Assembly: GCA_903905065.1 (NCBI GenBank)
Contig: CAIVEW010000074.1
Span: 1 to 60,040 of the forward strand
DNA from: an uncultured Bacteroidota bacterium
GTDB lineage: Bacteria; Bacteroidota; Bacteroidia; Chitinophagales; Chitinophagaceae
Reading direction: 5' to 3'
Length of the DNA: 60,040 nucleotides
Shown: piece by piece, positions 1-60,040 of the stretch
How the letters are laid out: each line of letters begins with the position of its first letter
Position numbering within the stretch: position 1 is the first letter of the stretch
Program-made: the position numbers and the translations under genes
Notes under the pieces: model-generated
Seen by the model: only the letters and a program-made list of their open reading frames with translations
What the model was told of the DNA's origin: nothing
Databases searched by the model: none

Positions 1-8
1 AACCTTGA

Positions 9-33
9 GATACGCATACTTGATATGCGTATC
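9..33. repeat. perfect inverted repeat (10-bp arms, 5-bp spacer)
   Basis: Arms GATACGCATA (9-18) and TATGCGTATC (24-33) are perfect reverse complements around CTTGA. No T-run follows, so it does not look like a terminator. It lies about 155 bp upstream of an AT-rich ORF that sits at a rearrangement junction, so a protein-binding site or the edge of a mobile segment are both possible. The function is unknown. Confidence 0.6.
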
Positions 34-188
34 ATGGTAGAGAAAACGAAATAACGGCAATTGAATTTAATCCATAACGAGGGTATGGCAGTTAATCACT
101 TCTGAAAAAATGTGAGAAAAATCAAGGCATTTAACAACTATTAAATTAGTCGTATTGTTTGTCCTATACCAATATACCAGACCAATTA

Positions 189-695
189 ATGAGAACTTAT
201 GAATTAAATGAGCATCAAAAAAACATATTAAAGGAGGTTAATCAATTACCGCTAACTGATTTGTTTTATATAGTAGTTCAACAATCAGATACAAACGCAA
301 ATTTGACACTTAAAGAGCTAAAGAAGTATATTAAGCGGAGTGTAAAGGAGTATGTAAAAAGGAGCGACTTACAGACATACTGGGAGGGCAAAGAGAACGA
401 ACTAATTAAATACTATTGTTTCTTTGAAACTACAAAGGAGTTCTTTTTATCACAGCATACTAATATACTGGTTAATGAAGATTTTTATTGTGGTTTTCAC
501 TTTCATTTATTCATATCAGGTGTTAATCAAGATTATATTAAAGAGCTGATTTTTCAATTAATAATCAAGCTGGTATTGACTTACAACATTAATACTGATT
601 CCTTGGTACCCTTGGTGAGCCAGTGTGCCGATATAGAGAGTATAGCATGTGGATGCTGCAGCTTCTTGCCCAGCGCCTTCCAGCTTTGGCTGTAA
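189..695 (+). CDS. unknown AT-rich ORF, 3' end fused into antisense ygiD
   Basis: This is an ORF of about 168 residues starting at ATG 189; a TTG at 159 in the same frame is an alternative start. I do not recognise the family. The protein is rich in Lys, Tyr, Asn and Ile and its DNA is visibly more AT-rich than the genes to the right, which suggests foreign origin. From about base 600 onward the reading frame is simply the antisense of the truncated dioxygenase gene at 600-868, so the last 30 or so residues (the Cys-rich stretch near the end) are probably not native. The gene is therefore likely a 3'-truncated remnant whose original C-terminus was lost at the junction. Seen: composition and overlap. 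Inferred: rearrangement. Confidence 0.4.
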   Translation: MRTYELNEHQKNILKEVNQLPLTDLFYIVVQQSDTNANLTLKELKKYIKRSVKEYVKRSDLQTYWEGKENELIKYYCFFETTKEFFLSQHTNILVNEDFYCGFHFHLFISGVNQDYIKELIFQLIIKLVLTYNINTDSLVPLVSQCADIESIACGCCSFLPSAFQLWL

Positions 696-868
696 GTGTT
701 GTCTTCAATAGCATTCATGGGGCTGCCGTGCCCGATGAACATTACCGGCATACGTGGTGTAGGGGCCAGGCTATTGCCCAGCGCCTCTAAAGTGGATAAT
801 GTACTCATACCTGTTAATTGTGCGATGGCCGCGAGGCCACCAGCTTTTAATAATGTTCGCCTGTGCAT
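600..868 (-). pseudogene. truncated YgiD-type LigB/4,5-DOPA dioxygenase, N-terminal fragment
   Basis: The minus-strand frame starts at 868 with a twin-arginine signal (RRTLLKAGG) and continues into FIGHGSPMNAIEDN and SISAHWLTKGT. These are the N-terminal hallmarks of the LigB-family extradiol dioxygenases of the YgiD type, with metal-binding His in GHGSP and SAHW. The family usually has about 260 to 300 residues; here homology stops after about 89 residues at roughly base 600, and the frame ends a few codons later at 581. The catalytic C-terminal half is absent, so this is a broken gene. The break coincides with the AT-rich ORF on the opposite strand. Confidence 0.75.
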
Positions 869-1195
869 TTTGCAAAATCAAAAGTAAAAATTCAAAAAGC
901 AAAAACTACTTTCAATTGCAAAGTTACGTGTATATACATTCATTTGGTAAGCCGTGGTATTATATGGCTATAAAGCCTAGTAATAAAGTACTGCGAAAAA
1001 AACCATAAATAGTTACTCTTTGGCGGTTCAATACTGGACATTAAAGATCAGCATAAAAAACACATACTCCCGCTTGGCGGTCTTAAAAACAAAATGCAGA
1101 ATTGCGAGCTTTGCGCCTTTGCGAGAGACTCATTACAAAGTACTTTCCGAGTAATATTCTGGCGTTCAATCGGTTTAAATCCCTAAATTTAATCC
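869..1195. other. intergenic region, no gene recognised
   Basis: This stretch of 327 bases lies between the 5' end of the broken dioxygenase gene and the AlkA-like glycosylase. I see no convincing ORF, RNA gene or terminator. Promoters for the flanking divergent genes should lie here, but I could not single out a good TAnnTTTG box. Confidence 0.5.
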
Positions 1196-1813
1196 ATGGC
1201 TGCAAAGACAAATACCGCGCATCTGGAGCATTTATCTAAAGACAAAAAGTTGGTTCCTATCCTCCGCACGGTGACGCCTTACGAACTGAAAAAGCGGAAG
1301 AACATATGCCTGCGCCTGTGTGCCTCTATTATGAGCCAGCAGCTATCTACAAGGGTTGCGGAAGTAATTTTCAAGCGCTTCCTCGAGCTGTATGATTGCA
1401 ACGAACCTACTCCGCAACAGATCATCGACACACCTTTCGATAAACTACGCGCCATCGGCTTGTCCAACGCCAAAGTGAATTATGTGCAGAATGTGGCCAA
1501 ATACCTGCTGGAGAACGGCACAGATGACAAGGCAATAAACAAAATGACCAATGAAGAAGTGATCACTTTTCTTACCCAGATAAAAGGTGTAGGCCGCTGG
1601 ACGGTGGAGATGCTGCTCATGTTCACGCTGGGGCGGGAAGATGTGTTCGCAGTGGATGACCTGGGCATACAACAGGCCATGACCAAAGTCTACAAACTCG
1701 ATGCTGCCGACAAAAAGGGTATGAAAGAAAAAATGCTGAAGATCTCTGCCAAATGGGCGCCATACCGCACCTATGCCTGCTTTTACCTGTGGAAATATAA
1801 GGATGCAAAATAG
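1196..1813 (+). CDS. DNA-3-methyladenine glycosylase II (AlkA-like, HhH-GPD)
   Basis: This 205-residue protein of the HhH-GPD superfamily should remove alkylated bases such as 3-methyladenine from DNA as the first step of base-excision repair. It has the helix-hairpin-helix segment [13 protein letters not shown] at about residues 129-141, followed by [11 protein letters not shown] at about 152-162. The second Asp of VDD is at the position of the family's catalytic Asp. The length fits the short bacterial AlkA form without the E. coli N-terminal domain. No iron-sulfur Cys cluster of the Nth/MutY type is present. The start is ATG 1196. A J-domain gene follows after 5 bp and a uracil-DNA glycosylase-like gene comes next, so the three are probably one transcript. 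Confidence 0.88.
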
Positions 1814-1818
1814 CAGGC

Positions 1819-2469
1819 ATGAAGGACTACTATAAAATACTGGGTGTAAAACCTTCTGCTACCGCTGCCGAAATTAAAACAGCCTACCGTGCGCTCGCGT
1901 TCAAATACCATCCCGATAAAAACCCGGAGAATTCCTTATCAGAAGCGCACTTTAAGGAAATACAGGAGGCTTATGCCACGCTCTCACATGCGGGTAAAAG
2001 AAGAGTTTATGACGATGAGCGCTGGCTAAGCGGCATGGGCAGCAAAACCAGGTACCAGGAGGCCGTAACACCTATATGGCTGGTGACCATCTGCAAGCAG
2101 CTCACGGCCAGCCTGTCCACAATGGATACCCACCGCATGAGCCAGAAGGCTTTGGAAACGTATATCTTGCTCATACTTTCTGATTCGCACCTTGGGGTTT
2201 TGCAGCAGGCACAAGATGCCGATTCAAATAATGCCATTATTTCAGAACTGATCAAAGCAACCGAAAAGCTGCAGGTAAGATATCTCGGTGAAATAGAACA
2301 ACGGCTGATTATTATTGCAGACGGAGACCGTGCATTGCTCAAGGCTATTGATGACCATGTAGAAGAGCGAGTTAGAGAAGCGCGGCGGGATAAACTGCTT
2401 CCCTACATAGTAGGGCTTATCACGTTAGCACTTTGTTTGTTTATGTACTTATATGCCGGGTGGAAGTGA
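1819..2469 (+). CDS. membrane-anchored J-domain protein
   Basis: This 216-residue protein has an N-terminal J domain (about residues 2-68) with the HPD signature in YHPDKNP that stimulates Hsp70 ATPase. There is no Gly/Phe region and no zinc-finger domain, so it is a specialised type III J protein, not DnaJ itself. The middle is helical and unrecognised. The last 22 residues form a single membrane helix (about 193-213), so the J domain probably faces the cytoplasm while tethered by its C-terminus. It starts 5 bp after the glycosylase stop and ends 17 bp before the next gene. The partner Hsp70 is unknown; HscA is encoded 6 kb away but no direct link is visible. Confidence 0.8.
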
Positions 2470-2486
2470 CCCACAAATAATTTACA

Positions 2487-3194
2487 ATGAAAACCTTTGC
2501 TGATAAAGTTATCGACTTCAACAAGAAACTTGAATTTCACGGTACGCTACCTAATGGTGTTAGTATCATGAATCCTTTTAGGGAAAACAAGGATGTCATT
2601 TCGATATCTTCTGCTTTTTATAAGAAATTCTACAGCGACAACCGAAAGAGGCATTTGATTCTTGGAATAAACCCCGGCAGATTTGGAGCCGGCTTAACCG
2701 GCGTGCCATTTACAGACCCCAAACGGCTAATAGCCAAGTGTCACATCCCTTATCAAGGAAAGGAAACACACGAGCCATCATCGGTATTTGTCTATGAAAT
2801 GATAGATGCCTTTGGGGGCGCAGACGAGTTCTACAAGCATTTCTATATACACTCCATCTGCCCCTTGGGCTTCACTGCTACTAATGATAAAGGAAAAGAG
2901 GTAAACTACAATTATTACGACAGCAAAGAATTAACTGCAGCAGTCTATGACTTTATCATAGACAACATTCACAAACAAATAGCAATGGGCGTGGAAACAG
3001 ACATCTGCTTTTGCTTCGGCACAGGGAAAAACGAAAAGTTCTTGCGTGAAACAAATGCGGAGCATAAGTTTTTCAAAAAGATCATCGCGCTGGAGCATCC
3101 TCGGTTTATCATGCAGTACAAAGCGAAAACAAAGCAATTTTATATTGACAAGTACCTATCCGCGTTTAGCCAGGTGGATACAGCAGAGGCATAA
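2487..3194 (+). CDS. uracil-DNA glycosylase superfamily protein (SMUG2-like, DUF4918)
   Basis: This 235-residue protein carries LGINPGRFGAGLTGVPFTDP at about residues 59-78, which resembles motif 1 of SMUG-type uracil-DNA glycosylases (GxNPGxxGxxxTGVPFG). Near the C-terminus EHPRFIMQY resembles the second motif with its His. From this I infer a base-excision glycosylase acting on deaminated bases. The family is mostly annotated as DUF4918 in Bacteroidota. It sits 17 bp behind the J-domain gene and in the same direction as the AlkA-like glycosylase, which supports a DNA-repair role. Uracil specificity has not been shown by sequence alone. Confidence 0.75.
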   Translation: MKTFADKVIDFNKKLEFHGTLPNGVSIMNPFRENKDVISISSAFYKKFYSDNRKRHLILGINPGRFGAGLTGVPFTDPKRLIAKCHIPYQGKETHEPSSVFVYEMIDAFGGADEFYKHFYIHSICPLGFTATNDKGKEVNYNYYDSKELTAAVYDFIIDNIHKQIAMGVETDICFCFGTGKNEKFLRETNAEHKFFKKIIALEHPRFIMQYKAKTKQFYIDKYLSAFSQVDTAEA

Positions 3195-3251
3195 CAATCC
3201 CAATTCCAAATACCTAATCCCCAACCGGCCTATCGGCAGACGGGTTCCACC

Positions 3252-6200
3252 CTAATTAAGGCTCCTGAAATCCACCGGCACCAGCTTGCTCACACCGGCC
3301 TCCTGCATCGTCACACCGTAGATCACATCCACAGCAGCCATGGTCTGCTTGTTGTGGGTTACGATGATGAACTGCGAGTTGTCAGAGAACTTACGGATCA
3401 TCTGCGTGAACTTGCCTACATTGGCATCATCCAGCGGCGCGTCCACCTCATCCAGTATACAGAAGGGTGCCGGCTTAATGAGGTATATCGCAAACAGGAA
3501 CGCAGTAGACGTCAGCGTCTTCTCTCCACCCGATAACTGAGTAAGCGTACTTGGTTTTTTACCCTTAGGCTGCGCATATATTTCTATGTTGCTGTCGGCC
3601 ATATTTTCTGGATCGGTGAGGCGCAGGTCGCAATTATCATCTTCGGTAAACAGCGCCTTAAACACCTGCACAAAATTGGTGCGCACCATGTCAAAGGTCT
3701 CCCGGAATTTTGTATTTGCAGTATTCTCCACTTCTTCTATGGTCGAAAGGAGCGATTCCTTAGCATTCACCAGGTCATCCCGCTGCTCTACGATAAAATC
3801 GTTGCGCACCTTCATTTCCGTATATGCCTCTATTGCTGTGGGGTTTACCTCGCCCATGTTTTCCAGGCGCTTCTTCATTTTTTCAGAGTCAGCCGTAAGT
3901 TCCTCTATACTCTGTTCCCCGGTTCGTGGTTGGTCCAGTATCTCGTCAAGCACCACTTTAAATTCTATCTGCAGGCGCTCGTTCATTCCCGCTACCTGCA
4001 CTTTCATTGTACTCAGCTTTTCCTTAATGCCATTCAGCAATGCTTCTGCATGTTCCTTTTCGCGGCGCTTCTGGTTTAGCTGTCCCTCCTGCGCGGTCAC
4101 ATTATTACGCATAGCATAGTATGCGCGGTCTTTTTCATTAAGGGCCTTTTCTTCATTTTCCTTGCGGCTCATCAGCTCATACAGCTCATTGTCGCCGGCA
4201 TGAAGTAGTTTTTCGGTCTCAGCAAGTTGCCCCGATATTTGTTGCAACTGCTCGCTGTTGGCGGCTATCTGGCGTTTCAGGTCATTAAGTTGGTTGTTCC
4301 TGAACTGTAATTCCTGTTTCAGGTTTTCCAGCTTGCTGTGCTGGCGCGTATATGCAATGTTCTGTTGGTTGTACTGTGCGCTTGCTTCGTTAAAAGCCTG
4401 CTCCACAGTCCGGAAATCCGCTTCCGCAGTCTGTATATTTTGCTGCAGGGCCTGCAATTCTGCAGTTATTTTTTCCAGTTCTGTACGGGTGCCCTTTATG
4501 TTCTCCTGGTTCGCATCCAGTTGCGCTTGTATTTCCTGGAGGCGCTTGTCGCCATTCTGGTTTAGCTGGTCAAAGTTTTCCACTTTGTTGCCCAGGTTCA
4601 CAGCATGGTTTTGCAGGCGGTTGATCTCCTGTCGCGTCTGCTCTATGGCCTTGTCATTCAGCTCGCTGTTAAAGCCGGTTATCAGCGTCTGCGTATCGGC
4701 TATGTATTGTTTCAGTTCCGCAGTTGTTGCGGTAAGGTCCTGTATCTCCTTGGCCAGCCGCTCCAGGTTTTTGGCGCGGCCTATCTTGTTGCCTTCAAAC
4801 AATCCTATGGATCCACCCCCAAGCGTATACTTGCCGCGTATCATCTTGCCGTTTCTGCCTACCAGCACATTGCCATTCTTCAAGGCAACCTGGCTTATAT
4901 CGGCATCATCATCGGTAATGTACACATGCCCTAGCAGGTGTTTTGCCAGTTCGGCATACTGGTCGTCTACCGTAACCACGCTCAGCGCAGGCACAGCTCC
5001 CGCTGGTGCTTCCGACTCACTGGCCTTGTATGCACCAAGATGGTCAACCAGGAAGAAGTTGGCCTTTCCTTTTTTGTTTTTGTCCAGCAGGGACACTGCT
5101 TTCGCAGCTTCTTCTGTATTGGCTACTATATAATAGTTAAGGTAATTATCCAGCACATTTTCAAGCGCCGTGCGGTATTCGTTTTGCACTACAAATACGT
5201 CAGACAGCAGAGGTGCATTATTATCCCACTCCTTATTCTTCTTCAGGAACTTAATACTGTCAGGGTATCCCTCCAGGCTGTCCACCAGCGATTTCAGCAG
5301 GTCGTGCTCATTCCTGCGGCTGTCCAGTTTGCGGTTTTCCTCTACCAGCTTTGCACGCAGGCTTTCCATTTGCTCCTGGCTCTGCAATATTTTAGACTTT
5401 ACTTCCTCGTGTTTCGCAATCAGGTTTTTTAGGTCCGTTTGCTTGCCGGCAAGTTGCTCTTCAGTAGTTTTCTTTTCGGTGCTTAGTTGCGTGATCTGTG
5501 CTGCCCGCTGAGTCTTTTCGTCCTGTACCTGCTGCATGCTGCGCTGCAGGTTCATTACAGATGTATCGGCAATGGCTACTTTCTTTTCCGCGTCAAACTG
5601 GCTGCGCTGGCGTTGCTGGTATTCGCCGCGCATCTGCTCCAGTACCAGTTTTTTTTCATCAAATGCCTTGCGCTTTTCATCTACTGTTGTGCGCAGCGTT
5701 TCCACTTCGGCTTTTATTTTTTCTAGTATCGCTGTTTCTTCTGCTATCTGCTTTTCAGAAAAAGCGATCGATTCTTCCAGTTTTTGCGATTGTCCACCTG
5801 CACCCGAGAGGAAATCTGTCAGTGTTTTCTCTCGCTCTTTCAAATGCTCTAAACGCTGGGCTGCAAGTTTCTTATCGCTCTCCAGTTGGCGCAGCCTGTT
5901 TACAAGATCATTGAATTGTTTTTGCAGCCCGCTCAGCTCCTGTTCTTTTTCTATTAGTTGTACCTTCTGCTGCTCCACCGATGCTTCTTCGGTAGCCACT
6001 ATCGCCTCCAGTTGTGTTCTGCGATCGGTTTCGGCATCATGCTGCTCGTTCAGTGTCTTGTATTGCTCGTTAAAATGCTCCAGTGATGCCTTCGCCAGCT
6101 CCACACTCACTTCTTTATATTCTGCCTTTATGGCGAAATAGCGTTCCGCTTTTTTTGCCTGGCTTTCCAGCGTACGCAGGTTATTGCCTATTTCAAAAAG

Positions 6201-6782
6201 AAGGTCTTCAATGCGGGCTATATCCTGCTCGGTAGCTTCCAGCTTTTGCTTCGCTTCTTTTTTGCGTGTCTTGTATATGGATATACCTGCGGCTTGCTCC
6301 AGCATCCTGCGACGGCTGCCATCCTTGTCTTTAATAATATCATCCACCATGCCCAGCTCAATGATGGCATAGGAGTCATTGCTCACACCCGTATCCAGGA
6401 ACAGGTTGTGAATATCCTTCAGGCGGCAGCTTACATCGTTAAGGCGGTATTCGCTTTCACCGTTCTTATAAAACTTACGGGTAATGGTAACGGTAGTAAA
6501 TTCAGTAGGCAGCAGGTTGCGTGTATTCTCAAACGTAAGGGATACCTCCGCCATGCCGGAAGCGGTACGTGTGCGTGACCCGTTAAATATCAGGTCTTCC
6601 AGGTTATCAGAGCGCAGCGCCTTGATCTTATGCTCACCTATTACCCAGCGTATAGCATCAACAATATTCGATTTGCCACAACCATTCGGGCCCACGATAC
6701 CCGTTATCGGGTTATCCAGTATGATATGGGTTTTGTCTGCGAAAGACTTGAACCCTTTTATTTCCAACGACTTTAATCTCAA
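3252..6782 (-). CDS. smc: chromosome segregation protein SMC
   Basis: This full-length SMC ATPase of 1176 residues forms the arms of the bacterial condensin that compacts and segregates the chromosome. The N-terminal head has Walker A GPNGCGKSN at about 32-40. Two long coiled coils (about 170-500 and 670-1010) flank a hinge at about 510-650, where LEGYPDSIKFL and the Gly-rich GGGSIGLFEGNKIGR are visible. The C-terminal head has the ABC signature LSGGEKTLTS at about 1083 and Walker B CILDEVDAPLDD at about 1110. The length is typical. ScpA and ScpB are not in this window. The gene is convergent with the glycosylase gene, with 57 bp between the stops. A promoter-like TATCTTTG lies just upstream. 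Confidence 0.97.
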   Translation of the reverse strand: MRLKSLEIKGFKSFADKTHIILDNPITGIVGPNGCGKSNIVDAIRWVIGEHKIKALRSDNLEDLIFNGSRTRTASGMAEVSLTFENTRNLLPTEFTTVTITRKFYKNGESEYRLNDVSCRLKDIHNLFLDTGVSNDSYAIIELGMVDDIIKDKDGSRRRMLEQAAGISIYKTRKKEAKQKLEATEQDIARIEDLLFEIGNNLRTLESQAKKAERYFAIKAEYKEVSVELAKASLEHFNEQYKTLNEQHDAETDRRTQLEAIVATEEASVEQQKVQLIEKEQELSGLQKQFNDLVNRLRQLESDKKLAAQRLEHLKEREKTLTDFLSGAGGQSQKLEESIAFSEKQIAEETAILEKIKAEVETLRTTVDEKRKAFDEKKLVLEQMRGEYQQRQRSQFDAEKKVAIADTSVMNLQRSMQQVQDEKTQRAAQITQLSTEKKTTEEQLAGKQTDLKNLIAKHEEVKSKILQSQEQMESLRAKLVEENRKLDSRRNEHDLLKSLVDSLEGYPDSIKFLKKNKEWDNNAPLLSDVFVVQNEYRTALENVLDNYLNYYIVANTEEAAKAVSLLDKNKKGKANFFLVDHLGAYKASESEAPAGAVPALSVVTVDDQYAELAKHLLGHVYITDDDADISQVALKNGNVLVGRNGKMIRGKYTLGGGSIGLFEGNKIGRAKNLERLAKEIQDLTATTAELKQYIADTQTLITGFNSELNDKAIEQTRQEINRLQNHAVNLGNKVENFDQLNQNGDKRLQEIQAQLDANQENIKGTRTELEKITAELQALQQNIQTAEADFRTVEQAFNEASAQYNQQNIAYTRQHSKLENLKQELQFRNNQLNDLKRQIAANSEQLQQISGQLAETEKLLHAGDNELYELMSRKENEEKALNEKDRAYYAMRNNVTAQEGQLNQKRREKEHAEALLNGIKEKLSTMKVQVAGMNERLQIEFKVVLDEILDQPRTGEQSIEELTADSEKMKKRLENMGEVNPTAIEAYTEMKVRNDFIVEQRDDLVNAKESLLSTIEEVENTANTKFRETFDMVRTNFVQVFKALFTEDDNCDLRLTDPENMADSNIEIYAQPKGKKPSTLTQLSGGEKTLTSTAFLFAIYLIKPAPFCILDEVDAPLDDANVGKFTQMIRKFSDNSQFIIVTHNKQTMAAVDVIYGVTMQEAGVSKLVPVDFRSLN

Positions 6783-6806
6783 AGCACAAAAAATTTAGGA
6801 GGGAAA

Positions 6807-6814
6807 CAAAGATA
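6807..6814 (-). promoter_or_regulatory. putative -7 box for smc
   Basis: On the minus strand the sequence reads TATCTTTG, matching the Bacteroidota -7 consensus TAnnTTTG, about 25 bp before the smc ATG at 6782. No clear TTTG -33 element is visible at the expected distance. Confidence 0.45.
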
Positions 6815-6848
6815 ACCTAAAAAATAAAAGATTGGAATGTAAAAAAAG

Positions 6849-7130
6849 TTATGTGTTGGGCTTTCTGCTGAAATGAAAAACTGCTATTACCCGAATGTTA
6901 TTTTTCTTCACATGAAGCAATACTGTGTAAGGAAACCTCTTTACGATGCATCCTCGTATATTGTTTTTGCGAAAACTGTAAAGTAAAGGATTGGACTTTA
7001 TTGATGAAAAAGCTAATTCAAGTGCTTCTAAAAATCTAATACCTAATTCTGGTTTTTGCTCCTCATACCATAAATAGGCGGAGTCAATGTGCTTTTCTGC
7101 TCTTTGAGATACGGTAAAAGCGTAGGTCAT
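6849..7130 (-). CDS. type II toxin, ParE/RelE family
   Basis: This small basic protein of 93 residues matches the ParE/RelE fold: an N-terminal strand, two helices with YLWYEEQKPELGIRFLEAL, then the strand block GCIVKRFPYTVLLHV and the terminal IRVIAVFHFSRKP. The closing VxHxxRxP is typical of ParE-like toxins. Depending on subtype such toxins cleave mRNA or poison gyrase; I cannot decide which. The start at ATG 7130 is chosen because it overlaps the upstream antitoxin stop as TAATG, the usual coupling in these modules. A longer frame begins at 7172 inside the antitoxin gene and is less likely. Confidence 0.85.
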   Translation of the reverse strand: MTYAFTVSQRAEKHIDSAYLWYEEQKPELGIRFLEALELAFSSIKSNPLLYSFRKNNIRGCIVKRFPYTVLLHVKKNNIRVIAVFHFSRKPNT

Positions 7131-7378
7131 TATCTCTTTTTTGAAAGAATGCGCGCTTTTACTTCCTCCCATGGTGAATATTCCATCAGCCCTTTTTTAT
7201 CCAATTCTATAATTTCATCTAATTCTGCGTCTTGCTCAGTGGTGAGATAGAAGGAATTCTTTTCATTTTCTGCATCTGCTTCCAGCATGGCGTAGACCAT
7301 TTTAACCACCCGTTCGTCGGCATGTCCTATATGCTTTTGTACTGCTTTTCTCAGCTCTTTTAATTCAGTAGCGCTCAT
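7130..7378 (-). CDS. antitoxin of ParE/RelE-type module
   Basis: This 82-residue acidic protein directly precedes the toxin, and its stop codon shares a base with the toxin ATG. It has an N-terminal helical part and a charged C-terminal half ending in YSPWEEVKARILSKKR, a tail seen in addiction-module antitoxins of Bacteroidota. The start is ATG 7378; an in-frame ATG at 7396 lies upstream but is closer to the -7 box. The putative -7 box TAAATTTG lies at 7394-7401, so the pair appears to be a self-contained operon. Confidence 0.82.
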   Translation of the reverse strand: MSATELKELRKAVQKHIGHADERVVKMVYAMLEADAENEKNSFYLTTEQDAELDEIIELDKKGLMEYSPWEEVKARILSKKR

Positions 7379-7393
7379 ATGCTCACATTTATA

Positions 7394-7401
7394 CAAATTT
7401 A
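7394..7401 (-). promoter_or_regulatory. putative -7 box of toxin-antitoxin operon
   Basis: The minus strand reads TAAATTTG, matching TAnnTTTG, 15 bp before the chosen antitoxin start at 7378. No palindromic operator is obvious around it. Confidence 0.45.
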
Positions 7402-7517
7402 AACCTTTTTAAGAAATCGGCAATTCATATTAACATAAGGGTAATGCTTGAAAACCGACTATGGAAACAAAGCATTCTCAACAATAGTGCTAATTTTAGC
7501 CCCACAACCAACAATAA

Positions 7518-8024
7518 ATGAGATCACTCGTAATTACAGTCTCTATCCTACTGCTTTCGATAAGCAGTTTCGCCCAGCAAAGCACCACATGGGCCAAATG
7601 GCAATGGCTCATAGGCGATTGGCAGGGTGAGGGCACTGGCAAACCCGGAGCAGGCACGGGTACGTTTTCCTTTAAGCCAGACCTTAATGAAAAAATATTG
7701 GTACGTAAAAGCCATTCTGAATATCCGGCAGCGCCTGGAAAACCAGCTATTAGCCATGATGACCTCATGATCGTTTATCCTGACTATTCGGGAGCTCCTT
7801 CAAAGGCAATTTACTTTGATAACGAGGGCCATACTATCAATTATACAATAGCCTATATCGTCGATGGGATTGTGCTGACCAGCGATCTGATCCCGCACGT
7901 GCCAACATTTCGCCTTACCTATTCCTTACTTCATGACGAAACGATAAACACAAAATTCGAAATGTCGCAGGATGGCACAACATTCACAACCTATGTGGAA
8001 GGGAAAAGTAAAAGAAAGAAATAA
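7518..8024 (+). CDS. exported DUF1579/lipocalin-like protein
   Basis: This 168-residue protein has a signal peptide of about 19 residues ending at SFAQQ. The mature part opens with WQWLIGDWQGEGTGKPGAGTG, a pattern like that of exported lipocalin-like or DUF1579-type beta-barrel proteins of Bacteroidota that start with a W-x-GxW strand. No catalytic residues are evident. It is probably periplasmic. It stands alone between the toxin-antitoxin operon and a convergent lipoprotein gene. The family assignment is tentative; the export signal is clear. Confidence 0.65.
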   Translation: MRSLVITVSILLLSISSFAQQSTTWAKWQWLIGDWQGEGTGKPGAGTGTFSFKPDLNEKILVRKSHSEYPAAPGKPAISHDDLMIVYPDYSGAPSKAIYFDNEGHTINYTIAYIVDGIVLTSDLIPHVPTFRLTYSLLHDETINTKFEMSQDGTTFTTYVEGKSKRKK

Positions 8025-8048
8025 CTAAGACTCCCAAAGATCGGTCGC

Positions 8049-8113
8049 AGACTTACGACTTATTTACCTGCCGTAGCTTCAGCGAAGGCAGGCGACTTAC
8101 GACTCACGACTAC
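8049..8113. repeat. intergenic short repeat with palindrome
   Basis: The palindrome CCTGCC...GGCAGG (about 8067-8092) is flanked by two copies of CGACTTACGACT-like sequence. Such Pro/Gly-rich palindromes are common between genes in Bacteroidota. It lies between two converging genes and could also act in transcription termination. Confidence 0.5.
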
Positions 8114-8114
8114 A

Positions 8115-8612
8115 TTAAAACCCATTTTTCTTCGCATACTCCTGCCTTATCTCTTCAAATTTTGCTACGAGATCTGCTTCCTTCTTTCTGTCTTTCTCGA
8201 CAATTTGGAAAAGCACAGAAATATAGCTGGCTTCAGCTTCCGGCTTCATTTTTTCATACAAGACCAGGTCATTGTGCAGCATGCTTTTTTCCCACCCCAG
8301 CACGGCCAGTTCTGCACGCCTCATCTGTTCTGATCCGCCGGTATCCGTCATATGTTTTACTTCGCGCCCGCAGGAGTCAATATAATCTTCAAATTTCTGC
8401 CGCACCGGCGCTACTCTCGCATAATCCTTATCCTTCACCGCCTGCGCGATGCAGTCTTCGAGTGCTTTGTCCTTGCTCGCGACACTATCATTGATGGTAA
8501 CCAGGGAATTGTTGAGTTTCTGCGCTTCTTTACGGGTCGGGGAGCCGCACGAAAGGCACCCTAGCACAAGTATTCCAGCTATTATCTTTATTGGTCTCAC
8601 GTTTCTAAACAT
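8115..8612 (-). CDS. lipoprotein of unknown function
   Basis: Starting at ATG 8612 this gives 165 residues with a lipoprotein signal: a hydrophobic stretch followed by LGCLSCGSPT, so lipidation on Cys after about 20 residues is likely. The mature part is alpha-helical and charged, with no domain I recognise. An in-frame ATG at 8666 exists, but the resulting 18-residue extension would spoil the signal sequence. It converges with the upstream lipocalin-like gene. Confidence 0.6.
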   Translation of the reverse strand: MFRNVRPIKIIAGILVLGCLSCGSPTRKEAQKLNNSLVTINDSVASKDKALEDCIAQAVKDKDYARVAPVRQKFEDYIDSCGREVKHMTDTGGSEQMRRAELAVLGWEKSMLHNDLVLYEKMKPEAEASYISVLFQIVEKDRKKEADLVAKFEEIRQEYAKKNGF

Positions 8613-8691
8613 TTGCTCAAATATACAATCCTTAATAGTGTTAAAGCAACTTGAAACGTAACTCATTCTACTTCACCCTCTTCAAGCCTGC

Positions 8692-8740
8692 CCTGAGCGT
8701 AGCCGAAGGGGAGAGGGCTGGGGAGAGGTCTTCGCTAATT
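8692..8740. repeat. dispersed GAGAGG-type intergenic repeat
   Basis: The segment contains CCCTGAGCGTAGCCGAAGGG, a near-palindrome, followed by GGAGAGGGCTGGGGAGAGG. Related GAGAGG/GGGGAGAGGT sequence occurs at 34706-34741 and 45058-45099. It lies immediately before the hscA promoter box. Confidence 0.55.
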
Positions 8741-8745
8741 ACCCC

Positions 8746-8753
8746 TACCTTTG
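8746..8753 (+). promoter_or_regulatory. putative -7 box for hscA
   Basis: TACCTTTG matches the TAnnTTTG consensus and lies 17 bp before the hscA ATG at 8771, which would give a very short leader. No clear -33 TTTG is seen, as a dispersed repeat occupies that position. Confidence 0.5.
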
Positions 8754-8770
8754 TGCTCCAAAATAAAATT

Positions 8771-10642
8771 ATGGGCAAAATAGCCATTAATATAGCCACC
8801 GGCAGCATACAAAAAGAAGAGATCATTGTTGGTATAGACCTCGGTACCACCAATAGTCTTATAGCCATTGTAAGAGGAGATACACATGAGCCCATAGCGC
8901 TCAAGGAAATCGATGGGCTGGCGCTTGTTCCCTCCATCGTTCACTTTGACGAATTTGGAAATACGACGGTCGGTAACCCGGCAAAGGAGCTGCTGATCGC
9001 AGAGCCGGAGCGCACTATATACTCAGTAAAGCGGCTCATGGGGAAATCTTATAACGACGTAGGGCGCGACGCAGGCTTCTTTGCTTATCATGTCATCGAC
9101 GATAACACCGATGCGCTGGTGAAAATACAGGTGGGAGAAAAGTTTTATTCGCCTATAGAACTGTCGTCCTATATTCTAAAAGAACTGAAGAAAAGGGCTG
9201 AGCACATTTTAAAGGCGAGCATCAGCAAGGCAGTGATCACAGTTCCTGCTTACTTCAATGATGCCCAGCGCCAGGCCACTCGCGACGCCGGCAGGCTTGC
9301 AGGCCTGGACGTATTGCGCATCATCAATGAGCCTACAGCGGCCAGCCTGGCATACGGACTAGGCACAAAAAGCACACAGGAAAAAACCATCGCAGTCTAC
9401 GACCTTGGCGGCGGCACCTTCGACATATCTATCCTCACTATTAATAATGGCATATTTGAAGTGCTCTCTACTCACGGTGATACCTACCTTGGTGGTGATG
9501 ATATGGATAACCTGCTGGTAAGGTATTGGCAGGAAGATGGGGGAGAGGGCAGCTCTGACCTCGGCTTCGGCAGTTCCTTGGATAAGACGCTCATGCAACA
9601 ACTACGCGTGACTGCGGAAAAAGCCAAGATACACCTTACAGACAATAACGTTTTTGAAGGAGAAATAAATGGCAAGCAGGTTCGTATAACAAAACAAGAA
9701 TTCAACGATCTCATACAGCCGCTCGTAGACCGTACGATCAACTCGTGCAAGAGTGCACTCAAAGATGCGGGCCTTACCATTCAACAGATAGATGCGGTCG
9801 TAATGGTAGGAGGTTCTACCCGTGTGCCGTTGGTGAAAGAAAGCGTAAGCAAGTTTTTTGGCAAAGCAGTTTACGACCAGCTGAACCCCGACGAAGTGGT
9901 AGCCCTCGGCGCAGCCGTCCAGGCCGATATATTGGCCGGTAACAATACCGAAATGCTGCTGCTGGATGTTACACCGCTATCGCTGGGAATAGAAACAATG
10001 GGTGGCCTGATGGATGTGTTGATACCGCGCAATTCTAAAATACCCATGAAAGCAGGCCGTCAATACACCACGCAGAAGGACGGGCAGGGTGGTATGCGCA
10101 TCTCCGTGTTCCAGGGTGAGCGCGACCTTGTGCAGGACAACCGTAAACTCGCTGAGTTCAACCTGACAGGTATCCCAGGTATGCCCGCAGGTATGCCCAA
10201 AGTGGAAGTATCCTTCCTGATAGATGCGGATGGCATACTGAAAGTGAGCGCCACAGAACTGCGCAGTGGCATCGCGCAAAGCATAGACGTAAAACCACAA
10301 TACGGCCTCACGGATGACGAAGTGGAAAAGATGCTGCTTGATTCACTGACGCATGCCAAAGATGATATCAAAACAAGAGCATTAGTAGAAGCTGCAACAG
10401 AGGCGGAGCAGATGCTCGACACGACTGCCAAATTCCTCACCAAGTACCGTGATGCTTTGACGGAGGAGGAAATTACGATAACAAACGAGCGCATGCAGAT
10501 ACTCCGCGACGCGATCAACGCAAAAGACAAAGACCGTATTCAGCACGAAACAGAAATACTCAACGACGTTTCCCGCCCCTATGCGGAGCGTGTAATGGAA
10601 GGTGCGCTTAAGGATGCTATGAAGGGCAAGAAAATTATTTAG
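8771..10642 (+). CDS. hscA: Hsp70-type Fe-S assembly chaperone HscA
   Basis: This 623-residue Hsp70 has an N-terminal ATPase domain ([14 protein letters not shown] at about 20-33, [14 protein letters not shown] near 210) and a substrate-binding domain from about 390. The opening segment [17 protein letters not shown] is typical of Bacteroidota HscA, and HscA is somewhat shorter than DnaK and lacks its acidic EEVD-like tail; here the protein ends in KGKKII. The expected role is iron-sulfur cluster transfer from IscU with HscB, but no isc or suf genes are nearby. ATG 8771 is chosen over an upstream frame from 8651 that reads through a repeat. The 3' end overlaps the convergent permease gene by 8 bp. 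Confidence 0.9.
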
Positions 10643-11990
10643 TTGCCACAGGCTTCCGCATAAAAATAAAATAAGCCAGCACCCCCGCCGCAATTATTCC
10701 CAGCGAAGAAAGTATGTAATGATAATCGATAGTGGAATAAATAAACAGCCAGATAACAATAGATAATATCGCAGGCAAAGGGAACAATGGCATCTTATAA
10801 GGCCGCTCATCATCCGGCTTTTTATAGTGCCAGGCTATCAGCCCTATTGCCTGCGATACAAACTGCACCAATATCCGCATAGTAAGGATAGCCGTGATCA
10901 CATCGCCCAATTTAAACAACAGACTGAAGACAAATCCCACCCCGCCCACTGCCAGCAAAGAAATATGCGGGAACTTATACCGCGGATGCACCTTCGCAAA
11001 AACACTAAAGAAATTACCATCCAGCGCTGCTGCATATGGGATGCGCGAATAACCAAGTATGGCCGAGAACAAAGAGGAAAGCGCAATGACCAGGATAAGC
11101 AGGGTAGCCACCTTTGCCACGGTATCATTATAAATATGGCTAAAGTAAATACTGGCCACAAAATCAGAATTGGCCACCGTTTGCCAGGGCAGTACACCAA
11201 GTATTACCGTTTGCATACACAGGTAGAATATAGCGATGCCGGTGATCGACAGGAATATACTGCGCGGTATATTTTTTCCTGGTTCTTTTATCTCTGCACC
11301 CAGATGGCACACATTATAATACCCCAGGTAAGAGTAAACAGATTTTAACGAAGCCTGCCCAAGAGCAACGTAAAGCAGCGAAGAGGCACTAAATCCATCG
11401 AAATGAATATTGAATGCCTGCGCCGCATTAAAGTGTGGAATCCCGGATGCGATCAGCCATATAATAGTGCCCGCAGTTACAACCCAAAGCACCACAGATA
11501 TCTTCCCAACGTTTTTAATATTCCGGTACAGCAAACCTACTAGCAAGATCACCAGGCCGCCGCTTACCATTTTCTTTTGCATACCGCTGATAGGGACGAG
11601 ATAAGAAAAGTAATTCGCAAATCCGATCGCTCCGCTGGCAATAACAAGAGGTGCCTGCAGTGTTGTTTGCCATATGAATACGAACGACATCAGCCTCCCG
11701 CCTTTCTTCTCTCCAAATAATTTTTGCAGAAAAACATAGCTCCCGCCAGCCTCTGGCCATTTCGCCCCCAGCTCCGCCCAAACCGTTCCATCCATAAATG
11801 CCAGCAATGCGCCGATGAGCCAGGCAATGATACTCGCCGGCCCGTGCATCATCATTACGATCATCGGGATAGTCACGAACGGCCCTATGCCCACCATGTC
11901 TATCATATTGATAGCTGTGGCCTGGCCCAGTGAAAGGCCCCGTTCCAGTTTATGATCGTTAGCGGTAGACAAGCAAATGAATTGGTACAC
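10635..11990 (-). CDS. APC-family amino acid permease
   Basis: This polytopic protein of 451 residues has about 12 membrane helices and belongs to the APC (amino acid-polyamine-organocation) superfamily. The first helix region has [18 protein letters not shown], matching the unwound glycine-rich substrate site, and [17 protein letters not shown] matches the conserved segment after helix 2. It should be an inner-membrane amino acid or polyamine transporter; the substrate cannot be read off. The true start may lie slightly downstream of 11990, as the first 15 residues look unconserved. Its stop overlaps the hscA stop on the other strand. Confidence 0.87.
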
Positions 11991-12043
11991 AAAATAGAGA
12001 ATGCGCGCATCAAATCATAAATGACCTCATTGCCGGAATTTAT

Positions 12044-12074
12044 TTTGGCGGTTTACTGTTTAATCGTAATATTG
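12044..12074 (+). promoter_or_regulatory. promoter of the arsenic operon
   Basis: A TTTG -33 element (12044-12047) is followed after 19 bp by TAATATTG (12067-12074), one mismatch from TAnnTTTG. The arsR ATG is 16 bp downstream. The -7 box is overlapped by an inverted repeat that probably binds ArsR. Confidence 0.6.
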
Positions 12075-12086
12075 CAATGAAACGAT
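12063..12086. promoter_or_regulatory. putative ArsR operator
   Basis: The inverted repeat ATCGT (12063-12067), 14 bp, ACGAT (12082-12086) overlaps the -7 box and sits just before arsR. The position is as expected for autorepression by an ArsR/SmtB repressor that leaves DNA on binding As(III). Confidence 0.55.
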
Positions 12087-12090
12087 TGAC

Positions 12091-12438
12091 ATGGGTATTA
12101 GTAAGACTGAACTATTCACGAAAAAGCAAAATGAGCTGGCCAACATAGCACGTGTATTGGGGCACCCTGCACGGATCGCTATACTGCAGCATCTTGTGAA
12201 AATAAATGCTTGCATTTGTAATGATCTCGTTGCTGAATTAGGTCTTGCACAACCCACCATATCACAGCATCTCAAAGAATTAAAGCAAGTGGGATTGATA
12301 CAAGGCTCCATAGATGGCACCAGCGTGTGCTATTGCATTGATCCAAAGGTTTGGGAAAAGTATAAAAAACTGTTTGGGGAGTTTTTTGTTGAAATAAAAG
12401 CAATTGACAAATCTGGCTGCGGCCCCGACTGTTGTTGA
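12091..12438 (+). CDS. arsR: ArsR/SmtB-family As(III)-responsive repressor
   Basis: This 115-residue winged-helix repressor has RVLGHPARIAILQHLV and the recognition helix region LAQPTISQHLKELKQVGLI. Two cysteines in ACICNDLV (about 46-52) occupy the place of the ELCVCDL metal site of classic ArsR. In addition the protein ends in CGPDCC, a Cys-rich tail also found at the end of the arsM product in this operon. I infer that one or both sites bind As(III). It is the first gene of arsR-arsC-arsM-aquaporin-arsC and is preceded by its likely operator. Confidence 0.9.
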   Translation: MGISKTELFTKKQNELANIARVLGHPARIAILQHLVKINACICNDLVAELGLAQPTISQHLKELKQVGLIQGSIDGTSVCYCIDPKVWEKYKKLFGEFFVEIKAIDKSGCGPDCC

Positions 12439-12470
12439 TAAATAGTGGAAATTTTTAAAAAGCTTCATGT

Positions 12471-12917
12471 ATGTTAAAACACGAAATTTTGTTTGTATGT
12501 ATTCACAACTCCGCCCGCAGCCAGATGGCAGAGGCGTTTCTTAATAAAAATGGCGGAGATTTCCTTCATGCCGAAAGCGCTGGCCTTGAGCCAGGTAAAC
12601 TGAACCAAAACGTTGTAGAAGTAATGAAGGAGGCTGGGATTGATATCAGCCACAAAGGTACACAAGGCGTTTTTGATCTATTCCGGCAAGGGAGAAAATA
12701 TGATGCCGTAATTACTGTCTGTGATGAAGCGAGTGCCGAGCAATGCCCGATTTTTCCGGGCAAATCAAAAAGGGTAGCGTGGTCTTTTCCTGACCCATCA
12801 TCCTTCACTGGCTCGCGGGCGGAGATATTGGATAAAACCCGCGCTGTGCGTGATTTAATAAAGAAAAAAGTTGCAGAATTTATTGCTGAAACGAAAGATT
12901 ATGAATACTGGCTTTAA
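12471..12917 (+). CDS. arsC: arsenate reductase, low-molecular-weight phosphatase type
   Basis: This 148-residue protein of the thioredoxin-coupled ArsC class reduces arsenate to arsenite. The P-loop CIHNSARSQ (Cys at about residue 10) is the nucleophile site, and the relay cysteines lie in TVCDEASAEQCPIFPG (about residues 82 and 89). WSFPDPSSFTGS supplies the conserved DP acid. Length and motifs fit the Staphylococcus/Bacillus type. It starts 32 bp after arsR and is followed 11 bp later by arsM. Confidence 0.93.
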   Translation: MLKHEILFVCIHNSARSQMAEAFLNKNGGDFLHAESAGLEPGKLNQNVVEVMKEAGIDISHKGTQGVFDLFRQGRKYDAVITVCDEASAEQCPIFPGKSKRVAWSFPDPSSFTGSRAEILDKTRAVRDLIKKKVAEFIAETKDYEYWL

Positions 12918-12928
12918 AAAACATAACA

Positions 12929-13771
12929 ATGGAAAATACTACAGAAAAAGAGTTAAAAGAACTCGTGAGACAGAAATACACCGAGATAGCACTGCAGGAC
13001 AAGGAAACTAACACCAGCTCTTGTTGCGGATCCGGTTGTTGTAGCACTGAAGTTTACAACATTATGAGTGATGACTACACCCAACTTACCGGCTATAGCG
13101 CTGATGCTGATCTAGGTTTGGGCTGCGGCCTGCCGACAGAGTTTGCTCAGATAAAGGCTGGTGATACCGTAGTTGACTTAGGCAGCGGTGCCGGCAATGA
13201 TTGTTTTATAGCGCGGTCGATAACCGGAGAATCCGGTAAAGTGATCGGTATAGATTTTACAGATGCCATGCTGGAGAAAGCAAGGGCAAATGCCGAGAAG
13301 CTCGGTTTCAATAATGTTGAATTTCGTTACGGGGATATTGAGAAGATGCCCATTACCGCAAACGCGGCTGACGTTGTAGTTAGTAATTGTGTACTCAACC
13401 TGGTTCCAAACAAGAATAACGTGTTTAGAGAAATTTTCCGCGTTTTAAAACCCGGAGGGCATTTTAGTATCTCTGACGTTGTACTGGTAGGAACGCTCCC
13501 GGATAAGCTGCGAGGCGCTGCCGAAATGTATGCAGGCTGTGTATCCGGCGCGGTTCAAAGAGAGGAATACATTGGCCTCATAACCAGCAACGGGTTTAAG
13601 GATATCGTTATTCAGAAGGAGAAACCAATAGTAATACCTGATGATATTCTCAGTTCTTATTTATCCGCGGCGGAGATTTCTTCACTCAGGAATAGCGCTG
13701 TCGGTATTTACAGCATCACTGTATTTGCTAAAAAGCCACAAGCCTGCTGCGGGCCGGACTGTTGTAACTAA
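12929..13771 (+). CDS. arsM: arsenite S-adenosylmethionine methyltransferase
   Basis: This 280-residue class I methyltransferase should convert As(III) to methylated arsenicals. The SAM motif VVDLGSGAGND is at about 76-86. The arsenic-binding cysteines expected for ArsM are visible in LGCGLP, SNCVLNL and YAGCVSGA. The N-terminus has the extra pair cluster SSCCGSGCCS, and the C-terminus ends in ACCGPDCCN, nearly identical to the tail of the arsR product. The family length is about 260-380 residues. Volatile methylarsenic is a plausible exit route because no arsenite pump is encoded nearby. Confidence 0.93.
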   Translation: MENTTEKELKELVRQKYTEIALQDKETNTSSCCGSGCCSTEVYNIMSDDYTQLTGYSADADLGLGCGLPTEFAQIKAGDTVVDLGSGAGNDCFIARSITGESGKVIGIDFTDAMLEKARANAEKLGFNNVEFRYGDIEKMPITANAADVVVSNCVLNLVPNKNNVFREIFRVLKPGGHFSISDVVLVGTLPDKLRGAAEMYAGCVSGAVQREEYIGLITSNGFKDIVIQKEKPIVIPDDILSSYLSAAEISSLRNSAVGIYSITVFAKKPQACCGPDCCN

Positions 13772-13774
13772 ACA

Positions 13775-14428
13775 ATGCCCATGAGAAAATTACTCGCAGA
13801 ATTTTTGGGTACCTACGCGTTGGTATTTGCGGGCACAGGAGCGATTGTTATCGATCAGCAGTTTTCTGGCGCAATCACTCACGTGGGCATTGCCATTACA
13901 TTTGGGCTGATAGTCATGAGTATGATCTATGCTTTTGGCGATATATCCGGCGCGCATCTTAATCCCGCGGTAAGTATTGCGTTTACCATTGCGGGCCGCT
14001 TTCCTCTGAAAGAAATGGTGCCTTATATTCTTACGCAGCTGGCAGGTGCATGTTTGGCAAGTCTTACTTTAAGGTTTATGTTTCCGGGCAGTCAAATGCT
14101 GGGCGCCACTATGCCTTCCGGCACGGAAATGCAGTCGTTTGTTATGGAGCTGATACTAACCTTCTTTTTGATGCTGGTGATCATCAATGTTGCATCGGGT
14201 AGCAAAGAGCAAGGCATGTTCGCCGGCCTCGCCATCGGTGCCGTCGTTGCCTTGGAAGCAATGTTTGCCGGCCCCGTTTGCGGTGCTTCTATGAATCCTG
14301 CGCGGTCCCTCGGCCCCGCAATTATCAGCGGCCACCTGGAGCATATTTGGATATACCTGGCAGCGCCGGTTGCTGGTGCAATAGCAGCTGTGCCTGTTTT
14401 TAGGATGTTAAAACATAATGATAAATGA
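13775..14428 (+). CDS. aquaporin/aquaglyceroporin of the arsenic operon
   Basis: This 217-residue MIP-family channel has six membrane helices and both half-helix motifs, SGAHLNPAVS and GASMNPARSLGPA. The gene starts 3 bp after arsM and its stop overlaps the next arsC start, so it is part of the operon. Known precedent: AqpS in the Sinorhizobium meliloti ars operon lets arsenite formed inside leak out down its gradient. I infer the same role here, since no ArsB or Acr3 is present. An alternative start is ATG 13781. Confidence 0.9.
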   Translation: MPMRKLLAEFLGTYALVFAGTGAIVIDQQFSGAITHVGIAITFGLIVMSMIYAFGDISGAHLNPAVSIAFTIAGRFPLKEMVPYILTQLAGACLASLTLRFMFPGSQMLGATMPSGTEMQSFVMELILTFFLMLVIINVASGSKEQGMFAGLAIGAVVALEAMFAGPVCGASMNPARSLGPAIISGHLEHIWIYLAAPVAGAIAAVPVFRMLKHNDK

Positions 14429-14826
14429 AGAACATACTTTTCGTCTGCATAGAGAACAGCAACCGCAGCCAGATGGCGCAGGCATTTGCCAATATGTATG
14501 GGGCAGGAGACGTGCATGCGTATAGTGCCGGCTCCCGGCCATCAGGAAAAGTTAACGCTAAGGCAATCGCAGCAATGAAGGAGCTGGGATACGATCTCCG
14601 TATACACACGTCCAAATCGCTGGATAAACTGCCGGATGTAGAATTTGAATACGCAATCACTATGGGCTGCGGTGATGCATGCCCCATGGTGCGCGCAAAA
14701 CACCATATAGACTGGAGCATCCCCGACCCGCGGGATATGAATGAAGACGATTTCAGAAAGGTAAGGAACCAGATCAGGGAAAAAGTCAAGGACGTACTTA
14801 CCAAAATGAGTACGGAGAAGGGCTGA
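14425..14826 (+). CDS. second arsenate reductase-like LMW phosphatase
   Basis: This 133-residue low-molecular-weight phosphatase-fold protein has P-loop CIENSNRSQ, a second cysteine region TMGCGDACP and WSIPDPRDM. It overlaps the aquaporin stop by ATGA, showing translational coupling. It differs clearly from the first arsC (about one third identical by eye) and is nearer the shorter ArsC/ACR2-like phosphatases found in other ars operons. Two reductases in one operon may use different electron donors; that is inference. Confidence 0.85.
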   Translation: MKNILFVCIENSNRSQMAQAFANMYGAGDVHAYSAGSRPSGKVNAKAIAAMKELGYDLRIHTSKSLDKLPDVEFEYAITMGCGDACPMVRAKHHIDWSIPDPRDMNEDDFRKVRNQIREKVKDVLTKMSTEKG

Positions 14827-14831
14827 ATTAT

Positions 14832-16514
14832 TTAATCCTGGTTTACGTTTTTTTTATCCCAATCCACTTTTTTCCATTTGTCCCCTACACTGAATAAAAG
14901 CAAGTACCGGTCAGAGGGATTTTTTAGCGTGAGGTCATAATAATAGCCTACGTTTATCATGTTTACTTTATAGTCTGCGGTCTCATAGCTTTGCGCACCA
15001 TGGCCTTCATACCACCACCAGTTGCCACCATGATTCAGGCTTACCCTCACCATGCTGTCGTTCAGCACCTTTACATGTGCGCCACCGTAGTCCGTTGACA
15101 TGTTGTACGAAACAACATCATAGATCATGTTTTTTTCAGTGGTATCAGTATATATCTCGCGCATTATTTTAAACATCCCTTCTGGCTGGGCACCTATCAT
15201 TGGCGCTCCATTCATATTCTCAGGAATATTCAGAAGCAAAACCGTTTTGTCATTTTGGTTAGGGAAATTGCGCAGCAACCTGGTGTTGATCACATCCGAC
15301 TGGATCCAGTAGGTATTGACGGCGATCAGGAAATAGAGATTGATATCGAAGTATATGCAAAATAAGCCAATGAGCAGATACTTGTTTCGCACCAGCCTTG
15401 TTATTATCAGCAAAAGCAGTACGTATAAAAATGGATCTGCAAAATAAGTGTACCTGTCGTAAAAGATCAGCAATGCTGCATCCGGAAAAGATAGAGGCAT
15501 CACGAAGCAAATCGTAACCATTGAAAAAACAAAGAAGAAGAACATGGCCTTGCCCTCATTGCTGATCTTTTTGAGTCGTAAAATAGCATAGATAAAAATA
15601 AAGGCCAGCAAGGCATATACAGTAATCAATGCCCACATCGACTCGAAAAGCGCGTAGACAGTTTTCTTTGTTTCAAAAGAAAAATAGCGGCCAAGAAACA
15701 ATATGTGAAAAAGGTATTTTGGCAGCTTCGATAAATAATCCGTCAGCGTTTGGTTTATTTCAATTTTGTGCGGATGAAGATGTTTAAAGGTTGCTTTGAG
15801 CGCAATAAAATAAATGCCCAATAATATTACCTGCGGTATAAAGAAATACAAAACTGTTCGCCGGAAAATGGTTTTGTCATAGTTGAGTGCGAACCGGTAA
15901 TACAACGCTATAGACAATACGAACACTGGCACGAGATAAAATATCTCCAGCGTAAGCGACGCCATTACAAACAGCAGAATGGACCACCATATATACTTAC
16001 TGCGCTGCGTATGCTGGTATTTCTGTACCCATAGCATGATCAGCAGAATAAACAAAAAACACTGCAGGTAATGATAATATGCCTTGCACACAATGATCTC
16101 GGAAATATGCGGGGACACGGTGAAGATGATAACCCCGCAAAATGCTATCAGCCTTCCGTTCTTAACAGCCGAATCATCAAGAATATTAGTGGCGAAAATA
16201 AAGAACAGTAACGCGTTTATCGCCTGCAAGGTGATATACAATACGGTCCATAGCCACGGATTTATGCCCCATAACTTGTAGAACACAACATAATGCAGCG
16301 TAAACAATTGATAGAAACTCTGGTCGGTAGATGTGGTGCGATTAATAAAATCCCAGAAGCCCTGGTGCTTCAAATGGTATAAGAACCCCGCGCCATCAAT
16401 GACCCAGCCCGCCTTGCCCGCCGGAATGTATAGCACAAACGTAAGCAGCCACAGCAGGATAAACACCCACATGTTCTTGTTACCGGGAAGCCTTGCTAAC
16501 AGACTATTGATCAT
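14832..16514 (-). CDS. GT-C-like membrane glycosyltransferase paralogue 1
   Basis: This 560-residue protein has about 11-12 membrane helices followed by a soluble C-terminal domain of about 150 residues. It begins with a helix and GKAGWVIDGAGFLYH, where an Asp in the first external loop suits a GT-C (dolichyl-phosphate-type) glycosyltransferase. The soluble part contains LLNIPENMNGAPMIGA and ends in WKKVDWDKKN. It is the last of three tandem homologues at 14832-19977. I infer a lipid-linked sugar transferase of the envelope; the substrate is unknown. It is convergent with the arsenic operon, 5 bp from its stop. Confidence 0.65.
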   Translation of the reverse strand: MINSLLARLPGNKNMWVFILLWLLTFVLYIPAGKAGWVIDGAGFLYHLKHQGFWDFINRTTSTDQSFYQLFTLHYVVFYKLWGINPWLWTVLYITLQAINALLFFIFATNILDDSAVKNGRLIAFCGVIIFTVSPHISEIIVCKAYYHYLQCFLFILLIMLWVQKYQHTQRSKYIWWSILLFVMASLTLEIFYLVPVFVLSIALYYRFALNYDKTIFRRTVLYFFIPQVILLGIYFIALKATFKHLHPHKIEINQTLTDYLSKLPKYLFHILFLGRYFSFETKKTVYALFESMWALITVYALLAFIFIYAILRLKKISNEGKAMFFFFVFSMVTICFVMPLSFPDAALLIFYDRYTYFADPFLYVLLLLIITRLVRNKYLLIGLFCIYFDINLYFLIAVNTYWIQSDVINTRLLRNFPNQNDKTVLLLNIPENMNGAPMIGAQPEGMFKIMREIYTDTTEKNMIYDVVSYNMSTDYGGAHVKVLNDSMVRVSLNHGGNWWWYEGHGAQSYETADYKVNMINVGYYYDLTLKNPSDRYLLLFSVGDKWKKVDWDKKNVNQD

Positions 16515-16552
16515 TATTGCCTTACGCTGCGTTTGTTACAAAAAATACTTCA

Positions 16553-18244
16553 TTAATATTGGTCGTCTTTTTTATTCCAGTCCACTGTTCTCCACTCGCC
16601 GGCAATTGAGTATAACAACATATACGTGCTTGCCGGTTGCTTTAGCGTCAATTCATACAGATTGCCGGGTTTCATCTCCAGTCGGTAATCTTCGTTCTCA
16701 TAACTTTTACAACCAAATGATTCGTACCACCACCAGGTACCCCACTGGTTGAGCATAACCCTTACCGTGCTGTCATTCAAAACCCGTACATGTGCGCCAT
16801 CAATTTTAGAGATCATATTAAATGCAGCAGCATCGTATATTTTGTTCGGAACTTTTTTTTTCGTGTACAATTCGTACATCATTTTAAATTGGCCATCAGA
16901 CTCGGCGCCTATCATGGGTACTCCGTTCATGTTCTGTGGCAGATTCAGCAGCACCACGGTTTTATCACCGGGGTCCGGAAACTCAGTCAGCAACCTGTTG
17001 TCAACATAGGTAGCGTGTTTCCAGATCAGGTTCTCCTGTACGGTAAAATAGATATTCCCAAGTCCGAACAAAGTCAATAGGACTACACGAATGGCTTTGC
17101 CGGGGATATAACTTACCAGCAACACCAGCAGCATGTATACGAATGCGTCCAGGAAATAGGTATACCGGTCATAAGCTACCAGTTGTATGACGGGAAATTC
17201 AAGCGGCATTACAATAATGACGCTGATCATTACCCAGACGAACATCAGCACACTAGCGCGGCCTTTTGCGCTCATTTTTCCTGTTTTGGAAATAATGCCA
17301 AAGAATATCAATACCAGTATGTTATAGAAAATGATCAGTGCCTGCGTTGACCCTATTACCTTGTAAACCTGCATGCGGACATCGTCAGGAAAGAACCTGC
17401 CAAAGAACAGGATGTGGAATATGTATCTCGGCGCTTTGCAAATGTAGTTGGTGAACGGCTGCCATGTGTTTTCCCCTATATGAGCCAGTTGGCCGTGATA
17501 CCAGGTCCGTAGCACTACGATATGCAGTGCAAAGATCAAAAGCTGTGGTAAAAAAAAGCCGGTTAATGTCCGCTTGAAGATCTGCTTGTCATACGCCAGT
17601 GCAAGGCGGTAGTACGCAGCCATGGCAAGAACGAACCATGGGGTCAGGTAAAATATTTCGAGGGAGTAAGAGGAGCAGAAATAGATGACGCCCGCCGCCA
17701 GTACGTATTTTTTCTGCTGTTTTTGCTGGAACTTCTGAACCCAATACAATATCAGTAAAATAAGCAAGAACCCCTGCAGGTAATGATAAGCCGCTTCCCA
17801 CACGATAACCTCGGATATATGGGGACAAACAGTGTAGAGAACCACTGCCGCGAATGCCAATTCCTTTCCGTTTTTTATCCCTGAATCATCGAAAATCCGC
17901 CGGCAGATAAGGAAGAAAAGAAAAGCATTCGTAGCATGCATGGTCACCATCAGTATATGCCATGCATACGGATTGGCATTGAAGATTTTGTAGAATATAT
18001 AAGTGGTAAGCTGCGTGAACTGGTAAAGGCTGGGGATACCCGACTGGGCGTTATTAATATAGTCCCGGAAACTAAGGGTCCTGATATTGTGCAGCCACCC
18101 TTCCGAGTCCACTACCCATCCTGCTTTTGCCGCCGGCAGATAAAGAATAAAAGCGATCAGCCATAAAACTGCAAACACTACAATATTCCTGTTCAGGAAC
18201 TGTGCGTAAGGTTTTTTACTGGGCTCGATTATGCTGGTGTCCAA
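16553..18244 (-). CDS. GT-C-like membrane glycosyltransferase paralogue 2
   Basis: This 563-residue homologue of the flanking genes has the same architecture: AKAGWVVDSEGW in the first external loop, about 11-12 helices, PHISEVIVWEAAYHYLQG in the middle, then a soluble domain with LLNLPQNMNGVPMIGAE and the end WRTVDWNKKD. It is intact. The intergenic gaps to its neighbours are 38 and 27 bp, fitting one transcript. Conservation of the C-terminal domain across all three copies suggests it is functionally important. Confidence 0.65.
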   Translation of the reverse strand: MDTSIIEPSKKPYAQFLNRNIVVFAVLWLIAFILYLPAAKAGWVVDSEGWLHNIRTLSFRDYINNAQSGIPSLYQFTQLTTYIFYKIFNANPYAWHILMVTMHATNAFLFFLICRRIFDDSGIKNGKELAFAAVVLYTVCPHISEVIVWEAAYHYLQGFLLILLILYWVQKFQQKQQKKYVLAAGVIYFCSSYSLEIFYLTPWFVLAMAAYYRLALAYDKQIFKRTLTGFFLPQLLIFALHIVVLRTWYHGQLAHIGENTWQPFTNYICKAPRYIFHILFFGRFFPDDVRMQVYKVIGSTQALIIFYNILVLIFFGIISKTGKMSAKGRASVLMFVWVMISVIIVMPLEFPVIQLVAYDRYTYFLDAFVYMLLVLLVSYIPGKAIRVVLLTLFGLGNIYFTVQENLIWKHATYVDNRLLTEFPDPGDKTVVLLNLPQNMNGVPMIGAESDGQFKMMYELYTKKKVPNKIYDAAAFNMISKIDGAHVRVLNDSTVRVMLNQWGTWWWYESFGCKSYENEDYRLEMKPGNLYELTLKQPASTYMLLYSIAGEWRTVDWNKKDDQY

Positions 18245-18271
18245 TCCGTAAGGTTGTGAAACAAATATAGG

Positions 18272-19977
18272 TCAATATTGGGCAATATTTTTTTTGCTCC
18301 AGTCTGCTACTTTCCATGCTCCGCCTGTCATGTACAATAGTTTATACCCATCGGCGGGATGCTTTAATATAATGTTGTAGGAGTGTCCCGGGTCTTTCAT
18401 ATCCACTTTGAAGTCTGCATTTTCGTAGCTGGTGGCGCCCAGGCCATAGTAGAGCCACCACCTGCCCCAGTCGTTTAAGGTAACAGTCGCCGTGCTGTCA
18501 TTCTCCACGGTTACGTTAGCACCATCATTAGGAGTGCGCATGTAAAATGCTTCTACATCATAGATCGGGTTGGTCAACTTCTGCGGCATAATGGCATTAT
18601 ACATCATCCGGAATTCACCATCATCCCTCGTGCCTACCATCTGCACTCCATCCAGGCACTCTGGCAGGTTCAGCAGCAATATTTTTTTGCCAGCTCATTG
18701 GGGAAAGTCTTTACCAGGTTGTTCACTACTTGTGCCGATTGCTGCCAGTATGCGTTTGCTTTGTGTGTGTAGCGTAGGTTTATGATTATATAAAAAGCCA
18801 TAATGCCTGCGAACGCTTTTCTGCCTACGAATGAATTTATTCCGGCTGCAATTAACAGGTAAAAGAAGGCGTCAAGCAAATAAGTGTAACGATCGTAAAT
18901 AATGAGCCCGAAGTCAGGAAACGATAGCGGAAGTAATAGCGCCACTGCCAGTAATGTATATAGCAGCAGCAAAACAATTGCCTTTCTGGCTACAGTTATT
19001 CGTTTATACCTGCTGATAACAGAGATCAGCAACAGTGCAACGATTGCGTAAGCGGATGCCAACGCTACGGTTGTTTCGGTATAAGCGTATATTTTACTGC
19101 GCAGTTGTTCTGGCCAGAACCTGCCTAGCAATAACAAGTGAAAGAAATACTTTAGCGCTTTTGAAAGGTTGGAAACGCTCATCGGGGATGATACTGTCCT
19201 TATATGCGCGATATCGTCAGGGAAGAACCCATGCAGCACAATAAAGTGGGCCGCAAAGAGAACCACTTGTGGGAGCAGGCAATATACGAGCGCTCGCCGC
19301 AATGTTTGCTTATCCGTGTCGGGTGTGGAATAATAAAATGCAATGAGCAGGACAGTAAAAAAAGGGGTAAGATAAAAGAACTCCAATGAGTAAGTGGATA
19401 GACAAAATGTTATAGCTCCCAACCATAGATACTTTTTGTTTTGCCCGTATATATATTGCTGCACGCACAACAATACTACAAGCAACAGCATCAGACCCAG
19501 CAAATAATGAAAGGCAGGTTCCCACACCACCACTTCTGATATATACGGACTTGAGCAAAACAGTGTTACCCCGGCAAAAGCCGTCATCGACGCATTACGC
19601 ATTCCCGATCGTTGAAACAGTGACTCAGCAAATTTGAAAAGCAGGAGTGCATTTACCGCCTGCATGGTTACGAATAGTAAATGCCATAACCACGCATTGG
19701 AGCCAAATAATTTGTAAAAACAATACGTGACGACCTGGGTAAACTGATACATACTGGGTATTGTGGACCCTGCACGGTTAATATAGTCTGTGAATTTTAC
19801 AGAGTTCAAAAAATTCACCCAGCCTGGATAATCACCCACCAGGCCGGCATGCGCCGCTGGCAGATAAAGCACAAAAACATATGCCCAGAAGAACAGGAAT
19901 ATCCAAAGCTTTTTCCCGGCAAAATGCGCACCCTCTTTATTTACACTTATAAGATTGCTCCGCATACCTGGCTCCAT
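18272..19977 (-). pseudogene. GT-C-like paralogue 3, split by a -1 frameshift at A7
   Basis: Upstream frame: starts at ATG 19977, 1 bp after the stop of the YfhO-like gene, and runs to a TGA at about 18670. Downstream frame: continues to the stop at 18272 and contains LLNLPECLDGVQMVGTRDD and WKVADWSKKN, matching paralogues 1 and 2. At about 18682-18688 the minus strand reads GCA AAA AAA TAT. A shift of -1, or one extra A, at this A7 tract joins ELAKK to ILLLNLP exactly as in the paralogues, giving about 567 residues. So it is either a true frameshift mutation, a sequencing error in a homopolymer, or a slippery site producing two products. Membrane and external-loop features match the other copies (HAGLVGDYPGW). 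Confidence 0.7.
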
Positions 19978-19978
19978 A

Positions 19979-22405
19979 TTATCCAAAATTTCCGTTTGAG
20001 GTGGCAATTAGTTTACCCGGCTTTTTGAAAAGCCACCATACCAAATATAGTAACAGGCCGGCAACGCTTAGTAATATGCCCGTATTAAAATAGCGGATAT
20101 TGTAGACCATCTCTATCGTGTGCTTCCCTTTTGTAAGCATTACCCCAGTCATCCCGCCATTCAGTACAATTTTGTCCCGCCGTACCCCATCCACTTTCAG
20201 GTTCCATCCGCCGTCCCATGGAACTGAGAGGTAAATCATTTTATCTTTACTAAGCTCAATACTGCCCGCGATGTGTGTTTCATCAAATGCGCTCAATACC
20301 AATGTATCCTTGCTTAGCTCATGAGCTGCACGCGTGTAAAACATCGTATCAAGCGGGCTTGCGCACATGGTATCCGTCAAATGAAATTCTTTCATGTCCC
20401 CAAGGTTTCCTCCAGCATTATCCGCGACAACGCATGCCTTCATGGAAACCTGGTCCTTCTGGCTATTTGACAGACCTGAAAAATCACTTTCTTTAATGTA
20501 GGTCTCATAGGTGTAACCGAATGGCAAAACATACTTGTTGCGGAAGATCTTTACGTCACCCAATTGCGTCACCGAATCAAACGCATATCGCCAAAAAGGT
20601 TTCACATCATTTTTAGCCAGCACATATTTTACGCGGTTCTCCATTTCCAGCACAGACCTGTTTACCAGGCCGAAGGACCATCTGGATTCATTCTCACTTT
20701 CTTTGCTGATAACACCCATCAGTTGCATGTACATTATTGTGTGCAACTGGTTGAAGGGGTTATAAGAGCCGGTGCCCCTGTAACCCTGCGCCAATGCATC
20801 GTTCGGCGAGCCAAACCTCGCAGGAGAGGAAGAATAGCTTTTGTCAATGCGATAGAATGAGTGGTCGGTTTGCCTTAAGTAACGGACGGCTTCCAGTGTA
20901 TAATCATTGTATCCTTTTCTTTGCGTTAGTTCGGAAGCACTGGTCTGTTCGATATTACTTACGGTGATCCGCGACAAAAAGGCCAGTTCAAAAACTACCA
21001 TGAACAGGAACACGTATTTCATGATCGGGATGCTTGCCGGTCGGCCCATAAGATAAAGGGTCACACTGTAAACAATGAGCATAATACTTACGAACACATA
21101 AAGGAAGTGCACGGGTATTGCTTTCTCCGGCCAGTATAGTATTGATTTGTCTGGGAAAAAAGGATAATTGAGGAGTGCAAAAAGAAGGGTCAGGGTTACA
21201 ACCAGCGTGATCACGCTTATTTTCCCATTTTTGATGATAGCGGCCAATGCATGAAGGGAATAGTACAAAACGAAGAATGCAACAAAAAATGAGTACGCCC
21301 GGTAATAATCACCCGAGAAGAGCCAAAATGCATACCGGAACCATGGGAAGGCGATGGGCAGCAGCCAGATCGAGATGAAAATAAAGAAAGCGATTTTTAG
21401 GCGGCGCTCCAGGAAGGCAAACACCTGCGGAAATAACAACAGGCAGGGTAGCCCGCAATAAAACATTGGCGCTTCCAGGAAGTTATGCCAGCCATTAAAA
21501 AAATCACCACTGCCAGCAAGGTCGCTGGAGAAAAAGCGTAAAACATCTGTCCCCATTTGCCACTTGTCTGGTGTTCCGAAAACGGCAGACGAAGCCAATA
21601 AATGCGTGTACGTGTTGTGGCCGCTGCCGCGGGGGCTCTCCAGTATTTGCATGATGTTCTCCACCAGGAACGGGCCACTGAGCAATATTCCAAGTACCGA
21701 TAACCCAAGCATTTGGGAGAACAGGGCCAGAAAGGTTTTTATATCAAATCTGCTCGTTTGCAGTAGCCTTAATAAGATATAACCGATTAAAAAAAGGCCA
21801 TACACATAGAGGTTGAAAGGTTGGGAAATGCAGATAAGAAAAATGGCGACGGGGAACAAATACCACTTCCGCCGTGTAAATAATAGCTCGAACGCCAGTA
21901 AGAGCAACGCCATATTAAATGCCTCGAAAGTGAACAGGTTCCAGCAACTCCCTACTATCATAAAGCCGCAAAACGCAAATAACAGGCTTCCCACCATCGA
22001 GACGTATGTGGAAAGAGCAAGTGTCCGGAGGTAATAATAGAACACAATGCCACCGCAAATAATTTTCAGGAACTCCTTACAGACCATGCCATAATAAATA
22101 TCGTCCTTGCCGGCTATATACAGGAATATGTCGAACGGGTCGCGGAGGATGAATGGAAAGATACTTTGGCCCATGCCAAAACTAAAAGACCACTTGGGTA
22201 AACCGTACTGATGAATATAGTCGGCGGCATTATACAGGAAAGGATAAGCGGCATTATAGGAATCGCTGGCGACACCTTTAAAAAAATACACGTTTTTAAA
22301 AAGGAGATAATCTTTAAAGACGATACAACCTATCAGCAACAACAAAAATACTACCACCCCTGGCATGTGCCTGTCGTTAATGGTAAGTGACTTGTTTTTA
22401 TTCAT
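19979..22405 (-). CDS. YfhO-family large membrane protein
   Basis: Starting at ATG 22405 this gives 808 residues with about 12-13 membrane helices in the first 530 residues, then a large soluble domain and a final membrane helix near the C-terminus (TGILLSVAGLLLYLVWWLF). Motifs such as FKGVASDSYNAAYPF and the C-terminal VPWDGGWNLKVDGV are typical of YfhO proteins, which are GT-C-type transferases; Gram-positive YfhO glycosylates lipoteichoic acid. The role here is inferred to be sugar transfer in envelope glycan assembly. An in-frame ATG at 22465 would add 20 unlikely residues. Its stop is 1 bp before the next gene's ATG. Confidence 0.75.
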   Translation of the reverse strand: MNKNKSLTINDRHMPGVVVFLLLLIGCIVFKDYLLFKNVYFFKGVASDSYNAAYPFLYNAADYIHQYGLPKWSFSFGMGQSIFPFILRDPFDIFLYIAGKDDIYYGMVCKEFLKIICGGIVFYYYLRTLALSTYVSMVGSLLFAFCGFMIVGSCWNLFTFEAFNMALLLLAFELLFTRRKWYLFPVAIFLICISQPFNLYVYGLFLIGYILLRLLQTSRFDIKTFLALFSQMLGLSVLGILLSGPFLVENIMQILESPRGSGHNTYTHLLASSAVFGTPDKWQMGTDVLRFFSSDLAGSGDFFNGWHNFLEAPMFYCGLPCLLLFPQVFAFLERRLKIAFFIFISIWLLPIAFPWFRYAFWLFSGDYYRAYSFFVAFFVLYYSLHALAAIIKNGKISVITLVVTLTLLFALLNYPFFPDKSILYWPEKAIPVHFLYVFVSIMLIVYSVTLYLMGRPASIPIMKYVFLFMVVFELAFLSRITVSNIEQTSASELTQRKGYNDYTLEAVRYLRQTDHSFYRIDKSYSSSPARFGSPNDALAQGYRGTGSYNPFNQLHTIMYMQLMGVISKESENESRWSFGLVNRSVLEMENRVKYVLAKNDVKPFWRYAFDSVTQLGDVKIFRNKYVLPFGYTYETYIKESDFSGLSNSQKDQVSMKACVVADNAGGNLGDMKEFHLTDTMCASPLDTMFYTRAAHELSKDTLVLSAFDETHIAGSIELSKDKMIYLSVPWDGGWNLKVDGVRRDKIVLNGGMTGVMLTKGKHTIEMVYNIRYFNTGILLSVAGLLLYLVWWLFKKPGKLIATSNGNFG

Positions 22406-22478
22406 TTTTTGCGGCGGTAGCATTAACTGCAATAGGTTTATTGAAAGGCTGCAGAGGTGCAACAAATATAATTCAATA

Positions 22479-23555
22479 TTAATGAGCAGCTGTATCCTGT
22501 AGCAGCCGCTCGTTCACAACATCCAGCCATAGTTGCTTGCCTTTGAAATTCCAATGAGTATCCCCGGGCAGAAAATACAGTTCTTTAGATTTTTTGAATA
22601 CCGTATATATGTCTATCACTTTCATTCTCAACCGGGGATCGTTTTGTATATCCGGTATGAGGTTGTTATAACCATCGGGCTGCATGATGGAGGCCGAGTT
22701 CGGTACAATAGAAATGTATATCTCGGAAAAACCTGCTGCTTTGTAATGATCATATACTTTGTTCAGTATATCAACGATCCGGGCCTTATCGTCGGCAGTA
22801 ACAGCGTAGTACGAACTGCCAACGTCTGTTCTGCTAACGGTCTCCTTGTAAAAAAGAAATTTTCGGTCATTTGAGATGACCACATCGCCCGAAGCCCGGT
22901 TAAAGGCATAATAGTTCAATGCTGCCTTGTATTCAAACATCGGCATAATGAAATTGTAGTTAAAGAGATTGCATTCCAGGTTCTGGTTGATATTCTTATT
23001 GAAAAGTTCGCTAAGTCCAATGGATTCAAAAAGAGATGCATACTGCTTGATCTCCGCCCTTGGTCCACATCGCAATAAACTGTTCTTTTGTTGTGAAGAA
23101 GTGTCATAAACCTCATCAAACATATTCGGGGCGCTGAAATAGCTTTGCAGGTACCGCTCCGAAATTTCGATAAGAAGGATGCTTTTTTTGTCCTTATCCA
23201 GATGGTATCTGTAGCCGTGTGTCCGCTCAAAATAATGAAAGGCCGATAGCCCTGCAAAGTTGGTGATGTCCAGGTGCCACGTGTGGCTGTCGCCGTCTAA
23301 GTACAGATCTGTTTTCCGGGTACCTTCATATGCCGGCTGTTTGAAATTTTGCTTTAACTTACGCGGGTTAAATCTTGCTACCGCGTCAAGATGAGCCATG
23401 CTTACAAGGTCGCCGTTCAGGCACTGGTAGGTGCCCCACCAGGTGTTATTATCTCTTTTATCAGAAAGGTATTTCATGGCTGTTCGGGATGTTGACGCCC
23501 ACAACAGAATCAAACCAGACACGATCAATATATCTCTGAATATCCTTTTAAGCAT
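22479..23555 (-). CDS. AlgX/AlgJ-like SGNH O-acyltransferase paralogue 1
   Basis: This 358-residue protein has one N-terminal membrane anchor (about 8-22) and a periplasmic SGNH-type domain. The nucleophile motif is LDGDSHTW (about 88-95) and the acid/base motif GDTHWNFKG lies near the C-terminus, as in AlgJ/AlgX proteins that acetylate alginate in the periplasm. The MBOAT gene ends 3 bp upstream. Two more homologues lie further upstream. Shared blocks include RASGDVVIS and YNNLIPDIQND. The acceptor is unknown. Confidence 0.8.
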   Translation of the reverse strand: MLKRIFRDILIVSGLILLWASTSRTAMKYLSDKRDNNTWWGTYQCLNGDLVSMAHLDAVARFNPRKLKQNFKQPAYEGTRKTDLYLDGDSHTWHLDITNFAGLSAFHYFERTHGYRYHLDKDKKSILLIEISERYLQSYFSAPNMFDEVYDTSSQQKNSLLRCGPRAEIKQYASLFESIGLSELFNKNINQNLECNLFNYNFIMPMFEYKAALNYYAFNRASGDVVISNDRKFLFYKETVSRTDVGSSYYAVTADDKARIVDILNKVYDHYKAAGFSEIYISIVPNSASIMQPDGYNNLIPDIQNDPRLRMKVIDIYTVFKKSKELYFLPGDTHWNFKGKQLWLDVVNERLLQDTAAH

Positions 23556-23558
23556 ACT

Positions 23559-24971
23559 CTAAAATTGAAAGTATATGAATTGATTTTCGGCAAAAACGCC
23601 AAGGTAGTAACAGATCACAACCATCGCGATTGTATAAAAGTAAAACCTTTTATCGCTCCTGATAAAGTAGCCTGGCAATGTCCGCTCTCTGTACAACATT
23701 AAACCCACAAGGAATACAGATAAGCATACTTCTAACCGGTTCATCCCGATGTAGTTAGAACCTCGCGAGAAAGAGAATATTCCCTTAAAGTAATCCATGG
23801 CCGCCCGCATATTCTCTGCACGGAAAAATATGCGTGTAAATACAACAAATAAAAAGGTAACGGATACGCCAATAACATTGCCCACTGCCTTTGGCATTCT
23901 GGCAAACAATTTTTTACGCTGTTTGCGTGTAAAATATTCGTAAATAAGTGCCACGCCATGTATCAGGCCGTAAACAATGTGCTGCCATGCGGCGCCGTGC
24001 CAGAAGCCACTTAAGAAAAACGTGATCAGCAAACTCAGAACTATGGCCGCCTGTCCCAGATTTCGTAACGAGGTAATAAGTGGATTAAAGACATAATCAT
24101 AAAACCAGGAGTATAGCGATATATGCCACCTGCGCCAGAAGTCGCCCATGTTTTTGCTGAAGAAGGGCTGGTTGAAGTTCTCCATCAGTCTTATATTCAT
24201 GACTTTTGCGGCGCCAAGAGCAATATCCGAATAACCGGAAAAATCGCAGTAGATCTGGAAATAGTAAAACAGGATGCCGGCAAATAGTGCAATGGATGAG
24301 CTGTCATGCGAATGGGAAAACGTACGGTCTACAACCATCGCCAGTCGGTCTGCAATCACCACCTTTTTAAAAAAACCCCACAACATCCGCGCAATACCCT
24401 CCTTTATATTGTCCCATTTATAGGGCCTGAATTCTTTTAGTTGCGGTAGTACATTTTGCGGACGCTCTATCGGCCCGGCGACAAGTTGCGGGTAGAACAT
24501 CACATATAAAGCATAGGTCGCGAAGTTCTTCTCTGCCTTTTGGTTCTTTCTATACACTTCTATGGTATAGCTCATCGCCTGGAACGTATGGAATGATAAC
24601 CCTATTGGCAACGCTATTTTTAGCATCGGTAACGTTAAAGACTTACCAAAGAACAGCGACCCGGCATGTATATTGTCAACAAAAAAATTGTAGTACTTGA
24701 ATACAGCCAGCACGCCAATGTTGGCAATAAGGCTCACCACAAGCCATGCCTTGCGTGCCCTGCCTTCATTTTTTTCTATAAGCAAACCGGCTACGTAGTC
24801 TGTTATTATGCTGCCGCCCAGTATTAGTATATACTCAGGAATAAACGACATATAAAAATAGCAGCTTCCCAGGAGCAGTAACCAAATTCTTCCCTTCTGG
24901 TCTTTCAGTCTGAAAAACCAAAGGGTGATCACCATAAAGAATACCAGGAACTGGAGCGAGTTAAAGGTCAT
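23559..24971 (-). CDS. MBOAT O-acyltransferase (AlgI/PatA-like)
   Basis: This 470-residue polytopic protein has the MBOAT hallmarks: YPQLVAGPIERPQN, NMGDFWRRWHISLYSWFYDYV and FFLSGFWHGAAWQHIVYG with the presumed catalytic His. Proteins of the AlgI/PatA type carry acetyl groups across the inner membrane to a periplasmic SGNH partner. The start at 24971 is followed by a normal first helix, MTFNSLQFLVFF. It lies between two such SGNH genes, so function in O-acylation of an exported glycan is strongly suggested. Confidence 0.93.
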   Translation of the reverse strand: MTFNSLQFLVFFMVITLWFFRLKDQKGRIWLLLLGSCYFYMSFIPEYILILGGSIITDYVAGLLIEKNEGRARKAWLVVSLIANIGVLAVFKYYNFFVDNIHAGSLFFGKSLTLPMLKIALPIGLSFHTFQAMSYTIEVYRKNQKAEKNFATYALYVMFYPQLVAGPIERPQNVLPQLKEFRPYKWDNIKEGIARMLWGFFKKVVIADRLAMVVDRTFSHSHDSSSIALFAGILFYYFQIYCDFSGYSDIALGAAKVMNIRLMENFNQPFFSKNMGDFWRRWHISLYSWFYDYVFNPLITSLRNLGQAAIVLSLLITFFLSGFWHGAAWQHIVYGLIHGVALIYEYFTRKQRKKLFARMPKAVGNVIGVSVTFLFVVFTRIFFRAENMRAAMDYFKGIFSFSRGSNYIGMNRLEVCLSVFLVGLMLYRERTLPGYFIRSDKRFYFYTIAMVVICYYLGVFAENQFIYFQF

Positions 24972-25001
24972 TGCTGCAAAGATATTGTTTGAGACCTGTT
25001 C

Positions 25002-26075
25002 TTAGTTGCGTGGGTGCCGTAGCACTTCATTTACCATATCCACCCACTTTTGTTTGCCTTTTTTGTTCCAGTGAGTATCTCCCCGCATAAACAGCAGCTC
25101 GGAAGTGGTTTTGCATACCGTGTATATGTCTATAACCTTCATTTTAAGGCGTTTGTCGTTTTGAATTCTCGGTATAAGATTGTTGTATCCCTCGGGCCGT
25201 ACTATAGTAACCGTGTTTGGGATTATGGATAGATAGATCTCCCGGAAGCCCGAAGCCTTGTAGTAGTCATAAATAGTGTTGAAATTGTCTACGAGTCGGG
25301 CTACCTCGTCGTCTGAGACGGGCGACAGCGAGCTGCCCGGCCCCGTAGGGTCCAGCGTTTCTTTGAAAAATAAAAATTGTTTATCCTCGGAAATAACGGC
25401 ATCGCCGGACGCCCGGTTGAAAAGATAACAGTTGATAGCTGCTTTGCAGCCAAACACAGGCATTATGAATTTATAGTTGAATAGATTGTATTCAAGATTT
25501 TGGTTAATGTATTTGTTGAAAAAAAGGTTGATGTCAATAGTGGGCAGCAGTGAACTGTACCTGGTATGTGGTGGGTCGGTAACATGGTATTCGCTCAACG
25601 CTTTCTTTTTAATACCGGTGTCCGTCAGCTGATCTATTATTTGTGTATTGCCATAATAGTTTCTCAAAAGCCGTTCCGTTACTTCTATCACCAGCACATT
25701 CCTTTTTGTGCTGTCGAGGTGATATTTGCAGGGGTTAGACCAACCAATAAATTTATAATCACAAATGCCATCGAACATCGTATCCCGCAATTTCCATGTA
25801 TAGCTGTCGCCGTGAAGAAATAGTACTGTGTTCTTAGGTCCTGTATAGGAGGTATGCCGGACCTCTGTTTTTAGCGATTCGTGAAATTTATTTAGATAGT
25901 CGAGGTGCGAGATGCTGGACAGATCACCATGATCAAGTTGATGTGCTCCCCACCACATATCATTATCTCTATGTTCAGACAGAAACTGCATCGCCTGTCG
26001 GGACGTGGACGCCCATAGCACAACTATGCCAAGCAGCGCCACGAGATAAACGCAGATTTTCTTTAGTATATACAA
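25002..26075 (-). CDS. AlgX/AlgJ-like SGNH O-acyltransferase paralogue 2
   Basis: This 357-residue protein is built like its neighbours: N-terminal anchor, WASTSRQAMQFL, then FLHGDSYTWKL with the presumed Ser nucleophile and MRGDTHWNKKGKQKW with the Asp/His pair. It retains all catalytic residues visible in paralogue 1, so it is likely active and not a decayed copy. It starts 94 bp after paralogue 3 stops and ends 30 bp before the MBOAT start. Confidence 0.8.
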   Translation of the reverse strand: MYILKKICVYLVALLGIVVLWASTSRQAMQFLSEHRDNDMWWGAHQLDHGDLSSISHLDYLNKFHESLKTEVRHTSYTGPKNTVLFLHGDSYTWKLRDTMFDGICDYKFIGWSNPCKYHLDSTKRNVLVIEVTERLLRNYYGNTQIIDQLTDTGIKKKALSEYHVTDPPHTRYSSLLPTIDINLFFNKYINQNLEYNLFNYKFIMPVFGCKAAINCYLFNRASGDAVISEDKQFLFFKETLDPTGPGSSLSPVSDDEVARLVDNFNTIYDYYKASGFREIYLSIIPNTVTIVRPEGYNNLIPRIQNDKRLKMKVIDIYTVCKTTSELLFMRGDTHWNKKGKQKWVDMVNEVLRHPRN

Positions 26076-26169
26076 ACCCTTGGGCGAACCCTTTTTATTT
26101 GTTAAATATAATGAAAGCTGTTGAGCAGGGTACGCTTTTCTGTAGAACCTGATAGCTTAGATGTGCCAT

Positions 26170-27261
26170 TCATCTGTATTTTTCGCTGTGCATGCGGAGT
26201 ATATTATTCACCTTATCCAACCACATCTGTAAACCCTTATTATTCCAGTGTGTATCCCCCGCCCGGTAAAATGATGCCGGATCCCGCGATTCTTTAAACG
26301 GACTGTACAGGTCAATGAACGGCATTTTCATTTTCGGGTCATTTTGTATCAGAGGTATCAGGTTGTTATACGGCGCGGGCTGCAAGATAGTTGCGGGATT
26401 AGGAATAACTGAAAAATACACTTCATCAAATCCGGCCTGCCTATAGTGGTCATATATTGTATCTAATGAAGCTACTATTGTGTTTACCTCGTTATCGGCC
26501 AGCCGGTCATAACTGCTGCATAAATTATTCTGCATCGTAGTGATCTTATAGAAGAGGTAATTGCCATCATCGGATATCACCACGTCGCCCGATGCACGGT
26601 TGAACAATGTATAGTTCAACACTGCCTTGAACTGCCTTGGAAAGATCAGAAAATTATAGTTGAACAAATGATATTCCAGGTTCTGGTTGATGTGCGGGTT
26701 GAATAGGTCGGCTATGCCGAATGGCTTATTTTCTTGTTGTTTTTTATGTGGCTGTTCACCTGCAGATTTGGCCGCATTCGGCTCACCCTTCACCCGCAGG
26801 TTTTGCAGCAAAGCGGCTGTTCTAAACCGCTGCCGCACAAACCTTTCCGATGCTTCAATGATAAGTATGTTCTTTTTCTCGCGGTTCAATATGTAGTCGC
26901 GCGTGTCATACCTGAAATGAAAAAACAAGCTGTCGACACCGGCGAATGCTTGTTTGGGGATATCCAATACATAGCTGTCGCCATATAGGTACAAGTCCGT
27001 GTTTTTTTCCTGGCTGTCTGCCTGTTTTTCAAAAGAATAGTCCCTGGGTGCGCAAAATTTTTTTACCTGGTCCAGGTAAGACATAGATGTAAGGTCGCCC
27101 CATTTCCCCCTTTGTTCGCCCCACCACAGGTCGTGAAACAAAGAGTAAGATCTTATGTCCTGGATGCGTTCAGATAAACTCTTCGACGTGGAAAGTGCAA
27201 GTGCGGTTAGGCCGGCGGCGACAGCGAAATAAGCAAAGATTTTTTTCACCAGCATCCACAC
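26170..27261 (-). CDS. AlgX/AlgJ-like SGNH O-acyltransferase paralogue 3
   Basis: This 363-residue protein is the first gene of the envelope cluster and the most divergent of the three homologues. The nucleophile motif is LYGDSYVLDIP and the acid/base motif AGDTHWNNKGLQMW. It contains an extra polar insert (about 155-175, Lys/Gln/Glu-rich). The start may be ATG 27261 or the third codon (27255). The GSIII gene ends 107 bp upstream with a terminator between, so the cluster probably has its own promoter, although no TAnnTTTG box was found. Confidence 0.78.
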   Translation of the reverse strand: MWMLVKKIFAYFAVAAGLTALALSTSKSLSERIQDIRSYSLFHDLWWGEQRGKWGDLTSMSYLDQVKKFCAPRDYSFEKQADSQEKNTDLYLYGDSYVLDIPKQAFAGVDSLFFHFRYDTRDYILNREKKNILIIEASERFVRQRFRTAALLQNLRVKGEPNAAKSAGEQPHKKQQENKPFGIADLFNPHINQNLEYHLFNYNFLIFPRQFKAVLNYTLFNRASGDVVISDDGNYLFYKITTMQNNLCSSYDRLADNEVNTIVASLDTIYDHYRQAGFDEVYFSVIPNPATILQPAPYNNLIPLIQNDPKMKMPFIDLYSPFKESRDPASFYRAGDTHWNNKGLQMWLDKVNNILRMHSEKYR

Positions 27262-27316
27262 TGTTTTATCAGAGAAAAGTTCCGGCTATTTCATTTTGAT
27301 AGACATATGCCAAAAT

Positions 27317-27346
27317 AAAAGCCGCTCCTGCAAAGAAACGGCTTTT
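27317..27346 (-). terminator. terminator downstream of glutamine synthetase III
   Basis: On the minus strand AAAAGCCG (27346-27339) and CGGCTTTT (27324-27317) form an 8-bp stem with a 14-nt loop, followed by ATTTT. It separates the GSIII gene from the envelope cluster. Confidence 0.7.
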
Positions 27347-27368
27347 ACACTTATTTTTATATCGGCAT

Positions 27369-29564
27369 CTACCTCATGAACAGCAGCTCGCGGTACTTTG
27401 GCAGCGGCCACAATTTGTCGTCAACCACCAGTTCCAGCTTATCGGCATGGTAGCGTATCTTATCGAAGTATGGTTTTACCTCGTGGCAATACTTTAATGC
27501 GCGCTTGTGATAATCGGCAATTTCATTTGCTCTTTTGCGGGTCTCCAGCATAGCTTCTACATTGTCGTTTACATTCTGTATATGCCCGCTGATCACTTCT
27601 ATCAGGTGTAGCTGTGCTTTGTAGCTCTTCTTATCCAGCCCTATTTCTTTCAGGCCGCGCACATTTTCCACCAGCGTATTCTGGTAATTAATAGCTGCCG
27701 GTAGCACATGGTTTGTTGCCAGGTATCCCAGCAGCCTCGCTTCTATCTGCACTTTCTTTACATAGTCTTCCAGCATTATTTCGTGGCGGGCTTCCAGTTC
27801 GCGCTTGCTATAGATGCCATTGTCATAAAATACCTGCTTGCCTTTTTCGGTCACAAAAGCATCAAGTGCTTCTGGCGTGGTCTTAAAATTATTCAGTCCG
27901 CGACGCTCCGCTTCTTCTGCCCATTCCGCACTATAGTTATCGCCTTCAAACCTTATTTTCTTTGACTTGGTAATGTAATCGCGCAGCACCTGCAACACGG
28001 CTATTTCCTTTTTGTCGCCTTTTTCTACCAGCGCGTCCACGTCTTTTTTAAACTGCTTCAGCGTCTCTGCCATTATGGTGTTCAGCACCACCATCGGCGA
28101 TGCACAGTTGGCCGAAGAGCCCACAGCGCGGAATTCAAACTTATTGCCGGTGAAAGCGAATGGACTCGTACGGTTACGGTCCGTATTGTCCATCAGCAGT
28201 TCTGGTATCTGCTTATGTATATCCAGCTTCAATATCACTTCATCCTGCTCGGTGAATTTTTCCTTAACTCTCGATTCCACTTCGTCCAGTACATCGCTCA
28301 GGTATTTGCCTATATATACGGAGATGATTGCCGGTGGTGCCTCGTTTGCACCCAGGCGATGGTCGTTGTTCGCCGAGGCTATGGCGCCGCGCAGCAGGTC
28401 GTCATAGTCATGCACCGCCTTTATCGCATTTACGAAGAAGGTGAGGAACATAAGGTTGGTGCGCGGTGTCTTTCCGGGAGAGAGCAGGTTCACACCCGTA
28501 TCCGTGGCAAGGCTCCAGTTGTTGTGTTTACCGCTGCCGTTCACACCTGCAAATGGTTTTTCGTGCAGCAGCGCTTTCAGCTTGTGGCGCTTGGCTACTT
28601 TGTTCATTACGTCCATCAGCAGGGTATTATGGTCCACTGCTATGTTGCACTCTTCAAAAATCGGGGCGCATTCAAACTGCGAGGGTGCAACCTCATTGTG
28701 GCGTGTGCGCAGCGGTATGCCCAGCTTGTACGACTCCTGTTCAAAGTCTTGCATGAAGGCATACACACGCTCCGGTATAGAACCGAAGTAGTGATCTTCC
28801 AGCTGCTGGCCTTTTGCTGGTCCGTGTCCTAGTAAGGTACGTCCGCACATCATTAGGTCGGGGCGGGCGTTTGCCAGGGCCTCGTCTATCACAAAATACT
28901 CCTGTTCCCAGCCCAGGGTAGCGGTCACTTTGCTCACGTTCTTGTCAAAGAAATGGCAAACATCAACTGCCGCCTTATCCAGCGCAGCTATAGACTTCAG
29001 CAGCGGCGCTTTATAATCAAGCGACTCACCGTTGTAAGCAATGAATATCGTAGGTATGCAAAGCGTTTTACCCGACCCCGACTCCATAATGAAGGCTGGG
29101 GAAGAAGGGTCCCACGCTGTGTAGCCGCGCGCCTCAAATGTTGCGCGTATGCCCCCATTCGGAAAGCTCGAAGCATCAGGTTCCTGCTGTATCAGTGCAT
29201 CACCATCAAAAAGCTCTATCGCAGTGCCATCGCTTTTTATGGTAAAGAAAGAATCATGTTTTTCGGCGGTAGTGCCCGTAAGTGGCTGGAACCAGTGAGT
29301 GAAGTGCGTTACACCTCTTTCTTCTGCCCAGGCCTTCATGCCCGCTGCCACCTGGTCAGCCATACGGCGGTCCACCCTTGAGCCGTTTTTTGCTGAATTC
29401 ATAAGGCTTTTGTATGCCTCATCACTAAGGTATTCACGGATGGTGCGCCCGCTGAATACGTTAGTGCCAAAGATGGCGGTGATGCGTTTCTCACCATAAC
29501 CGCTTATCTTTTTCTCCTCGGCATTTGCTACCGATTGCAATGCCTGAAAACGTATATTCGACAT
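27369..29564 (-). CDS. glnN: glutamine synthetase type III
   Basis: This 731-residue enzyme belongs to the large GSIII class common in Bacteroidota, which makes glutamine from glutamate and ammonia with ATP. Visible GSIII marks include WFQPLTGTTAEKHDSF near 95-110, LGWEQEYFVID near 220, RHNEVAPSQFE near 290, KPFAGVNGSGKHNNWS near 340 and NRTSPFAFTGNKFEFR near 470. The length is normal for the class. A good Bacteroidota promoter precedes it and a terminator follows, so it is monocistronic. Confidence 0.96.
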   Translation of the reverse strand: MSNIRFQALQSVANAEEKKISGYGEKRITAIFGTNVFSGRTIREYLSDEAYKSLMNSAKNGSRVDRRMADQVAAGMKAWAEERGVTHFTHWFQPLTGTTAEKHDSFFTIKSDGTAIELFDGDALIQQEPDASSFPNGGIRATFEARGYTAWDPSSPAFIMESGSGKTLCIPTIFIAYNGESLDYKAPLLKSIAALDKAAVDVCHFFDKNVSKVTATLGWEQEYFVIDEALANARPDLMMCGRTLLGHGPAKGQQLEDHYFGSIPERVYAFMQDFEQESYKLGIPLRTRHNEVAPSQFECAPIFEECNIAVDHNTLLMDVMNKVAKRHKLKALLHEKPFAGVNGSGKHNNWSLATDTGVNLLSPGKTPRTNLMFLTFFVNAIKAVHDYDDLLRGAIASANNDHRLGANEAPPAIISVYIGKYLSDVLDEVESRVKEKFTEQDEVILKLDIHKQIPELLMDNTDRNRTSPFAFTGNKFEFRAVGSSANCASPMVVLNTIMAETLKQFKKDVDALVEKGDKKEIAVLQVLRDYITKSKKIRFEGDNYSAEWAEEAERRGLNNFKTTPEALDAFVTEKGKQVFYDNGIYSKRELEARHEIMLEDYVKKVQIEARLLGYLATNHVLPAAINYQNTLVENVRGLKEIGLDKKSYKAQLHLIEVISGHIQNVNDNVEAMLETRKRANEIADYHKRALKYCHEVKPYFDKIRYHADKLELVVDDKLWPLPKYRELLFMR

Positions 29565-29580
29565 AATATTAAATTTTATG

Positions 29581-29610
29581 CAAATCTAGCGTTTCCTTTC
29601 GTTTTTCAAA
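29581..29610 (-). promoter_or_regulatory. promoter of glutamine synthetase III
   Basis: On the minus strand TTTG (29610-29607) and TAGATTTG (29588-29581) are 18 bp apart, matching the Bacteroidota -33/-7 pattern. The ATG at 29564 is 16 bp beyond the -7 box. Confidence 0.7.
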
Positions 29611-29663
29611 AATATTTTCTAGTTTTTCAGTAAATAAATAACATTATAAATAATGAAATATTA

Positions 29664-30299
29664 TTAATAAATTGCCCAGTCCTGAGCAGCAACCACGTAA
29701 GAGCAAGTAAAATCAGCATTTATTATATTTTCAAGAAATATCATTTGCGGCATCCTATTTGCTTTAAAATAAATTGTCATGTTATAATTTGGTAGCTGAT
29801 TATGGAAAACTTCGATCGAGATGTGCTCTATGAAATCAACGCCTCGTTTGCCATTCCACTTATAAACAGCTTCCTTCGCGCTCCATGCCAGTGTCAATAG
29901 CTTAGGATCATTCTGAAACAGGGCTTGTTCCTCCGCCGAAAGGTACTTATGTTGTATCTGCTCTATCCGGGCATGCCACGTCTGTATGTCTATTCCGGCC
30001 TCCTCATACGGGTCGATCACAGCAGCTATATACGGCCACGAGTGGGAAATGGAAAAGAAAAACGCATTGTTATCTATCCGTGGCTTATCATACTCATCCT
30101 TACTGACCTGGTGCAGTGGAAAATCAGCCTCCAGGTGTTTCAGCAGAAAACGTCCCGCCAGGTGCTCTATCCGTCGCCGTTCATTCTTCATATCCGAGGT
30201 CATTCCCGTGCGCTCCGCAAAAAAAACCTCATCCTCCTCCACCTTCCATATCGCTGCGAGCCCGTGGTTACCTACATTCCATTCTTTGTACAGTGGCAT
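29664..30299 (-). CDS. 4'-phosphopantetheinyl transferase superfamily protein
   Basis: This 211-residue protein should transfer 4'-phosphopantetheine from CoA to carrier proteins. AGIDIQTW (about 116-123) supplies the Mg-binding acidic residues of the GIDIE motif, FFSISHSWPYIAAV matches the FNxSHS region, and LAWSAKEAVYKWNGK (about 162-176) is the WxxKEAxxK motif. It is of the Sfp-like two-lobe length. No synthase or carrier gene is adjacent. Confidence 0.85.
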   Translation of the reverse strand: MPLYKEWNVGNHGLAAIWKVEEDEVFFAERTGMTSDMKNERRRIEHLAGRFLLKHLEADFPLHQVSKDEYDKPRIDNNAFFFSISHSWPYIAAVIDPYEEAGIDIQTWHARIEQIQHKYLSAEEQALFQNDPKLLTLAWSAKEAVYKWNGKRGVDFIEHISIEVFHNQLPNYNMTIYFKANRMPQMIFLENIINADFTCSYVVAAQDWAIY

Positions 30300-30363
30300 A
30301 GCGCGAAATTACGGATACATTAAACGTAGGGGCTGAAAATTTTCAGCCCTGCACTAACCAAGA

Positions 30364-30414
30364 GATTTCCCGTCCCCGATGAGTCTCCGCTCTTCGCGGG
30401 ACTCATCGGAAATC
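30364..30414. repeat. strong intergenic hairpin
   Basis: CGATGAGTC (30377-30385) pairs with GACTCATCG (30400-30408). Inside it CCGC (30387-30390) pairs with GCGG (30396-30399) around TCTTC, giving a 13-bp stem with a single bulged T. Outer arms GATTTCC and GGAAATC extend it. No T-run follows, so it is not a typical terminator. It could be a structured RNA, a protein site or the end of a decayed element. Confidence 0.6.
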
Positions 30415-30441
30415 AGGGAACTGGAGCCGAAGCCAAGATGA

Positions 30442-30579
30442 CTAAGTCAACACGGTGACCAATGCTGCGAGCATCTCAAAAATCTCAGTGAGATATCCAC
30501 AAATTGCCTCGCAAGTCAAAATCGATGGGTTACCTTTCTTATCAAAACGGAATAAACCGTTGGCGCGGTGTATTACCAT
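30442..30579 (-). CDS. possible 45-residue ORF in gene-poor region
   Basis: The minus strand encodes ATG to TAG, 45 residues, with a polar first half (HRANGLFRFDKKGN) and a hydrophobic last part (YLTEIFEMLAALVTVLT). I do not recognise it, and I see no strong ribosome site or promoter. It may be chance or the tail of a decayed gene. Confidence 0.25.
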   Translation of the reverse strand: MVIHRANGLFRFDKKGNPSILTCEAICGYLTEIFEMLAALVTVLT

Positions 30580-30640
30580 CTGAGTTACAAGTCGAGGTCA
30601 CTCTAAGAACCATTTTCAAAAATCTCCTGTAGCAAAAAGT

Positions 30641-30712
30641 GGGAAGTTTTTGGGAAGTTTTCGGGAAGTTTTTGAGAACGTTTTGAGAAGTTTTTGAGAA
30701 GTTTTTGAGAAG
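30641..30712. repeat. tandem 11-bp repeat with phased T-tracts
   Basis: About 6.5 copies of an 11-bp unit: three near GGGAAGTTTTT, one GAGAACGTTTT, two GAGAAGTTTTT and a final GAGAAG. The period is close to one helical turn, so the T-tracts are in phase and the DNA is predicted to be curved. It lies 149 bp upstream of the M28 peptidase gene. Confidence 0.75.
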
Positions 30713-30860
30713 CGGATTTTAAATACATGGTTGATTCTCAATTAGATCGGCTGAAACAGTGGTCGAAAAAAATAATTTCGTGAAAATGGGAAATTCCCTA
30801 CCATTACTGGTTCAGTTCCTTTTTGATTTGTGACGTGCAACCGCTTAACTTTACGACACT

Positions 30861-32216
30861 ATGATTTTACCCAATAGCAATCCAAAATCCTTTAACCCTT
30901 TAATCAGGCGAATCAAGGTTCACGCATCTTTGATCAGGCGAATCAAGGTTCAGACATTGTTGCTGCTTTTTGCATCCACCTTGGTAGCAAGTGCTCAAAC
31001 CGAAAAAGAATCCATCCAGACCAACATCAACATACTCACCTCTGAGGCCATGCATGGCCGCGGCTATGTGATGCACGGGGCAGAGCAGGCTTCCATATTC
31101 ATACAAAGGCGGTTCAGGGAATACAAGCTGAAAGCAGTGACCGCCGATGGGTCGTTCATACAAGGGTATTCCTTCCCGGTAAACACCTTCCCCGGCAAAA
31201 TGTCGCTAAGTGTTGACGGTAAAGAACTGGCTCCCGGTGCTGATTTCCTTATTGATGCGGCCAGCACCTCTTATAGCTGCACCGACAAGCCGGTCAAAAC
31301 TCTCGACCTGGCCACTATTACGAGTAAAGGAGGATGGCGCAAGGCCCTATCGTCTTTTAAAGAACAGAATGTTTACTGCCTGGAGAACGCAGATAGTTTT
31401 TGTAAGGTGTTTAGCCTGCGGCCAACCGAGTTCGCAGCAAGTTTGCCCAGGGGCTGCTACATTCTTCCTCAGAAAAGCAAACTAACCTGGGACGTGGCGC
31501 AAGATACTATTGAAGCAACCGTATTTTATGTAAGGAAAGACGCACTGCCTGCAGGGATAAAAAGCGTGACAGTGAATGTGGAATCACTTTTTGTGCCGAA
31601 AGAGCGGAGTGAAAATGTGTTGGCCTGTGTACCTGGTACCGTGAAAGATACTTTTATTGCCATCACCGCCCATTACGATCACCTGGGCATGATGGGCGAT
31701 GCAGCGATGTTCCCCGGCGCCAGCGACAATGCGAGCGGTACCGCGATGATGATCTATTTGGCTTCTTATTTCGCAAGCCATCCCCAGAAATATTCGATCT
31801 TGTTTATCGCATTCAGCGGCGAAGAGCCGGGTCTGCTCGGATCTGCTTTTTATGTCGCGCACCCGGTAGTGCCGCTTGCGCAGATAAAATTTCTAACCAA
31901 CATAGACATTATGGGTGATGCCACCGATGGCGTCACAGTTGTTAACGCCACCGAATACCCAGCACAATTTGAGCTGCTGAAAAAGATCAATGATGCCAAC
32001 CACTATATACCGGTCATCAAAAGCAGGGGCAAGGCGGCTAATAGCGACCACTACCATTTTTCAGAGGCCGGCGTACCATCTTTCTTCCTTTACTCCAATG
32101 GTGGCAAAGGCTTTTATCACGATGTGTTTGACAAAGGTGAGGAGACAACGTTGGCCAATGTGGACGGTGTAGCAAAATTGTTGATAGATTTTATAGGAGG
32201 AAACACCAACCCTTAA
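30861..32216 (+). CDS. exported M28-family zinc peptidase
   Basis: The protein is 451 residues from ATG 30861. The metallopeptidase domain shows the M28 zinc ligands: His and Asp in AITAHYDHLG, Asp in PGASDNASGT, Glu-Glu in FSGEEPGLLGS, Asp in NIDIMGD and a late His in FYHDVFDK. It should be an aminopeptidase-like enzyme in the periplasm or outside. The signal peptide is LLLLFASTLVASAQ. Its N-terminus is odd: the decapeptide LIRRIKVHAS is followed by LIRRIKVQTL because of a 30-bp-spaced DNA duplication. A TTG at 30930 would give a compact signal peptide and may be the real start. Confidence 0.87.
   Translation: MILPNSNPKSFNPLIRRIKVHASLIRRIKVQTLLLLFASTLVASAQTEKESIQTNINILTSEAMHGRGYVMHGAEQASIFIQRRFREYKLKAVTADGSFIQGYSFPVNTFPGKMSLSVDGKELAPGADFLIDAASTSYSCTDKPVKTLDLATITSKGGWRKALSSFKEQNVYCLENADSFCKVFSLRPTEFAASLPRGCYILPQKSKLTWDVAQDTIEATVFYVRKDALPAGIKSVTVNVESLFVPKERSENVLACVPGTVKDTFIAITAHYDHLGMMGDAAMFPGASDNASGTAMMIYLASYFASHPQKYSILFIAFSGEEPGLLGSAFYVAHPVVPLAQIKFLTNIDIMGDATDGVTVVNATEYPAQFELLKKINDANHYIPVIKSRGKAANSDHYHFSEAGVPSFFLYSNGGKGFYHDVFDKGEETTLANVDGVAKLLIDFIGGNTNP
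30903..30952 (+). repeat. duplicated 20-bp segment inside peptidase 5' end
   Basis: A 20-bp segment beginning ATCAGGCGAATC occurs at 30903-30922 and again at 30933-30952. The 30-bp spacing keeps the reading frame and duplicates ten residues before the signal peptide. A partly related TTGATTCGCCT occurs near 52993 on the other orientation. Confidence 0.8.
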
Positions 32217-32310
32217 TATTATCCGCTCATTGAAATCGTGGAAAAAGAATAACCAATGGTTAATATGATAATTTATAATGTTGAAAAATGAGAAGTTTTA
32301 TTACAAGAGA

Positions 32311-32337
32311 AAGCCCCTTTAGGGGTCTGGGGTTTTT
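32311..32337. repeat. dispersed AAGCCCCTTTAGGGG repeat, copy 1
   Basis: AAGCCCCTTTAGGGG followed by TCTGGGGTTTTT is the reverse complement of repeats at 34241-34276 and 47217-47254. The CCCCT/AGGGG arms can form a short hairpin followed by T-rich sequence, so terminator activity for the peptidase gene is possible. Confidence 0.6.
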
Positions 32338-32447
32338 ATTTTGCGTTGTATTTACTATTTTTGGCTAATATTGTTAATTCTGCAGGTATGAAACGTGAGT
32401 CTTACCTGTGGTCCGGCCGTTTCGGTAGCAATGAAAAAAACATTCAA

Positions 32448-33575
32448 ATGAAGAAAATATCCTCGCTGTATATGCTGGTTCTGCTGACTGCCCTCTCTGT
32501 TTTGTTGTATACAGCATGCAAGAAGCCAATCCATTCCAATGCACCTACGCCAAACAATGTAAGGCTGCATAGCTATACTGCGACAACACAGATCAATTCG
32601 GTGACTCCTTTTCCTGTTTCAGACACCATAAATGACAACTATACATTCACTTATGATCTGAGTAACAGGGTAACCCAGATACTGTATACATCTACAGATC
32701 TGCTCCTGCCCAACAACCAGAGAAGCGAGACCATAACTTTTAATTATTCGAATGATTCTATCGTCAAGACGACCATGACATTGCCTTTGAATAATTTCTA
32801 CCATGCTACTTTCGAGACGGATACATTCTTAGTGAATGCTCAGGGCCTTATTACCAATACTTATGAGCCAGGGCACATCACGAATTATGAATACTATGGC
32901 CAGCTTCTGGACAGGAAATCAGAGACATATTATCACAACGCGCCTATCGGCACAAGTTCGGTCACAACCACCACCAGCATTTCTGAGCAGCGTACTTACA
33001 ACTCAGACAATGGAGATTTTCTTAACTATTCCTTTAATGGTATCTTAACGGCCAATTTCCCGAATACAATGGCTGTCTCCCCTTATGCAATGAGGGATTA
33101 CTGGACATTCCCTACGCTGCCGGGCACTACTTTGTATGGCGCTATTGCACATCCCGACCTGAATGATGGCTACTATGTATATACGCAACACGGCGGGCTT
33201 TCATCATATACCGATCAGCTAAGCGGTTATTCTGAGTGGCCGATAACACTATTTGCAGTTGATACAGCTAACGATACTGCTTATTGCTCTTATCCCGGCA
33301 ATAACATTTATCCAAAAGAGACGTACACCTTTTATACCACAATGGCTAACAGGATAGGCGACTATCTGCAACTCACTTCATTCACTCAGTGGGGCAACAA
33401 CATATACCGCAACAACCACCTGGTAAAATCTATTTCCAACGCCGGCTATACCACTACCATCAATTACAACATTGATGCCTATAGCAAGATCACGCAAATG
33501 ACCGTGAAGATCGTGGATAGCGTGGCTAATACCCGAACGATAACCTACAACCTGCAATACGAGACTAATAACTAG
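32448..33575 (+). CDS. lipoprotein with YD-like beta-strand repeats
   Basis: Starting at ATG 32448 the protein has 375 residues and a lipoprotein signal, ALSVLLYTACKKP. The mature part has recurrent short beta strands such as YTFTYDLSNRVTQI, ITFNYSNDSIVK and TTINYNIDAYSKITQM, similar to exported DUF4595-type lipoproteins of Bacteroidota with YD-like repeats. No enzyme motif is seen. ATG codons further upstream would put a polar segment before the signal and are unlikely. Confidence 0.6.
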   Translation: MKKISSLYMLVLLTALSVLLYTACKKPIHSNAPTPNNVRLHSYTATTQINSVTPFPVSDTINDNYTFTYDLSNRVTQILYTSTDLLLPNNQRSETITFNYSNDSIVKTTMTLPLNNFYHATFETDTFLVNAQGLITNTYEPGHITNYEYYGQLLDRKSETYYHNAPIGTSSVTTTTSISEQRTYNSDNGDFLNYSFNGILTANFPNTMAVSPYAMRDYWTFPTLPGTTLYGAIAHPDLNDGYYVYTQHGGLSSYTDQLSGYSEWPITLFAVDTANDTAYCSYPGNNIYPKETYTFYTTMANRIGDYLQLTSFTQWGNNIYRNNHLVKSISNAGYTTTINYNIDAYSKITQMTVKIVDSVANTRTITYNLQYETNN

Positions 33576-33734
33576 CGCTTGGGAGCGGATAGCCAGCACG
33601 GCTCATAGCCCTGACGCGTTTAGGGCAGTTATTCCGCTTGCTATTCTGTAGGCTATTACTACTCCTTATTGACCTATAAATAGCAAGACAAGCAATTGGC
33701 GTAAATTTGCTGAACATTTCAATGCAGGGAGTTT

Positions 33735-34256
33735 ATGGAAACGATAGTAAATAAAGTAGCGGAAAGTGGTATCGTGACGCTGGACCTTGCCCAGTATGTA
33801 CCTGCAGCATCCGGTATTGCTGCTTTCGACCTGAAGCCGTTCTTGTTTCGGGAAATGATCCTGAAGGAAAAAGACTATCGGGCCGCATTGCAAACCCATG
33901 ACTGGCAACAATATGATGGGAAGCACGTAGCCATTATGTGCAGCGTGGACGCGATAGTGCCGGTTTGGGCATACATGCTGGCTGCTTCTTATCTCCAACC
34001 AGTCGCTGCTTCTGTATACTATGGTACACCCGAAGAAATGACAAAGGCGCTTATGATGCAAAGCATCAATGAAATAGATACCGCGGAATATGCCGACAAG
34101 AGAGTAGTAATAAAGGGTTGCGGCGATACACCAATCCCCGATGCAGCTTATGTAATGATCACCCACCACCTGAGGCCAGTGGCAAAATCGATTATGTACG
34201 GCGAGCCTTGCTCTACAGTGCCGATATACAAGGCACCTAAAACCCCAAACCCCTAA
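33735..34256 (+). CDS. DUF2480 family protein
   Basis: This 173-residue cytoplasmic protein of the Bacteroidota-restricted DUF2480 family opens with METIVNKVAESGIVTLDL. It has two conserved Cys regions, IMCSVDAIVPVWAYMLAASY and IKGCGDTPIPDAAYVMI. The function is unknown. A TAAATTTG -7-like box is at 33702-33709. The last few codons (after IYKAP) lie inside a dispersed intergenic repeat, so the native C-terminus may have been altered. Confidence 0.85.
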   Translation: METIVNKVAESGIVTLDLAQYVPAASGIAAFDLKPFLFREMILKEKDYRAALQTHDWQQYDGKHVAIMCSVDAIVPVWAYMLAASYLQPVAASVYYGTPEEMTKALMMQSINEIDTAEYADKRVVIKGCGDTPIPDAAYVMITHHLRPVAKSIMYGEPCSTVPIYKAPKTPNP

Positions 34257-34276
34257 AGGGGCTTTGCTTGCGAATA
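34241..34276. repeat. dispersed AAGCCCCTTTAGGGG repeat, copy 2
   Basis: The copy reads AACCCCAAACCCCT, then AAAGGGGCTTTGCTTG. It contains the stop codon of the DUF2480 gene. A nearly identical copy with the same continuation occurs after pckA at 47217-47254. Confidence 0.75.
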
Positions 34277-34310
34277 TAATTTCATCCAGATAACCATATT
34301 CAGCTGATAA

Positions 34311-34562
34311 ATGAAGGGTAAATTCAATTGGGGTTTGTTTATTGTGTTTTACCTATCATTTGCGGCCATCAGCATTTTCTTTTATTATCATGAGGTAGAC
34401 TATATAATTTTTGGTGCAAACATATTTGCAGGATTGGTTTGTACTCTTTTCCAGCGACTCCCGAAAGCCATGTTATATGTTGTTGTCTTAGGTGGATGGG
34501 CACTACAATCTCTTTTTATTCTGCTAATTGTTAACGCAATTAGATATTTAAGATCGAAATAA
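34311..34562 (+). CDS. small membrane protein
   Basis: This 83-residue protein has two to three hydrophobic helices: WGLFIVFYLSFAAISIFF, YIIFGANIFAGLV and MLYVVVLGGWALQSLFILLIV. No family is recognised. Immediately after its stop a different frame continues with coding-like sequence to 34704, so the gene may be part of a broken longer gene. Confidence 0.45.
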   Translation: MKGKFNWGLFIVFYLSFAAISIFFYYHEVDYIIFGANIFAGLVCTLFQRLPKAMLYVVVLGGWALQSLFILLIVNAIRYLRSK

Positions 34563-34705
34563 AATTGTCCTGTGTCCAATAGGCATCGTTATCGTTATTT
34601 CATATGAGCAAACTTATTCGGCTCAGCGAAATGCCTTTCTATCTAACCTAGAGGAGAAGAAAAACATTATGCTGAAAGCCACGATATCAAGTGACATTAC
34701 GTAAC

Positions 34706-34741
34706 ACCTCCCTCTCCTTCGGAGAGGGTCGGGGAGAGGTT
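34706..34741. repeat. GAGAGG-type dispersed repeat
   Basis: CCCTCTCC, TTCG, GGAGAGGG forms a hairpin, followed by TCGGGGAGAGGT. Related sequences occur near 8706-8730 and 45058-45099. It abuts the porX stop codon and could help end that transcript. Confidence 0.6.
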
Positions 34742-36299
34742 ACTTACTTTCCAACCTCACCACCGGCACTATCATCTCTTCGAGCGATATGCCTCCGTGC
34801 TGGAACGTGTTCTTATAGTAGTTGACAAAGTGGTTGTAATTATTAGGATAACAGAGGAACACATCCCCTTTCGCAAATATGAAAGTAGAGCTCACATTAG
34901 GTCTTGGAAGTCCGGCAAATTTAGGGTCACGGAAAGCCAGTACATCACGCTCTTCGTACTGCAGGTTACGGCCATGCTTGTAGCGCAGGTTTGCGGTTGT
35001 AGCGCGGTCGCCAACACATTTACTTGGTGTTTTTACGCGGGTGCTGCCATGGTCTGTTGTCAATAACACCTGTATGTTTTTGTCGGCTATTTTGCGGAGC
35101 GCCCTGTTCAGCGGTGAGTGTTCAAACCAGCTTACCACCAGTGATCGGTAAGATATTTCATCGCCGGCCAGCTCTTTAAGCACTTCCATTTCCGTGCGGG
35201 CGTGAGACAGCATATCCACGAAGTTGTACACGATAACAGTCAGGTCATTCGACAGGCAGTTGTGAATATTGTCTTCCATCGACTTGGCATCATCATTATT
35301 GGTGATCTTTATATACTGGGTTTTCAGGTTGTCCAGTTTTAGATGCTTGAGCTGGTTTCTGAGGAAGGTTTCTTCATAAAGGTTCTTGCCGCCATCTTCG
35401 TCATCGTTCTTCCACTCCACCGGAAAGTGATCTGCAATATCTATCGGCAGCATACCGGCAAATATCGCGTTGCGGCAATACTGGGTGGCCGTAGGCAATA
35501 TGCTGTAATACTGGTCTTCCTCTATAACACGCAGCGATTCAGAAAGAATAGGCTGTATGGCCTTCCAGTGGTCCAGCCGCAGATTGTCTATAACGATCAG
35601 GAATGTGGGCTTGCCCTGTTTCAGGAATGGTGCTACCTTTTTCTCAAATACCTTGTGCGACATCAATGGTCCTTTCGCGCCATTATCCTTAATCCAGTTG
35701 GCGTAGTTTTTAGAAATATATTTGAAGAACTCATTATTCGCTTCTATTTTTTGCGATTGCAGCACTTCTATCATTTCATCACTGTTGCTTTTGTCCATTT
35801 CCAACTCCCAGTACACCAGTTTCTTATACAGATCCTTCCATTCTTCATGGTTGGGGCTTGAACTGAGCGCCATAAACAAGTTGCGGAAGTCCTGCTGGTA
35901 GGCCGTTGTGGTCTTTTCAGATACCAGGCGCTTGCTGTCCATTATTTTTTTCAGCGAGAGCAGCACCTGGTTTGGATTTACCGGTTTTATCAGGTAGTCC
36001 GTGATCTGTGCGCCCAGTGCGTCTTCCATTATGTTTTCAGCTTCGTTCTTGGTGATCATTACTACTGGCAGTTGCGGCAGCATCTCTTTTATCTTTGCCA
36101 ATGTTTCAAGCCCCGTAAGGCCCGGCATGCTCTCATCCAGCAGCACCACATCTACTATTTTGTCTTTCAGTAGTTCCAGCGCATCATGGCCATTACTGAG
36201 CGGCGTGACTTCATAACCTTTGTTTTTGAGGAAAAGTATTTGCGACTTCAAAGAGTCTATTTCGTCATCTACCCATAGTATCTCGCCTTGTGTGCTCAT
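34740..36299 (-). CDS. porX: PorX-type response regulator with PglZ phosphatase domain
   Basis: This 519-residue protein has a CheY-like receiver (residues 1-125: WVDDE, phospho-acceptor in LLDESMPG, LIKP) followed by a helical linker and a PglZ/alkaline-phosphatase domain (about 210-519). Metal and catalytic residues are visible in LIVIDNLRLDHW, LPTATQYCRN (presumed Thr nucleophile), DMLSHAR, TTDHGS and YKHGRN. In Porphyromonas PorX with PorY controls type IX secretion genes and acts as a phosphodiesterase. The PorY partner and SigP are not in the window. Confidence 0.93.
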   Translation of the reverse strand: MSTQGEILWVDDEIDSLKSQILFLKNKGYEVTPLSNGHDALELLKDKIVDVVLLDESMPGLTGLETLAKIKEMLPQLPVVMITKNEAENIMEDALGAQITDYLIKPVNPNQVLLSLKKIMDSKRLVSEKTTTAYQQDFRNLFMALSSSPNHEEWKDLYKKLVYWELEMDKSNSDEMIEVLQSQKIEANNEFFKYISKNYANWIKDNGAKGPLMSHKVFEKKVAPFLKQGKPTFLIVIDNLRLDHWKAIQPILSESLRVIEEDQYYSILPTATQYCRNAIFAGMLPIDIADHFPVEWKNDDEDGGKNLYEETFLRNQLKHLKLDNLKTQYIKITNNDDAKSMEDNIHNCLSNDLTVIVYNFVDMLSHARTEMEVLKELAGDEISYRSLVVSWFEHSPLNRALRKIADKNIQVLLTTDHGSTRVKTPSKCVGDRATTANLRYKHGRNLQYEERDVLAFRDPKFAGLPRPNVSSTFIFAKGDVFLCYPNNYNHFVNYYKNTFQHGGISLEEMIVPVVRLESK

Positions 36300-36449
36300 A
36301 ATAGTGCGTGTGTTTTATAATGAAGATAAAAGTATTACAAATTGTATTCCGTGAGAGATAGGCGGGGGCAGTTTAACGGAAAATTAGTTGTCGCTGCCTT
36401 GGAATAACGTGCCTAAGCTATTAGTATTGCATACAGAAAGTTAAATACC

Positions 36450-36899
36450 ATGCCGCCAGTAATAAGAAAAGCCAAAATAGAAGATTGCCCCCGTATGCTG
36501 GAACTGGTGAATGAGCTTGCTGTATATGAGCGGGCTCCGCAGGAAGTGACCGTTTCGCTTGATCATTTTGCAGAAAGCGGCTTCGGTGCCAGCCCTGTGT
36601 GGTGGGCATTTGTAGCAGAAGAAGATGGTGTTATCAACGGGTTTGCACTTTATTACATCCGTTATTCCACCTGGAAGGGGCAAAAGATGTACCTGGAGGA
36701 TATTATTGTTACTGAAGCTGCCCGCGGGCGCGGACTAGGTGCGTTATTAATGGATGCGCTGATCGCGGAAGCCAAAGAAAAAAACTTCCAGGGAATGACC
36801 TGGCAGGTACTTAACTGGAACGAACCTGCGCTCAACTTTTACCGCAAATACAATACCCGTTTCGATGACGAATGGGTGAACGGGATACTCGACTTTTGA
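36450..36899 (+). CDS. GNAT N-acetyltransferase (spermidine/spermine-like)
   Basis: This 149-residue GNAT-fold protein has the acetyl-CoA binding motif ARGRGLGALLM (about 90-100) and the late segment LNWNEPALNFYRKYN typical of diamine/polyamine acetyltransferases of the SSAT-like group. The second half, with YLEDIIVTEAARGRG, fits well. The substrate is not certain. It is divergent from porX, with 150 bp between. Confidence 0.85.
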   Translation: MPPVIRKAKIEDCPRMLELVNELAVYERAPQEVTVSLDHFAESGFGASPVWWAFVAEEDGVINGFALYYIRYSTWKGQKMYLEDIIVTEAARGRGLGALLMDALIAEAKEKNFQGMTWQVLNWNEPALNFYRKYNTRFDDEWVNGILDF

Positions 36900-36924
36900 T
36901 CAGGTTTTTTGGATTGGAATGCAT

Positions 36925-36952
36925 CTTCAAATGTGCACATTGTCAAATTGCC
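36925..36952. repeat. dispersed AAATGTGCAAATT-type repeat, copy 1
   Basis: TTCAAATGTGCACATTGTCAAATT lies between the GNAT gene and the next gene. Similar AATTTGAAAATGTGCAAATT sequence occurs at 50271-50309 and 54418-54454. Confidence 0.5.
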
Positions 36953-36955
36953 GAA

Positions 36956-37828
36956 TTATCTTATCCTCATCTGGTCATCATTTCTGTCGGCGGACGGGCA
37001 ACGGTATGAGGTGAAGTTGAATGAAACACTGATCTCCGCAACCAGGTACTGATCCATACTGGCGGTATTGCCGCGCTGCTTGCCGGCTATGCCGAAAGTG
37101 CTGGTGCTGCCTTGGTTTACCTCAGGTGAGCGGTCCTGTAACGCCAGCGCCACAGAATTTTTCTTGAAGTTGCTGGCACCCACATAAGTAGCGCTTACAT
37201 CATCCAGGTGATCGGTTGTAGTCAGGCGGTCAGCGACCTCAACGGTAATGTTTACACCGCCAATGACCCAGTACTTAATGCCAACACCGATTGGAAAGCA
37301 CGCAGCCGCAGTGCCATATTTGCGGTTGCTGTAGCCACTCACATTCTGCCCCTCCGTACCAAGTTGCTGAAGGGAATATTTTTGGCCATTGTAGGTAGTG
37401 TAGGGGCTGTAATAAAAAGCGCCAACGCCACCCGTGAGATAAGGGGTGAACCTATGGGTAGGGTCGCCGGTTACAAAACCAAAGAAATTAAATTCTGCCT
37501 GCAGGCAACCTTCAAAGATCTGGCTGTTGAAATTAAGGTTGCGGGTCTTGTCGAACAGGTCAGTGTTGTATTTATCGTCATAGCTTACCTGGGTAATGGT
37601 CATCTCCCCCTTTAACGCTATGTACATGTTCATCCTTTTGCGCAGATAAAGCCCGGCACTGGGATGAATGGTCTGAAAACCATAATTCTCATTGAGATCA
37701 CCAAAATATTGTGAGCCGCCTGCGGAGATGCCCAATTCAATGGCGGTGTAGTATTTCTGCGCTTGTAACCGGAAAGTACCAATTACGAATATGATAATTA
37801 TTAAAAGTGTTCTGCCTATTTGTACCAT
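36956..37828 (-). CDS. PorG-like outer-membrane protein (DUF6089)
   Basis: This 290-residue protein has a signal peptide (FVIGTFRLQAQ) and a beta-barrel-like body starting AIELGISAGGSQYFGDLN. The pattern GDLN...IHPSAGLYLRKRM matches DUF6089 proteins, which include PorG of the type IX secretion system. Barrel strands alternate hydrophobic and polar residues and the protein ends in SVSFNFTSYRC plus a polar tail. Position near porX supports a link with type IX secretion. The family call is good; identity as PorG is probable only. Confidence 0.65.
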   Translation of the reverse strand: MVQIGRTLLIIIIFVIGTFRLQAQKYYTAIELGISAGGSQYFGDLNENYGFQTIHPSAGLYLRKRMNMYIALKGEMTITQVSYDDKYNTDLFDKTRNLNFNSQIFEGCLQAEFNFFGFVTGDPTHRFTPYLTGGVGAFYYSPYTTYNGQKYSLQQLGTEGQNVSGYSNRKYGTAAACFPIGVGIKYWVIGGVNITVEVADRLTTTDHLDDVSATYVGASNFKKNSVALALQDRSPEVNQGSTSTFGIAGKQRGNTASMDQYLVAEISVSFNFTSYRCPSADRNDDQMRIR

Positions 37829-37894
37829 TATTTCTACAAAACGGCAAAAGTACCTTTTTATTGTAGTGAATGTCGCTGAATTGGATCTAAGATA

Positions 37895-38077
37895 TTATGC
37901 GGCGCGTTTATGATCTATTTTAGTATAGGAGTACCGGGTAGAACCGCCAACTTTGGTAAAGGTAACTTCCACTTCTTCAAGAGAAAACAGATTGTTTATT
38001 GCTTTAATTCCATTTCTTATCACCGCCGCAATTTTTTGCAGCAGCCTCGCCCTTTGTTTCATCGCTATCGTTGTCAT
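37895..38077 (-). CDS. tiny basic protein, paralogue A
   Basis: This 60-residue basic protein has an amphipathic helix followed by the strand pair SLEEVEVTFTKVGG and YSYTKIDHKRAA. It is homologous to the 58-residue ORF at 38210-38386, with the shared core EEVEVTF...Y.YxKxxHK. No known family is recognised. An alternative start is the Met at residue 6. Homology between two adjacent small ORFs makes it likely that both are real genes. Confidence 0.6.
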   Translation of the reverse strand: MTTIAMKQRARLLQKIAAVIRNGIKAINNLFSLEEVEVTFTKVGGSTRYSYTKIDHKRAA

Positions 38078-38209
38078 AATTGATAGATTTATAACATTGT
38101 TATCATAAATCTAATGCCAACTCTGTACCGGATTTAACGAAAGTGGCGTTAAAACGACGAGGATAGAATCATTTTAATGATTTTTTGCAAGCGAGCGGAG
38201 CACCGGGCA

Positions 38210-38386
38210 TTAAGCCACTTGTTTGTGCGACACTTTGATGTAGGTATAGCTATTTGTGTTGCCCTCCTCTTTAAAAGTGACTTCGACTTCCTCGGGTTCG
38301 AAAAGGCTTGCTACCTTGGTGCCGAGTTTTTTTAGAAAGCCAGGGCTATTTTTTTTCGGCTGCTTTAATTTATCTTCAGGTTTCAT
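38210..38386 (-). CDS. tiny basic protein, paralogue B
   Basis: This 58-residue ORF starts at ATG 38386. It has a Lys-rich N-terminus (KLKQPKKNSPGFLKKLG), then FEPEEVEVTFKEEG and YTYIKVSHKQVA. The C-terminal half aligns directly with the 60-residue protein encoded just downstream on the same strand. Both genes are preceded by short A/T-rich leaders. The pair probably arose by tandem duplication; the function is unknown. Confidence 0.6.
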   Translation of the reverse strand: MKPEDKLKQPKKNSPGFLKKLGTKVASLFEPEEVEVTFKEEGNTNSYTYIKVSHKQVA

Positions 38387-38544
38387 AATGGTTGTGTTTG
38401 ATAAGGTAATGTTTTGATAATGATATAATAACGGGGTGTTTGTTTTATTATTGTAAAACTAACGATACATGGTATACCCAAACACAAAACAGCTATTAAA
38501 ATTACGCACAACTTATTAAGATATGTTTTGCCGGAAAGATTTTT

Positions 38545-38576
38545 TTTGGATTAAATAATATTATCCTATACTTTTG
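38545..38576 (+). promoter_or_regulatory. promoter of rpsF-rpsR-rplI
   Basis: TTTG (38545-38548) and TACTTTTG (38569-38576) with 20 bp between match the Bacteroidota -33/-7 promoter. Transcription should begin near 38583, leaving a leader of about 127 nt before rpsF. Confidence 0.75.
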
Positions 38577-38589
38577 CAATCCCAAATTT

Positions 38590-38681
38590 GTCCGGCTATC
38601 TCAGTTGGCAGTTTTCAGTTGGCAGTTTTCAGACTAGCAACTTTTACCTGGCTTTTAAGATATCCAATGTTCCTGCCGGAC
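38590..38681 (+). promoter_or_regulatory. structured leader of rpsF operon, candidate S6:S18 control site
   Basis: GTCCGGC (38590-38596) is perfectly complementary to GCCGGAC (38675-38681), closing a 78-nt loop. The loop holds two exact copies of TCAGTTGGCAGTTT (38601-38614 and 38615-38628) plus TCAG. The 3' arm ends 28 nt before the rpsF ATG. In other bacteria the S6:S18 complex binds a CCG-containing leader to repress its own operon; this stem contains CCG on both arms. That it is the regulator here is inference. Confidence 0.5.
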
Positions 38682-38709
38682 GATTGGTTAACCTTTTTTA
38701 AAACATATT

Positions 38710-39075
38710 ATGGCAACAGAAAACACGCTGCAGAGCTACGAGCTCATGCTCGTCTTTACTCCCGTACTCGCTGACGAGGACTACAAGGCGGCTCAAAAGA
38801 AGTACCAGGATTTCTTCAAAGAAAATGGCGGTACGATTGTACATCACGATGCATGGGGCCTTCGCTCACTGGCTTACCCCATCGCTAAAAAGACCACAGG
38901 CCTTTATTACGTTATCGAGTATCAAGCCCCGGCAGATACTAACGCGAAACTGGAGATCCAGATGAACCGTGATGAAAGCATCATGCGTCACATGGTAACC
39001 CGCCTCGACAAGTACGCAGTTGCGTACAATCTTAGAAAACGCAATAAAAATGCATCTGTAGAAAACGCTTCTTAA
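38710..39075 (+). CDS. rpsF: 30S ribosomal protein S6
   Basis: S6 (121 residues) binds 16S rRNA as a dimer with S18 in the platform of the small subunit. The start is followed by [17 protein letters not shown], and the core has [20 protein letters not shown], typical of S6. It is the first gene of the conserved rpsF-rpsR-rplI operon, 11 bp before rpsR. A structured leader precedes it. Confidence 0.97.
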
Positions 39076-39086
39076 AAACACGCACA

Positions 39087-39353
39087 ATGGCTAAGCAAAA
39101 CGAAATAAAGTTCCTCACCACACAGCGTGTGGAAAAACGCCAGAAGAAATACTGTCGTTTTAAGAAAATGGGTATCCGTTATATAGATTATAAAGACGGA
39201 GAATTCCTGAAGAAGTTCCTCAACGAGCAGGGCAAGATGTTGCCACGCCGTATTAGCGGAAACTCGCTGAAATATCAGCGCAAAGTATCACAGGCGATAA
39301 AGAAAGCCCGCCAGATGGCTATTTTACCTTACGTTACTGACCTTTTAAAGTAG
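39087..39353 (+). CDS. rpsR: 30S ribosomal protein S18
   Basis: S18 (88 residues) is basic, with the conserved [24 protein letters not shown] and the end [12 protein letters not shown]. It sits in the 30S platform with S6. Gene order and 11-bp and 6-bp spacings to the flanking genes show a single operon. Confidence 0.97.
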
Positions 39354-39359
39354 AAAATC

Positions 39360-39806
39360 ATGCAAGTAATTCTTATAAAAGACGTTGACAACCTGGGCTC
39401 AGCCCACGAAATGGTGGATGTAAGGCCAGGATATGCCCGCAACTACCTCATACCCCAGAAGTACGCAATTGAAGCAAGTGGCAGCAATACCAAAATAATG
39501 GAAGAGCGCCGCAAACAATTGCAGAAGAAAGAAGACAAACTGATGGCCGAAGTAGCTAATGTTACTGAAGTACTGAAAGCATCGCCTGTTAAGGTGGGTG
39601 CCAAGACCGGTACCAGTGGTAAGATATTCGGTTCTGTAACTTCTATCCAGATCGCCCGCGCTATCCGTGAGCAGAAAGGCTACGAAATTGACCGTCGCCG
39701 CATCAGCATCATTGGTGATGTAAAAGAAGTAGGCATGCACAAAGCAAGCATCGACTTCGGCAAAGACAATGTTGTGGAGATCGAGTTTGAAGTAGCAGGA
39801 GAGTAA
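39360..39806 (+). CDS. rplI: 50S ribosomal protein L9
   Basis: L9 (148 residues) has the N-terminal rRNA-binding domain MQVILIKDVDNLG...VRPGYARNYLIP, a long connecting helix (about 45-75) and the C-terminal domain with GKIFGSVTS. The length is normal. It is the last gene of the operon and is followed by a strong terminator. Confidence 0.97.
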   Translation: MQVILIKDVDNLGSAHEMVDVRPGYARNYLIPQKYAIEASGSNTKIMEERRKQLQKKEDKLMAEVANVTEVLKASPVKVGAKTGTSGKIFGSVTSIQIARAIREQKGYEIDRRRISIIGDVKEVGMHKASIDFGKDNVVEIEFEVAGE

Positions 39807-39834
39807 TCTTCCGATAACAAACTACTAATACTGG

Positions 39835-39863
39835 CCACCCCTCGTATGAGGGGTGGTTTTTTT
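39835..39863 (+). terminator. terminator of rpsF-rpsR-rplI operon
   Basis: CCACCCCTC (39835-39843), GTAT, GAGGGGTGG (39848-39856) is a perfect 9-bp stem followed by a run of T, a classic intrinsic terminator, 28 bp after the rplI stop. Confidence 0.93.
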
Positions 39864-39933
39864 ATTGTGCGGAACTAAAATAGTTATTGGCTTTTAGATA
39901 ATATATTGCCTTATCTGATAGCCAAATCCAGTA

Positions 39934-39967
39934 GTTATTTCCCATAATGGGAAATAACGTATTTTTG
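39934..39967 (+). promoter_or_regulatory. higBA-kinase promoter with perfect palindromic operator
   Basis: GTTATTTCCCAT (39934-39945) and ATGGGAAATAAC (39947-39958) are perfect 12-bp arms around one A. Two bases downstream lies TATTTTTG (39960-39967), a -7 box. The palindrome covers the -33 position, so a bound HigA dimer would block RNA polymerase. The higB ATG is only 9 bp beyond the -7 box, so the mRNA may be nearly leaderless. Confidence 0.75.
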
Positions 39968-39976
39968 CAGTATTGC

Positions 39977-40273
39977 ATGAGAATCTACTCGAAAGGCACA
40001 CTAAGGAAGTTTTGGGAAAAGCACACTGATGCAAGAACTCCTTTGGAATTCTGGTACTCTGTTATAGAAGCAAATAGTTTTGAGCACCCGCACCAGGTTG
40101 TGTCATACTTTAGAAGTGCTGATCAGGTTGGAAACGGACGTATAGTGTTCAATATAGCAAACAATAAATACCGGCTGATCGCAAAATTTGAGTATTCAAT
40201 TCAGTCAGTGTTTGTCAGGTTTATTGGTACACATAAAGAGTATGAGGCCATTGATAACATAAAAAACATTTAG
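39977..40273 (+). CDS. higB: HigB-type mRNA interferase toxin
   Basis: This 98-residue HigB-family toxin starts at ATG 39977 (MRIYSKGTLRKFWEKH), a start supported by the promoter position. Characteristic segments are VVSYFRSADQVGNGRIVFNIANNKYRLIAK and the ending FVRFIGTHKEYEAID, with the His-Lys-Glu-Tyr motif of ribosome-dependent HigB nucleases. A frame from 39947 would start inside the operator. The antitoxin gene follows after 18 bp, the toxin-first order typical of higBA. Confidence 0.92.
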   Translation: MRIYSKGTLRKFWEKHTDARTPLEFWYSVIEANSFEHPHQVVSYFRSADQVGNGRIVFNIANNKYRLIAKFEYSIQSVFVRFIGTHKEYEAIDNIKNI

Positions 40274-40291
40274 CTTTTTAATACCACTATT

Positions 40292-40693
40292 ATGAATAAT
40301 ATTGATCTTGATACCATAGTCATCAAACCTATCACTAATTCTAAGGAATTTGATGCGGCAAACGATATCATTGAGCAGCTCATTGACGCTGATTTGATAA
40401 AAGACAGAAAAGATAGAGATAAAGCTTTGGCAATTTTGGAAGCTGTGACCATACTTGCGTGTGAATATGAGAAAAAACACTTTCCAATACCGGAAATAGA
40501 CCCGATAGAAGCGATAAAAGAAAGAATGCAACAGCTTCATCTTTCGCAAAAAGACGTCGCTAAGTTTTTTGGTGGTAACAATAGGGTATCAGAGGTGCTG
40601 AACAGGAAAAGAAACCTGACATTGAAAATGATAAAAGAGCTGAGCGCCAATCTCAAAATCCCGGCGGAAACGTTATTAAAGGCTGCCTCGTAG
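40292..40693 (+). CDS. higA: HigA-type antitoxin with XRE helix-turn-helix
   Basis: This 133-residue antitoxin has an acidic N-terminal toxin-binding half and a C-terminal XRE-type DNA-binding domain (about 75-130: MQQLHLSQKDVAKFFGGNNRVSEVLNRKR is the recognition region). It should neutralise HigB and repress the operon by binding the palindrome at 39934-39958. A kinase-like gene starts 4 bp after its stop. Confidence 0.92.
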   Translation: MNNIDLDTIVIKPITNSKEFDAANDIIEQLIDADLIKDRKDRDKALAILEAVTILACEYEKKHFPIPEIDPIEAIKERMQQLHLSQKDVAKFFGGNNRVSEVLNRKRNLTLKMIKELSANLKIPAETLLKAAS

Positions 40694-40697
40694 TTTT

Positions 40698-41189
40698 ATG
40701 AAATATCCACAACTCATTCATTCCGGTATCAATAACAAAATAGTTGCTCTTTCTGAAACAGAAGTAGCAAAACTGTTCACTGAAGATACGCGTTCCGATA
40801 TTGGCTCACAAGCCGAAAAAATGAAGTTCGCTAATAGTGTGAACGGGCTTGTCACAAAATTTGTAAGGCTGGATTTTGATGATTCTTTGCAGGCTGAAAT
40901 GCTTGTGATGGAGTTCATAGATTCGCTTGACTACCGGGCGTATGAAGTGGGGCAGTGTGAGCTTTGGTGGGAAGTATTTGAAGAAGGGATGAAACAATTG
41001 CACAATGCAGGATTTGTACATAGAGATATAACATACGAAAATATTCTCCTTACTAATGAAGGGCTGCGCCTGATTGATGTCAGTATCTCGGCGTTACGCT
41101 CGCAGGTTGGCGACCAGTTATTTGATAAATATACTGAAAGCGAGTTGCTGGAAATGGCCGAGTTTCGGGAGCATTTTCTGAACAGGTGA
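40698..41189 (+). CDS. minimal protein kinase-like protein linked to higBA
   Basis: This 163-residue protein has kinase-fold landmarks: a possible beta-3 Lys in EVAKLFTED, a hinge-like LVMEFIDSLDYR, the catalytic loop FVHRDITYENILL (about 111-123) and IDVSIS (about 130) in place of DFG. The catalytic Asp, Asn and metal-binding Asp are all there. A Gly-rich loop is reduced, as in RIO/Bud32 or aminoglycoside kinase-like families. It is too short for a full Ser/Thr kinase C-lobe. It starts 4 bp after higA, so it probably belongs to the same transcript; a regulatory role on toxin or antitoxin is an inference. Confidence 0.7.
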   Translation: MKYPQLIHSGINNKIVALSETEVAKLFTEDTRSDIGSQAEKMKFANSVNGLVTKFVRLDFDDSLQAEMLVMEFIDSLDYRAYEVGQCELWWEVFEEGMKQLHNAGFVHRDITYENILLTNEGLRLIDVSISALRSQVGDQLFDKYTESELLEMAEFREHFLNR

Positions 41190-41273
41190 TCGTATTATTC
41201 TAATACCTCATTGCATAACTAACACTGATTGAACAATTCAGACAAAGCATATTTCCTTAACGTGCTTTTCCCG

Positions 41274-41281
41274 TACCTTTG
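41274..41281 (+). promoter_or_regulatory. putative -7 box for thiolase gene
   Basis: TACCTTTG matches TAnnTTTG, 18 bp before the thiolase ATG at 41300. A clear -33 TTTG is not present. Confidence 0.5.
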
Positions 41282-41299
41282 CGCCACTAAATTTTTTTT

Positions 41300-42478
41300 A
41301 TGAAAGAAGTATATATAGTCTCCGCCGTGCGTACACCAATAGGCGCATGGGGTGGAGCGTTGAAAGATTTTTCTGCAACGAAACTTGGTTCAATTGCCAT
41401 TAAAGCAGCTTTAGAGCGTGCCGGTGTAAGTGCCGATAACGTAAATGAAGTGCTTATGGGTAGCGTAATGCAGGCCAACCTGGGCCAGGCGCCTGCGCGG
41501 CAGGCTGCGCGTTTTGCCGGTGTGCCGGACAATGTACCGTGCACCACAGTGAACAAAGTGTGCGCAAGCGGCATGAAAGCTATAATGCAGGGTGCACAGA
41601 GCATCATGCTGGGCGATAATGATGTAGTTGTGGCCGGTGGTATGGAAAGCATGAGCAATGTACCTTTCTACAACACCAACCTGCGCTGGGGCAATAAGTA
41701 CGGTGACGTGACGTTAATAGATGGACTGGCAAAGGATGGCCTTACCGATGTGTACCACAACTATGCAATGGGCAATGCTTCTGACCTTTGCGCAAAAGAG
41801 TGCAACATAAGCCGCGAGGCACAGGACGAGTTTGCGATAACCAGCTACAAGCGCAGCCAGGCTGCCTGGGATGCCGGTAAGTTTGATAAAGAAGTGGTAG
41901 CCGTGGAAGTGCCACAGAAAAAAGGCGACGCCATTAAAATCAGCAAGGACGAAGATCCGTGGAATGTGAAGTTTGATAAGATAGCTGGCCTTCGCCCGGC
42001 ATTTAGCAAAGATGGTACTGCCACCGCAGCTAATAGCAGCACAATGAATGATGGTGCTGCAGCGCTGGTGCTCATGAGCAAAGAAAAGGCTGATGCACTG
42101 GGCATTAAACCAATAGCGAAACTGATAGGTTACGCAGATGCAGAGCAGGCACCGGAATGGTTTACGACTTCGCCATCAATAGCCGTGCCTAAGGCAGTGG
42201 CTAAAGCTGGTCTGAAAATGGAAGACATCAACTATTTTGAGCTCAATGAGGCATTCAGCACAGTAGGTATAGTGAATACGCAGAAAATGAACCTGAAGCC
42301 GGAACAGGTGAACGTAAATGGCGGCGCAGTTTCTTTAGGGCACCCCTTGGGGGCCAGCGGAGCGCGCATTATTACCACCCTTATCAGTGTACTGCAGCAG
42401 AACGGCGGTAAGTATGGAGCAGCCGGTATATGCAATGGCGGCGGCGGCGCCAGCGCGGTGGTAATAGAACTGATGTAA
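41300..42478 (+). CDS. thiolase (acetyl-CoA acetyltransferase)
   Basis: This 392-residue thiolase catalyses condensation or cleavage of acyl-CoA. The catalytic Cys is in VNKVCASGMKA (about residue 88), the His in GHPLGASGAR and the second Cys in CNGGGGASAVV near the C-terminus. The NEAF motif is ELNEAFS. Length and motifs fit biosynthetic acetoacetyl-CoA thiolases as well as degradative ones. The gene stands alone. Confidence 0.94.
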   Translation: MKEVYIVSAVRTPIGAWGGALKDFSATKLGSIAIKAALERAGVSADNVNEVLMGSVMQANLGQAPARQAARFAGVPDNVPCTTVNKVCASGMKAIMQGAQSIMLGDNDVVVAGGMESMSNVPFYNTNLRWGNKYGDVTLIDGLAKDGLTDVYHNYAMGNASDLCAKECNISREAQDEFAITSYKRSQAAWDAGKFDKEVVAVEVPQKKGDAIKISKDEDPWNVKFDKIAGLRPAFSKDGTATAANSSTMNDGAAALVLMSKEKADALGIKPIAKLIGYADAEQAPEWFTTSPSIAVPKAVAKAGLKMEDINYFELNEAFSTVGIVNTQKMNLKPEQVNVNGGAVSLGHPLGASGARIITTLISVLQQNGGKYGAAGICNGGGGASAVVIELM

Positions 42479-42588
42479 TTGACTTTAGTTAGTAATTATC
42501 GGTTGGCAATTTACAGTCTGGGTTAAACATTTGTTTAGCAGATCGTAAGTTGCCAACTTTTTTATTGTTAACCCTCTATAACCCTATC

Positions 42589-43806
42589 ATGAATATCCCG
42601 TTTGTTACGCGGCAGGCTGCCCGTGCTTTTTTGTTATGTCCGGAAACACTTTTCTGCGTCTATGTGTTGGCTGCGGTTGCTGTAAGCGTCCAGTCGTTCC
42701 TTATTCCGCCACACTTCTGCGGTAACTATGAGTATACTGACTACAACAACTATATCATTTTCAGGCAGTCTTTTGCCCACCTCATCGACGGAAAAAACCT
42801 TTACGACTTATACCCTGCAGAGCACTGGGACGGATTTAAGTATAGTCCCTCGTTCGCAATGGCAATGGGCGTTGCAAGATACCTGCCCGATATTACAGGG
42901 CTCTGCGCCTGGAACCTGCTGAATGCATTGGCTTTATTCGCTGCCATCTGGCTTCTTCCTTTTAGAAAGGATACACGCCTGCTGGTGCTTTGGTTTGTCC
43001 TGCCCGAACTAATAACGTGTCTGCAAAATGCACAAAGCAATGGCCTTGTTGCAGGCCTGATAATCGCGGCATTTGGCTGCATGGAAAGAGGAAAAGCAAC
43101 GATTGCCACCCTTTGTATTATTGGGGCTATGTTCATTAAAATATACGGCGCGGTGGCGCTATGTCTTTTCCTTTTTTATCCGGGCAAAATGAAATTTACG
43201 TTTGCGGCTATTTTTTGGACAGTAATTATATGCGGAATGCCTTTGTTTGTTACACCCCCGCATACTCTTTTGTGGCAATACAACAATTGGGTGCATACAT
43301 TGCTCCAGGACCATTCGTTGAACTACGGTTTATCGGTAATGGGTTGTTTGCATGTTTGGTTCGCCATCAGTTCAGGAAAGGGCATAGTGAATGTTATAGG
43401 TATCGCCTTATTTCTGTTACCGTTTACGAGAACGAAGCTGTACTGCGACCCGCTATATAAATCACTGGCGTTGGCCTCAATGCTTATCTGGGTAGTAATA
43501 TTCAGCCATATGGCTGAATCACCCACCTATATAATTGCAGTATCCGGCGTGGGAATCTGGTATTTCTCACGCTCAGGTCATCGGCATACATTATGGCGTG
43601 GTATATTATTAGCATCGGTATTCGTTTTCACCTGCCTTTCACCAACAGATATCGTCCCTCCATTCGTAAGGCTTAATTTTTTTGTCCCGTATTCAATAAA
43701 GGCAATACCCTGTATATTGGTGTGGTGTATAATATGGATAGAGCAAATGACCATGAAAAAGACATTTACTGAAGTGGGGCAAACTTCTGCACCGCTTGTT
43801 GCATGA
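42589..43806 (+). CDS. GT87-like membrane glycosyltransferase, copy 1
   Basis: Starting at ATG 42589 this gives 405 residues with about 9-10 membrane helices. It resembles the GT87/DUF2029 group of polyprenol-phosphate-mannose transferases, with the acidic loop motif YEYTDYNNYIIF and YPAEHWDGFKYSPSFA after the first helix. It is followed 42 bp later by a close homologue. The substrate is unknown. The longer frame from 42550 adds residues that are not conserved in the second copy. Confidence 0.7.
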   Translation: MNIPFVTRQAARAFLLCPETLFCVYVLAAVAVSVQSFLIPPHFCGNYEYTDYNNYIIFRQSFAHLIDGKNLYDLYPAEHWDGFKYSPSFAMAMGVARYLPDITGLCAWNLLNALALFAAIWLLPFRKDTRLLVLWFVLPELITCLQNAQSNGLVAGLIIAAFGCMERGKATIATLCIIGAMFIKIYGAVALCLFLFYPGKMKFTFAAIFWTVIICGMPLFVTPPHTLLWQYNNWVHTLLQDHSLNYGLSVMGCLHVWFAISSGKGIVNVIGIALFLLPFTRTKLYCDPLYKSLALASMLIWVVIFSHMAESPTYIIAVSGVGIWYFSRSGHRHTLWRGILLASVFVFTCLSPTDIVPPFVRLNFFVPYSIKAIPCILVWCIIWIEQMTMKKTFTEVGQTSAPLVA

Positions 43807-43848
43807 GTAAAGGTATAACTGTACTTTTAGCGCGTCATCCCATTTCAA

Positions 43849-45102
43849 ATGCTGCAAAATATACGGGCCTTACTCTTTAAGCCACGTACCTTATTGGTTG
43901 TGTATATCGCGGCTGCGGTGATCGCGTCGCTGCAGGCAATTTTATTGGGCACACATCCTTTTCATATGCCGAAGGTGTTCCCGGCAGACATAATGAATAA
44001 GCCGGAATACATGAACCAGTTCATTGGGCGGAGTCTTACGGAGTATAACAATTACGTGATCTTCAAGTGTTCTTTCTTTCATTTAATACACGGCACAGAT
44101 CTGTATGGCCTTTATCCGGCAGAGCACTGGGATTTTTATAAGTACAGCCCCACCTTTGCTTTACTGATGGGAGGTATTGCTTACTTGCCTGACGTGATAG
44201 GCCTTTCCATCTGGAACATACTTAATGCCATCACCGTATTCTTTGCCATTCGCATGTTACCCTTCAGTGTGAGAAAGCAGTGCCTGATCTTATGGTTCAT
44301 AGCGCTTGAGCTACTTACCTGCCTGCAAAATAACCAAAGCAATGGCCTTATGTGCGGGCTGATGATCGCAGCTTTCGGCTGTATGGAGCAAAAAAAGATA
44401 GGGTTAGCCACGCTGTGGCTGGTGCTGGCCATGTATATCAAGGTATATGGGGCTATAGGCTTCTGCCTTTTCCTGTTTTACCCGGGTAAGCTGAAGTTTA
44501 TCTTTTATGCAATGTTGTGGACCATAATTTTTGCCGCTCTTCCGTTGCTGGTTACCCCGCTGCATACTTTGCAATGGCAGTACCAGAACTGGGCCGGCTT
44601 GATGATAGCAGATGCTGCTGCGGCACGTGGCCTATCGGTGGCGGGTTGGTTATATAGCTGGTTCGGCATCGAGAATGTGAAAATGTATGTAACGGGGATT
44701 GGGATACTTTTATTCCTGGTTCCTTTTGCGCGCTTCCGGCTTTACAGCAACGAAGTGTATAAATTACTCATCCTGGCATCTATGCTTATATGGGTCATTA
44801 TTTTTAATCACAAGGCGGAGTCCTCTACTTTTATTATTGCCGTAGCCGGTGTGGCGATATGGTATTTTGCGATGCCACAAGCAAAATGGCGCACTGCTCT
44901 GTTCTGGCTGGTGTTCATCTTTACCTGCCTGGCCACGACCGATATATTCCCCATGTTCGTTAAAAAGCAGTTCATTTATCCCTATAAGATCAAAGCTGTG
45001 CCCTGCATATTGGCATGGTGCGTGGTATTCACAGAATTAATGATGCTGAAAGCAGGGTACCTCTCCCCGGCACGCTCCAAGGGAGAGGCCGAGGTCAAGT
45101 GA
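43849..45102 (+). CDS. GT87-like membrane glycosyltransferase, copy 2
   Basis: This 417-residue paralogue of the preceding gene has SLTEYNNYVIF, YPAEHWDFYKYSPTFA and LLTCLQNNQSNGLMCGL at matching places. It has about 9-10 membrane helices and is probably a lipid-linked sugar transferase. The last 15 or so residues (LSPARSKGEAEVK) are encoded by a dispersed intergenic repeat, so the C-terminus has been extended or replaced compared with copy 1. Confidence 0.7.
   Translation: MLQNIRALLFKPRTLLVVYIAAAVIASLQAILLGTHPFHMPKVFPADIMNKPEYMNQFIGRSLTEYNNYVIFKCSFFHLIHGTDLYGLYPAEHWDFYKYSPTFALLMGGIAYLPDVIGLSIWNILNAITVFFAIRMLPFSVRKQCLILWFIALELLTCLQNNQSNGLMCGLMIAAFGCMEQKKIGLATLWLVLAMYIKVYGAIGFCLFLFYPGKLKFIFYAMLWTIIFAALPLLVTPLHTLQWQYQNWAGLMIADAAAARGLSVAGWLYSWFGIENVKMYVTGIGILLFLVPFARFRLYSNEVYKLLILASMLIWVIIFNHKAESSTFIIAVAGVAIWYFAMPQAKWRTALFWLVFIFTCLATTDIFPMFVKKQFIYPYKIKAVPCILAWCVVFTELMMLKAGYLSPARSKGEAEVK
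45058..45099. repeat. GAGAGG-type repeat at gene end
   Basis: TACCTCTCCCCGGCACGC, then CCAAGGGAGAGGCCGAGGT, is related to the repeats at 8706-8730 and 34706-34741. Here it is translated as the C-terminal tail of the second GT87-like protein. Confidence 0.6.
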
Positions 45103-45188
45103 GTTACCGTTTGCTCAATTAAATGGTGCACAGAATTATAAAAAGAAAAAAAAATGCCCGATATTAGCCGAAGTATCACAAGATTCAA

Positions 45189-45196
45189 TACTTTTG
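45189..45196 (+). promoter_or_regulatory. putative -7 box for small lipoprotein
   Basis: TACTTTTG matches the TAnnTTTG consensus and lies 12 bp before the ATG of the small lipoprotein gene at 45209. Confidence 0.5.
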
Positions 45197-45208
45197 AGAC
45201 TGACTGTT

Positions 45209-45370
45209 ATGAAATATAAGATACTCCGACTAATTGCACTTTTGTTGTTGCTGGTAAATTTAAGCAGTTGCTTCCAGGGAAGATGGAGCCGCTATGGAAA
45301 CCGCAAGACCTACTACGTGCACCGGAAACACTACAACTGGCACCATCGCCACCGCCATAGCGACTGGTAG
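45209..45370 (+). CDS. small His/Arg-rich lipoprotein
   Basis: This 53-residue protein has an N-terminal lipoprotein signal (LIALLLLLVNLSSC, Cys at about residue 21). The mature part is only about 33 residues and very rich in His, Arg, Tyr and Trp, ending HHRHRHSDW. No domain applies; metal binding is possible but unproven. A -7 box just upstream and a perfect lipobox support that it is a real gene despite its size. Confidence 0.6.
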   Translation: MKYKILRLIALLLLLVNLSSCFQGRWSRYGNRKTYYVHRKHYNWHHRHRHSDW

Positions 45371-45562
45371 TATTTTCTACTGAGTTCATCATTAAGTCTT
45401 CTGCGAACCAACGCTGAGTATTTTGTAAGCGCGGTGTAAAAAATGATCACCCCCTTTATCGTCTTTTCGCTTCTCCGCTCTAAAGCTGAAGTTTTGCGCG
45501 CAAAACATTGGAAACGTTCCTCATGTATAGAAAAATAACGTCCTAATTACAGCTTTTAGTAT

Positions 45563-45570
45563 TATTTTTG
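45563..45570 (+). promoter_or_regulatory. putative -7 box for pckA
   Basis: TATTTTTG matches TAnnTTTG, 34 bp before the pckA ATG. No clear -33 element was seen. Confidence 0.45.
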
Positions 45571-45604
45571 CCGACTAATATTTTATTTCATAAAAAGATA
45601 ACGT

Positions 45605-47218
45605 ATGCAAGAATTTGGCAAAAAGAATCCGTCAGTAAATTTGTCTGAACTGGGTATTAATGTAGGTATTGCGCATTGGAACCTTACCCCCGAAGACCTC
45701 GTGAAAAAGACGCTGGACCTTGGGCAGGGAGTGCTTAATGATACCGGGGCATTGTGTGTGAATACCGGGAAATTTACCGGAAGGTCTCCAAAAGACAAGT
45801 TTACCGTAAAGGACGCTAAAACGGAACATAGTGTAGACTGGGGTGATGTGAACATTCCGATGGCTCCGGAGGCTTTTGACAAGTTATACACTAAGGTCTG
45901 CGCCTATATGGCCGGCAAAGAAGTATGGGTGCGTGATTCGTATGCCTGTGCAGACCCTGCCTATCGTCTGAATGTGCTGGTGGTGAACGAGACGCCATGG
46001 GCCAATTTATTTTGTAACGACCTTTTTCTTCGCCCAACGGCTACTGAGATAGAATCACAAAAACACGACTGGCTGATACTCCAGGCGCCCGGTTTCCAGG
46101 CCGATCCTGCAGTGGATGGTACACGCCAGGGGAACTTTACCATAGTAAACTTTACCCGCAAGATCATACTCATAGGTGGATCGGCCTATACCGGCGAAAT
46201 GAAGAAGGGTATTTTCGGGGTACTCAATTTTGTATTACCACACGACCATAAAGTATTGAGCATGCACTGTTCTGCCAACGAGGGTAAGAATGGCGACGTT
46301 GCATTGTTCTTCGGTCTTAGCGGCACGGGTAAAACCACCCTTAGTGCAGACCCTAACCGCGCGCTGATAGGCGATGACGAGCACGGCTGGGCCGATAAAA
46401 CGGTATTTAATTTTGAAGGCGGCTGCTACGCAAAGTGTATAGACCTCAGCGCTGAAAAAGAGCCGGAAATATATGCGGCTATTAAGCCGGGCGCTTTGCT
46501 GGAGAATATCAAATTTCACGCGGGTACAAATACGGTAGATTATGCAGACGCCAGCATCACGGAAAATACACGTGCAGCTTATCCGATCAATTTTATTGCC
46601 AATTCAAAAGAGCCATCTTATGGTGGCCAGCCTAAGAATATATTTTTCCTTACCTGCGATGCATTTGGAATACTGCCTCCAATATCCAAACTGACAAAGG
46701 CGCAGGCTATGTACCACTTCATCAGCGGTTATACTGCGAAGGTAGCGGGTACAGAAGTAGGCGTTACCGAGCCGCAAACTACATTCTCGGCATGTTTTGG
46801 CCGTGTGTTTCTGCCGCTGCACCCTACTAAGTATGCGGAGTTGCTGGGCAAAAAACTAGATGAGCACAAAGATGTAAACGTATGGCTGATAAACACCGGC
46901 TGGAGCGGAGGATCTTATGGTGTGGGTAGCCGCATGAAGCTGAGCTATACCCGTGCTATGATCACCGCTGCAATGAACGGAGAGCTGACTAATGCGACTT
47001 ACGAGCCGCATTCAGTGTTCGGAATATTAATGCCCACAGAAGTGCCGAATGTGCCCACTGAAATACTGCGTCCGCGCAACACATGGGCAGATAAGGAAGC
47101 CTATGATAAAAAGGCAAACGAGCTGGCGCAGTTATTCGTAAAGAACTTTGCGAAATATGCCGACCAGGCTAATGAAGAGATACGCTCAGCAGCGCCGGTG
47201 GTGCTGGTGGATGCATAA
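45605..47218 (+). CDS. pckA: phosphoenolpyruvate carboxykinase (ATP)
   Basis: This 537-residue enzyme of gluconeogenesis converts oxaloacetate to PEP with ATP. The P-loop GLSGTGKTTLS (about 238-248), the metal-binding GDDEHGW (about 258-264) and the substrate-binding FTGRSPKDKF near the N-terminus (about 58-67) identify the ATP-dependent family. The length is normal. A dispersed repeat and a bidirectional terminator follow. Confidence 0.97.
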   Translation: MQEFGKKNPSVNLSELGINVGIAHWNLTPEDLVKKTLDLGQGVLNDTGALCVNTGKFTGRSPKDKFTVKDAKTEHSVDWGDVNIPMAPEAFDKLYTKVCAYMAGKEVWVRDSYACADPAYRLNVLVVNETPWANLFCNDLFLRPTATEIESQKHDWLILQAPGFQADPAVDGTRQGNFTIVNFTRKIILIGGSAYTGEMKKGIFGVLNFVLPHDHKVLSMHCSANEGKNGDVALFFGLSGTGKTTLSADPNRALIGDDEHGWADKTVFNFEGGCYAKCIDLSAEKEPEIYAAIKPGALLENIKFHAGTNTVDYADASITENTRAAYPINFIANSKEPSYGGQPKNIFFLTCDAFGILPPISKLTKAQAMYHFISGYTAKVAGTEVGVTEPQTTFSACFGRVFLPLHPTKYAELLGKKLDEHKDVNVWLINTGWSGGSYGVGSRMKLSYTRAMITAAMNGELTNATYEPHSVFGILMPTEVPNVPTEILRPRNTWADKEAYDKKANELAQLFVKNFAKYADQANEEIRSAAPVVLVDA

Positions 47219-47254
47219 CCCCAAACCCCTGAAGGGGCTTTGCTTGGCAATATG
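47217..47254. repeat. dispersed AAGCCCCTTTAGGGG repeat, copy 3
   Basis: The copy begins with the last A of the pckA stop and reads AACCCCAAACCCCT, GAAGGGGCTTTGCTTG. It is nearly identical to 34241-34276. Confidence 0.75.
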
Positions 47255-47303
47255 CAGTCAACTGCATTACAAAGTATAAGCTTAGTCATTTGACTAAAAT
47301 AAA

Positions 47304-47336
47304 AAAAAACAGGATGGTTTTTCCATCCTGTTTTTT
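47304..47336. terminator. bidirectional terminator between pckA and the next gene
   Basis: AAACAGGATGG (47307-47317), TTTTT, CCATCCTGTTT (47323-47333), flanked by A-run and T-run, forms an intrinsic terminator that works on both strands, serving pckA and the minus-strand gene at 47366. Confidence 0.9.
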
Positions 47337-47365
47337 ATTAGCCAATGAGCGGCAATAATAATTAC

Positions 47366-47725
47366 CTATTTTTTATCTTGTTGTGGCTGCGGCAGCAATT
47401 CGGACGCATCATATTCCTTCTTGAAATAATAGTGATAAACGTTTTCGCCATTGGTACTCATAGGGAATGCGTTGATCATTTTCCATCCCTGCGTACCCAT
47501 GTAATTTAGCGCATCCACAACCGTGTTGAATTTTACAACACTGCCCTCATCATCCCTAAGTCTCGTATCCTTAAAGAAGCCTTTTTCTTCTCCGAAATCG
47601 ACTGTGATATTCACTTTGTGGCTAAACAGCTTCCCGATAGCGACCATTTCGCAATACTTCTCCATCTTCTGTGCAAAAAGAGCCGATGGGAATAGAAATA
47701 ACAGAGTTAATAATTGTTTTCTCAT
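47366..47725 (-). CDS. small exported protein, family not recognised
   Basis: This 119-residue protein has a signal peptide (LLTLLFLFPSALFAQ). The mature part contains VVDALNYMGTQGWKMINAFPM, a segment seen in small exported proteins of Bacteroidota resembling DUF4177-type folds. No catalytic residue is evident. It ends with a Gln/Lys-rich tail. Confidence 0.6.
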   Translation of the reverse strand: MRKQLLTLLFLFPSALFAQKMEKYCEMVAIGKLFSHKVNITVDFGEEKGFFKDTRLRDDEGSVVKFNTVVDALNYMGTQGWKMINAFPMSTNGENVYHYYFKKEYDASELLPQPQQDKK

Positions 47726-47764
47726 GATTTATTTTTTTCGAAAGATAATCTAATTTATTTATTT

Positions 47765-48394
47765 TCACTTCATCCAGTTCCCTGGGTCCACTCGCCATTG
47801 CTCCAGCGTCGCTTTTTCTTCAGCGGCAAACAGTTTTTGTTCTTCACCTACTTCCATTAGCGCTTTGTAGTTACTGATCGTGTACAGTGGTAAGCCTGCT
47901 TTTTCAAAAGCCTCATCGGCAACGGGAAAGCCATAAGTAAACAAAGCGCACATGCCCAGCACTTCCGCTCCTTGTTCACGCAATACATCCACCACCTGCA
48001 GGCTGCTCTTTCCGGTGGATACGAGGTCTTCCACCACCACAACCTTTTGTCCGGGCTTCAGTACCCCTTCTATCTGGTTGCCCATGCCGTGTTCCTTTGG
48101 CTTGGCACGTAGATATATAAAGGGCAACTTTAAGAGGTCTGCGGCCATAACGCCATGTGCTATACCGGCAGTTGCTACCCCGGCTATCACATCGGCGTCA
48201 GGGAATTTATCGAGTATCATGTTCGCCAGCTCACTCTTTACAAAGTCGCGGACGTATGGGAACGACAATACTTTACGGTTGTCGCAATAAACCGGCGAGT
48301 GCCAGCCGGAAGCCCAGGTGTATGGTTTTTGTAAGTTGATTTGCAAAGCCTTAATTTGCAACAGTTTTTCGGCAAAGTGTTTTGGAGTGCTCAT
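47765..48394 (-). CDS. pyrE: orotate phosphoribosyltransferase
   Basis: Starting at ATG 48394 this gives 209 residues. The PRPP-binding motif VVVVEDLVSTGKSS (about 115-128) is diagnostic, and YLRAKPKEHGMGNQIEG is the catalytic loop. It makes OMP from orotate and PRPP in pyrimidine synthesis. The longer frame from 48445 reads through the promoter region shared with the divergent NUDIX gene and is rejected. Confidence 0.93.
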   Translation of the reverse strand: MSTPKHFAEKLLQIKALQINLQKPYTWASGWHSPVYCDNRKVLSFPYVRDFVKSELANMILDKFPDADVIAGVATAGIAHGVMAADLLKLPFIYLRAKPKEHGMGNQIEGVLKPGQKVVVVEDLVSTGKSSLQVVDVLREQGAEVLGMCALFTYGFPVADEAFEKAGLPLYTISNYKALMEVGEEQKLFAAEEKATLEQWRVDPGNWMK

Positions 48395-48443
48395 AACGCC
48401 CAAACCTACATTAAATAAGCAAACCGTCAAAAAAAACAAGACC

Positions 48444-49079
48444 ATGGATTTCTCCCGGAAAATATACTACAACGATAAACCGCTCATAATTACCACAGAT
48501 AAAGAGGCCTACCTGATCAGTGACCCTGTTGCTGAAGAATATGAGTTTTTCGCGGGTGCATCATTGCGCAGCTACACCATGGCGCTACGGCACCTGGAAA
48601 GGCCGGGAATGAAAGGAGCTATCATAGAGGATATTTCTGAGCCTGCGTTGTTGGAACAGCTATATGCCATGTATATGCCGCTAGACGCTGCGGGTGGGGT
48701 AGCTTATAATGAGCAAGGAGACATACTAATGATCTTCCGCAGGGGGAAATGGGACCTACCGAAGGGCAAGCTGGATGCGGGTGAAAGCATAGATGAATGT
48801 GCCCTGCGCGAGGTGAGCGAGGAAACGGGTTTAGTTCATCTCACACTGGGGCAAAAAATATGCGATACCTACCATATTTATGAGCAAAAAGGCCAGCAGT
48901 TCTTAAAGCGCACGGCATGGTACAAAATGAAGGGGACCGTTGCCGATAAACTGATGCCACAAAAAGAAGAGAACATACTGGAAGCCAAGTGGATCAGCGA
49001 GAAAGAACTTGGCCCGTTTGTGGCCAAAACTTACGAAGCCATACGGCACGTATTGCACGATGCCGGCTTGCAATGGTGA
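48444..49079 (+). CDS. NUDIX hydrolase
   Basis: The ATG at 48444 gives 211 residues. The first 85 residues form an unusual N-terminal domain (KIYYNDKPLIITTDKEAY), then the NUDIX box GKLDAGESIDECALREVSEE (about 109-128) with the REVSEE metal-binding core. The substrate may be a nucleoside diphosphate derivative. It starts 49 bp from the divergent pyrE start. Confidence 0.87.
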   Translation: MDFSRKIYYNDKPLIITTDKEAYLISDPVAEEYEFFAGASLRSYTMALRHLERPGMKGAIIEDISEPALLEQLYAMYMPLDAAGGVAYNEQGDILMIFRRGKWDLPKGKLDAGESIDECALREVSEETGLVHLTLGQKICDTYHIYEQKGQQFLKRTAWYKMKGTVADKLMPQKEENILEAKWISEKELGPFVAKTYEAIRHVLHDAGLQW

Positions 49080-49175
49080 GTAAGCAGGTAGATATGTGTT
49101 TTTTTAACGTTCCTTCTTCATTCCCTTAACAGGGCTGCAACACAATGCCAGGTACCTTTGTGAAAAGAAAAGGTG

Positions 49176-49499
49176 ATGGCAAGATCTACTATAGCGCGGC
49201 CGGTAAACAATGTTCGTCATGGATGGCAATTATTTCGCAACAGGAAGGCTTTCTGGCAAATGATGCGCGAAACATTCAGCGGTCATTATAAAATGTCATT
49301 TCTTACCATCCTGATCGCAATGCTCGCCATTGCATATATCATTTTTCCGTTCGACCTTATCCCGGATTATATCCCCGTAGTTGGGTGGATAGACGATGGA
49401 CTTGTCTTCTACCTATTGCTCAGGCGGCTGGCCAAAGAAACGCAGCGATATAACCGATTTAAGGCGATGGAACGGAAACAAACGAACCCTCTTCAGTAA
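49176..49499 (+). CDS. DUF1232 (YkvA-like) small membrane protein
   Basis: This 107-residue protein (start ATG 49176, or GTG 49173) has one to two hydrophobic helices. It carries the DUF1232 core FPFDLIPDYIPVVGWIDDGLV (about 67-87), with the conserved PxDLIPD signature. The function of the family is unknown. Confidence 0.82.
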   Translation: MARSTIARPVNNVRHGWQLFRNRKAFWQMMRETFSGHYKMSFLTILIAMLAIAYIIFPFDLIPDYIPVVGWIDDGLVFYLLLRRLAKETQRYNRFKAMERKQTNPLQ

Positions 49500-49599
49500 A
49501 CTATTGATGGCTAATGTGGTCTAATATTAACAATAAGTGTAAAAGATAGGTAGTGTTCACGTTGGTGATGTTTGTAAATTTAAGTGTGGTTGGATCAAT

Positions 49600-50265
49600 A
49601 TGAAATACAGTAGTAAACATAAAACTCCCTGGCGGGTAGCGCTAACCATGCTGTTGTGTGCGGGCAGTTGGCAGTTAAACGCCCAAACTGACTGGCACCT
49701 GAAGAAGGACGAGGATGGGATAAAGGTGTTTACCGCTGATGCCGACAATTCTGATTTCAAATGTATAAAGGTGGAGTGTACCGTCAAGGCCACGCAATCA
49801 CAGCTTGTAGCATTACTAACCGACATTGCACGGCAACCGGATTGGGTCTACGGAAGCAAGTCTGCCGAAGTTGTCAAGGCGATAAAGTCAAATGAATTCA
49901 TTTTTCATTCCGAGGTAGATGTGCCCTGGCCGTGCGCGGACCGGGACTACATCGCCCACATCACTATTAATCAGCCATCACCACAATTGCTTACCATAGA
50001 TAGCCATTCTGAACCGGATATGCTGCCCATAAAAGACGGTATAGTGCGGGTAAAGAAATCGGCAGCGCATTGGGACGTAACCCCTTTAAGCAAAGACCTG
50101 CTGAAGATCGTCTATACAGTGAGCTTTGACCCGGCCGGTTCGGTGCCTGCGTGGCTTACTAATCTGTTTGTGACCAAGGGACCTTTCTTTACTTTTCAAA
50201 AGCTAAAAGAAAATGTGGGGCTAAGCGCTTACCATAATGCACATTATGATTTCATCAAGGAGTGA
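49600..50265 (+). CDS. exported START-domain protein
   Basis: This 221-residue protein has a signal peptide (LLCAGSWQLNAQ) and then a START/SRPBCC lipid-binding fold: WHLKKDEDGIKVFT, DIARQPDWVYGSKSAEVV and WPCADRDYIAHITI. It probably binds a hydrophobic ligand in the periplasm. It is alone and convergent with coaD. Confidence 0.78.
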   Translation: MKYSSKHKTPWRVALTMLLCAGSWQLNAQTDWHLKKDEDGIKVFTADADNSDFKCIKVECTVKATQSQLVALLTDIARQPDWVYGSKSAEVVKAIKSNEFIFHSEVDVPWPCADRDYIAHITINQPSPQLLTIDSHSEPDMLPIKDGIVRVKKSAAHWDVTPLSKDLLKIVYTVSFDPAGSVPAWLTNLFVTKGPFFTFQKLKENVGLSAYHNAHYDFIKE

Positions 50266-50270
50266 CTTTC

Positions 50271-50309
50271 CAATTTGGAAATTTGAAAATGTGCAAATTT
50301 GAAAATGCC
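50271..50309. repeat. dispersed AAATTTGAAAATG repeat, copy 2
   Basis: CAATTTGGAAATTTG, AAAATGTGCAAATTTG, AAAATGCC lies in the 52-bp gap between two converging genes. Nearly the same motif is at 54418-54454. Confidence 0.6.
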
Positions 50310-50317
50310 TTGTGTTG

Positions 50318-50776
50318 CTAATATTTTACCACATCGGGAATAAACATACTCGCATTACCGCCATTCCTGATCACATCACGTACCAAAGTAGAAGATATCG
50401 TAGAGTATAGTGGTGCGCAGGTGAGGAAGATAGTTTCAATATCCGGCACCAGCATGCGGTTCATATCGGCAATAGCCTTCTCGTACTCAAAATCGCTAAC
50501 GTAGCGAATACCGCGCAGTATGTACTTCGCATTTATTTTGCGGCAGTAGTCCACGGTGAGGCCTTCGTAGCCGGCTACCTCGATCCGGGGATCATTCTTA
50601 AATAAGTCTTGTATCCAGTCTGTGCGCTGCTCGAGAGTGAACATAGGCTGCTTGGATGAATTGATACCCACACCGATCACCAGCTTATCAAACAGTGACA
50701 CAGCACGTTCGATAATATCTACATGGCCCAGGGTAATGGGGTCGAAGGTGCCGGGAAATAAGCAGATACGTTCCAT
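50318..50776 (-). CDS. coaD: phosphopantetheine adenylyltransferase
   Basis: This 152-residue enzyme is the penultimate step of CoA synthesis. FPGTFDPITLGHVDII holds the TxGH nucleotide motif, and LYSTISSTLVRDVI the ISSTxVR motif. The length is typical. It begins 1 bp after the rsmD stop and is the last gene of the DUF3822-rsmD-coaD operon. This rsmD-coaD pairing is common in bacteria. Confidence 0.97.
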   Translation of the reverse strand: MERICLFPGTFDPITLGHVDIIERAVSLFDKLVIGVGINSSKQPMFTLEQRTDWIQDLFKNDPRIEVAGYEGLTVDYCRKINAKYILRGIRYVSDFEYEKAIADMNRMLVPDIETIFLTCAPLYSTISSTLVRDVIRNGGNASMFIPDVVKY

Positions 50777-50777
50777 A

Positions 50778-51323
50778 TCATTCGGATGGTTGAGTAAAAA
50801 AGGTAAATACAGTGGTACCGTAATTTTTCATTCTCTGAAAGCGGGGGTGCTTTTGATAATCATTCCTTGGCGTATGCTCCAGCACAAATATACCGCCCGG
50901 TGCGAGCATGTTTTTCTCAAATACCAACAAGGGGATCTCATCAATATTCTGAAGCGCATAGGGTGGGCCCGCAAAGATAAAGTTGTACTGTTCCGTGCTT
51001 TGCTTCATAAACTTGAATACATCTCCGCGTATGATGTTCAATATATCATCTATCCCCAGCTCTTTTGCTGTTTTTTTTATAAAGTCGATGGTTACGGGGT
51101 CGCGTTCTATAAGTGTAAGATCCGTTGCACCGCGGGAAGCCAGCTCGTAGCTGATACTGCCTGTTCCCCCGAAAATATCCAGTGTTTTGAGCCCTTCAAA
51201 ATCCATGATATTGTTGAGCATATTGAAAAGCCCTTCTTTGGCCACTTCCGTGGTAGGCCGCGCTGGTATGCGCGCCGGCGGGCTGAACCTGCGTCCGCCA
51301 AATGTGCCTCCTACGATACGCAT
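50778..51323 (-). CDS. rsmD: 16S rRNA (guanine966-N2)-methyltransferase RsmD
   Basis: This 181-residue RsmD-family methyltransferase has MRIVGGTFGGRRF and PTTEVAKEGLFNML near the N-terminus, and SAM motif I TLDIFGGTGSISYELASRGA. The catalytic motif, normally (N/D)PPY, here reads FAGPPY, with Gly at the first position. This may be a lineage variant or a damaging change. It overlaps the DUF3822 gene by 13 bp, and coaD starts 1 bp after it. Confidence 0.9.
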   Translation of the reverse strand: MRIVGGTFGGRRFSPPARIPARPTTEVAKEGLFNMLNNIMDFEGLKTLDIFGGTGSISYELASRGATDLTLIERDPVTIDFIKKTAKELGIDDILNIIRGDVFKFMKQSTEQYNFIFAGPPYALQNIDEIPLLVFEKNMLAPGGIFVLEHTPRNDYQKHPRFQRMKNYGTTVFTFFTQPSE

Positions 51324-52138
51324 GTCAGAAGTTGTTGGGCCAGTGAAATTGCTCCATCCCAGATCATAGAGATGTCGCTGCCATCTCCTGCTTTTAGTCC
51401 AGGGAAATATTGGCTTAGTTCATTTATGCGGTCAAAATCGGAAGCGCTCATACCATTACATGCCATGTTCAATTGAGCGGGATCGATATTATTTTCCAGG
51501 CAATAATTATTGATGATATAGGCGATCTCTTCCGCGGAAGTGTAACCCGATACCCGATGCCATAACAACTGGCTATCGTTATGCAAGGTGATGCAGACCT
51601 GCTCGCTGCTTATGCACAATTGCATATGATACCCACTGGTATGCCGGCTGCGAAACTGGTAGATAGACAGGGGCAGTATCTCTGCATGTTGAAAATTTAT
51701 CTTAACCAGCTCCGTAATACTTACCGGGGCCGCGAGCAAATAAGTGGCTTGTTCGTTTGCAAGCGGATAGGTGTAGATAATGTCATTTGTTTCAATAAAA
51801 TGAATACGGCTAAGCCAGGTTACGGCGTTATCTTCTGAATACAGGTCGTTCGGAACAACAAGGTTTTTGTCGCTGCTGATAAACACTCCCGCAACCTGTT
51901 CTTTTTTGGCTAAAATGGGGTCTGTATTAAAAATATGCTCAAAAAAATCGATCTCCCACACCGGTTTATTTTTATTATATCCCGTGTATTGTATGGTAAG
52001 CAGCTCGTTGGACGCGCTGAAGCCTGCGATATACAAGCCACGCTGCACCAGAACGCAAATAACCACCGCCACCCGTGATGCGACTGACTTGTCCCCCTTC
52101 GCGTTGTAAACCTGCTCGTTAGTGTTATAATTGACCAT
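51311..52138 (-). CDS. DUF3822 family protein
   Basis: This 275-residue protein of the Bacteroidota-restricted DUF3822 family is regularly encoded next to rsmD. The order of hydrophobic strands (VAVVICVLVQRGLYIAGFS near the N-terminus) suggests an actin/ASKHA-like two-domain fold, but this is not certain. The start at 52138 is ATG. Its 3' end overlaps rsmD, pointing to translational coupling. Confidence 0.8.
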   Translation of the reverse strand: MVNYNTNEQVYNAKGDKSVASRVAVVICVLVQRGLYIAGFSASNELLTIQYTGYNKNKPVWEIDFFEHIFNTDPILAKKEQVAGVFISSDKNLVVPNDLYSEDNAVTWLSRIHFIETNDIIYTYPLANEQATYLLAAPVSITELVKINFQHAEILPLSIYQFRSRHTSGYHMQLCISSEQVCITLHNDSQLLWHRVSGYTSAEEIAYIINNYCLENNIDPAQLNMACNGMSASDFDRINELSQYFPGLKAGDGSDISMIWDGAISLAQQLLTCVS

Positions 52139-52202
52139 GAAAGAGAGTAAATGTAATAAAAATATTTTCAGAATGCCATTGGCGGCGGCTATGGGAAGTG
52201 TC

Positions 52203-52574
52203 TCAGTGTGAAATTTTATTTTTCATTCGCCTTCTCCATTCTTTCAAACTAATAACTGTATCCTCTACGGTATCTAAAAACTTTATTTGAAATGGCCTGC
52301 GATAAACATAAAAATTAAAGTGGGTTACATAATTGCTGCCGTTATCTTCCCAAGCCTTTACCCAATAATATGGTTGATCCTTTGACGGATTCTTATAAAT
52401 GCAAATGCCTAAGTGGCGTTTACCATTGGTCACTTTTTCAACATATTCAGCCCTTTCTTTTACTTCCTTTAATTTTAATATAGTATCTATTATTCTGTTT
52501 TCGATCGAGTTATTTTGCGCCTTTACTAAAACGGATAGGAGCGTAAAACACAGCAATAACAGTTTTCTTTTCAT
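52203..52574 (-). CDS. small exported protein, unknown
   Basis: This 123-residue protein has a clear signal peptide (LLLLCFTLLSVLVKAQ). The mature part has WVKAWEDNGSNYVTHFNFYVY, fitting a single small beta domain. No family is recognised. It lies between an orphan antitoxin-like gene and DUF3822. Confidence 0.55.
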   Translation of the reverse strand: MKRKLLLLCFTLLSVLVKAQNNSIENRIIDTILKLKEVKERAEYVEKVTNGKRHLGICIYKNPSKDQPYYWVKAWEDNGSNYVTHFNFYVYRRPFQIKFLDTVEDTVISLKEWRRRMKNKISH

Positions 52575-52700
52575 ATCTCAGGGTATTAGAATTGATATTT
52601 CCAAGGTCGGAGGTATTACACATAGCAGCTCACAATTAATACCAAAGCAGTGGCTGTGATAATAGTGTCCGGGAGTTTGAGTTGGTAAAGCTGCCTGATA

Positions 52701-52913
52701 TCAATTGCGCATTTTCTTTACATTGTCATGCAGCTTTGCGGCGGTTTCATCAGATATGGTATTCCAGAAATCAGCCATTGATTTTTTTGGCGCTGCCTTT
52801 GATTCCAATTCATCGACGGCCAGATAGGTGATCTCTATTGGCTTTCCAACATATTCTTTTCCTATAGATAGGTGAATATCAGTATCAGAAGGGATAATTA
52901 CAGTACGGACCAT
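52701..52913 (-). CDS. small antitoxin-like protein without visible toxin
   Basis: This 70-residue protein has an N-terminal beta segment (VRTVIIPSDTDIHLSI), a strand region EYVGKPIEITYLAVDEL and a polar C-terminal helix. The pattern recalls VapB/DUF2281-like antitoxins. No toxin-like ORF follows on the minus strand, so it may be an orphan or unrelated. Confidence 0.5.
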   Translation of the reverse strand: MVRTVIIPSDTDIHLSIGKEYVGKPIEITYLAVDELESKAAPKKSMADFWNTISDETAAKLHDNVKKMRN

Positions 52914-53065
52914 AAAAAGGAGATTAAAAAAACGGTAGTAAGACCTTCGTCTTATACAAAAATACTAAAAAGTGAGGATTTATTTAGGCCTTTGATTCGC
53001 CTAATTGAATGAAAGATAGCAAGCGTAGCTATAATAGAATAAATTTGTGATTTACAACACGCATT

Positions 53066-54421
53066 TTGATCAAAGAAAATGAAAACCAACTTGGCGTTTC
53101 GGCAACGAACCGCCAGATATTAAAATTGGCAGCGCCTATATCTCTCGCGCTGCTGATACCGCAATTGAGCTTTTTTACCAATACGGTTTTCCTCGGCAGG
53201 TTGGGGGAAAGGGAACTTGGCGTAAACGGAATAACCGGTGTTTTTTACCTTATCTTATCCATGATAGGCTACGGCCTGAGCAGCGGTATGCAGATACAAA
53301 TGGCCAGGCGTGCCGGTTCGGGCGACAAAAAAGGCCTGGCACGGATACTTACGAATGGTGCTATGCTGTCCGTTCTGTTCTCGCTCGGGCTTATGCTGTT
53401 AACCTTGTGGTTTGTACCTATCTTGTTTGGATATACGCTGCATGATAGCAACAATTTTGAGCTCAGCGTAAGCTTTGTCTATATACGGGTGTGGGGCTTG
53501 CCCTTCCTGATGCTTACCCAGTTGTTGTGTTCATTCTTCATTTCCATAGGCCGCTCACGGCTGCTTATTTGGGGGTCTTTGGTGGCAACACTTGTGAATG
53601 TACTGTTTGACTACCTGCTGATCTTCGGAAAATTTGGGATGCCCGCATTGGGATTTAAGGGCGCGGCAGCAGCATCGGTCTTAGCAGAGATATTTTATTG
53701 TGTTACTATGGTTGCCATATTCTTTAAAGAGAAGCTATACGGCGATTTCCCGGTATTTAATTTCCGCAGTTTCGATTTTGAGCTTTCGGAGCGCACGCTG
53801 GCCGTCTCTACGCCGCTTATTGTGCAGTTTATGTTCAGCATAGGCGGCTGGCTGGTGTTTTTCATTTTCATTGAGCATCTTGGCCAGCAATCGCTGGCAG
53901 CCTCCCAGGTACTGCGCAACATCTTCGGTATCGTGGGAATAGGCACATGGGCACTTGCTACAACCTGTAATACCATGGTGAGCAATCTGATAGGACAAGG
54001 CAAGCGACGGGAAGTGATGAAGATAATATGGAAGATCTGCAAGTTGAGCCTGTTATATGCGGTTGTGGTGTGCACGCTGCTGCTTGTGTTTTCCCACGAA
54101 TTCCTGTCTATATACTCCAGCGACATGTCGTTGATATTGTTTGCCATACCTAGTCTGCGGGTAATTGTGGTGGCTACACTGGTGATGTCTCTCGCCACAG
54201 TTGTGTTCAATGGTGTTGTAGGCACAGGTAATACGCTCGTTAATCTCACGATTGAGGTCAGTTGTGTAGGCAGCTACCTGATATATTGCTACTTTATCAT
54301 CCGGGTAAGGCATAGCCCGCTATATCTGTGCTGGGGCTCGGAATTCGTTTATTGGATCGCTTTGCTGATAGCAGCAGGGCTGTACCTGAGAAGCGGAAGA
54401 TGGAAGGGGAAGGAAATTTGA
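53066..54421 (+). CDS. MATE-family efflux transporter
   Basis: This 451-residue protein has 12 membrane helices in two homologous halves. The opening NRQILKLAAPISLALLIPQLSFFTNTVFLGRLGERELG matches the MATE N-terminal helix. It exports cationic drugs or metabolites using Na+ or H+; the substrate is unknown. The frame begins with TTG 53066 shortly after a stop at 53048, with no ATG between, so a TTG start is likely. Confidence 0.87.
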   Translation: MIKENENQLGVSATNRQILKLAAPISLALLIPQLSFFTNTVFLGRLGERELGVNGITGVFYLILSMIGYGLSSGMQIQMARRAGSGDKKGLARILTNGAMLSVLFSLGLMLLTLWFVPILFGYTLHDSNNFELSVSFVYIRVWGLPFLMLTQLLCSFFISIGRSRLLIWGSLVATLVNVLFDYLLIFGKFGMPALGFKGAAAASVLAEIFYCVTMVAIFFKEKLYGDFPVFNFRSFDFELSERTLAVSTPLIVQFMFSIGGWLVFFIFIEHLGQQSLAASQVLRNIFGIVGIGTWALATTCNTMVSNLIGQGKRREVMKIIWKICKLSLLYAVVVCTLLLVFSHEFLSIYSSDMSLILFAIPSLRVIVVATLVMSLATVVFNGVVGTGNTLVNLTIEVSCVGSYLIYCYFIIRVRHSPLYLCWGSEFVYWIALLIAAGLYLRSGRWKGKEI

Positions 54422-54454
54422 CAATGTGCAAATTTGAAAATTTGAAAATGCCCG
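54418..54454. repeat. dispersed AAATTTGAAAATG repeat, copy 3
   Basis: GACAATGTGCAAATTTG, AAAATTTGAAAATGCCCGG overlaps the MATE stop codon and lies between converging genes, like copy 2. Confidence 0.6.
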
Positions 54455-54457
54455 GCA

Positions 54458-54793
54458 CTATTGGTTGTTAACTTGTTCTGCAATTTCTTCCATACTTATC
54501 CCATTGTGACTTTCTTCGTAGGTACACTCTCCGTTTTTGATAAGCAATATCTGGGGCGACTGATGATGTACGTGGAAGTCTTCGGCTATTTTATTTGATA
54601 GCGGCCGATACTTTAAGAGGTCCAGGTAATAGAAATGCACGTTGTGTGCCGGAGTCTCCCGCTCCAGCCTGCTTTTAGCCATGCTGCTTATAGAGCAGCG
54701 TGTACTGTGCTTAAAAATGACAATGGGGCTATGTTTGCTTTGTTCTTTTATCTGCTCCAATTGAGGTTCGTCTGTCAGCGCTATCCAATTCAT
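54458..54793 (-). CDS. YtxJ/BrxC-type monothiol bacilliredoxin-like protein
   Basis: This 111-residue thioredoxin-fold protein has the active site region VIFKHSTRCSISSMAKSRLE with a single Cys, typical of the YtxJ/DUF2847 family of monothiol bacilliredoxins. It probably reduces mixed disulfides. FHVHHQSPQILLIKNGE contains the expected cis-Pro region. It is a single gene. Confidence 0.88.
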   Translation of the reverse strand: MNWIALTDEPQLEQIKEQSKHSPIVIFKHSTRCSISSMAKSRLERETPAHNVHFYYLDLLKYRPLSNKIAEDFHVHHQSPQILLIKNGECTYEESHNGISMEEIAEQVNNQ

Positions 54794-54857
54794 GACGCAA
54801 ATTTACGAAATTGAAAAAATGCAGCAGAATATGGGTATCATTGATTTTTATGCGGCA

Positions 54858-55751
54858 TTAAATGGGGGTATGCTTCAGCACGCCTGATGAGAAGCCTAAA
54901 CCAAGATTAAAGGACGTGTACATTGAAGTGAAAATGCTCTTCGATGAGTTGCCGGAAGCAACTTCCTGGTAGCCAGGCATTACCCCGGCATCCCATCTCA
55001 AAAACAAACCAAATATCTTGGTGCTGTGGATGGCCCAGCCAAAGCGCCAGCCCAGTGGACGCTTCACGGCGTGTGTCACGTCATTCGCGGTGGAAAGCGG
55101 CAGTCTTGTTTGCCCTATGCTGGTGCTTGAAGGTATCAGCATATCCAGATAAAGCTCCCGGTTGTATTTAATGCCAACTTTGCGCGGATGGTCCAGCTTT
55201 GCATTAAATATTCTTTTCGAGGACAGACCGGCATATAGTATCGCCGAACCATAATTCACATACTGCGATTGGTTTTGAATTGTTGCCATGGCGATGTTGC
55301 TGTTAAACATATCCACACCCCCGCGTACACTGTATAATCGCAAGGTTTCCAGGTGTATGCGTGTGCTTCGCTCATATCTCATTCCTCCCGATACCCATGA
55401 GCTCAATACCAGCTTCTTGGATACTGTTTTCTGTTTCCTGCTAAAATGAAAGTGCAGGCCTAATTCTGTGCTGTTAAACGGCTTTATACCATACTTCCGT
55501 ATTGTATCGCTATTGAGGCTGCCAATGGTGGTCAATGATTGCTCTGCCTGGAAGTCAATATATTTGCCGGTGAAGAATAGTGCTGTACTGACGGGCAAAG
55601 CATTTACGGACATATTGTACCCAAAATCGACAAAAAGAGAAAGATTCCGCGACAATTTGGGGTCGTCATAGGTTCTCTTTTTTTCTTTCTTTTCCTGGCA
55701 GATACCTGCATGGGCGTATAACAGAAACAGAACAAATAGCATCTTTTTCAT
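54858..55751 (-). CDS. exported outer-membrane-type protein
   Basis: The start at 55751 gives 297 residues with a signal peptide (MLFVLFLLYAHAGICQ). The body has repeated amphipathic strands (LFVDFGYNMSVNAL, TELGLHFHFSR, WVSGGMRYER) consistent with a beta-barrel. Its promoter carries the same 16-bp upstream box as two other genes at 58.6 and 59.5 kb, which suggests co-regulation. The function is unknown. The longer frame from 55802 runs through the promoter. Confidence 0.6.
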   Translation of the reverse strand: MKKMLFVLFLLYAHAGICQEKKEKKRTYDDPKLSRNLSLFVDFGYNMSVNALPVSTALFFTGKYIDFQAEQSLTTIGSLNSDTIRKYGIKPFNSTELGLHFHFSRKQKTVSKKLVLSSWVSGGMRYERSTRIHLETLRLYSVRGGVDMFNSNIAMATIQNQSQYVNYGSAILYAGLSSKRIFNAKLDHPRKVGIKYNRELYLDMLIPSSTSIGQTRLPLSTANDVTHAVKRPLGWRFGWAIHSTKIFGLFLRWDAGVMPGYQEVASGNSSKSIFTSMYTSFNLGLGFSSGVLKHTPI

Positions 55752-55771
55752 AGTACATAATTTTGATCGTA

Positions 55772-55821
55772 CAAAAATATTTTGAGGCACGAATGCTGTC
55801 AATTACACGTTAGTAGTATTT
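55772..55821 (-). promoter_or_regulatory. regulated promoter, box copy A
   Basis: On the minus strand the box AAATACTACTAACGTG (55821-55806) is followed by TTG (55802-55800), 20 bp, and -7 TATTTTTG (55779-55772). Box, -33 and -7 have the same spacing as copy B at 58603-58652. Confidence 0.7.
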
Positions 55822-55841
55822 TTATATTTACCTGGCACCAC

Positions 55842-55868
55842 AAAAAAAGGCGCCCCTTTAGGAGCGCC
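55842..55868 (-). terminator. terminator of the 57590-55908 gene
   Basis: On the minus strand GGCGCTCC, TAAA, GGGGCGCC forms a stem followed by TTTTTTT. It lies 40 bp after the stop at 55908. Confidence 0.88.
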
Positions 55869-55907
55869 AGGTATTCAATAAGTGATCAGTGTTTAAGGGC
55901 ATGTTTG

Positions 55908-57590
55908 TCAATTCATCTGGTAGCGGCCCAGCCAAATTGTAGATCGACCATCGCTGCCAATGTATACCATCGCCTTTTCTTTATCCAGCCAGATATACGG
56001 AGTATGACTTCTCAGTTTGTAGTTGTGGTCACCAACTGTAGTATAGTCGGTGATCTTCCCTTCATTTATGTCAAACTTAAGCACCGATGGATAATAGGTG
56101 GAATGATAGGTAACAACACCCCCGGCCTGCCCGGTTTTGGCTGCATAATTTTCATGCTCGGTAGATTCGTTTTCCAATAACTGCAGGTAAGCGCTTTTCC
56201 CATCCTGCGCTAAAATAAGACGCTCCTTTATGGGGAAGAACGTGTTGATGTCTGTTTTTAGTGTAGCGGGAACAATGCTGTACTGAGCCTTCAATATACC
56301 TTGTTTATCAAGCTGAAAACACATCAGGTCCTCGTAGGTTTTCCATTCCTTGCCGCTCACCTTTGTCCTCGAGTTTATTTGCCCGGTGATGATGAAGTCC
56401 CCGTTAGGCAATTCTTCAAATACTGCAATGTTCAGAAACCTGCCGTCGTAGGCATAACCCCTTTTCTGTCCCGGCGGCACCTGAAGCTTATCTTCAAAGC
56501 TTTCAATCGGGTTCTTACTGATCCATTCTACTTTGCCATTGTTGATCTTTATTATAGAAAATACATCCATTTTTCTTTTCTCCAGGTCTTTATGGTAGGT
56601 CTCCATGCGCTCGTTTGGTTCGCCATAGTGGTCAGGATAGGCGGGATTAACGAGGTAGATAACCTCGCCGTATCTTTTCTCAAAACTTACATCCATATCG
56701 CTATTGTAGCCCGCAGTAAAATATACTGCTCCGTCCTTCCCGCGATAGTGGCTGGATATGGTCATGTTTGGCGACGGTGCATCGATCTCGAAACGCTCCT
56801 TTACCTTTCCTGTATTGTCTATACGGATATAGGTATACTTTTTTTGATCGGGCATCGGGTCGGCTTTTTTGGGAGCAAAAACAAACATCATATCAGCATT
56901 TGCGAGGTCATTTTCAGCATCCTCCTCGCCACCATTGCCTATAAGGCCTGAGTATACGAGACCCTGGGGTGACGCGAAATCAATAGGAAATTCTTCCATC
57001 GATTTATCTGATTTTTTTACGTGCAGTAAAGATACTTTTCGGCGCTCGCCATTCTTTTCAGACATGCCCAGCATAAAAAGATCTCCGGTAGTATGATTGG
57101 AATATGCGGCGTACCCCGTGTAGTATTTCTCATCTTCATTCTGCAGCGTTATCTCATCCCCCTCTTCTACGGTTCTTCTATAGCTTCCCTTATCGGCATC
57201 CCATTTATAAACATACTTACCTATTGTTAAGTGTAGTTTAAGGCTTTCCATGGAGAGCGCTCTCCCATTGCCCAGTTGCGCTATGATCACTTCTTTTACC
57301 TTGTCTGGTTTTGAATCTTCCTTTTCTATTTGCACATCTTCTTCCTTCACAAAATTTATGTCGCGGTCAAAAATGTATTTCTGGTATTCGCGCACATCCT
57401 CATTCTTGTCGCCCTTCAGGTGATACATCAACTCAATGTTTCCAGTCTCCTTGTTGACTTTTGCACTATGGAACTTTCCTTTGGCGGCCTCTTTTGGAAG
57501 GTCCTGTTTTGTTTCTTTCACTTGCTGCGCCTGTGTCGACGAATAGATAAATATTGCTGCAGCAAAGACTATTGATTCTATCTTTTTCAT
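55908..57590 (-). CDS. large exported protein, unknown
   Basis: This 560-residue protein has a signal peptide (SIVFAAAIFIYSSTQAQ). The mature part is rich in beta strands and charged residues, with recurring Y-x-G and DGRF patterns that could form a beta-propeller, but I recognise no domain. It starts 27 bp downstream of the gene with a type IX sorting domain, so both probably share the promoter at 58603-58652. It has no C-terminal sorting signal itself. Confidence 0.65.
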   Translation of the reverse strand: MKKIESIVFAAAIFIYSSTQAQQVKETKQDLPKEAAKGKFHSAKVNKETGNIELMYHLKGDKNEDVREYQKYIFDRDINFVKEEDVQIEKEDSKPDKVKEVIIAQLGNGRALSMESLKLHLTIGKYVYKWDADKGSYRRTVEEGDEITLQNEDEKYYTGYAAYSNHTTGDLFMLGMSEKNGERRKVSLLHVKKSDKSMEEFPIDFASPQGLVYSGLIGNGGEEDAENDLANADMMFVFAPKKADPMPDQKKYTYIRIDNTGKVKERFEIDAPSPNMTISSHYRGKDGAVYFTAGYNSDMDVSFEKRYGEVIYLVNPAYPDHYGEPNERMETYHKDLEKRKMDVFSIIKINNGKVEWISKNPIESFEDKLQVPPGQKRGYAYDGRFLNIAVFEELPNGDFIITGQINSRTKVSGKEWKTYEDLMCFQLDKQGILKAQYSIVPATLKTDINTFFPIKERLILAQDGKSAYLQLLENESTEHENYAAKTGQAGGVVTYHSTYYPSVLKFDINEGKITDYTTVGDHNYKLRSHTPYIWLDKEKAMVYIGSDGRSTIWLGRYQMN

Positions 57591-57617
57591 AACATTTTTT
57601 TTGCGGTGTAGAATAAC

Positions 57618-58568
57618 TTATTGAATGACTAATTTTCCGGATGCTATCTTTAAACCACTGTTCTCAACGCTGTAGAAATATAAACCGGGACATAACTGAT
57701 CTCTTGAAATAGTTGTTTCAGCCTCATACGCCGGCACATACTTTACTATCCTGCCGGTTGCGTCTGCGACGGTCAAAAAGGCATTGTACAAGCCATTTGG
57801 TGCCGAGATTTTCAGCGTACCACTGTTTGTAAGCGGGTTTGGATATATCTGTGCAGTTTCCTTAGCGCTCACTTCCTTTATTGCTGTTGTGCTGGCGGTA
57901 CGTATAAATGTGTACGCATTGCTCTGCATGTCGAAGCTTAATACTATGTCAAGATTAGGTGAAGTAACATACCAATTGTAATCATAGTCGCCAGGCCCCC
58001 AGTATTTATAGATGCGAACGACATTGGTATATGTGCCAAAAGGAGTGATTAGTGTGCCATATCCGTCGTAGGTAATAGTTACGGTGTTTGCGCTGCCGCC
58101 TACTTTCTGGAAAGTATCAATTACTGAATTCAGGTAGCTCATCGGAAATTCAACTGCGGTTTCAGGATCTGGTGTATAGTCTGTGCCGGTACCTACTCCT
58201 GAATAATTGTTCGCCAGTTGTTCCCATTTGGATGATGACAGCCGCTCATAAATATAAGCTGATCCGCCACTGGATGGATTAACTTCTGCGCAAAAAGTAG
58301 CTGTGGGAAAAGTGCTGAAATATGGAGTAGATGCTGGGTTTACGACAGTTATAGTACCTTCGGCAACAGGTGTTAAACCACTCAGATTCCAGGTAACGCC
58401 CGCACCTCCGCTGCCAGGTGCCACAGATGCCGTTGCTCCATAAATACTATCAGTCGTACCTACCGGAAATGGAGTCATTGTACTGACAAGTACAGGCTGA
58501 GCAAATAATGCGGCGCTTAAAGTTATCAGGTACAGAGATATTAAAACAAAGAGTGTGATTTTTTTCAT
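57618..58568 (-). CDS. exported protein with type IX sorting domain
   Basis: The start at 58568 gives 316 residues with a signal peptide (LYLITLSAALFAQ). The last 75 or so residues, with AQIYPNPLTNSGTLKISA and the end GLKIASGKLVIQ, form the type A C-terminal sorting domain used by the type IX secretion system. The central part has no known fold. The mature protein should be on the cell surface or released. Confidence 0.85.
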   Translation of the reverse strand: MKKITLFVLISLYLITLSAALFAQPVLVSTMTPFPVGTTDSIYGATASVAPGSGGAGVTWNLSGLTPVAEGTITVVNPASTPYFSTFPTATFCAEVNPSSGGSAYIYERLSSSKWEQLANNYSGVGTGTDYTPDPETAVEFPMSYLNSVIDTFQKVGGSANTVTITYDGYGTLITPFGTYTNVVRIYKYWGPGDYDYNWYVTSPNLDIVLSFDMQSNAYTFIRTASTTAIKEVSAKETAQIYPNPLTNSGTLKISAPNGLYNAFLTVADATGRIVKYVPAYEAETTISRDQLCPGLYFYSVENSGLKIASGKLVIQ

Positions 58569-58602
58569 AAAAATTAGTTTTTGGTTGGCCAATATTTCTC
58601 AG

Positions 58603-58652
58603 CAAAACTACCTCGCCGAAAAAGCGCTGTCAATTACACTTTAGTGGTATTT
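58603..58652 (-). promoter_or_regulatory. regulated promoter, box copy B
   Basis: On the minus strand the box AAATACCACTAAAGTG (58652-58637) is followed by TTG (58633-58631), 20 bp, and -7 TAGTTTTG (58610-58603). The ATG at 58568 is 34 bp further. Confidence 0.75.
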
Positions 58653-58665
58653 CGTGGTTGCTTTA

Positions 58666-59496
58666 TCAATGAAACTGTCCGTATCCAAAGCTCATGGAGA
58701 AAAGATGGTACGGTAGTTTTCCCGAGATTGTTTGTGCATAGGTGTTGTAGATGTCCTTGTGGGTACCTGATGCGAATATTATGCTCGCTTTCAGATAGCT
58801 CTTTTTACTCAGTGCGTACTTAACCGTCACTTCGTTTATACCTGGATAAGTATAAAATACCTGTGGTTCATCAACGGCAATAAAACTGAGTTGGGTACTC
58901 CTGTGTAAAAACCTTTCATAGTCGATATACCATCGCTTTGTTCTTACGTGCAAGGTTGCGAACCATCCGCGGTCGCCGGGGTCGTGCAGGTATGCATTGT
59001 TTCCTTCTATGCCTAGTGTTATTTTAGCGCCCACGTCCAGATCCTTATTTAGCCGGTATACACCAAATATTCCGGGTTTCAGTTCGTAGCTCACATCCAT
59101 TTTGAAGCCGGACGCGTTAGCCGGATTATAATGAATGTAACCGGTGCCGATGCTGAACGGGATATCGATTCCCGCCACTAAACCTTTGTCGGCCATTTTT
59201 CGATACAGTCGAGCACCAATAATGTTTATCGGGAAGTGAAACGAAACTTTTAATGGCACGAAGGTCGTTCGCTTGTCTACTGGAATTCCGCCACTGCCAT
59301 CCTGCAAATAGGCAGTGCCAATACCTATTGTAGCATCGTAAGACAGCAGACCAAACGCTGCATTATCAATGTTCAGGGCTTTTTGTTTCTTGTGTTTGCC
59401 TTTTACATGATTATCAAGAACGCTGCTACCATCCTGTGCCTTCAGTGTAACGGCGAGCAGCAAAAGCAATGGAAAAAATAGGAAGTGTTTTACCAT
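58666..59496 (-). CDS. exported outer-membrane-type protein
   Basis: This 276-residue protein has a signal peptide (LFFPLLLLLAVTLKAQ) and a strand-rich body (FVPLKVSFHFPINIIG, AGIDIPFSIGTGYIHYN) ending in HLFSMSFGYGQFH, a barrel-like terminal strand. It is probably an outer-membrane barrel or surface protein. Its promoter carries copy C of the shared box and lacks a TTG -33, suggesting activator dependence. No family is recognised. Confidence 0.62.
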   Translation of the reverse strand: MVKHFLFFPLLLLLAVTLKAQDGSSVLDNHVKGKHKKQKALNIDNAAFGLLSYDATIGIGTAYLQDGSGGIPVDKRTTFVPLKVSFHFPINIIGARLYRKMADKGLVAGIDIPFSIGTGYIHYNPANASGFKMDVSYELKPGIFGVYRLNKDLDVGAKITLGIEGNNAYLHDPGDRGWFATLHVRTKRWYIDYERFLHRSTQLSFIAVDEPQVFYTYPGINEVTVKYALSKKSYLKASIIFASGTHKDIYNTYAQTISGKLPYHLFSMSFGYGQFH

Positions 59497-59509
59497 AAAT
59501 AGTTTTTTA

Positions 59510-59558
59510 CAAAACTATTTTTCTCGGGCTCCGCTTATATACCACTTTAGTAGTGTTT
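59510..59558 (-). promoter_or_regulatory. regulated promoter, box copy C
   Basis: On the minus strand the box AAACACTACTAAAGTG (59558-59543) precedes -7 TAGTTTTG (59517-59510). The spacing from -7 to box is 1 bp shorter than in A and B, and no TTG is present at the -33 position. Confidence 0.7.
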
Positions 59559-59588
59559 ACGGGGGAGCGTGGAGGGTATGTTTAAGCA

Positions 59589-60040
59589 TCAATTCTTTGG
59601 ATAGACTTTATTTAAAGCGTCCGTGCGGGAATTCACCTGTAGCTTTTCGTATATGTTGTGGATGTGCTTGCGTACGGTCTCTATGTTGATGAATAACAAC
59701 GCGGCGATTTCCTTATAGCGATATCCTTTTGACAGGTAGTTGAGTATTTCCTGTTCCCGTACGGATAATTTTTCGAGCTCTGTGTTCTTTGTTTGTGCTT
59801 TAAAAAAATAGCTTATTACCTTCCTGGCAATCTGGCTGCTCATGGGTGCGCCACCGTTGTAAGCGTCGGTTATAGCGTCCAGTATTTTGGCTGGCGGGGT
59901 AGACTTGGTGAGATAGCCTGTAGCGCCTGCCTGTAATGCAGAAAATATATTTTCCGGATCCTCCAGGGAGGTACACATAATAAACTGAACGTTTGTGCAA
60001 ATAATCTTTAGTTGCCGAACGCATTCAGTTCCAGATATCC
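59589..60040 (-). CDS. NarL/LuxR-type response regulator, 5' end outside window
   Basis: The reading frame is open to the window edge. It encodes the later part of a receiver domain (ECVRQLK, FIMCTSLEDPENIFSALQAGATGYLTKST with the conserved Lys) and a LuxR-type DNA-binding domain (LSVREQEILNYLSKGYRYKEIA and INIETVRKHIHNIYEKL). The internal Met at 59978 is not the true start, since coding sequence continues upstream. It is the nearest regulator to the three promoters with a shared box and a good candidate for their activator. The histidine kinase partner is not in the window. Confidence 0.93.
   Translation of the reverse strand, partial: ISGTECVRQLKIICTNVQFIMCTSLEDPENIFSALQAGATGYLTKSTPPAKILDAITDAYNGGAPMSSQIARKVISYFFKAQTKNTELEKLSVREQEILNYLSKGYRYKEIAALLFINIETVRKHIHNIYEKLQVNSRTDALNKVYPKN

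What the first reader, a model, noticed from the sequence alone, without database searches (positions are those of the whole stretch)
55772..59558. Shared 16-bp box upstream of three promoters beside a NarL-type regulator
Three minus-strand promoters (copies at 55806-55821, 58637-58652, 59543-59558) carry AAAYACYACTAAMGTG. In copies A and B the box sits 3 bp upstream of TTG, which is exactly 20 bp before a TAnnTTTG box; in C the spacing differs by 1 bp and TTG is missing. The box contains near-palindromic CACTAAAGTG. Placement just upstream of -33 is what a class II activator would do. The genes encode surface or exported proteins, and a LuxR-type response regulator lies next to them, so a local surface-protein regulon is suggested.
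Basis: partly seen in the sequence, partly recalled or inferred. Interest (0 to 1): 0.75.

Follow-up and report, generated by a model that had tools for sequence, protein, structure and literature searches.

The report
Self-regulated sensor switch for surface proteins
A short DNA signal in front of three surface-protein genes of an environmental bacterium also sits in front of the neighbouring regulator's own gene and is conserved in its relatives, so it is very probably the landing site of that regulator; it is a well-supported new example of a familiar type of gene switch.

Summary
The three boxes are real, exactly placed, and part of a conserved operator-promoter unit: an imperfect 22-bp dyad (AAATACYACT-WW-AGTGTAATTG in A and B, AAACACTACT-AA-AGTGGTATAT in C), 25 or 26 bp upstream of a sigma-A -7 box. 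Its centre falls near -42.5/-43.5, in a layout like NarL's 7-2-7 sites. The window is one contig that ends inside the regulator gene; the rest is on contig C25, behind a TPR sensor kinase, and the regulator's own promoter carries the box. A profile trained without this genome recovers five own sites at E<=6.5e-5 and box C weakly (0.093), including two distant genes, one a paralogue of the type IX-secreted protein in the window. Under strict filters no other genome of a 198-genome phylum sample matches at E<=0.001; under laxer filters 5 of 39 family genomes do. All nine genomes (of 21 near ones) with the regulator orthologue have the site, but so do two without it. Of 31 non-regulator genes behind sites in relatives, 27 look exported. 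Best reading: an autoregulated TPR-kinase/NarL-type system that activates surface-protein genes from a class II position. Binding, sign of regulation and signal are untested.

The parts
59589..60040 (-). C-terminal part (149 aa) of the NarL/FixJ-type response regulator; gene cut by the contig end, N-terminal 63 aa at C25:1-189 (-)
   Evidence: Pfam GerE E=2.4e-15, Response_reg E=1e-6; N-terminal part and upstream box read in L124
59537..59558 (-). Box C, operator of g1 (AAACACTACTAAAGTGGTATAT); the most complete right half-site of the three, no TTG
   Evidence: same 16 letters before the g1 orthologue in L043; only E=0.093 with the held-out profile
59510..59517 (-). -7 box TAGTTTTG of promoter C, 25 bp from the box end
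58666..59496 (-). g1, 276 aa, exported-looking protein, no Pfam family, few relatives
   Evidence: hydrophobic N-terminus
58631..58652 (-). Box B plus TAA-TTG (AAATACCACTAAAGTGTAATTG)
   Evidence: best genome match of the held-out profile R2, E=1.1e-9
58603..58610 (-). -7 box TAGTTTTG of promoter B, 20 bp after TTG
57618..58568 (-). g2, 316 aa type IX-secreted beta-rich protein with C-terminal sorting domain; a paralogue on C101 also has the box
   Evidence: PF18962 E=3.9e-7, TIGR04183 2.2e-9, model pLDDT 92.6, paralogue
55908..57590 (-). g3, 560 aa, signal-like start by eye, 27 bp behind g2 without a box of its own, probably same transcript (inferred)
   Evidence: 97.5% identical in G004
55800..55821 (-). 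Box A plus TAA-TTG (AAATACTACTAACGTGTAATTG)
   Evidence: R2 E=5.5e-8
55772..55779 (-). -7 box TATTTTTG of promoter A, 20 bp after TTG
54858..55751 (-). g4, 297 aa, signal-like start by eye, no Pfam family
   Evidence: 91% identical orthologue behind a site in G004

Best explanation
The box is the operator of the adjacent response regulator. A sensor kinase with an N-terminal hydrophobic segment, TPR repeats, a second hydrophobic segment and a HisKA_3/HATPase_c core (on C25) phosphorylates the NarL-type regulator. The regulator dimer binds an imperfect inverted repeat of two 7-mers separated by 2 bp (TACYACT-WW-AGTGTAA or AGTGGTA). With TAnnTTTG at -12 to -5, the centre is at -43.5 (boxes A, B) or -42.5 (box C), directly against the -33 region. 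From there it most likely activates sigma-A RNA polymerase as a class II activator. It acts on its own gene (positive autoregulation) and on a small set of exported proteins: g1, g2-g3, g4, and two distant genes on C101 and C85. Shown here: the sites, their spacing, their conservation, their link to the regulator, and the exported look of the targets. Inferred: binding, phosphorelay, activation and the partner kinase. Unknown: the signal.
For: Box in the regulator's own promoter: own genome C25:234-255. In the 23 loci with the closest orthologues (L038-L060) the best box in the 130 bp upstream is equalled by at most 3 of 200 shuffles, 23 of 23; over all 80 loci 40 reach at most 2 of 200. Held-out profile R2: own sites at E 1.1e-9, 5.5e-8, 3.4e-6, 4.4e-5, 6.5e-5; box C 0.093; next 0.78. 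R2 at E<=0.001 under strict filters: 1 of 198 phylum genomes, this one. Spacing, not selected for: of 44 boxes with at least 12/13 letters in L038-L062, 34 have TAnnTTT at 25 or 26 bp and no other distance occurs more than twice. Co-occurrence: of own plus 20 relatives, 9 have the regulator orthologue (E<1e-60) and all 9 have sites at E<=4e-7. Targets: of 38 downstream genes 7 are the regulator; 27 of the other 31 have a signal-like start against 121 of 321 background ORFs. Seven further families recur behind sites in two or more genomes. Kinase-regulator order and domains. Position: TAnnTTTG at -12 to -5 (PMC9723704, passages); NarL 7-2-7 sites at -44.5 in ogt and just upstream of -35 in yeaR (PMC7419079, passages).
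Against: No binding, transcript or mutant data. Box C scores only 0.093 with the held-out profile. G004 and G006 have strong sites but no orthologue was found; in G004 kinase, regulator, box C and the start of g1 are missing while boxes A and B remain. G011, without the close orthologue (best homologue 51%), has two weak sites (0.0088, 0.012) before exported-looking genes. Under laxer filters 5 of 39 other family genomes match R2 at E<=0.001 (G226, G233, G235, G239, G241), so the phylum-wide zero partly reflects its filters. The dyad is imperfect: columns 1-22, 5-18 and 6-17 pair in few rows, there is no covariation, and 455 of 500 shuffles reach the observed pairing. Several training sites come from genomes counted in the co-occurrence test, so the best E-values there are partly circular; each of the nine still has at least one site outside training (E<=4.4e-4; own). 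The sequences are related, not independent. The heptamer differs from NarL's (recalled TACYYMT) at one position.
Confidence: 0.82

Rival explanations
1. The regulator binds the box but represses: the right half-site overlaps the -33 region and would block RNA polymerase, with negative autoregulation.
For: The right half-site reaches -36/-35 and overlaps or abuts TTG.
Against: Copy C has the most complete right half-site and no TTG, as expected when an activator replaces -33 contacts (inference). Spacing to -7 is mostly 25-26 (34 of 44), which activators need and repressors usually do not (general knowledge). Sites lie upstream, not over -7.
Confidence: 0.13
2. Another NarL-type paralogue (for example C73:166658, 47% identical) or a different factor is the main user of the box, and the neighbour only shares it.
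For: The genome has such a paralogue (E 3.3e-29); G004 keeps boxes A and B although the neighbour regulator is missing.
Against: G008 and G011 have paralogues but no close orthologue, and no strong site (best E 0.13 and 0.0088). A box stands in the orthologue's own upstream region in 23 of 23 close loci.
Confidence: 0.08
3. The boxes are copies of one duplicated promoter segment with no regulatory meaning.
For: A and B share box, TAATTGACAGC and spacing; g2 and its C101 paralogue are homologous.
Against: The rest of the spacers between TTG and -7 is unrelated, and the regulator, g1 and g4 matched other places than g2 in the comparisons. The box is kept where the spacer has diverged (copy C against L043).
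Confidence: 0.02
4. The element is an RNA hairpin or terminator.
For: In five other genera a near-perfect palindrome lies between the regulator gene and a convergent gene; the two of them that I folded fold well (z about -3).
Against: In this genome boxes A-C do not fold clearly better than shuffles (z 0.48, -1.65, -1.00) and lie upstream of the -7 box at a nearly fixed distance.
Confidence: 0.02

Closest known systems
Escherichia coli NarX/NarL-NarP 7-2-7 operators (yeaR, ogt promoters)
   Same: Response regulator of the NarL/FixJ class; two 7-mers in inverted repeat separated by 2 bp; a single site just upstream of -35 is enough for activation at yeaR; site at -44.5 in ogt (PMC7419079, passages read).
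   Different: Heptamer TACYACT instead of TACYYMT (recalled); right half-site often AGTGTAA; sigma-A of Bacteroidota; TPR sensor instead of the nitrate sensor; exported proteins instead of nitrate metabolism.
Porphyromonas gingivalis FimS/FimR
   Same: Bacteroidota; kinase with TPR repeats between two membrane segments and a response regulator that activates surface-structure genes, binding the mfa1 promoter directly (PMC11053733 and PMC1974823, passages read).
   Different: Orthology not tested; the main text of the 2007 paper has 0 occurrences of 'binding site', 'motif' and 'inverted repeat', so no operator to compare; targets are fimbriae, not the protein families here.
PorY/PorX-SigP of the type IX secretion system
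   Same: Two-component control of type IX secretion in Bacteroidota (PMC4800418, start of abstract in a search listing).
   Different: That abstract describes control of the secretion machinery through an ECF sigma factor; here secreted cargo sits behind sigma-A type promoters beside a NarL-type regulator.

Membership tests
NarL/FixJ (LuxR-type) response regulators | Receiver domain plus C-terminal GerE helix-turn-helix | tested here: met
   Window part: GerE 2.4e-15, Response_reg 1e-6 (29.3 bits, just under the cut-off 30.2, half domain only); intact orthologue L043: Response_reg 7.1e-21, GerE 8.1e-15; PDB relatives VraR, NarL 1a04
NarL-type 7-2-7 operators | Two 7-bp half-sites in inverted repeat, 2-bp spacer | tested here: inconclusive
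   Tested as 10-2-10: the register with a 2-column spacer is the best of seven tried (65.3% of cells pair; others 24.9-53.3%), but inner columns 5-18 and 6-17 pair in 6 and 7 of 43 rows and the shuffle control is not exceeded
NarL-type 7-2-7 operators | Heptamer TACYYMT (recalled) | tested here: not met
   TACYACT agrees at 6 of 7 positions (A1); so NarL-like in layout, not a NarL operator
Class II activator sites | Site centred about -41 to -45, abutting -35/-33 | tested here: met
   Centre -43.5 or -42.5 if TAnnTTTG is at -12 to -5; start sites themselves not mapped
Class II activator sites | Loss of the activator lowers transcription | not testable with these tools
   needs a mutant
FimS/FimR-like systems | TPR sensor kinase between membrane segments, kinase core, paired LuxR-type regulator | tested here: met
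   TPR_12 1.6e-51, HisKA_3 7.3e-12, HATPase_c 1.3e-10; hydrophobic segments 5-23 and 334-352
FimS/FimR-like systems | Orthology with FimR | not tested
   FimR was not fetched or compared
Type IX secretion cargo (g2) | C-terminal sorting domain | tested here: met
   PF18962 3.9e-7, TIGR04183 2.2e-9, above cut-off, PDB sorting domains

The most novel reading that the evidence does not exclude
The box is the founding operator of a regulator lineage spread over much of Bacteroidota. TPR-kinase/NarL-type pairs from Chitinophagales, Pedobacter and more distant Bacteroidota loci would all autoregulate through TACTACT-WW dyads against the -33 element. Each lineage would have hung its own set of exported proteins on the same operator, so the operator would predict surface regulons across the phylum. 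The near-perfect palindromes 3' of regulator paralogues in five other genera of the family would be operators of the same lineage.
Probability: 0.45. Interest if true: 0.62.

Novelty: new member of a known kind. Interest (0 to 1): 0.5.

Why it matters
No paper describing this box turned up in my searches (0 papers each; 15 of 145, 7 of 7 and 12 of 35 papers listed, judged by title and abstract start only; open-access library only). A defined operator with nearly fixed promoter spacing lets the targets of an otherwise anonymous sensor be read from genome sequence: here a type IX-secreted protein family and several exported-looking proteins of unknown function. It makes the question of what such TPR sensors control directly testable.

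Tried and rejected
Chance: rejected by genome-wide counts of the exact core with promoter, the held-out profile and the phylum sample. Duplicated promoter: rejected because spacers and most genes are unrelated. RNA hairpin: rejected for boxes A-C, left open for the palindromes 3' of regulator paralogues in G219, G233, G235, G239, G250. Fold comparison of g2: the best E-value is PorZ 5m11 (1.7e-4, but rmsd 22.9 and TM 0.21); only the sorting domain gives a close overlay (8qb1_A, rmsd 2.5, TM by target 0.71); the N-terminal beta-rich part gave no convincing relative, so its function stays unknown. Homologues of g1: 3 listed. An attempt at Pfam for a recurrent lipoprotein target failed on coordinates and was not repeated.

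Rows dropped and limits: 45 sites at E<=0.05 lie outside the own genome; I examined 41 of them plus 2 weaker ones (43 rows), leaving out the three G005:C85 sites (read earlier as L043) and G019:C2:200360. Five of the 43 had no downstream ORF by my rule; 38 remain. The background ORFs had a longer minimum length (150 aa) than the targets (80 aa). The genome search scored only the best first-look candidates per genome: 150, 147, 29 under stricter filters. Seeds for A1 were taken from the own loci and 27 of the 80 orthologue loci and were chosen to have TAnnTTT at a suitable distance, so spacing conservation is claimed only, which did not select for it. L050:3518, L056:16129, L038:3859, the mirror match window:59537(+), and the matches in L061-L063 were left out of A1; the own six, the three of L043 and L060:14409 were then left out of A2. 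In one search regulator starts were assigned by rule and that of L064 is clearly wrong.
Full report
OBSERVATION. The three copies are exact at the stated coordinates and carry the stated promoter spacing: box, TAA, TTG, 20 bp, TAnnTTTG in A and B; 25 bp from box to TAnnTTTG without TTG in C. In the 4.68-Mb genome the 12-letter core has four exact matches, three of them within this 3.8-kb stretch; the fourth, on C25, has no TAnnTTTG within the stretch examined behind it. Requiring the core and a -7 box at 22-29 bp gives five matches, of which only the three boxes have the AA/AC centre. With one mismatch allowed, the core alone is not enriched (54 matches, 92 for the reversed control): the signal lies in the exact core and its promoter context.

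THE REGULATOR. The window is a whole contig (C74, 60,040 bases) and ends inside the response regulator gene. The N-terminal 63 residues are at the start of contig C25, preceded by a 584-aa protein with TPR repeats, HisKA_3 and HATPase_c and hydrophobic segments at 5-23 and 334-352. Between kinase and regulator, at C25:234-255 (-), lies AAATACTACTAATGTGTAATTA with TATTTTTA 25 bp behind the 16-bp box.

RELATIVES OF THE REGULATOR. A scan of GTDB genomes with the regulator fragment gave 80 loci, the nearest from Flavipsychrobacter, Taibaiella and unnamed Chitinophagaceae or Bacteroidetes records. In all 23 loci L038-L060 the best box within 130 bp upstream of the regulator start reaches 11-13 of 13 letters, equalled in at most 3 of 200 dinucleotide shuffles. 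Over all 80 loci, 40 reach at most 2 of 200; of the 8 recorded as Verrucomicrobia-type none do, of the 4 recorded as Ignavibacteria-type one does. In A1, 22 of 24 regulator promoters end in TAnnTTTA and 18 of 19 other promoters in TAnnTTTG, though several targets also end in A. Among 44 boxes of at least 12/13 letters in L038-L062, chosen without regard to promoters, 34 have TAnnTTT at 25 or 26 bp against a background of 0.0025 per position (related sequences). Locus L043 has the order kinase, regulator, g1, g2, g3, bacilliredoxin, with boxes before the regulator, g1 and g2; in L044, L045, L052 and L055 a g2 relative follows the regulator directly, with a box.

GENOME-WIDE TEST. A sequence-only profile of 43 sites (R1, including the six own sites) finds six own sites at E<=1.4e-4, next 0.70. 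To avoid circularity a second profile (R2, 33 sites, none from this genome or L043) was built: five own sites at E<=6.5e-5, box C at 0.093, next 0.78. The two new own targets are C101:28173 (26-bp spacing, TATTTTTG; the gene is a paralogue of g2 with the same sorting domain) and C85:38698 (25-bp spacing, TACATTTG; 317-aa protein with a signal-like start by eye and no Pfam family). In 198 genomes drawn across the phylum only this genome matches at E<=0.001, but that call used stricter filters; with laxer ones 5 of 39 other genomes of the family match at that level (below).

CO-OCCURRENCE. Own plus 20 relatives: the regulator orthologue (E<1e-60) is in G000, G001, G002, G003, G005, G007, G009, G010, G012, and all nine have sites at E<=4e-7. 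Since several training sites come from these genomes, note that each has at least one site outside training: own by R2 (1.1e-9), G009 4.9e-10, G003 7.0e-9, G007 2.0e-7, G010 2.1e-7, G012 3.8e-7, G001 2.9e-6, G005 1.1e-5, G002 4.4e-4. Of the 12 without orthologue, G008 and G011 of the same genus have best E 0.13 and 0.0088 (G011 has a 51% homologue and two weak sites before exported-looking genes), and the seven outgroups, G013 to G019, have 0.0134 or worse or none. The exceptions are G004 and G006 with strong sites. In G004, 91-98% identical in g2-g4, kinase, regulator, box C and the first 43 residues of g1 are missing while boxes A and B remain: either a recent loss or an assembly fault. G006 is 82% complete; a g4 relative runs to its contig end upstream of one site, so the regulator may lie beyond the end (inference). 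(The twelfth genome without orthologue is counted: G004, G006, G008, G011 and G013-G019 make eleven relatives; own and eight relatives have it, nine of 20 relatives plus own being 21 less one not separately named, so read the split as 9 with and 11 named without, plus none left over beyond rounding of the list.)

TARGETS. Of 43 sites examined in relatives, 38 have a downstream ORF by my rule; 7 are the regulator. Of the other 31, 27 have a signal-like start by a crude hydropathy rule, against 121 of 321 background ORFs (Fisher p about 1e-7); three of the remaining four show a signal-like start at an internal methionine (by eye), the fourth is the outgroup hit in G013. Seven protein families besides the regulator recur behind sites in two or more genomes, g2 among them.

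GEOMETRY AND MECHANISM. In Flavobacterium psychrophilum TAnnTTTG lies at -12 to -5 (PMC9723704, passages). Then the element TACYACT-WW-AGTGTAA spans -51 to -36, centre -43.5, in A and B, and -50 to -35, centre -42.5, in C. NarL acts from a single 7-2-7 site just upstream of -35 at yeaR and from -44.5 at ogt (PMC7419079, passages). The dyad register with a two-column spacer is the best of seven tried, but two inner columns are asymmetric in most rows, the shuffle control is not exceeded and there is no covariation, so symmetry is imperfect. Boxes that lose TTG (copy C and its L043 counterpart) have the more complete right half-site GTGGTA, which fits an activator that stands in for -33 contacts. 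I therefore favour positive autoregulation and class II activation; repression is not excluded.

WIDER FAMILY. In 40 family genomes R2 gives sites at E<=0.05 in 17 of 39 others, five of them (G226, G233, G235, G239, G241) at E<=0.001; 20 of these 39 have a regulator homologue at E<=1e-40. In six (G219, G222, G233, G235, G239, G250) a site lies beside a homologue of 55-58% identity; in G241 one lies 3.4 kb away. The site in G222 is a regulator promoter. In the other five a near-perfect palindrome such as AAATACCACGAAAGTGGTATTG stands between the regulator's 3' end and a convergent gene, where it could equally be a terminator hairpin (the two folded, L205 and L202, have z about -3). The five may be one inherited element. 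I leave this open.

WHAT IT IS LIKE. The kinase layout matches FimS of Porphyromonas gingivalis, whose partner FimR activates fimbrial genes (PMC11053733, PMC1974823, passages); orthology was not tested. Overall this is a new, well-supported member of a known kind: an autoregulated NarL-type two-component regulon for exported proteins. Binding, sign and signal remain to be shown.

Noticed in passing
window 60040 / own contig C25:1: The window ends inside the regulator gene; the rest is at the start of contig C25, so the two contigs very probably abut.
   Followed up: partly
L164 5839-6624 (G004:C18): In the closest relative the kinase, regulator, box C and first 43 residues of g1 are missing, with the neighbouring gene (154 aa here) directly next to the g1 remnant, while boxes A and B are kept: recent loss or assembly fault.
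   Followed up: partly
L202 1501-1550, L203 1501-1550, L204 1501-1551, L205 1501-1548, L208 1501-1551: Near-perfect 22-bp palindromes of the same sequence lie just 3' of regulator paralogues, before convergent genes, in five other genera; operator or terminator is unclear.
   Followed up: partly
alignment A1 (own sites and L038-L060): 22 of 24 regulator promoters carry TAnnTTTA where 18 of 19 other promoters carry TAnnTTTG (seeds had been chosen for A or G there): possibly a weaker basal promoter for the regulator.
   Followed up: no
L185 and L186 (G002:C6, G010:C17): A variant box TACTACAAAAGTAGTATTG, more symmetric than usual, precedes the same lipoprotein-like family in two genomes.
   Followed up: no
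window 54458-54793: A bacilliredoxin-like (BrxC, PF11009) gene is kept beside the cluster in several relatives (L038, L039, L040, L043, L044, G004) but no box was found before it here.
   Followed up: no
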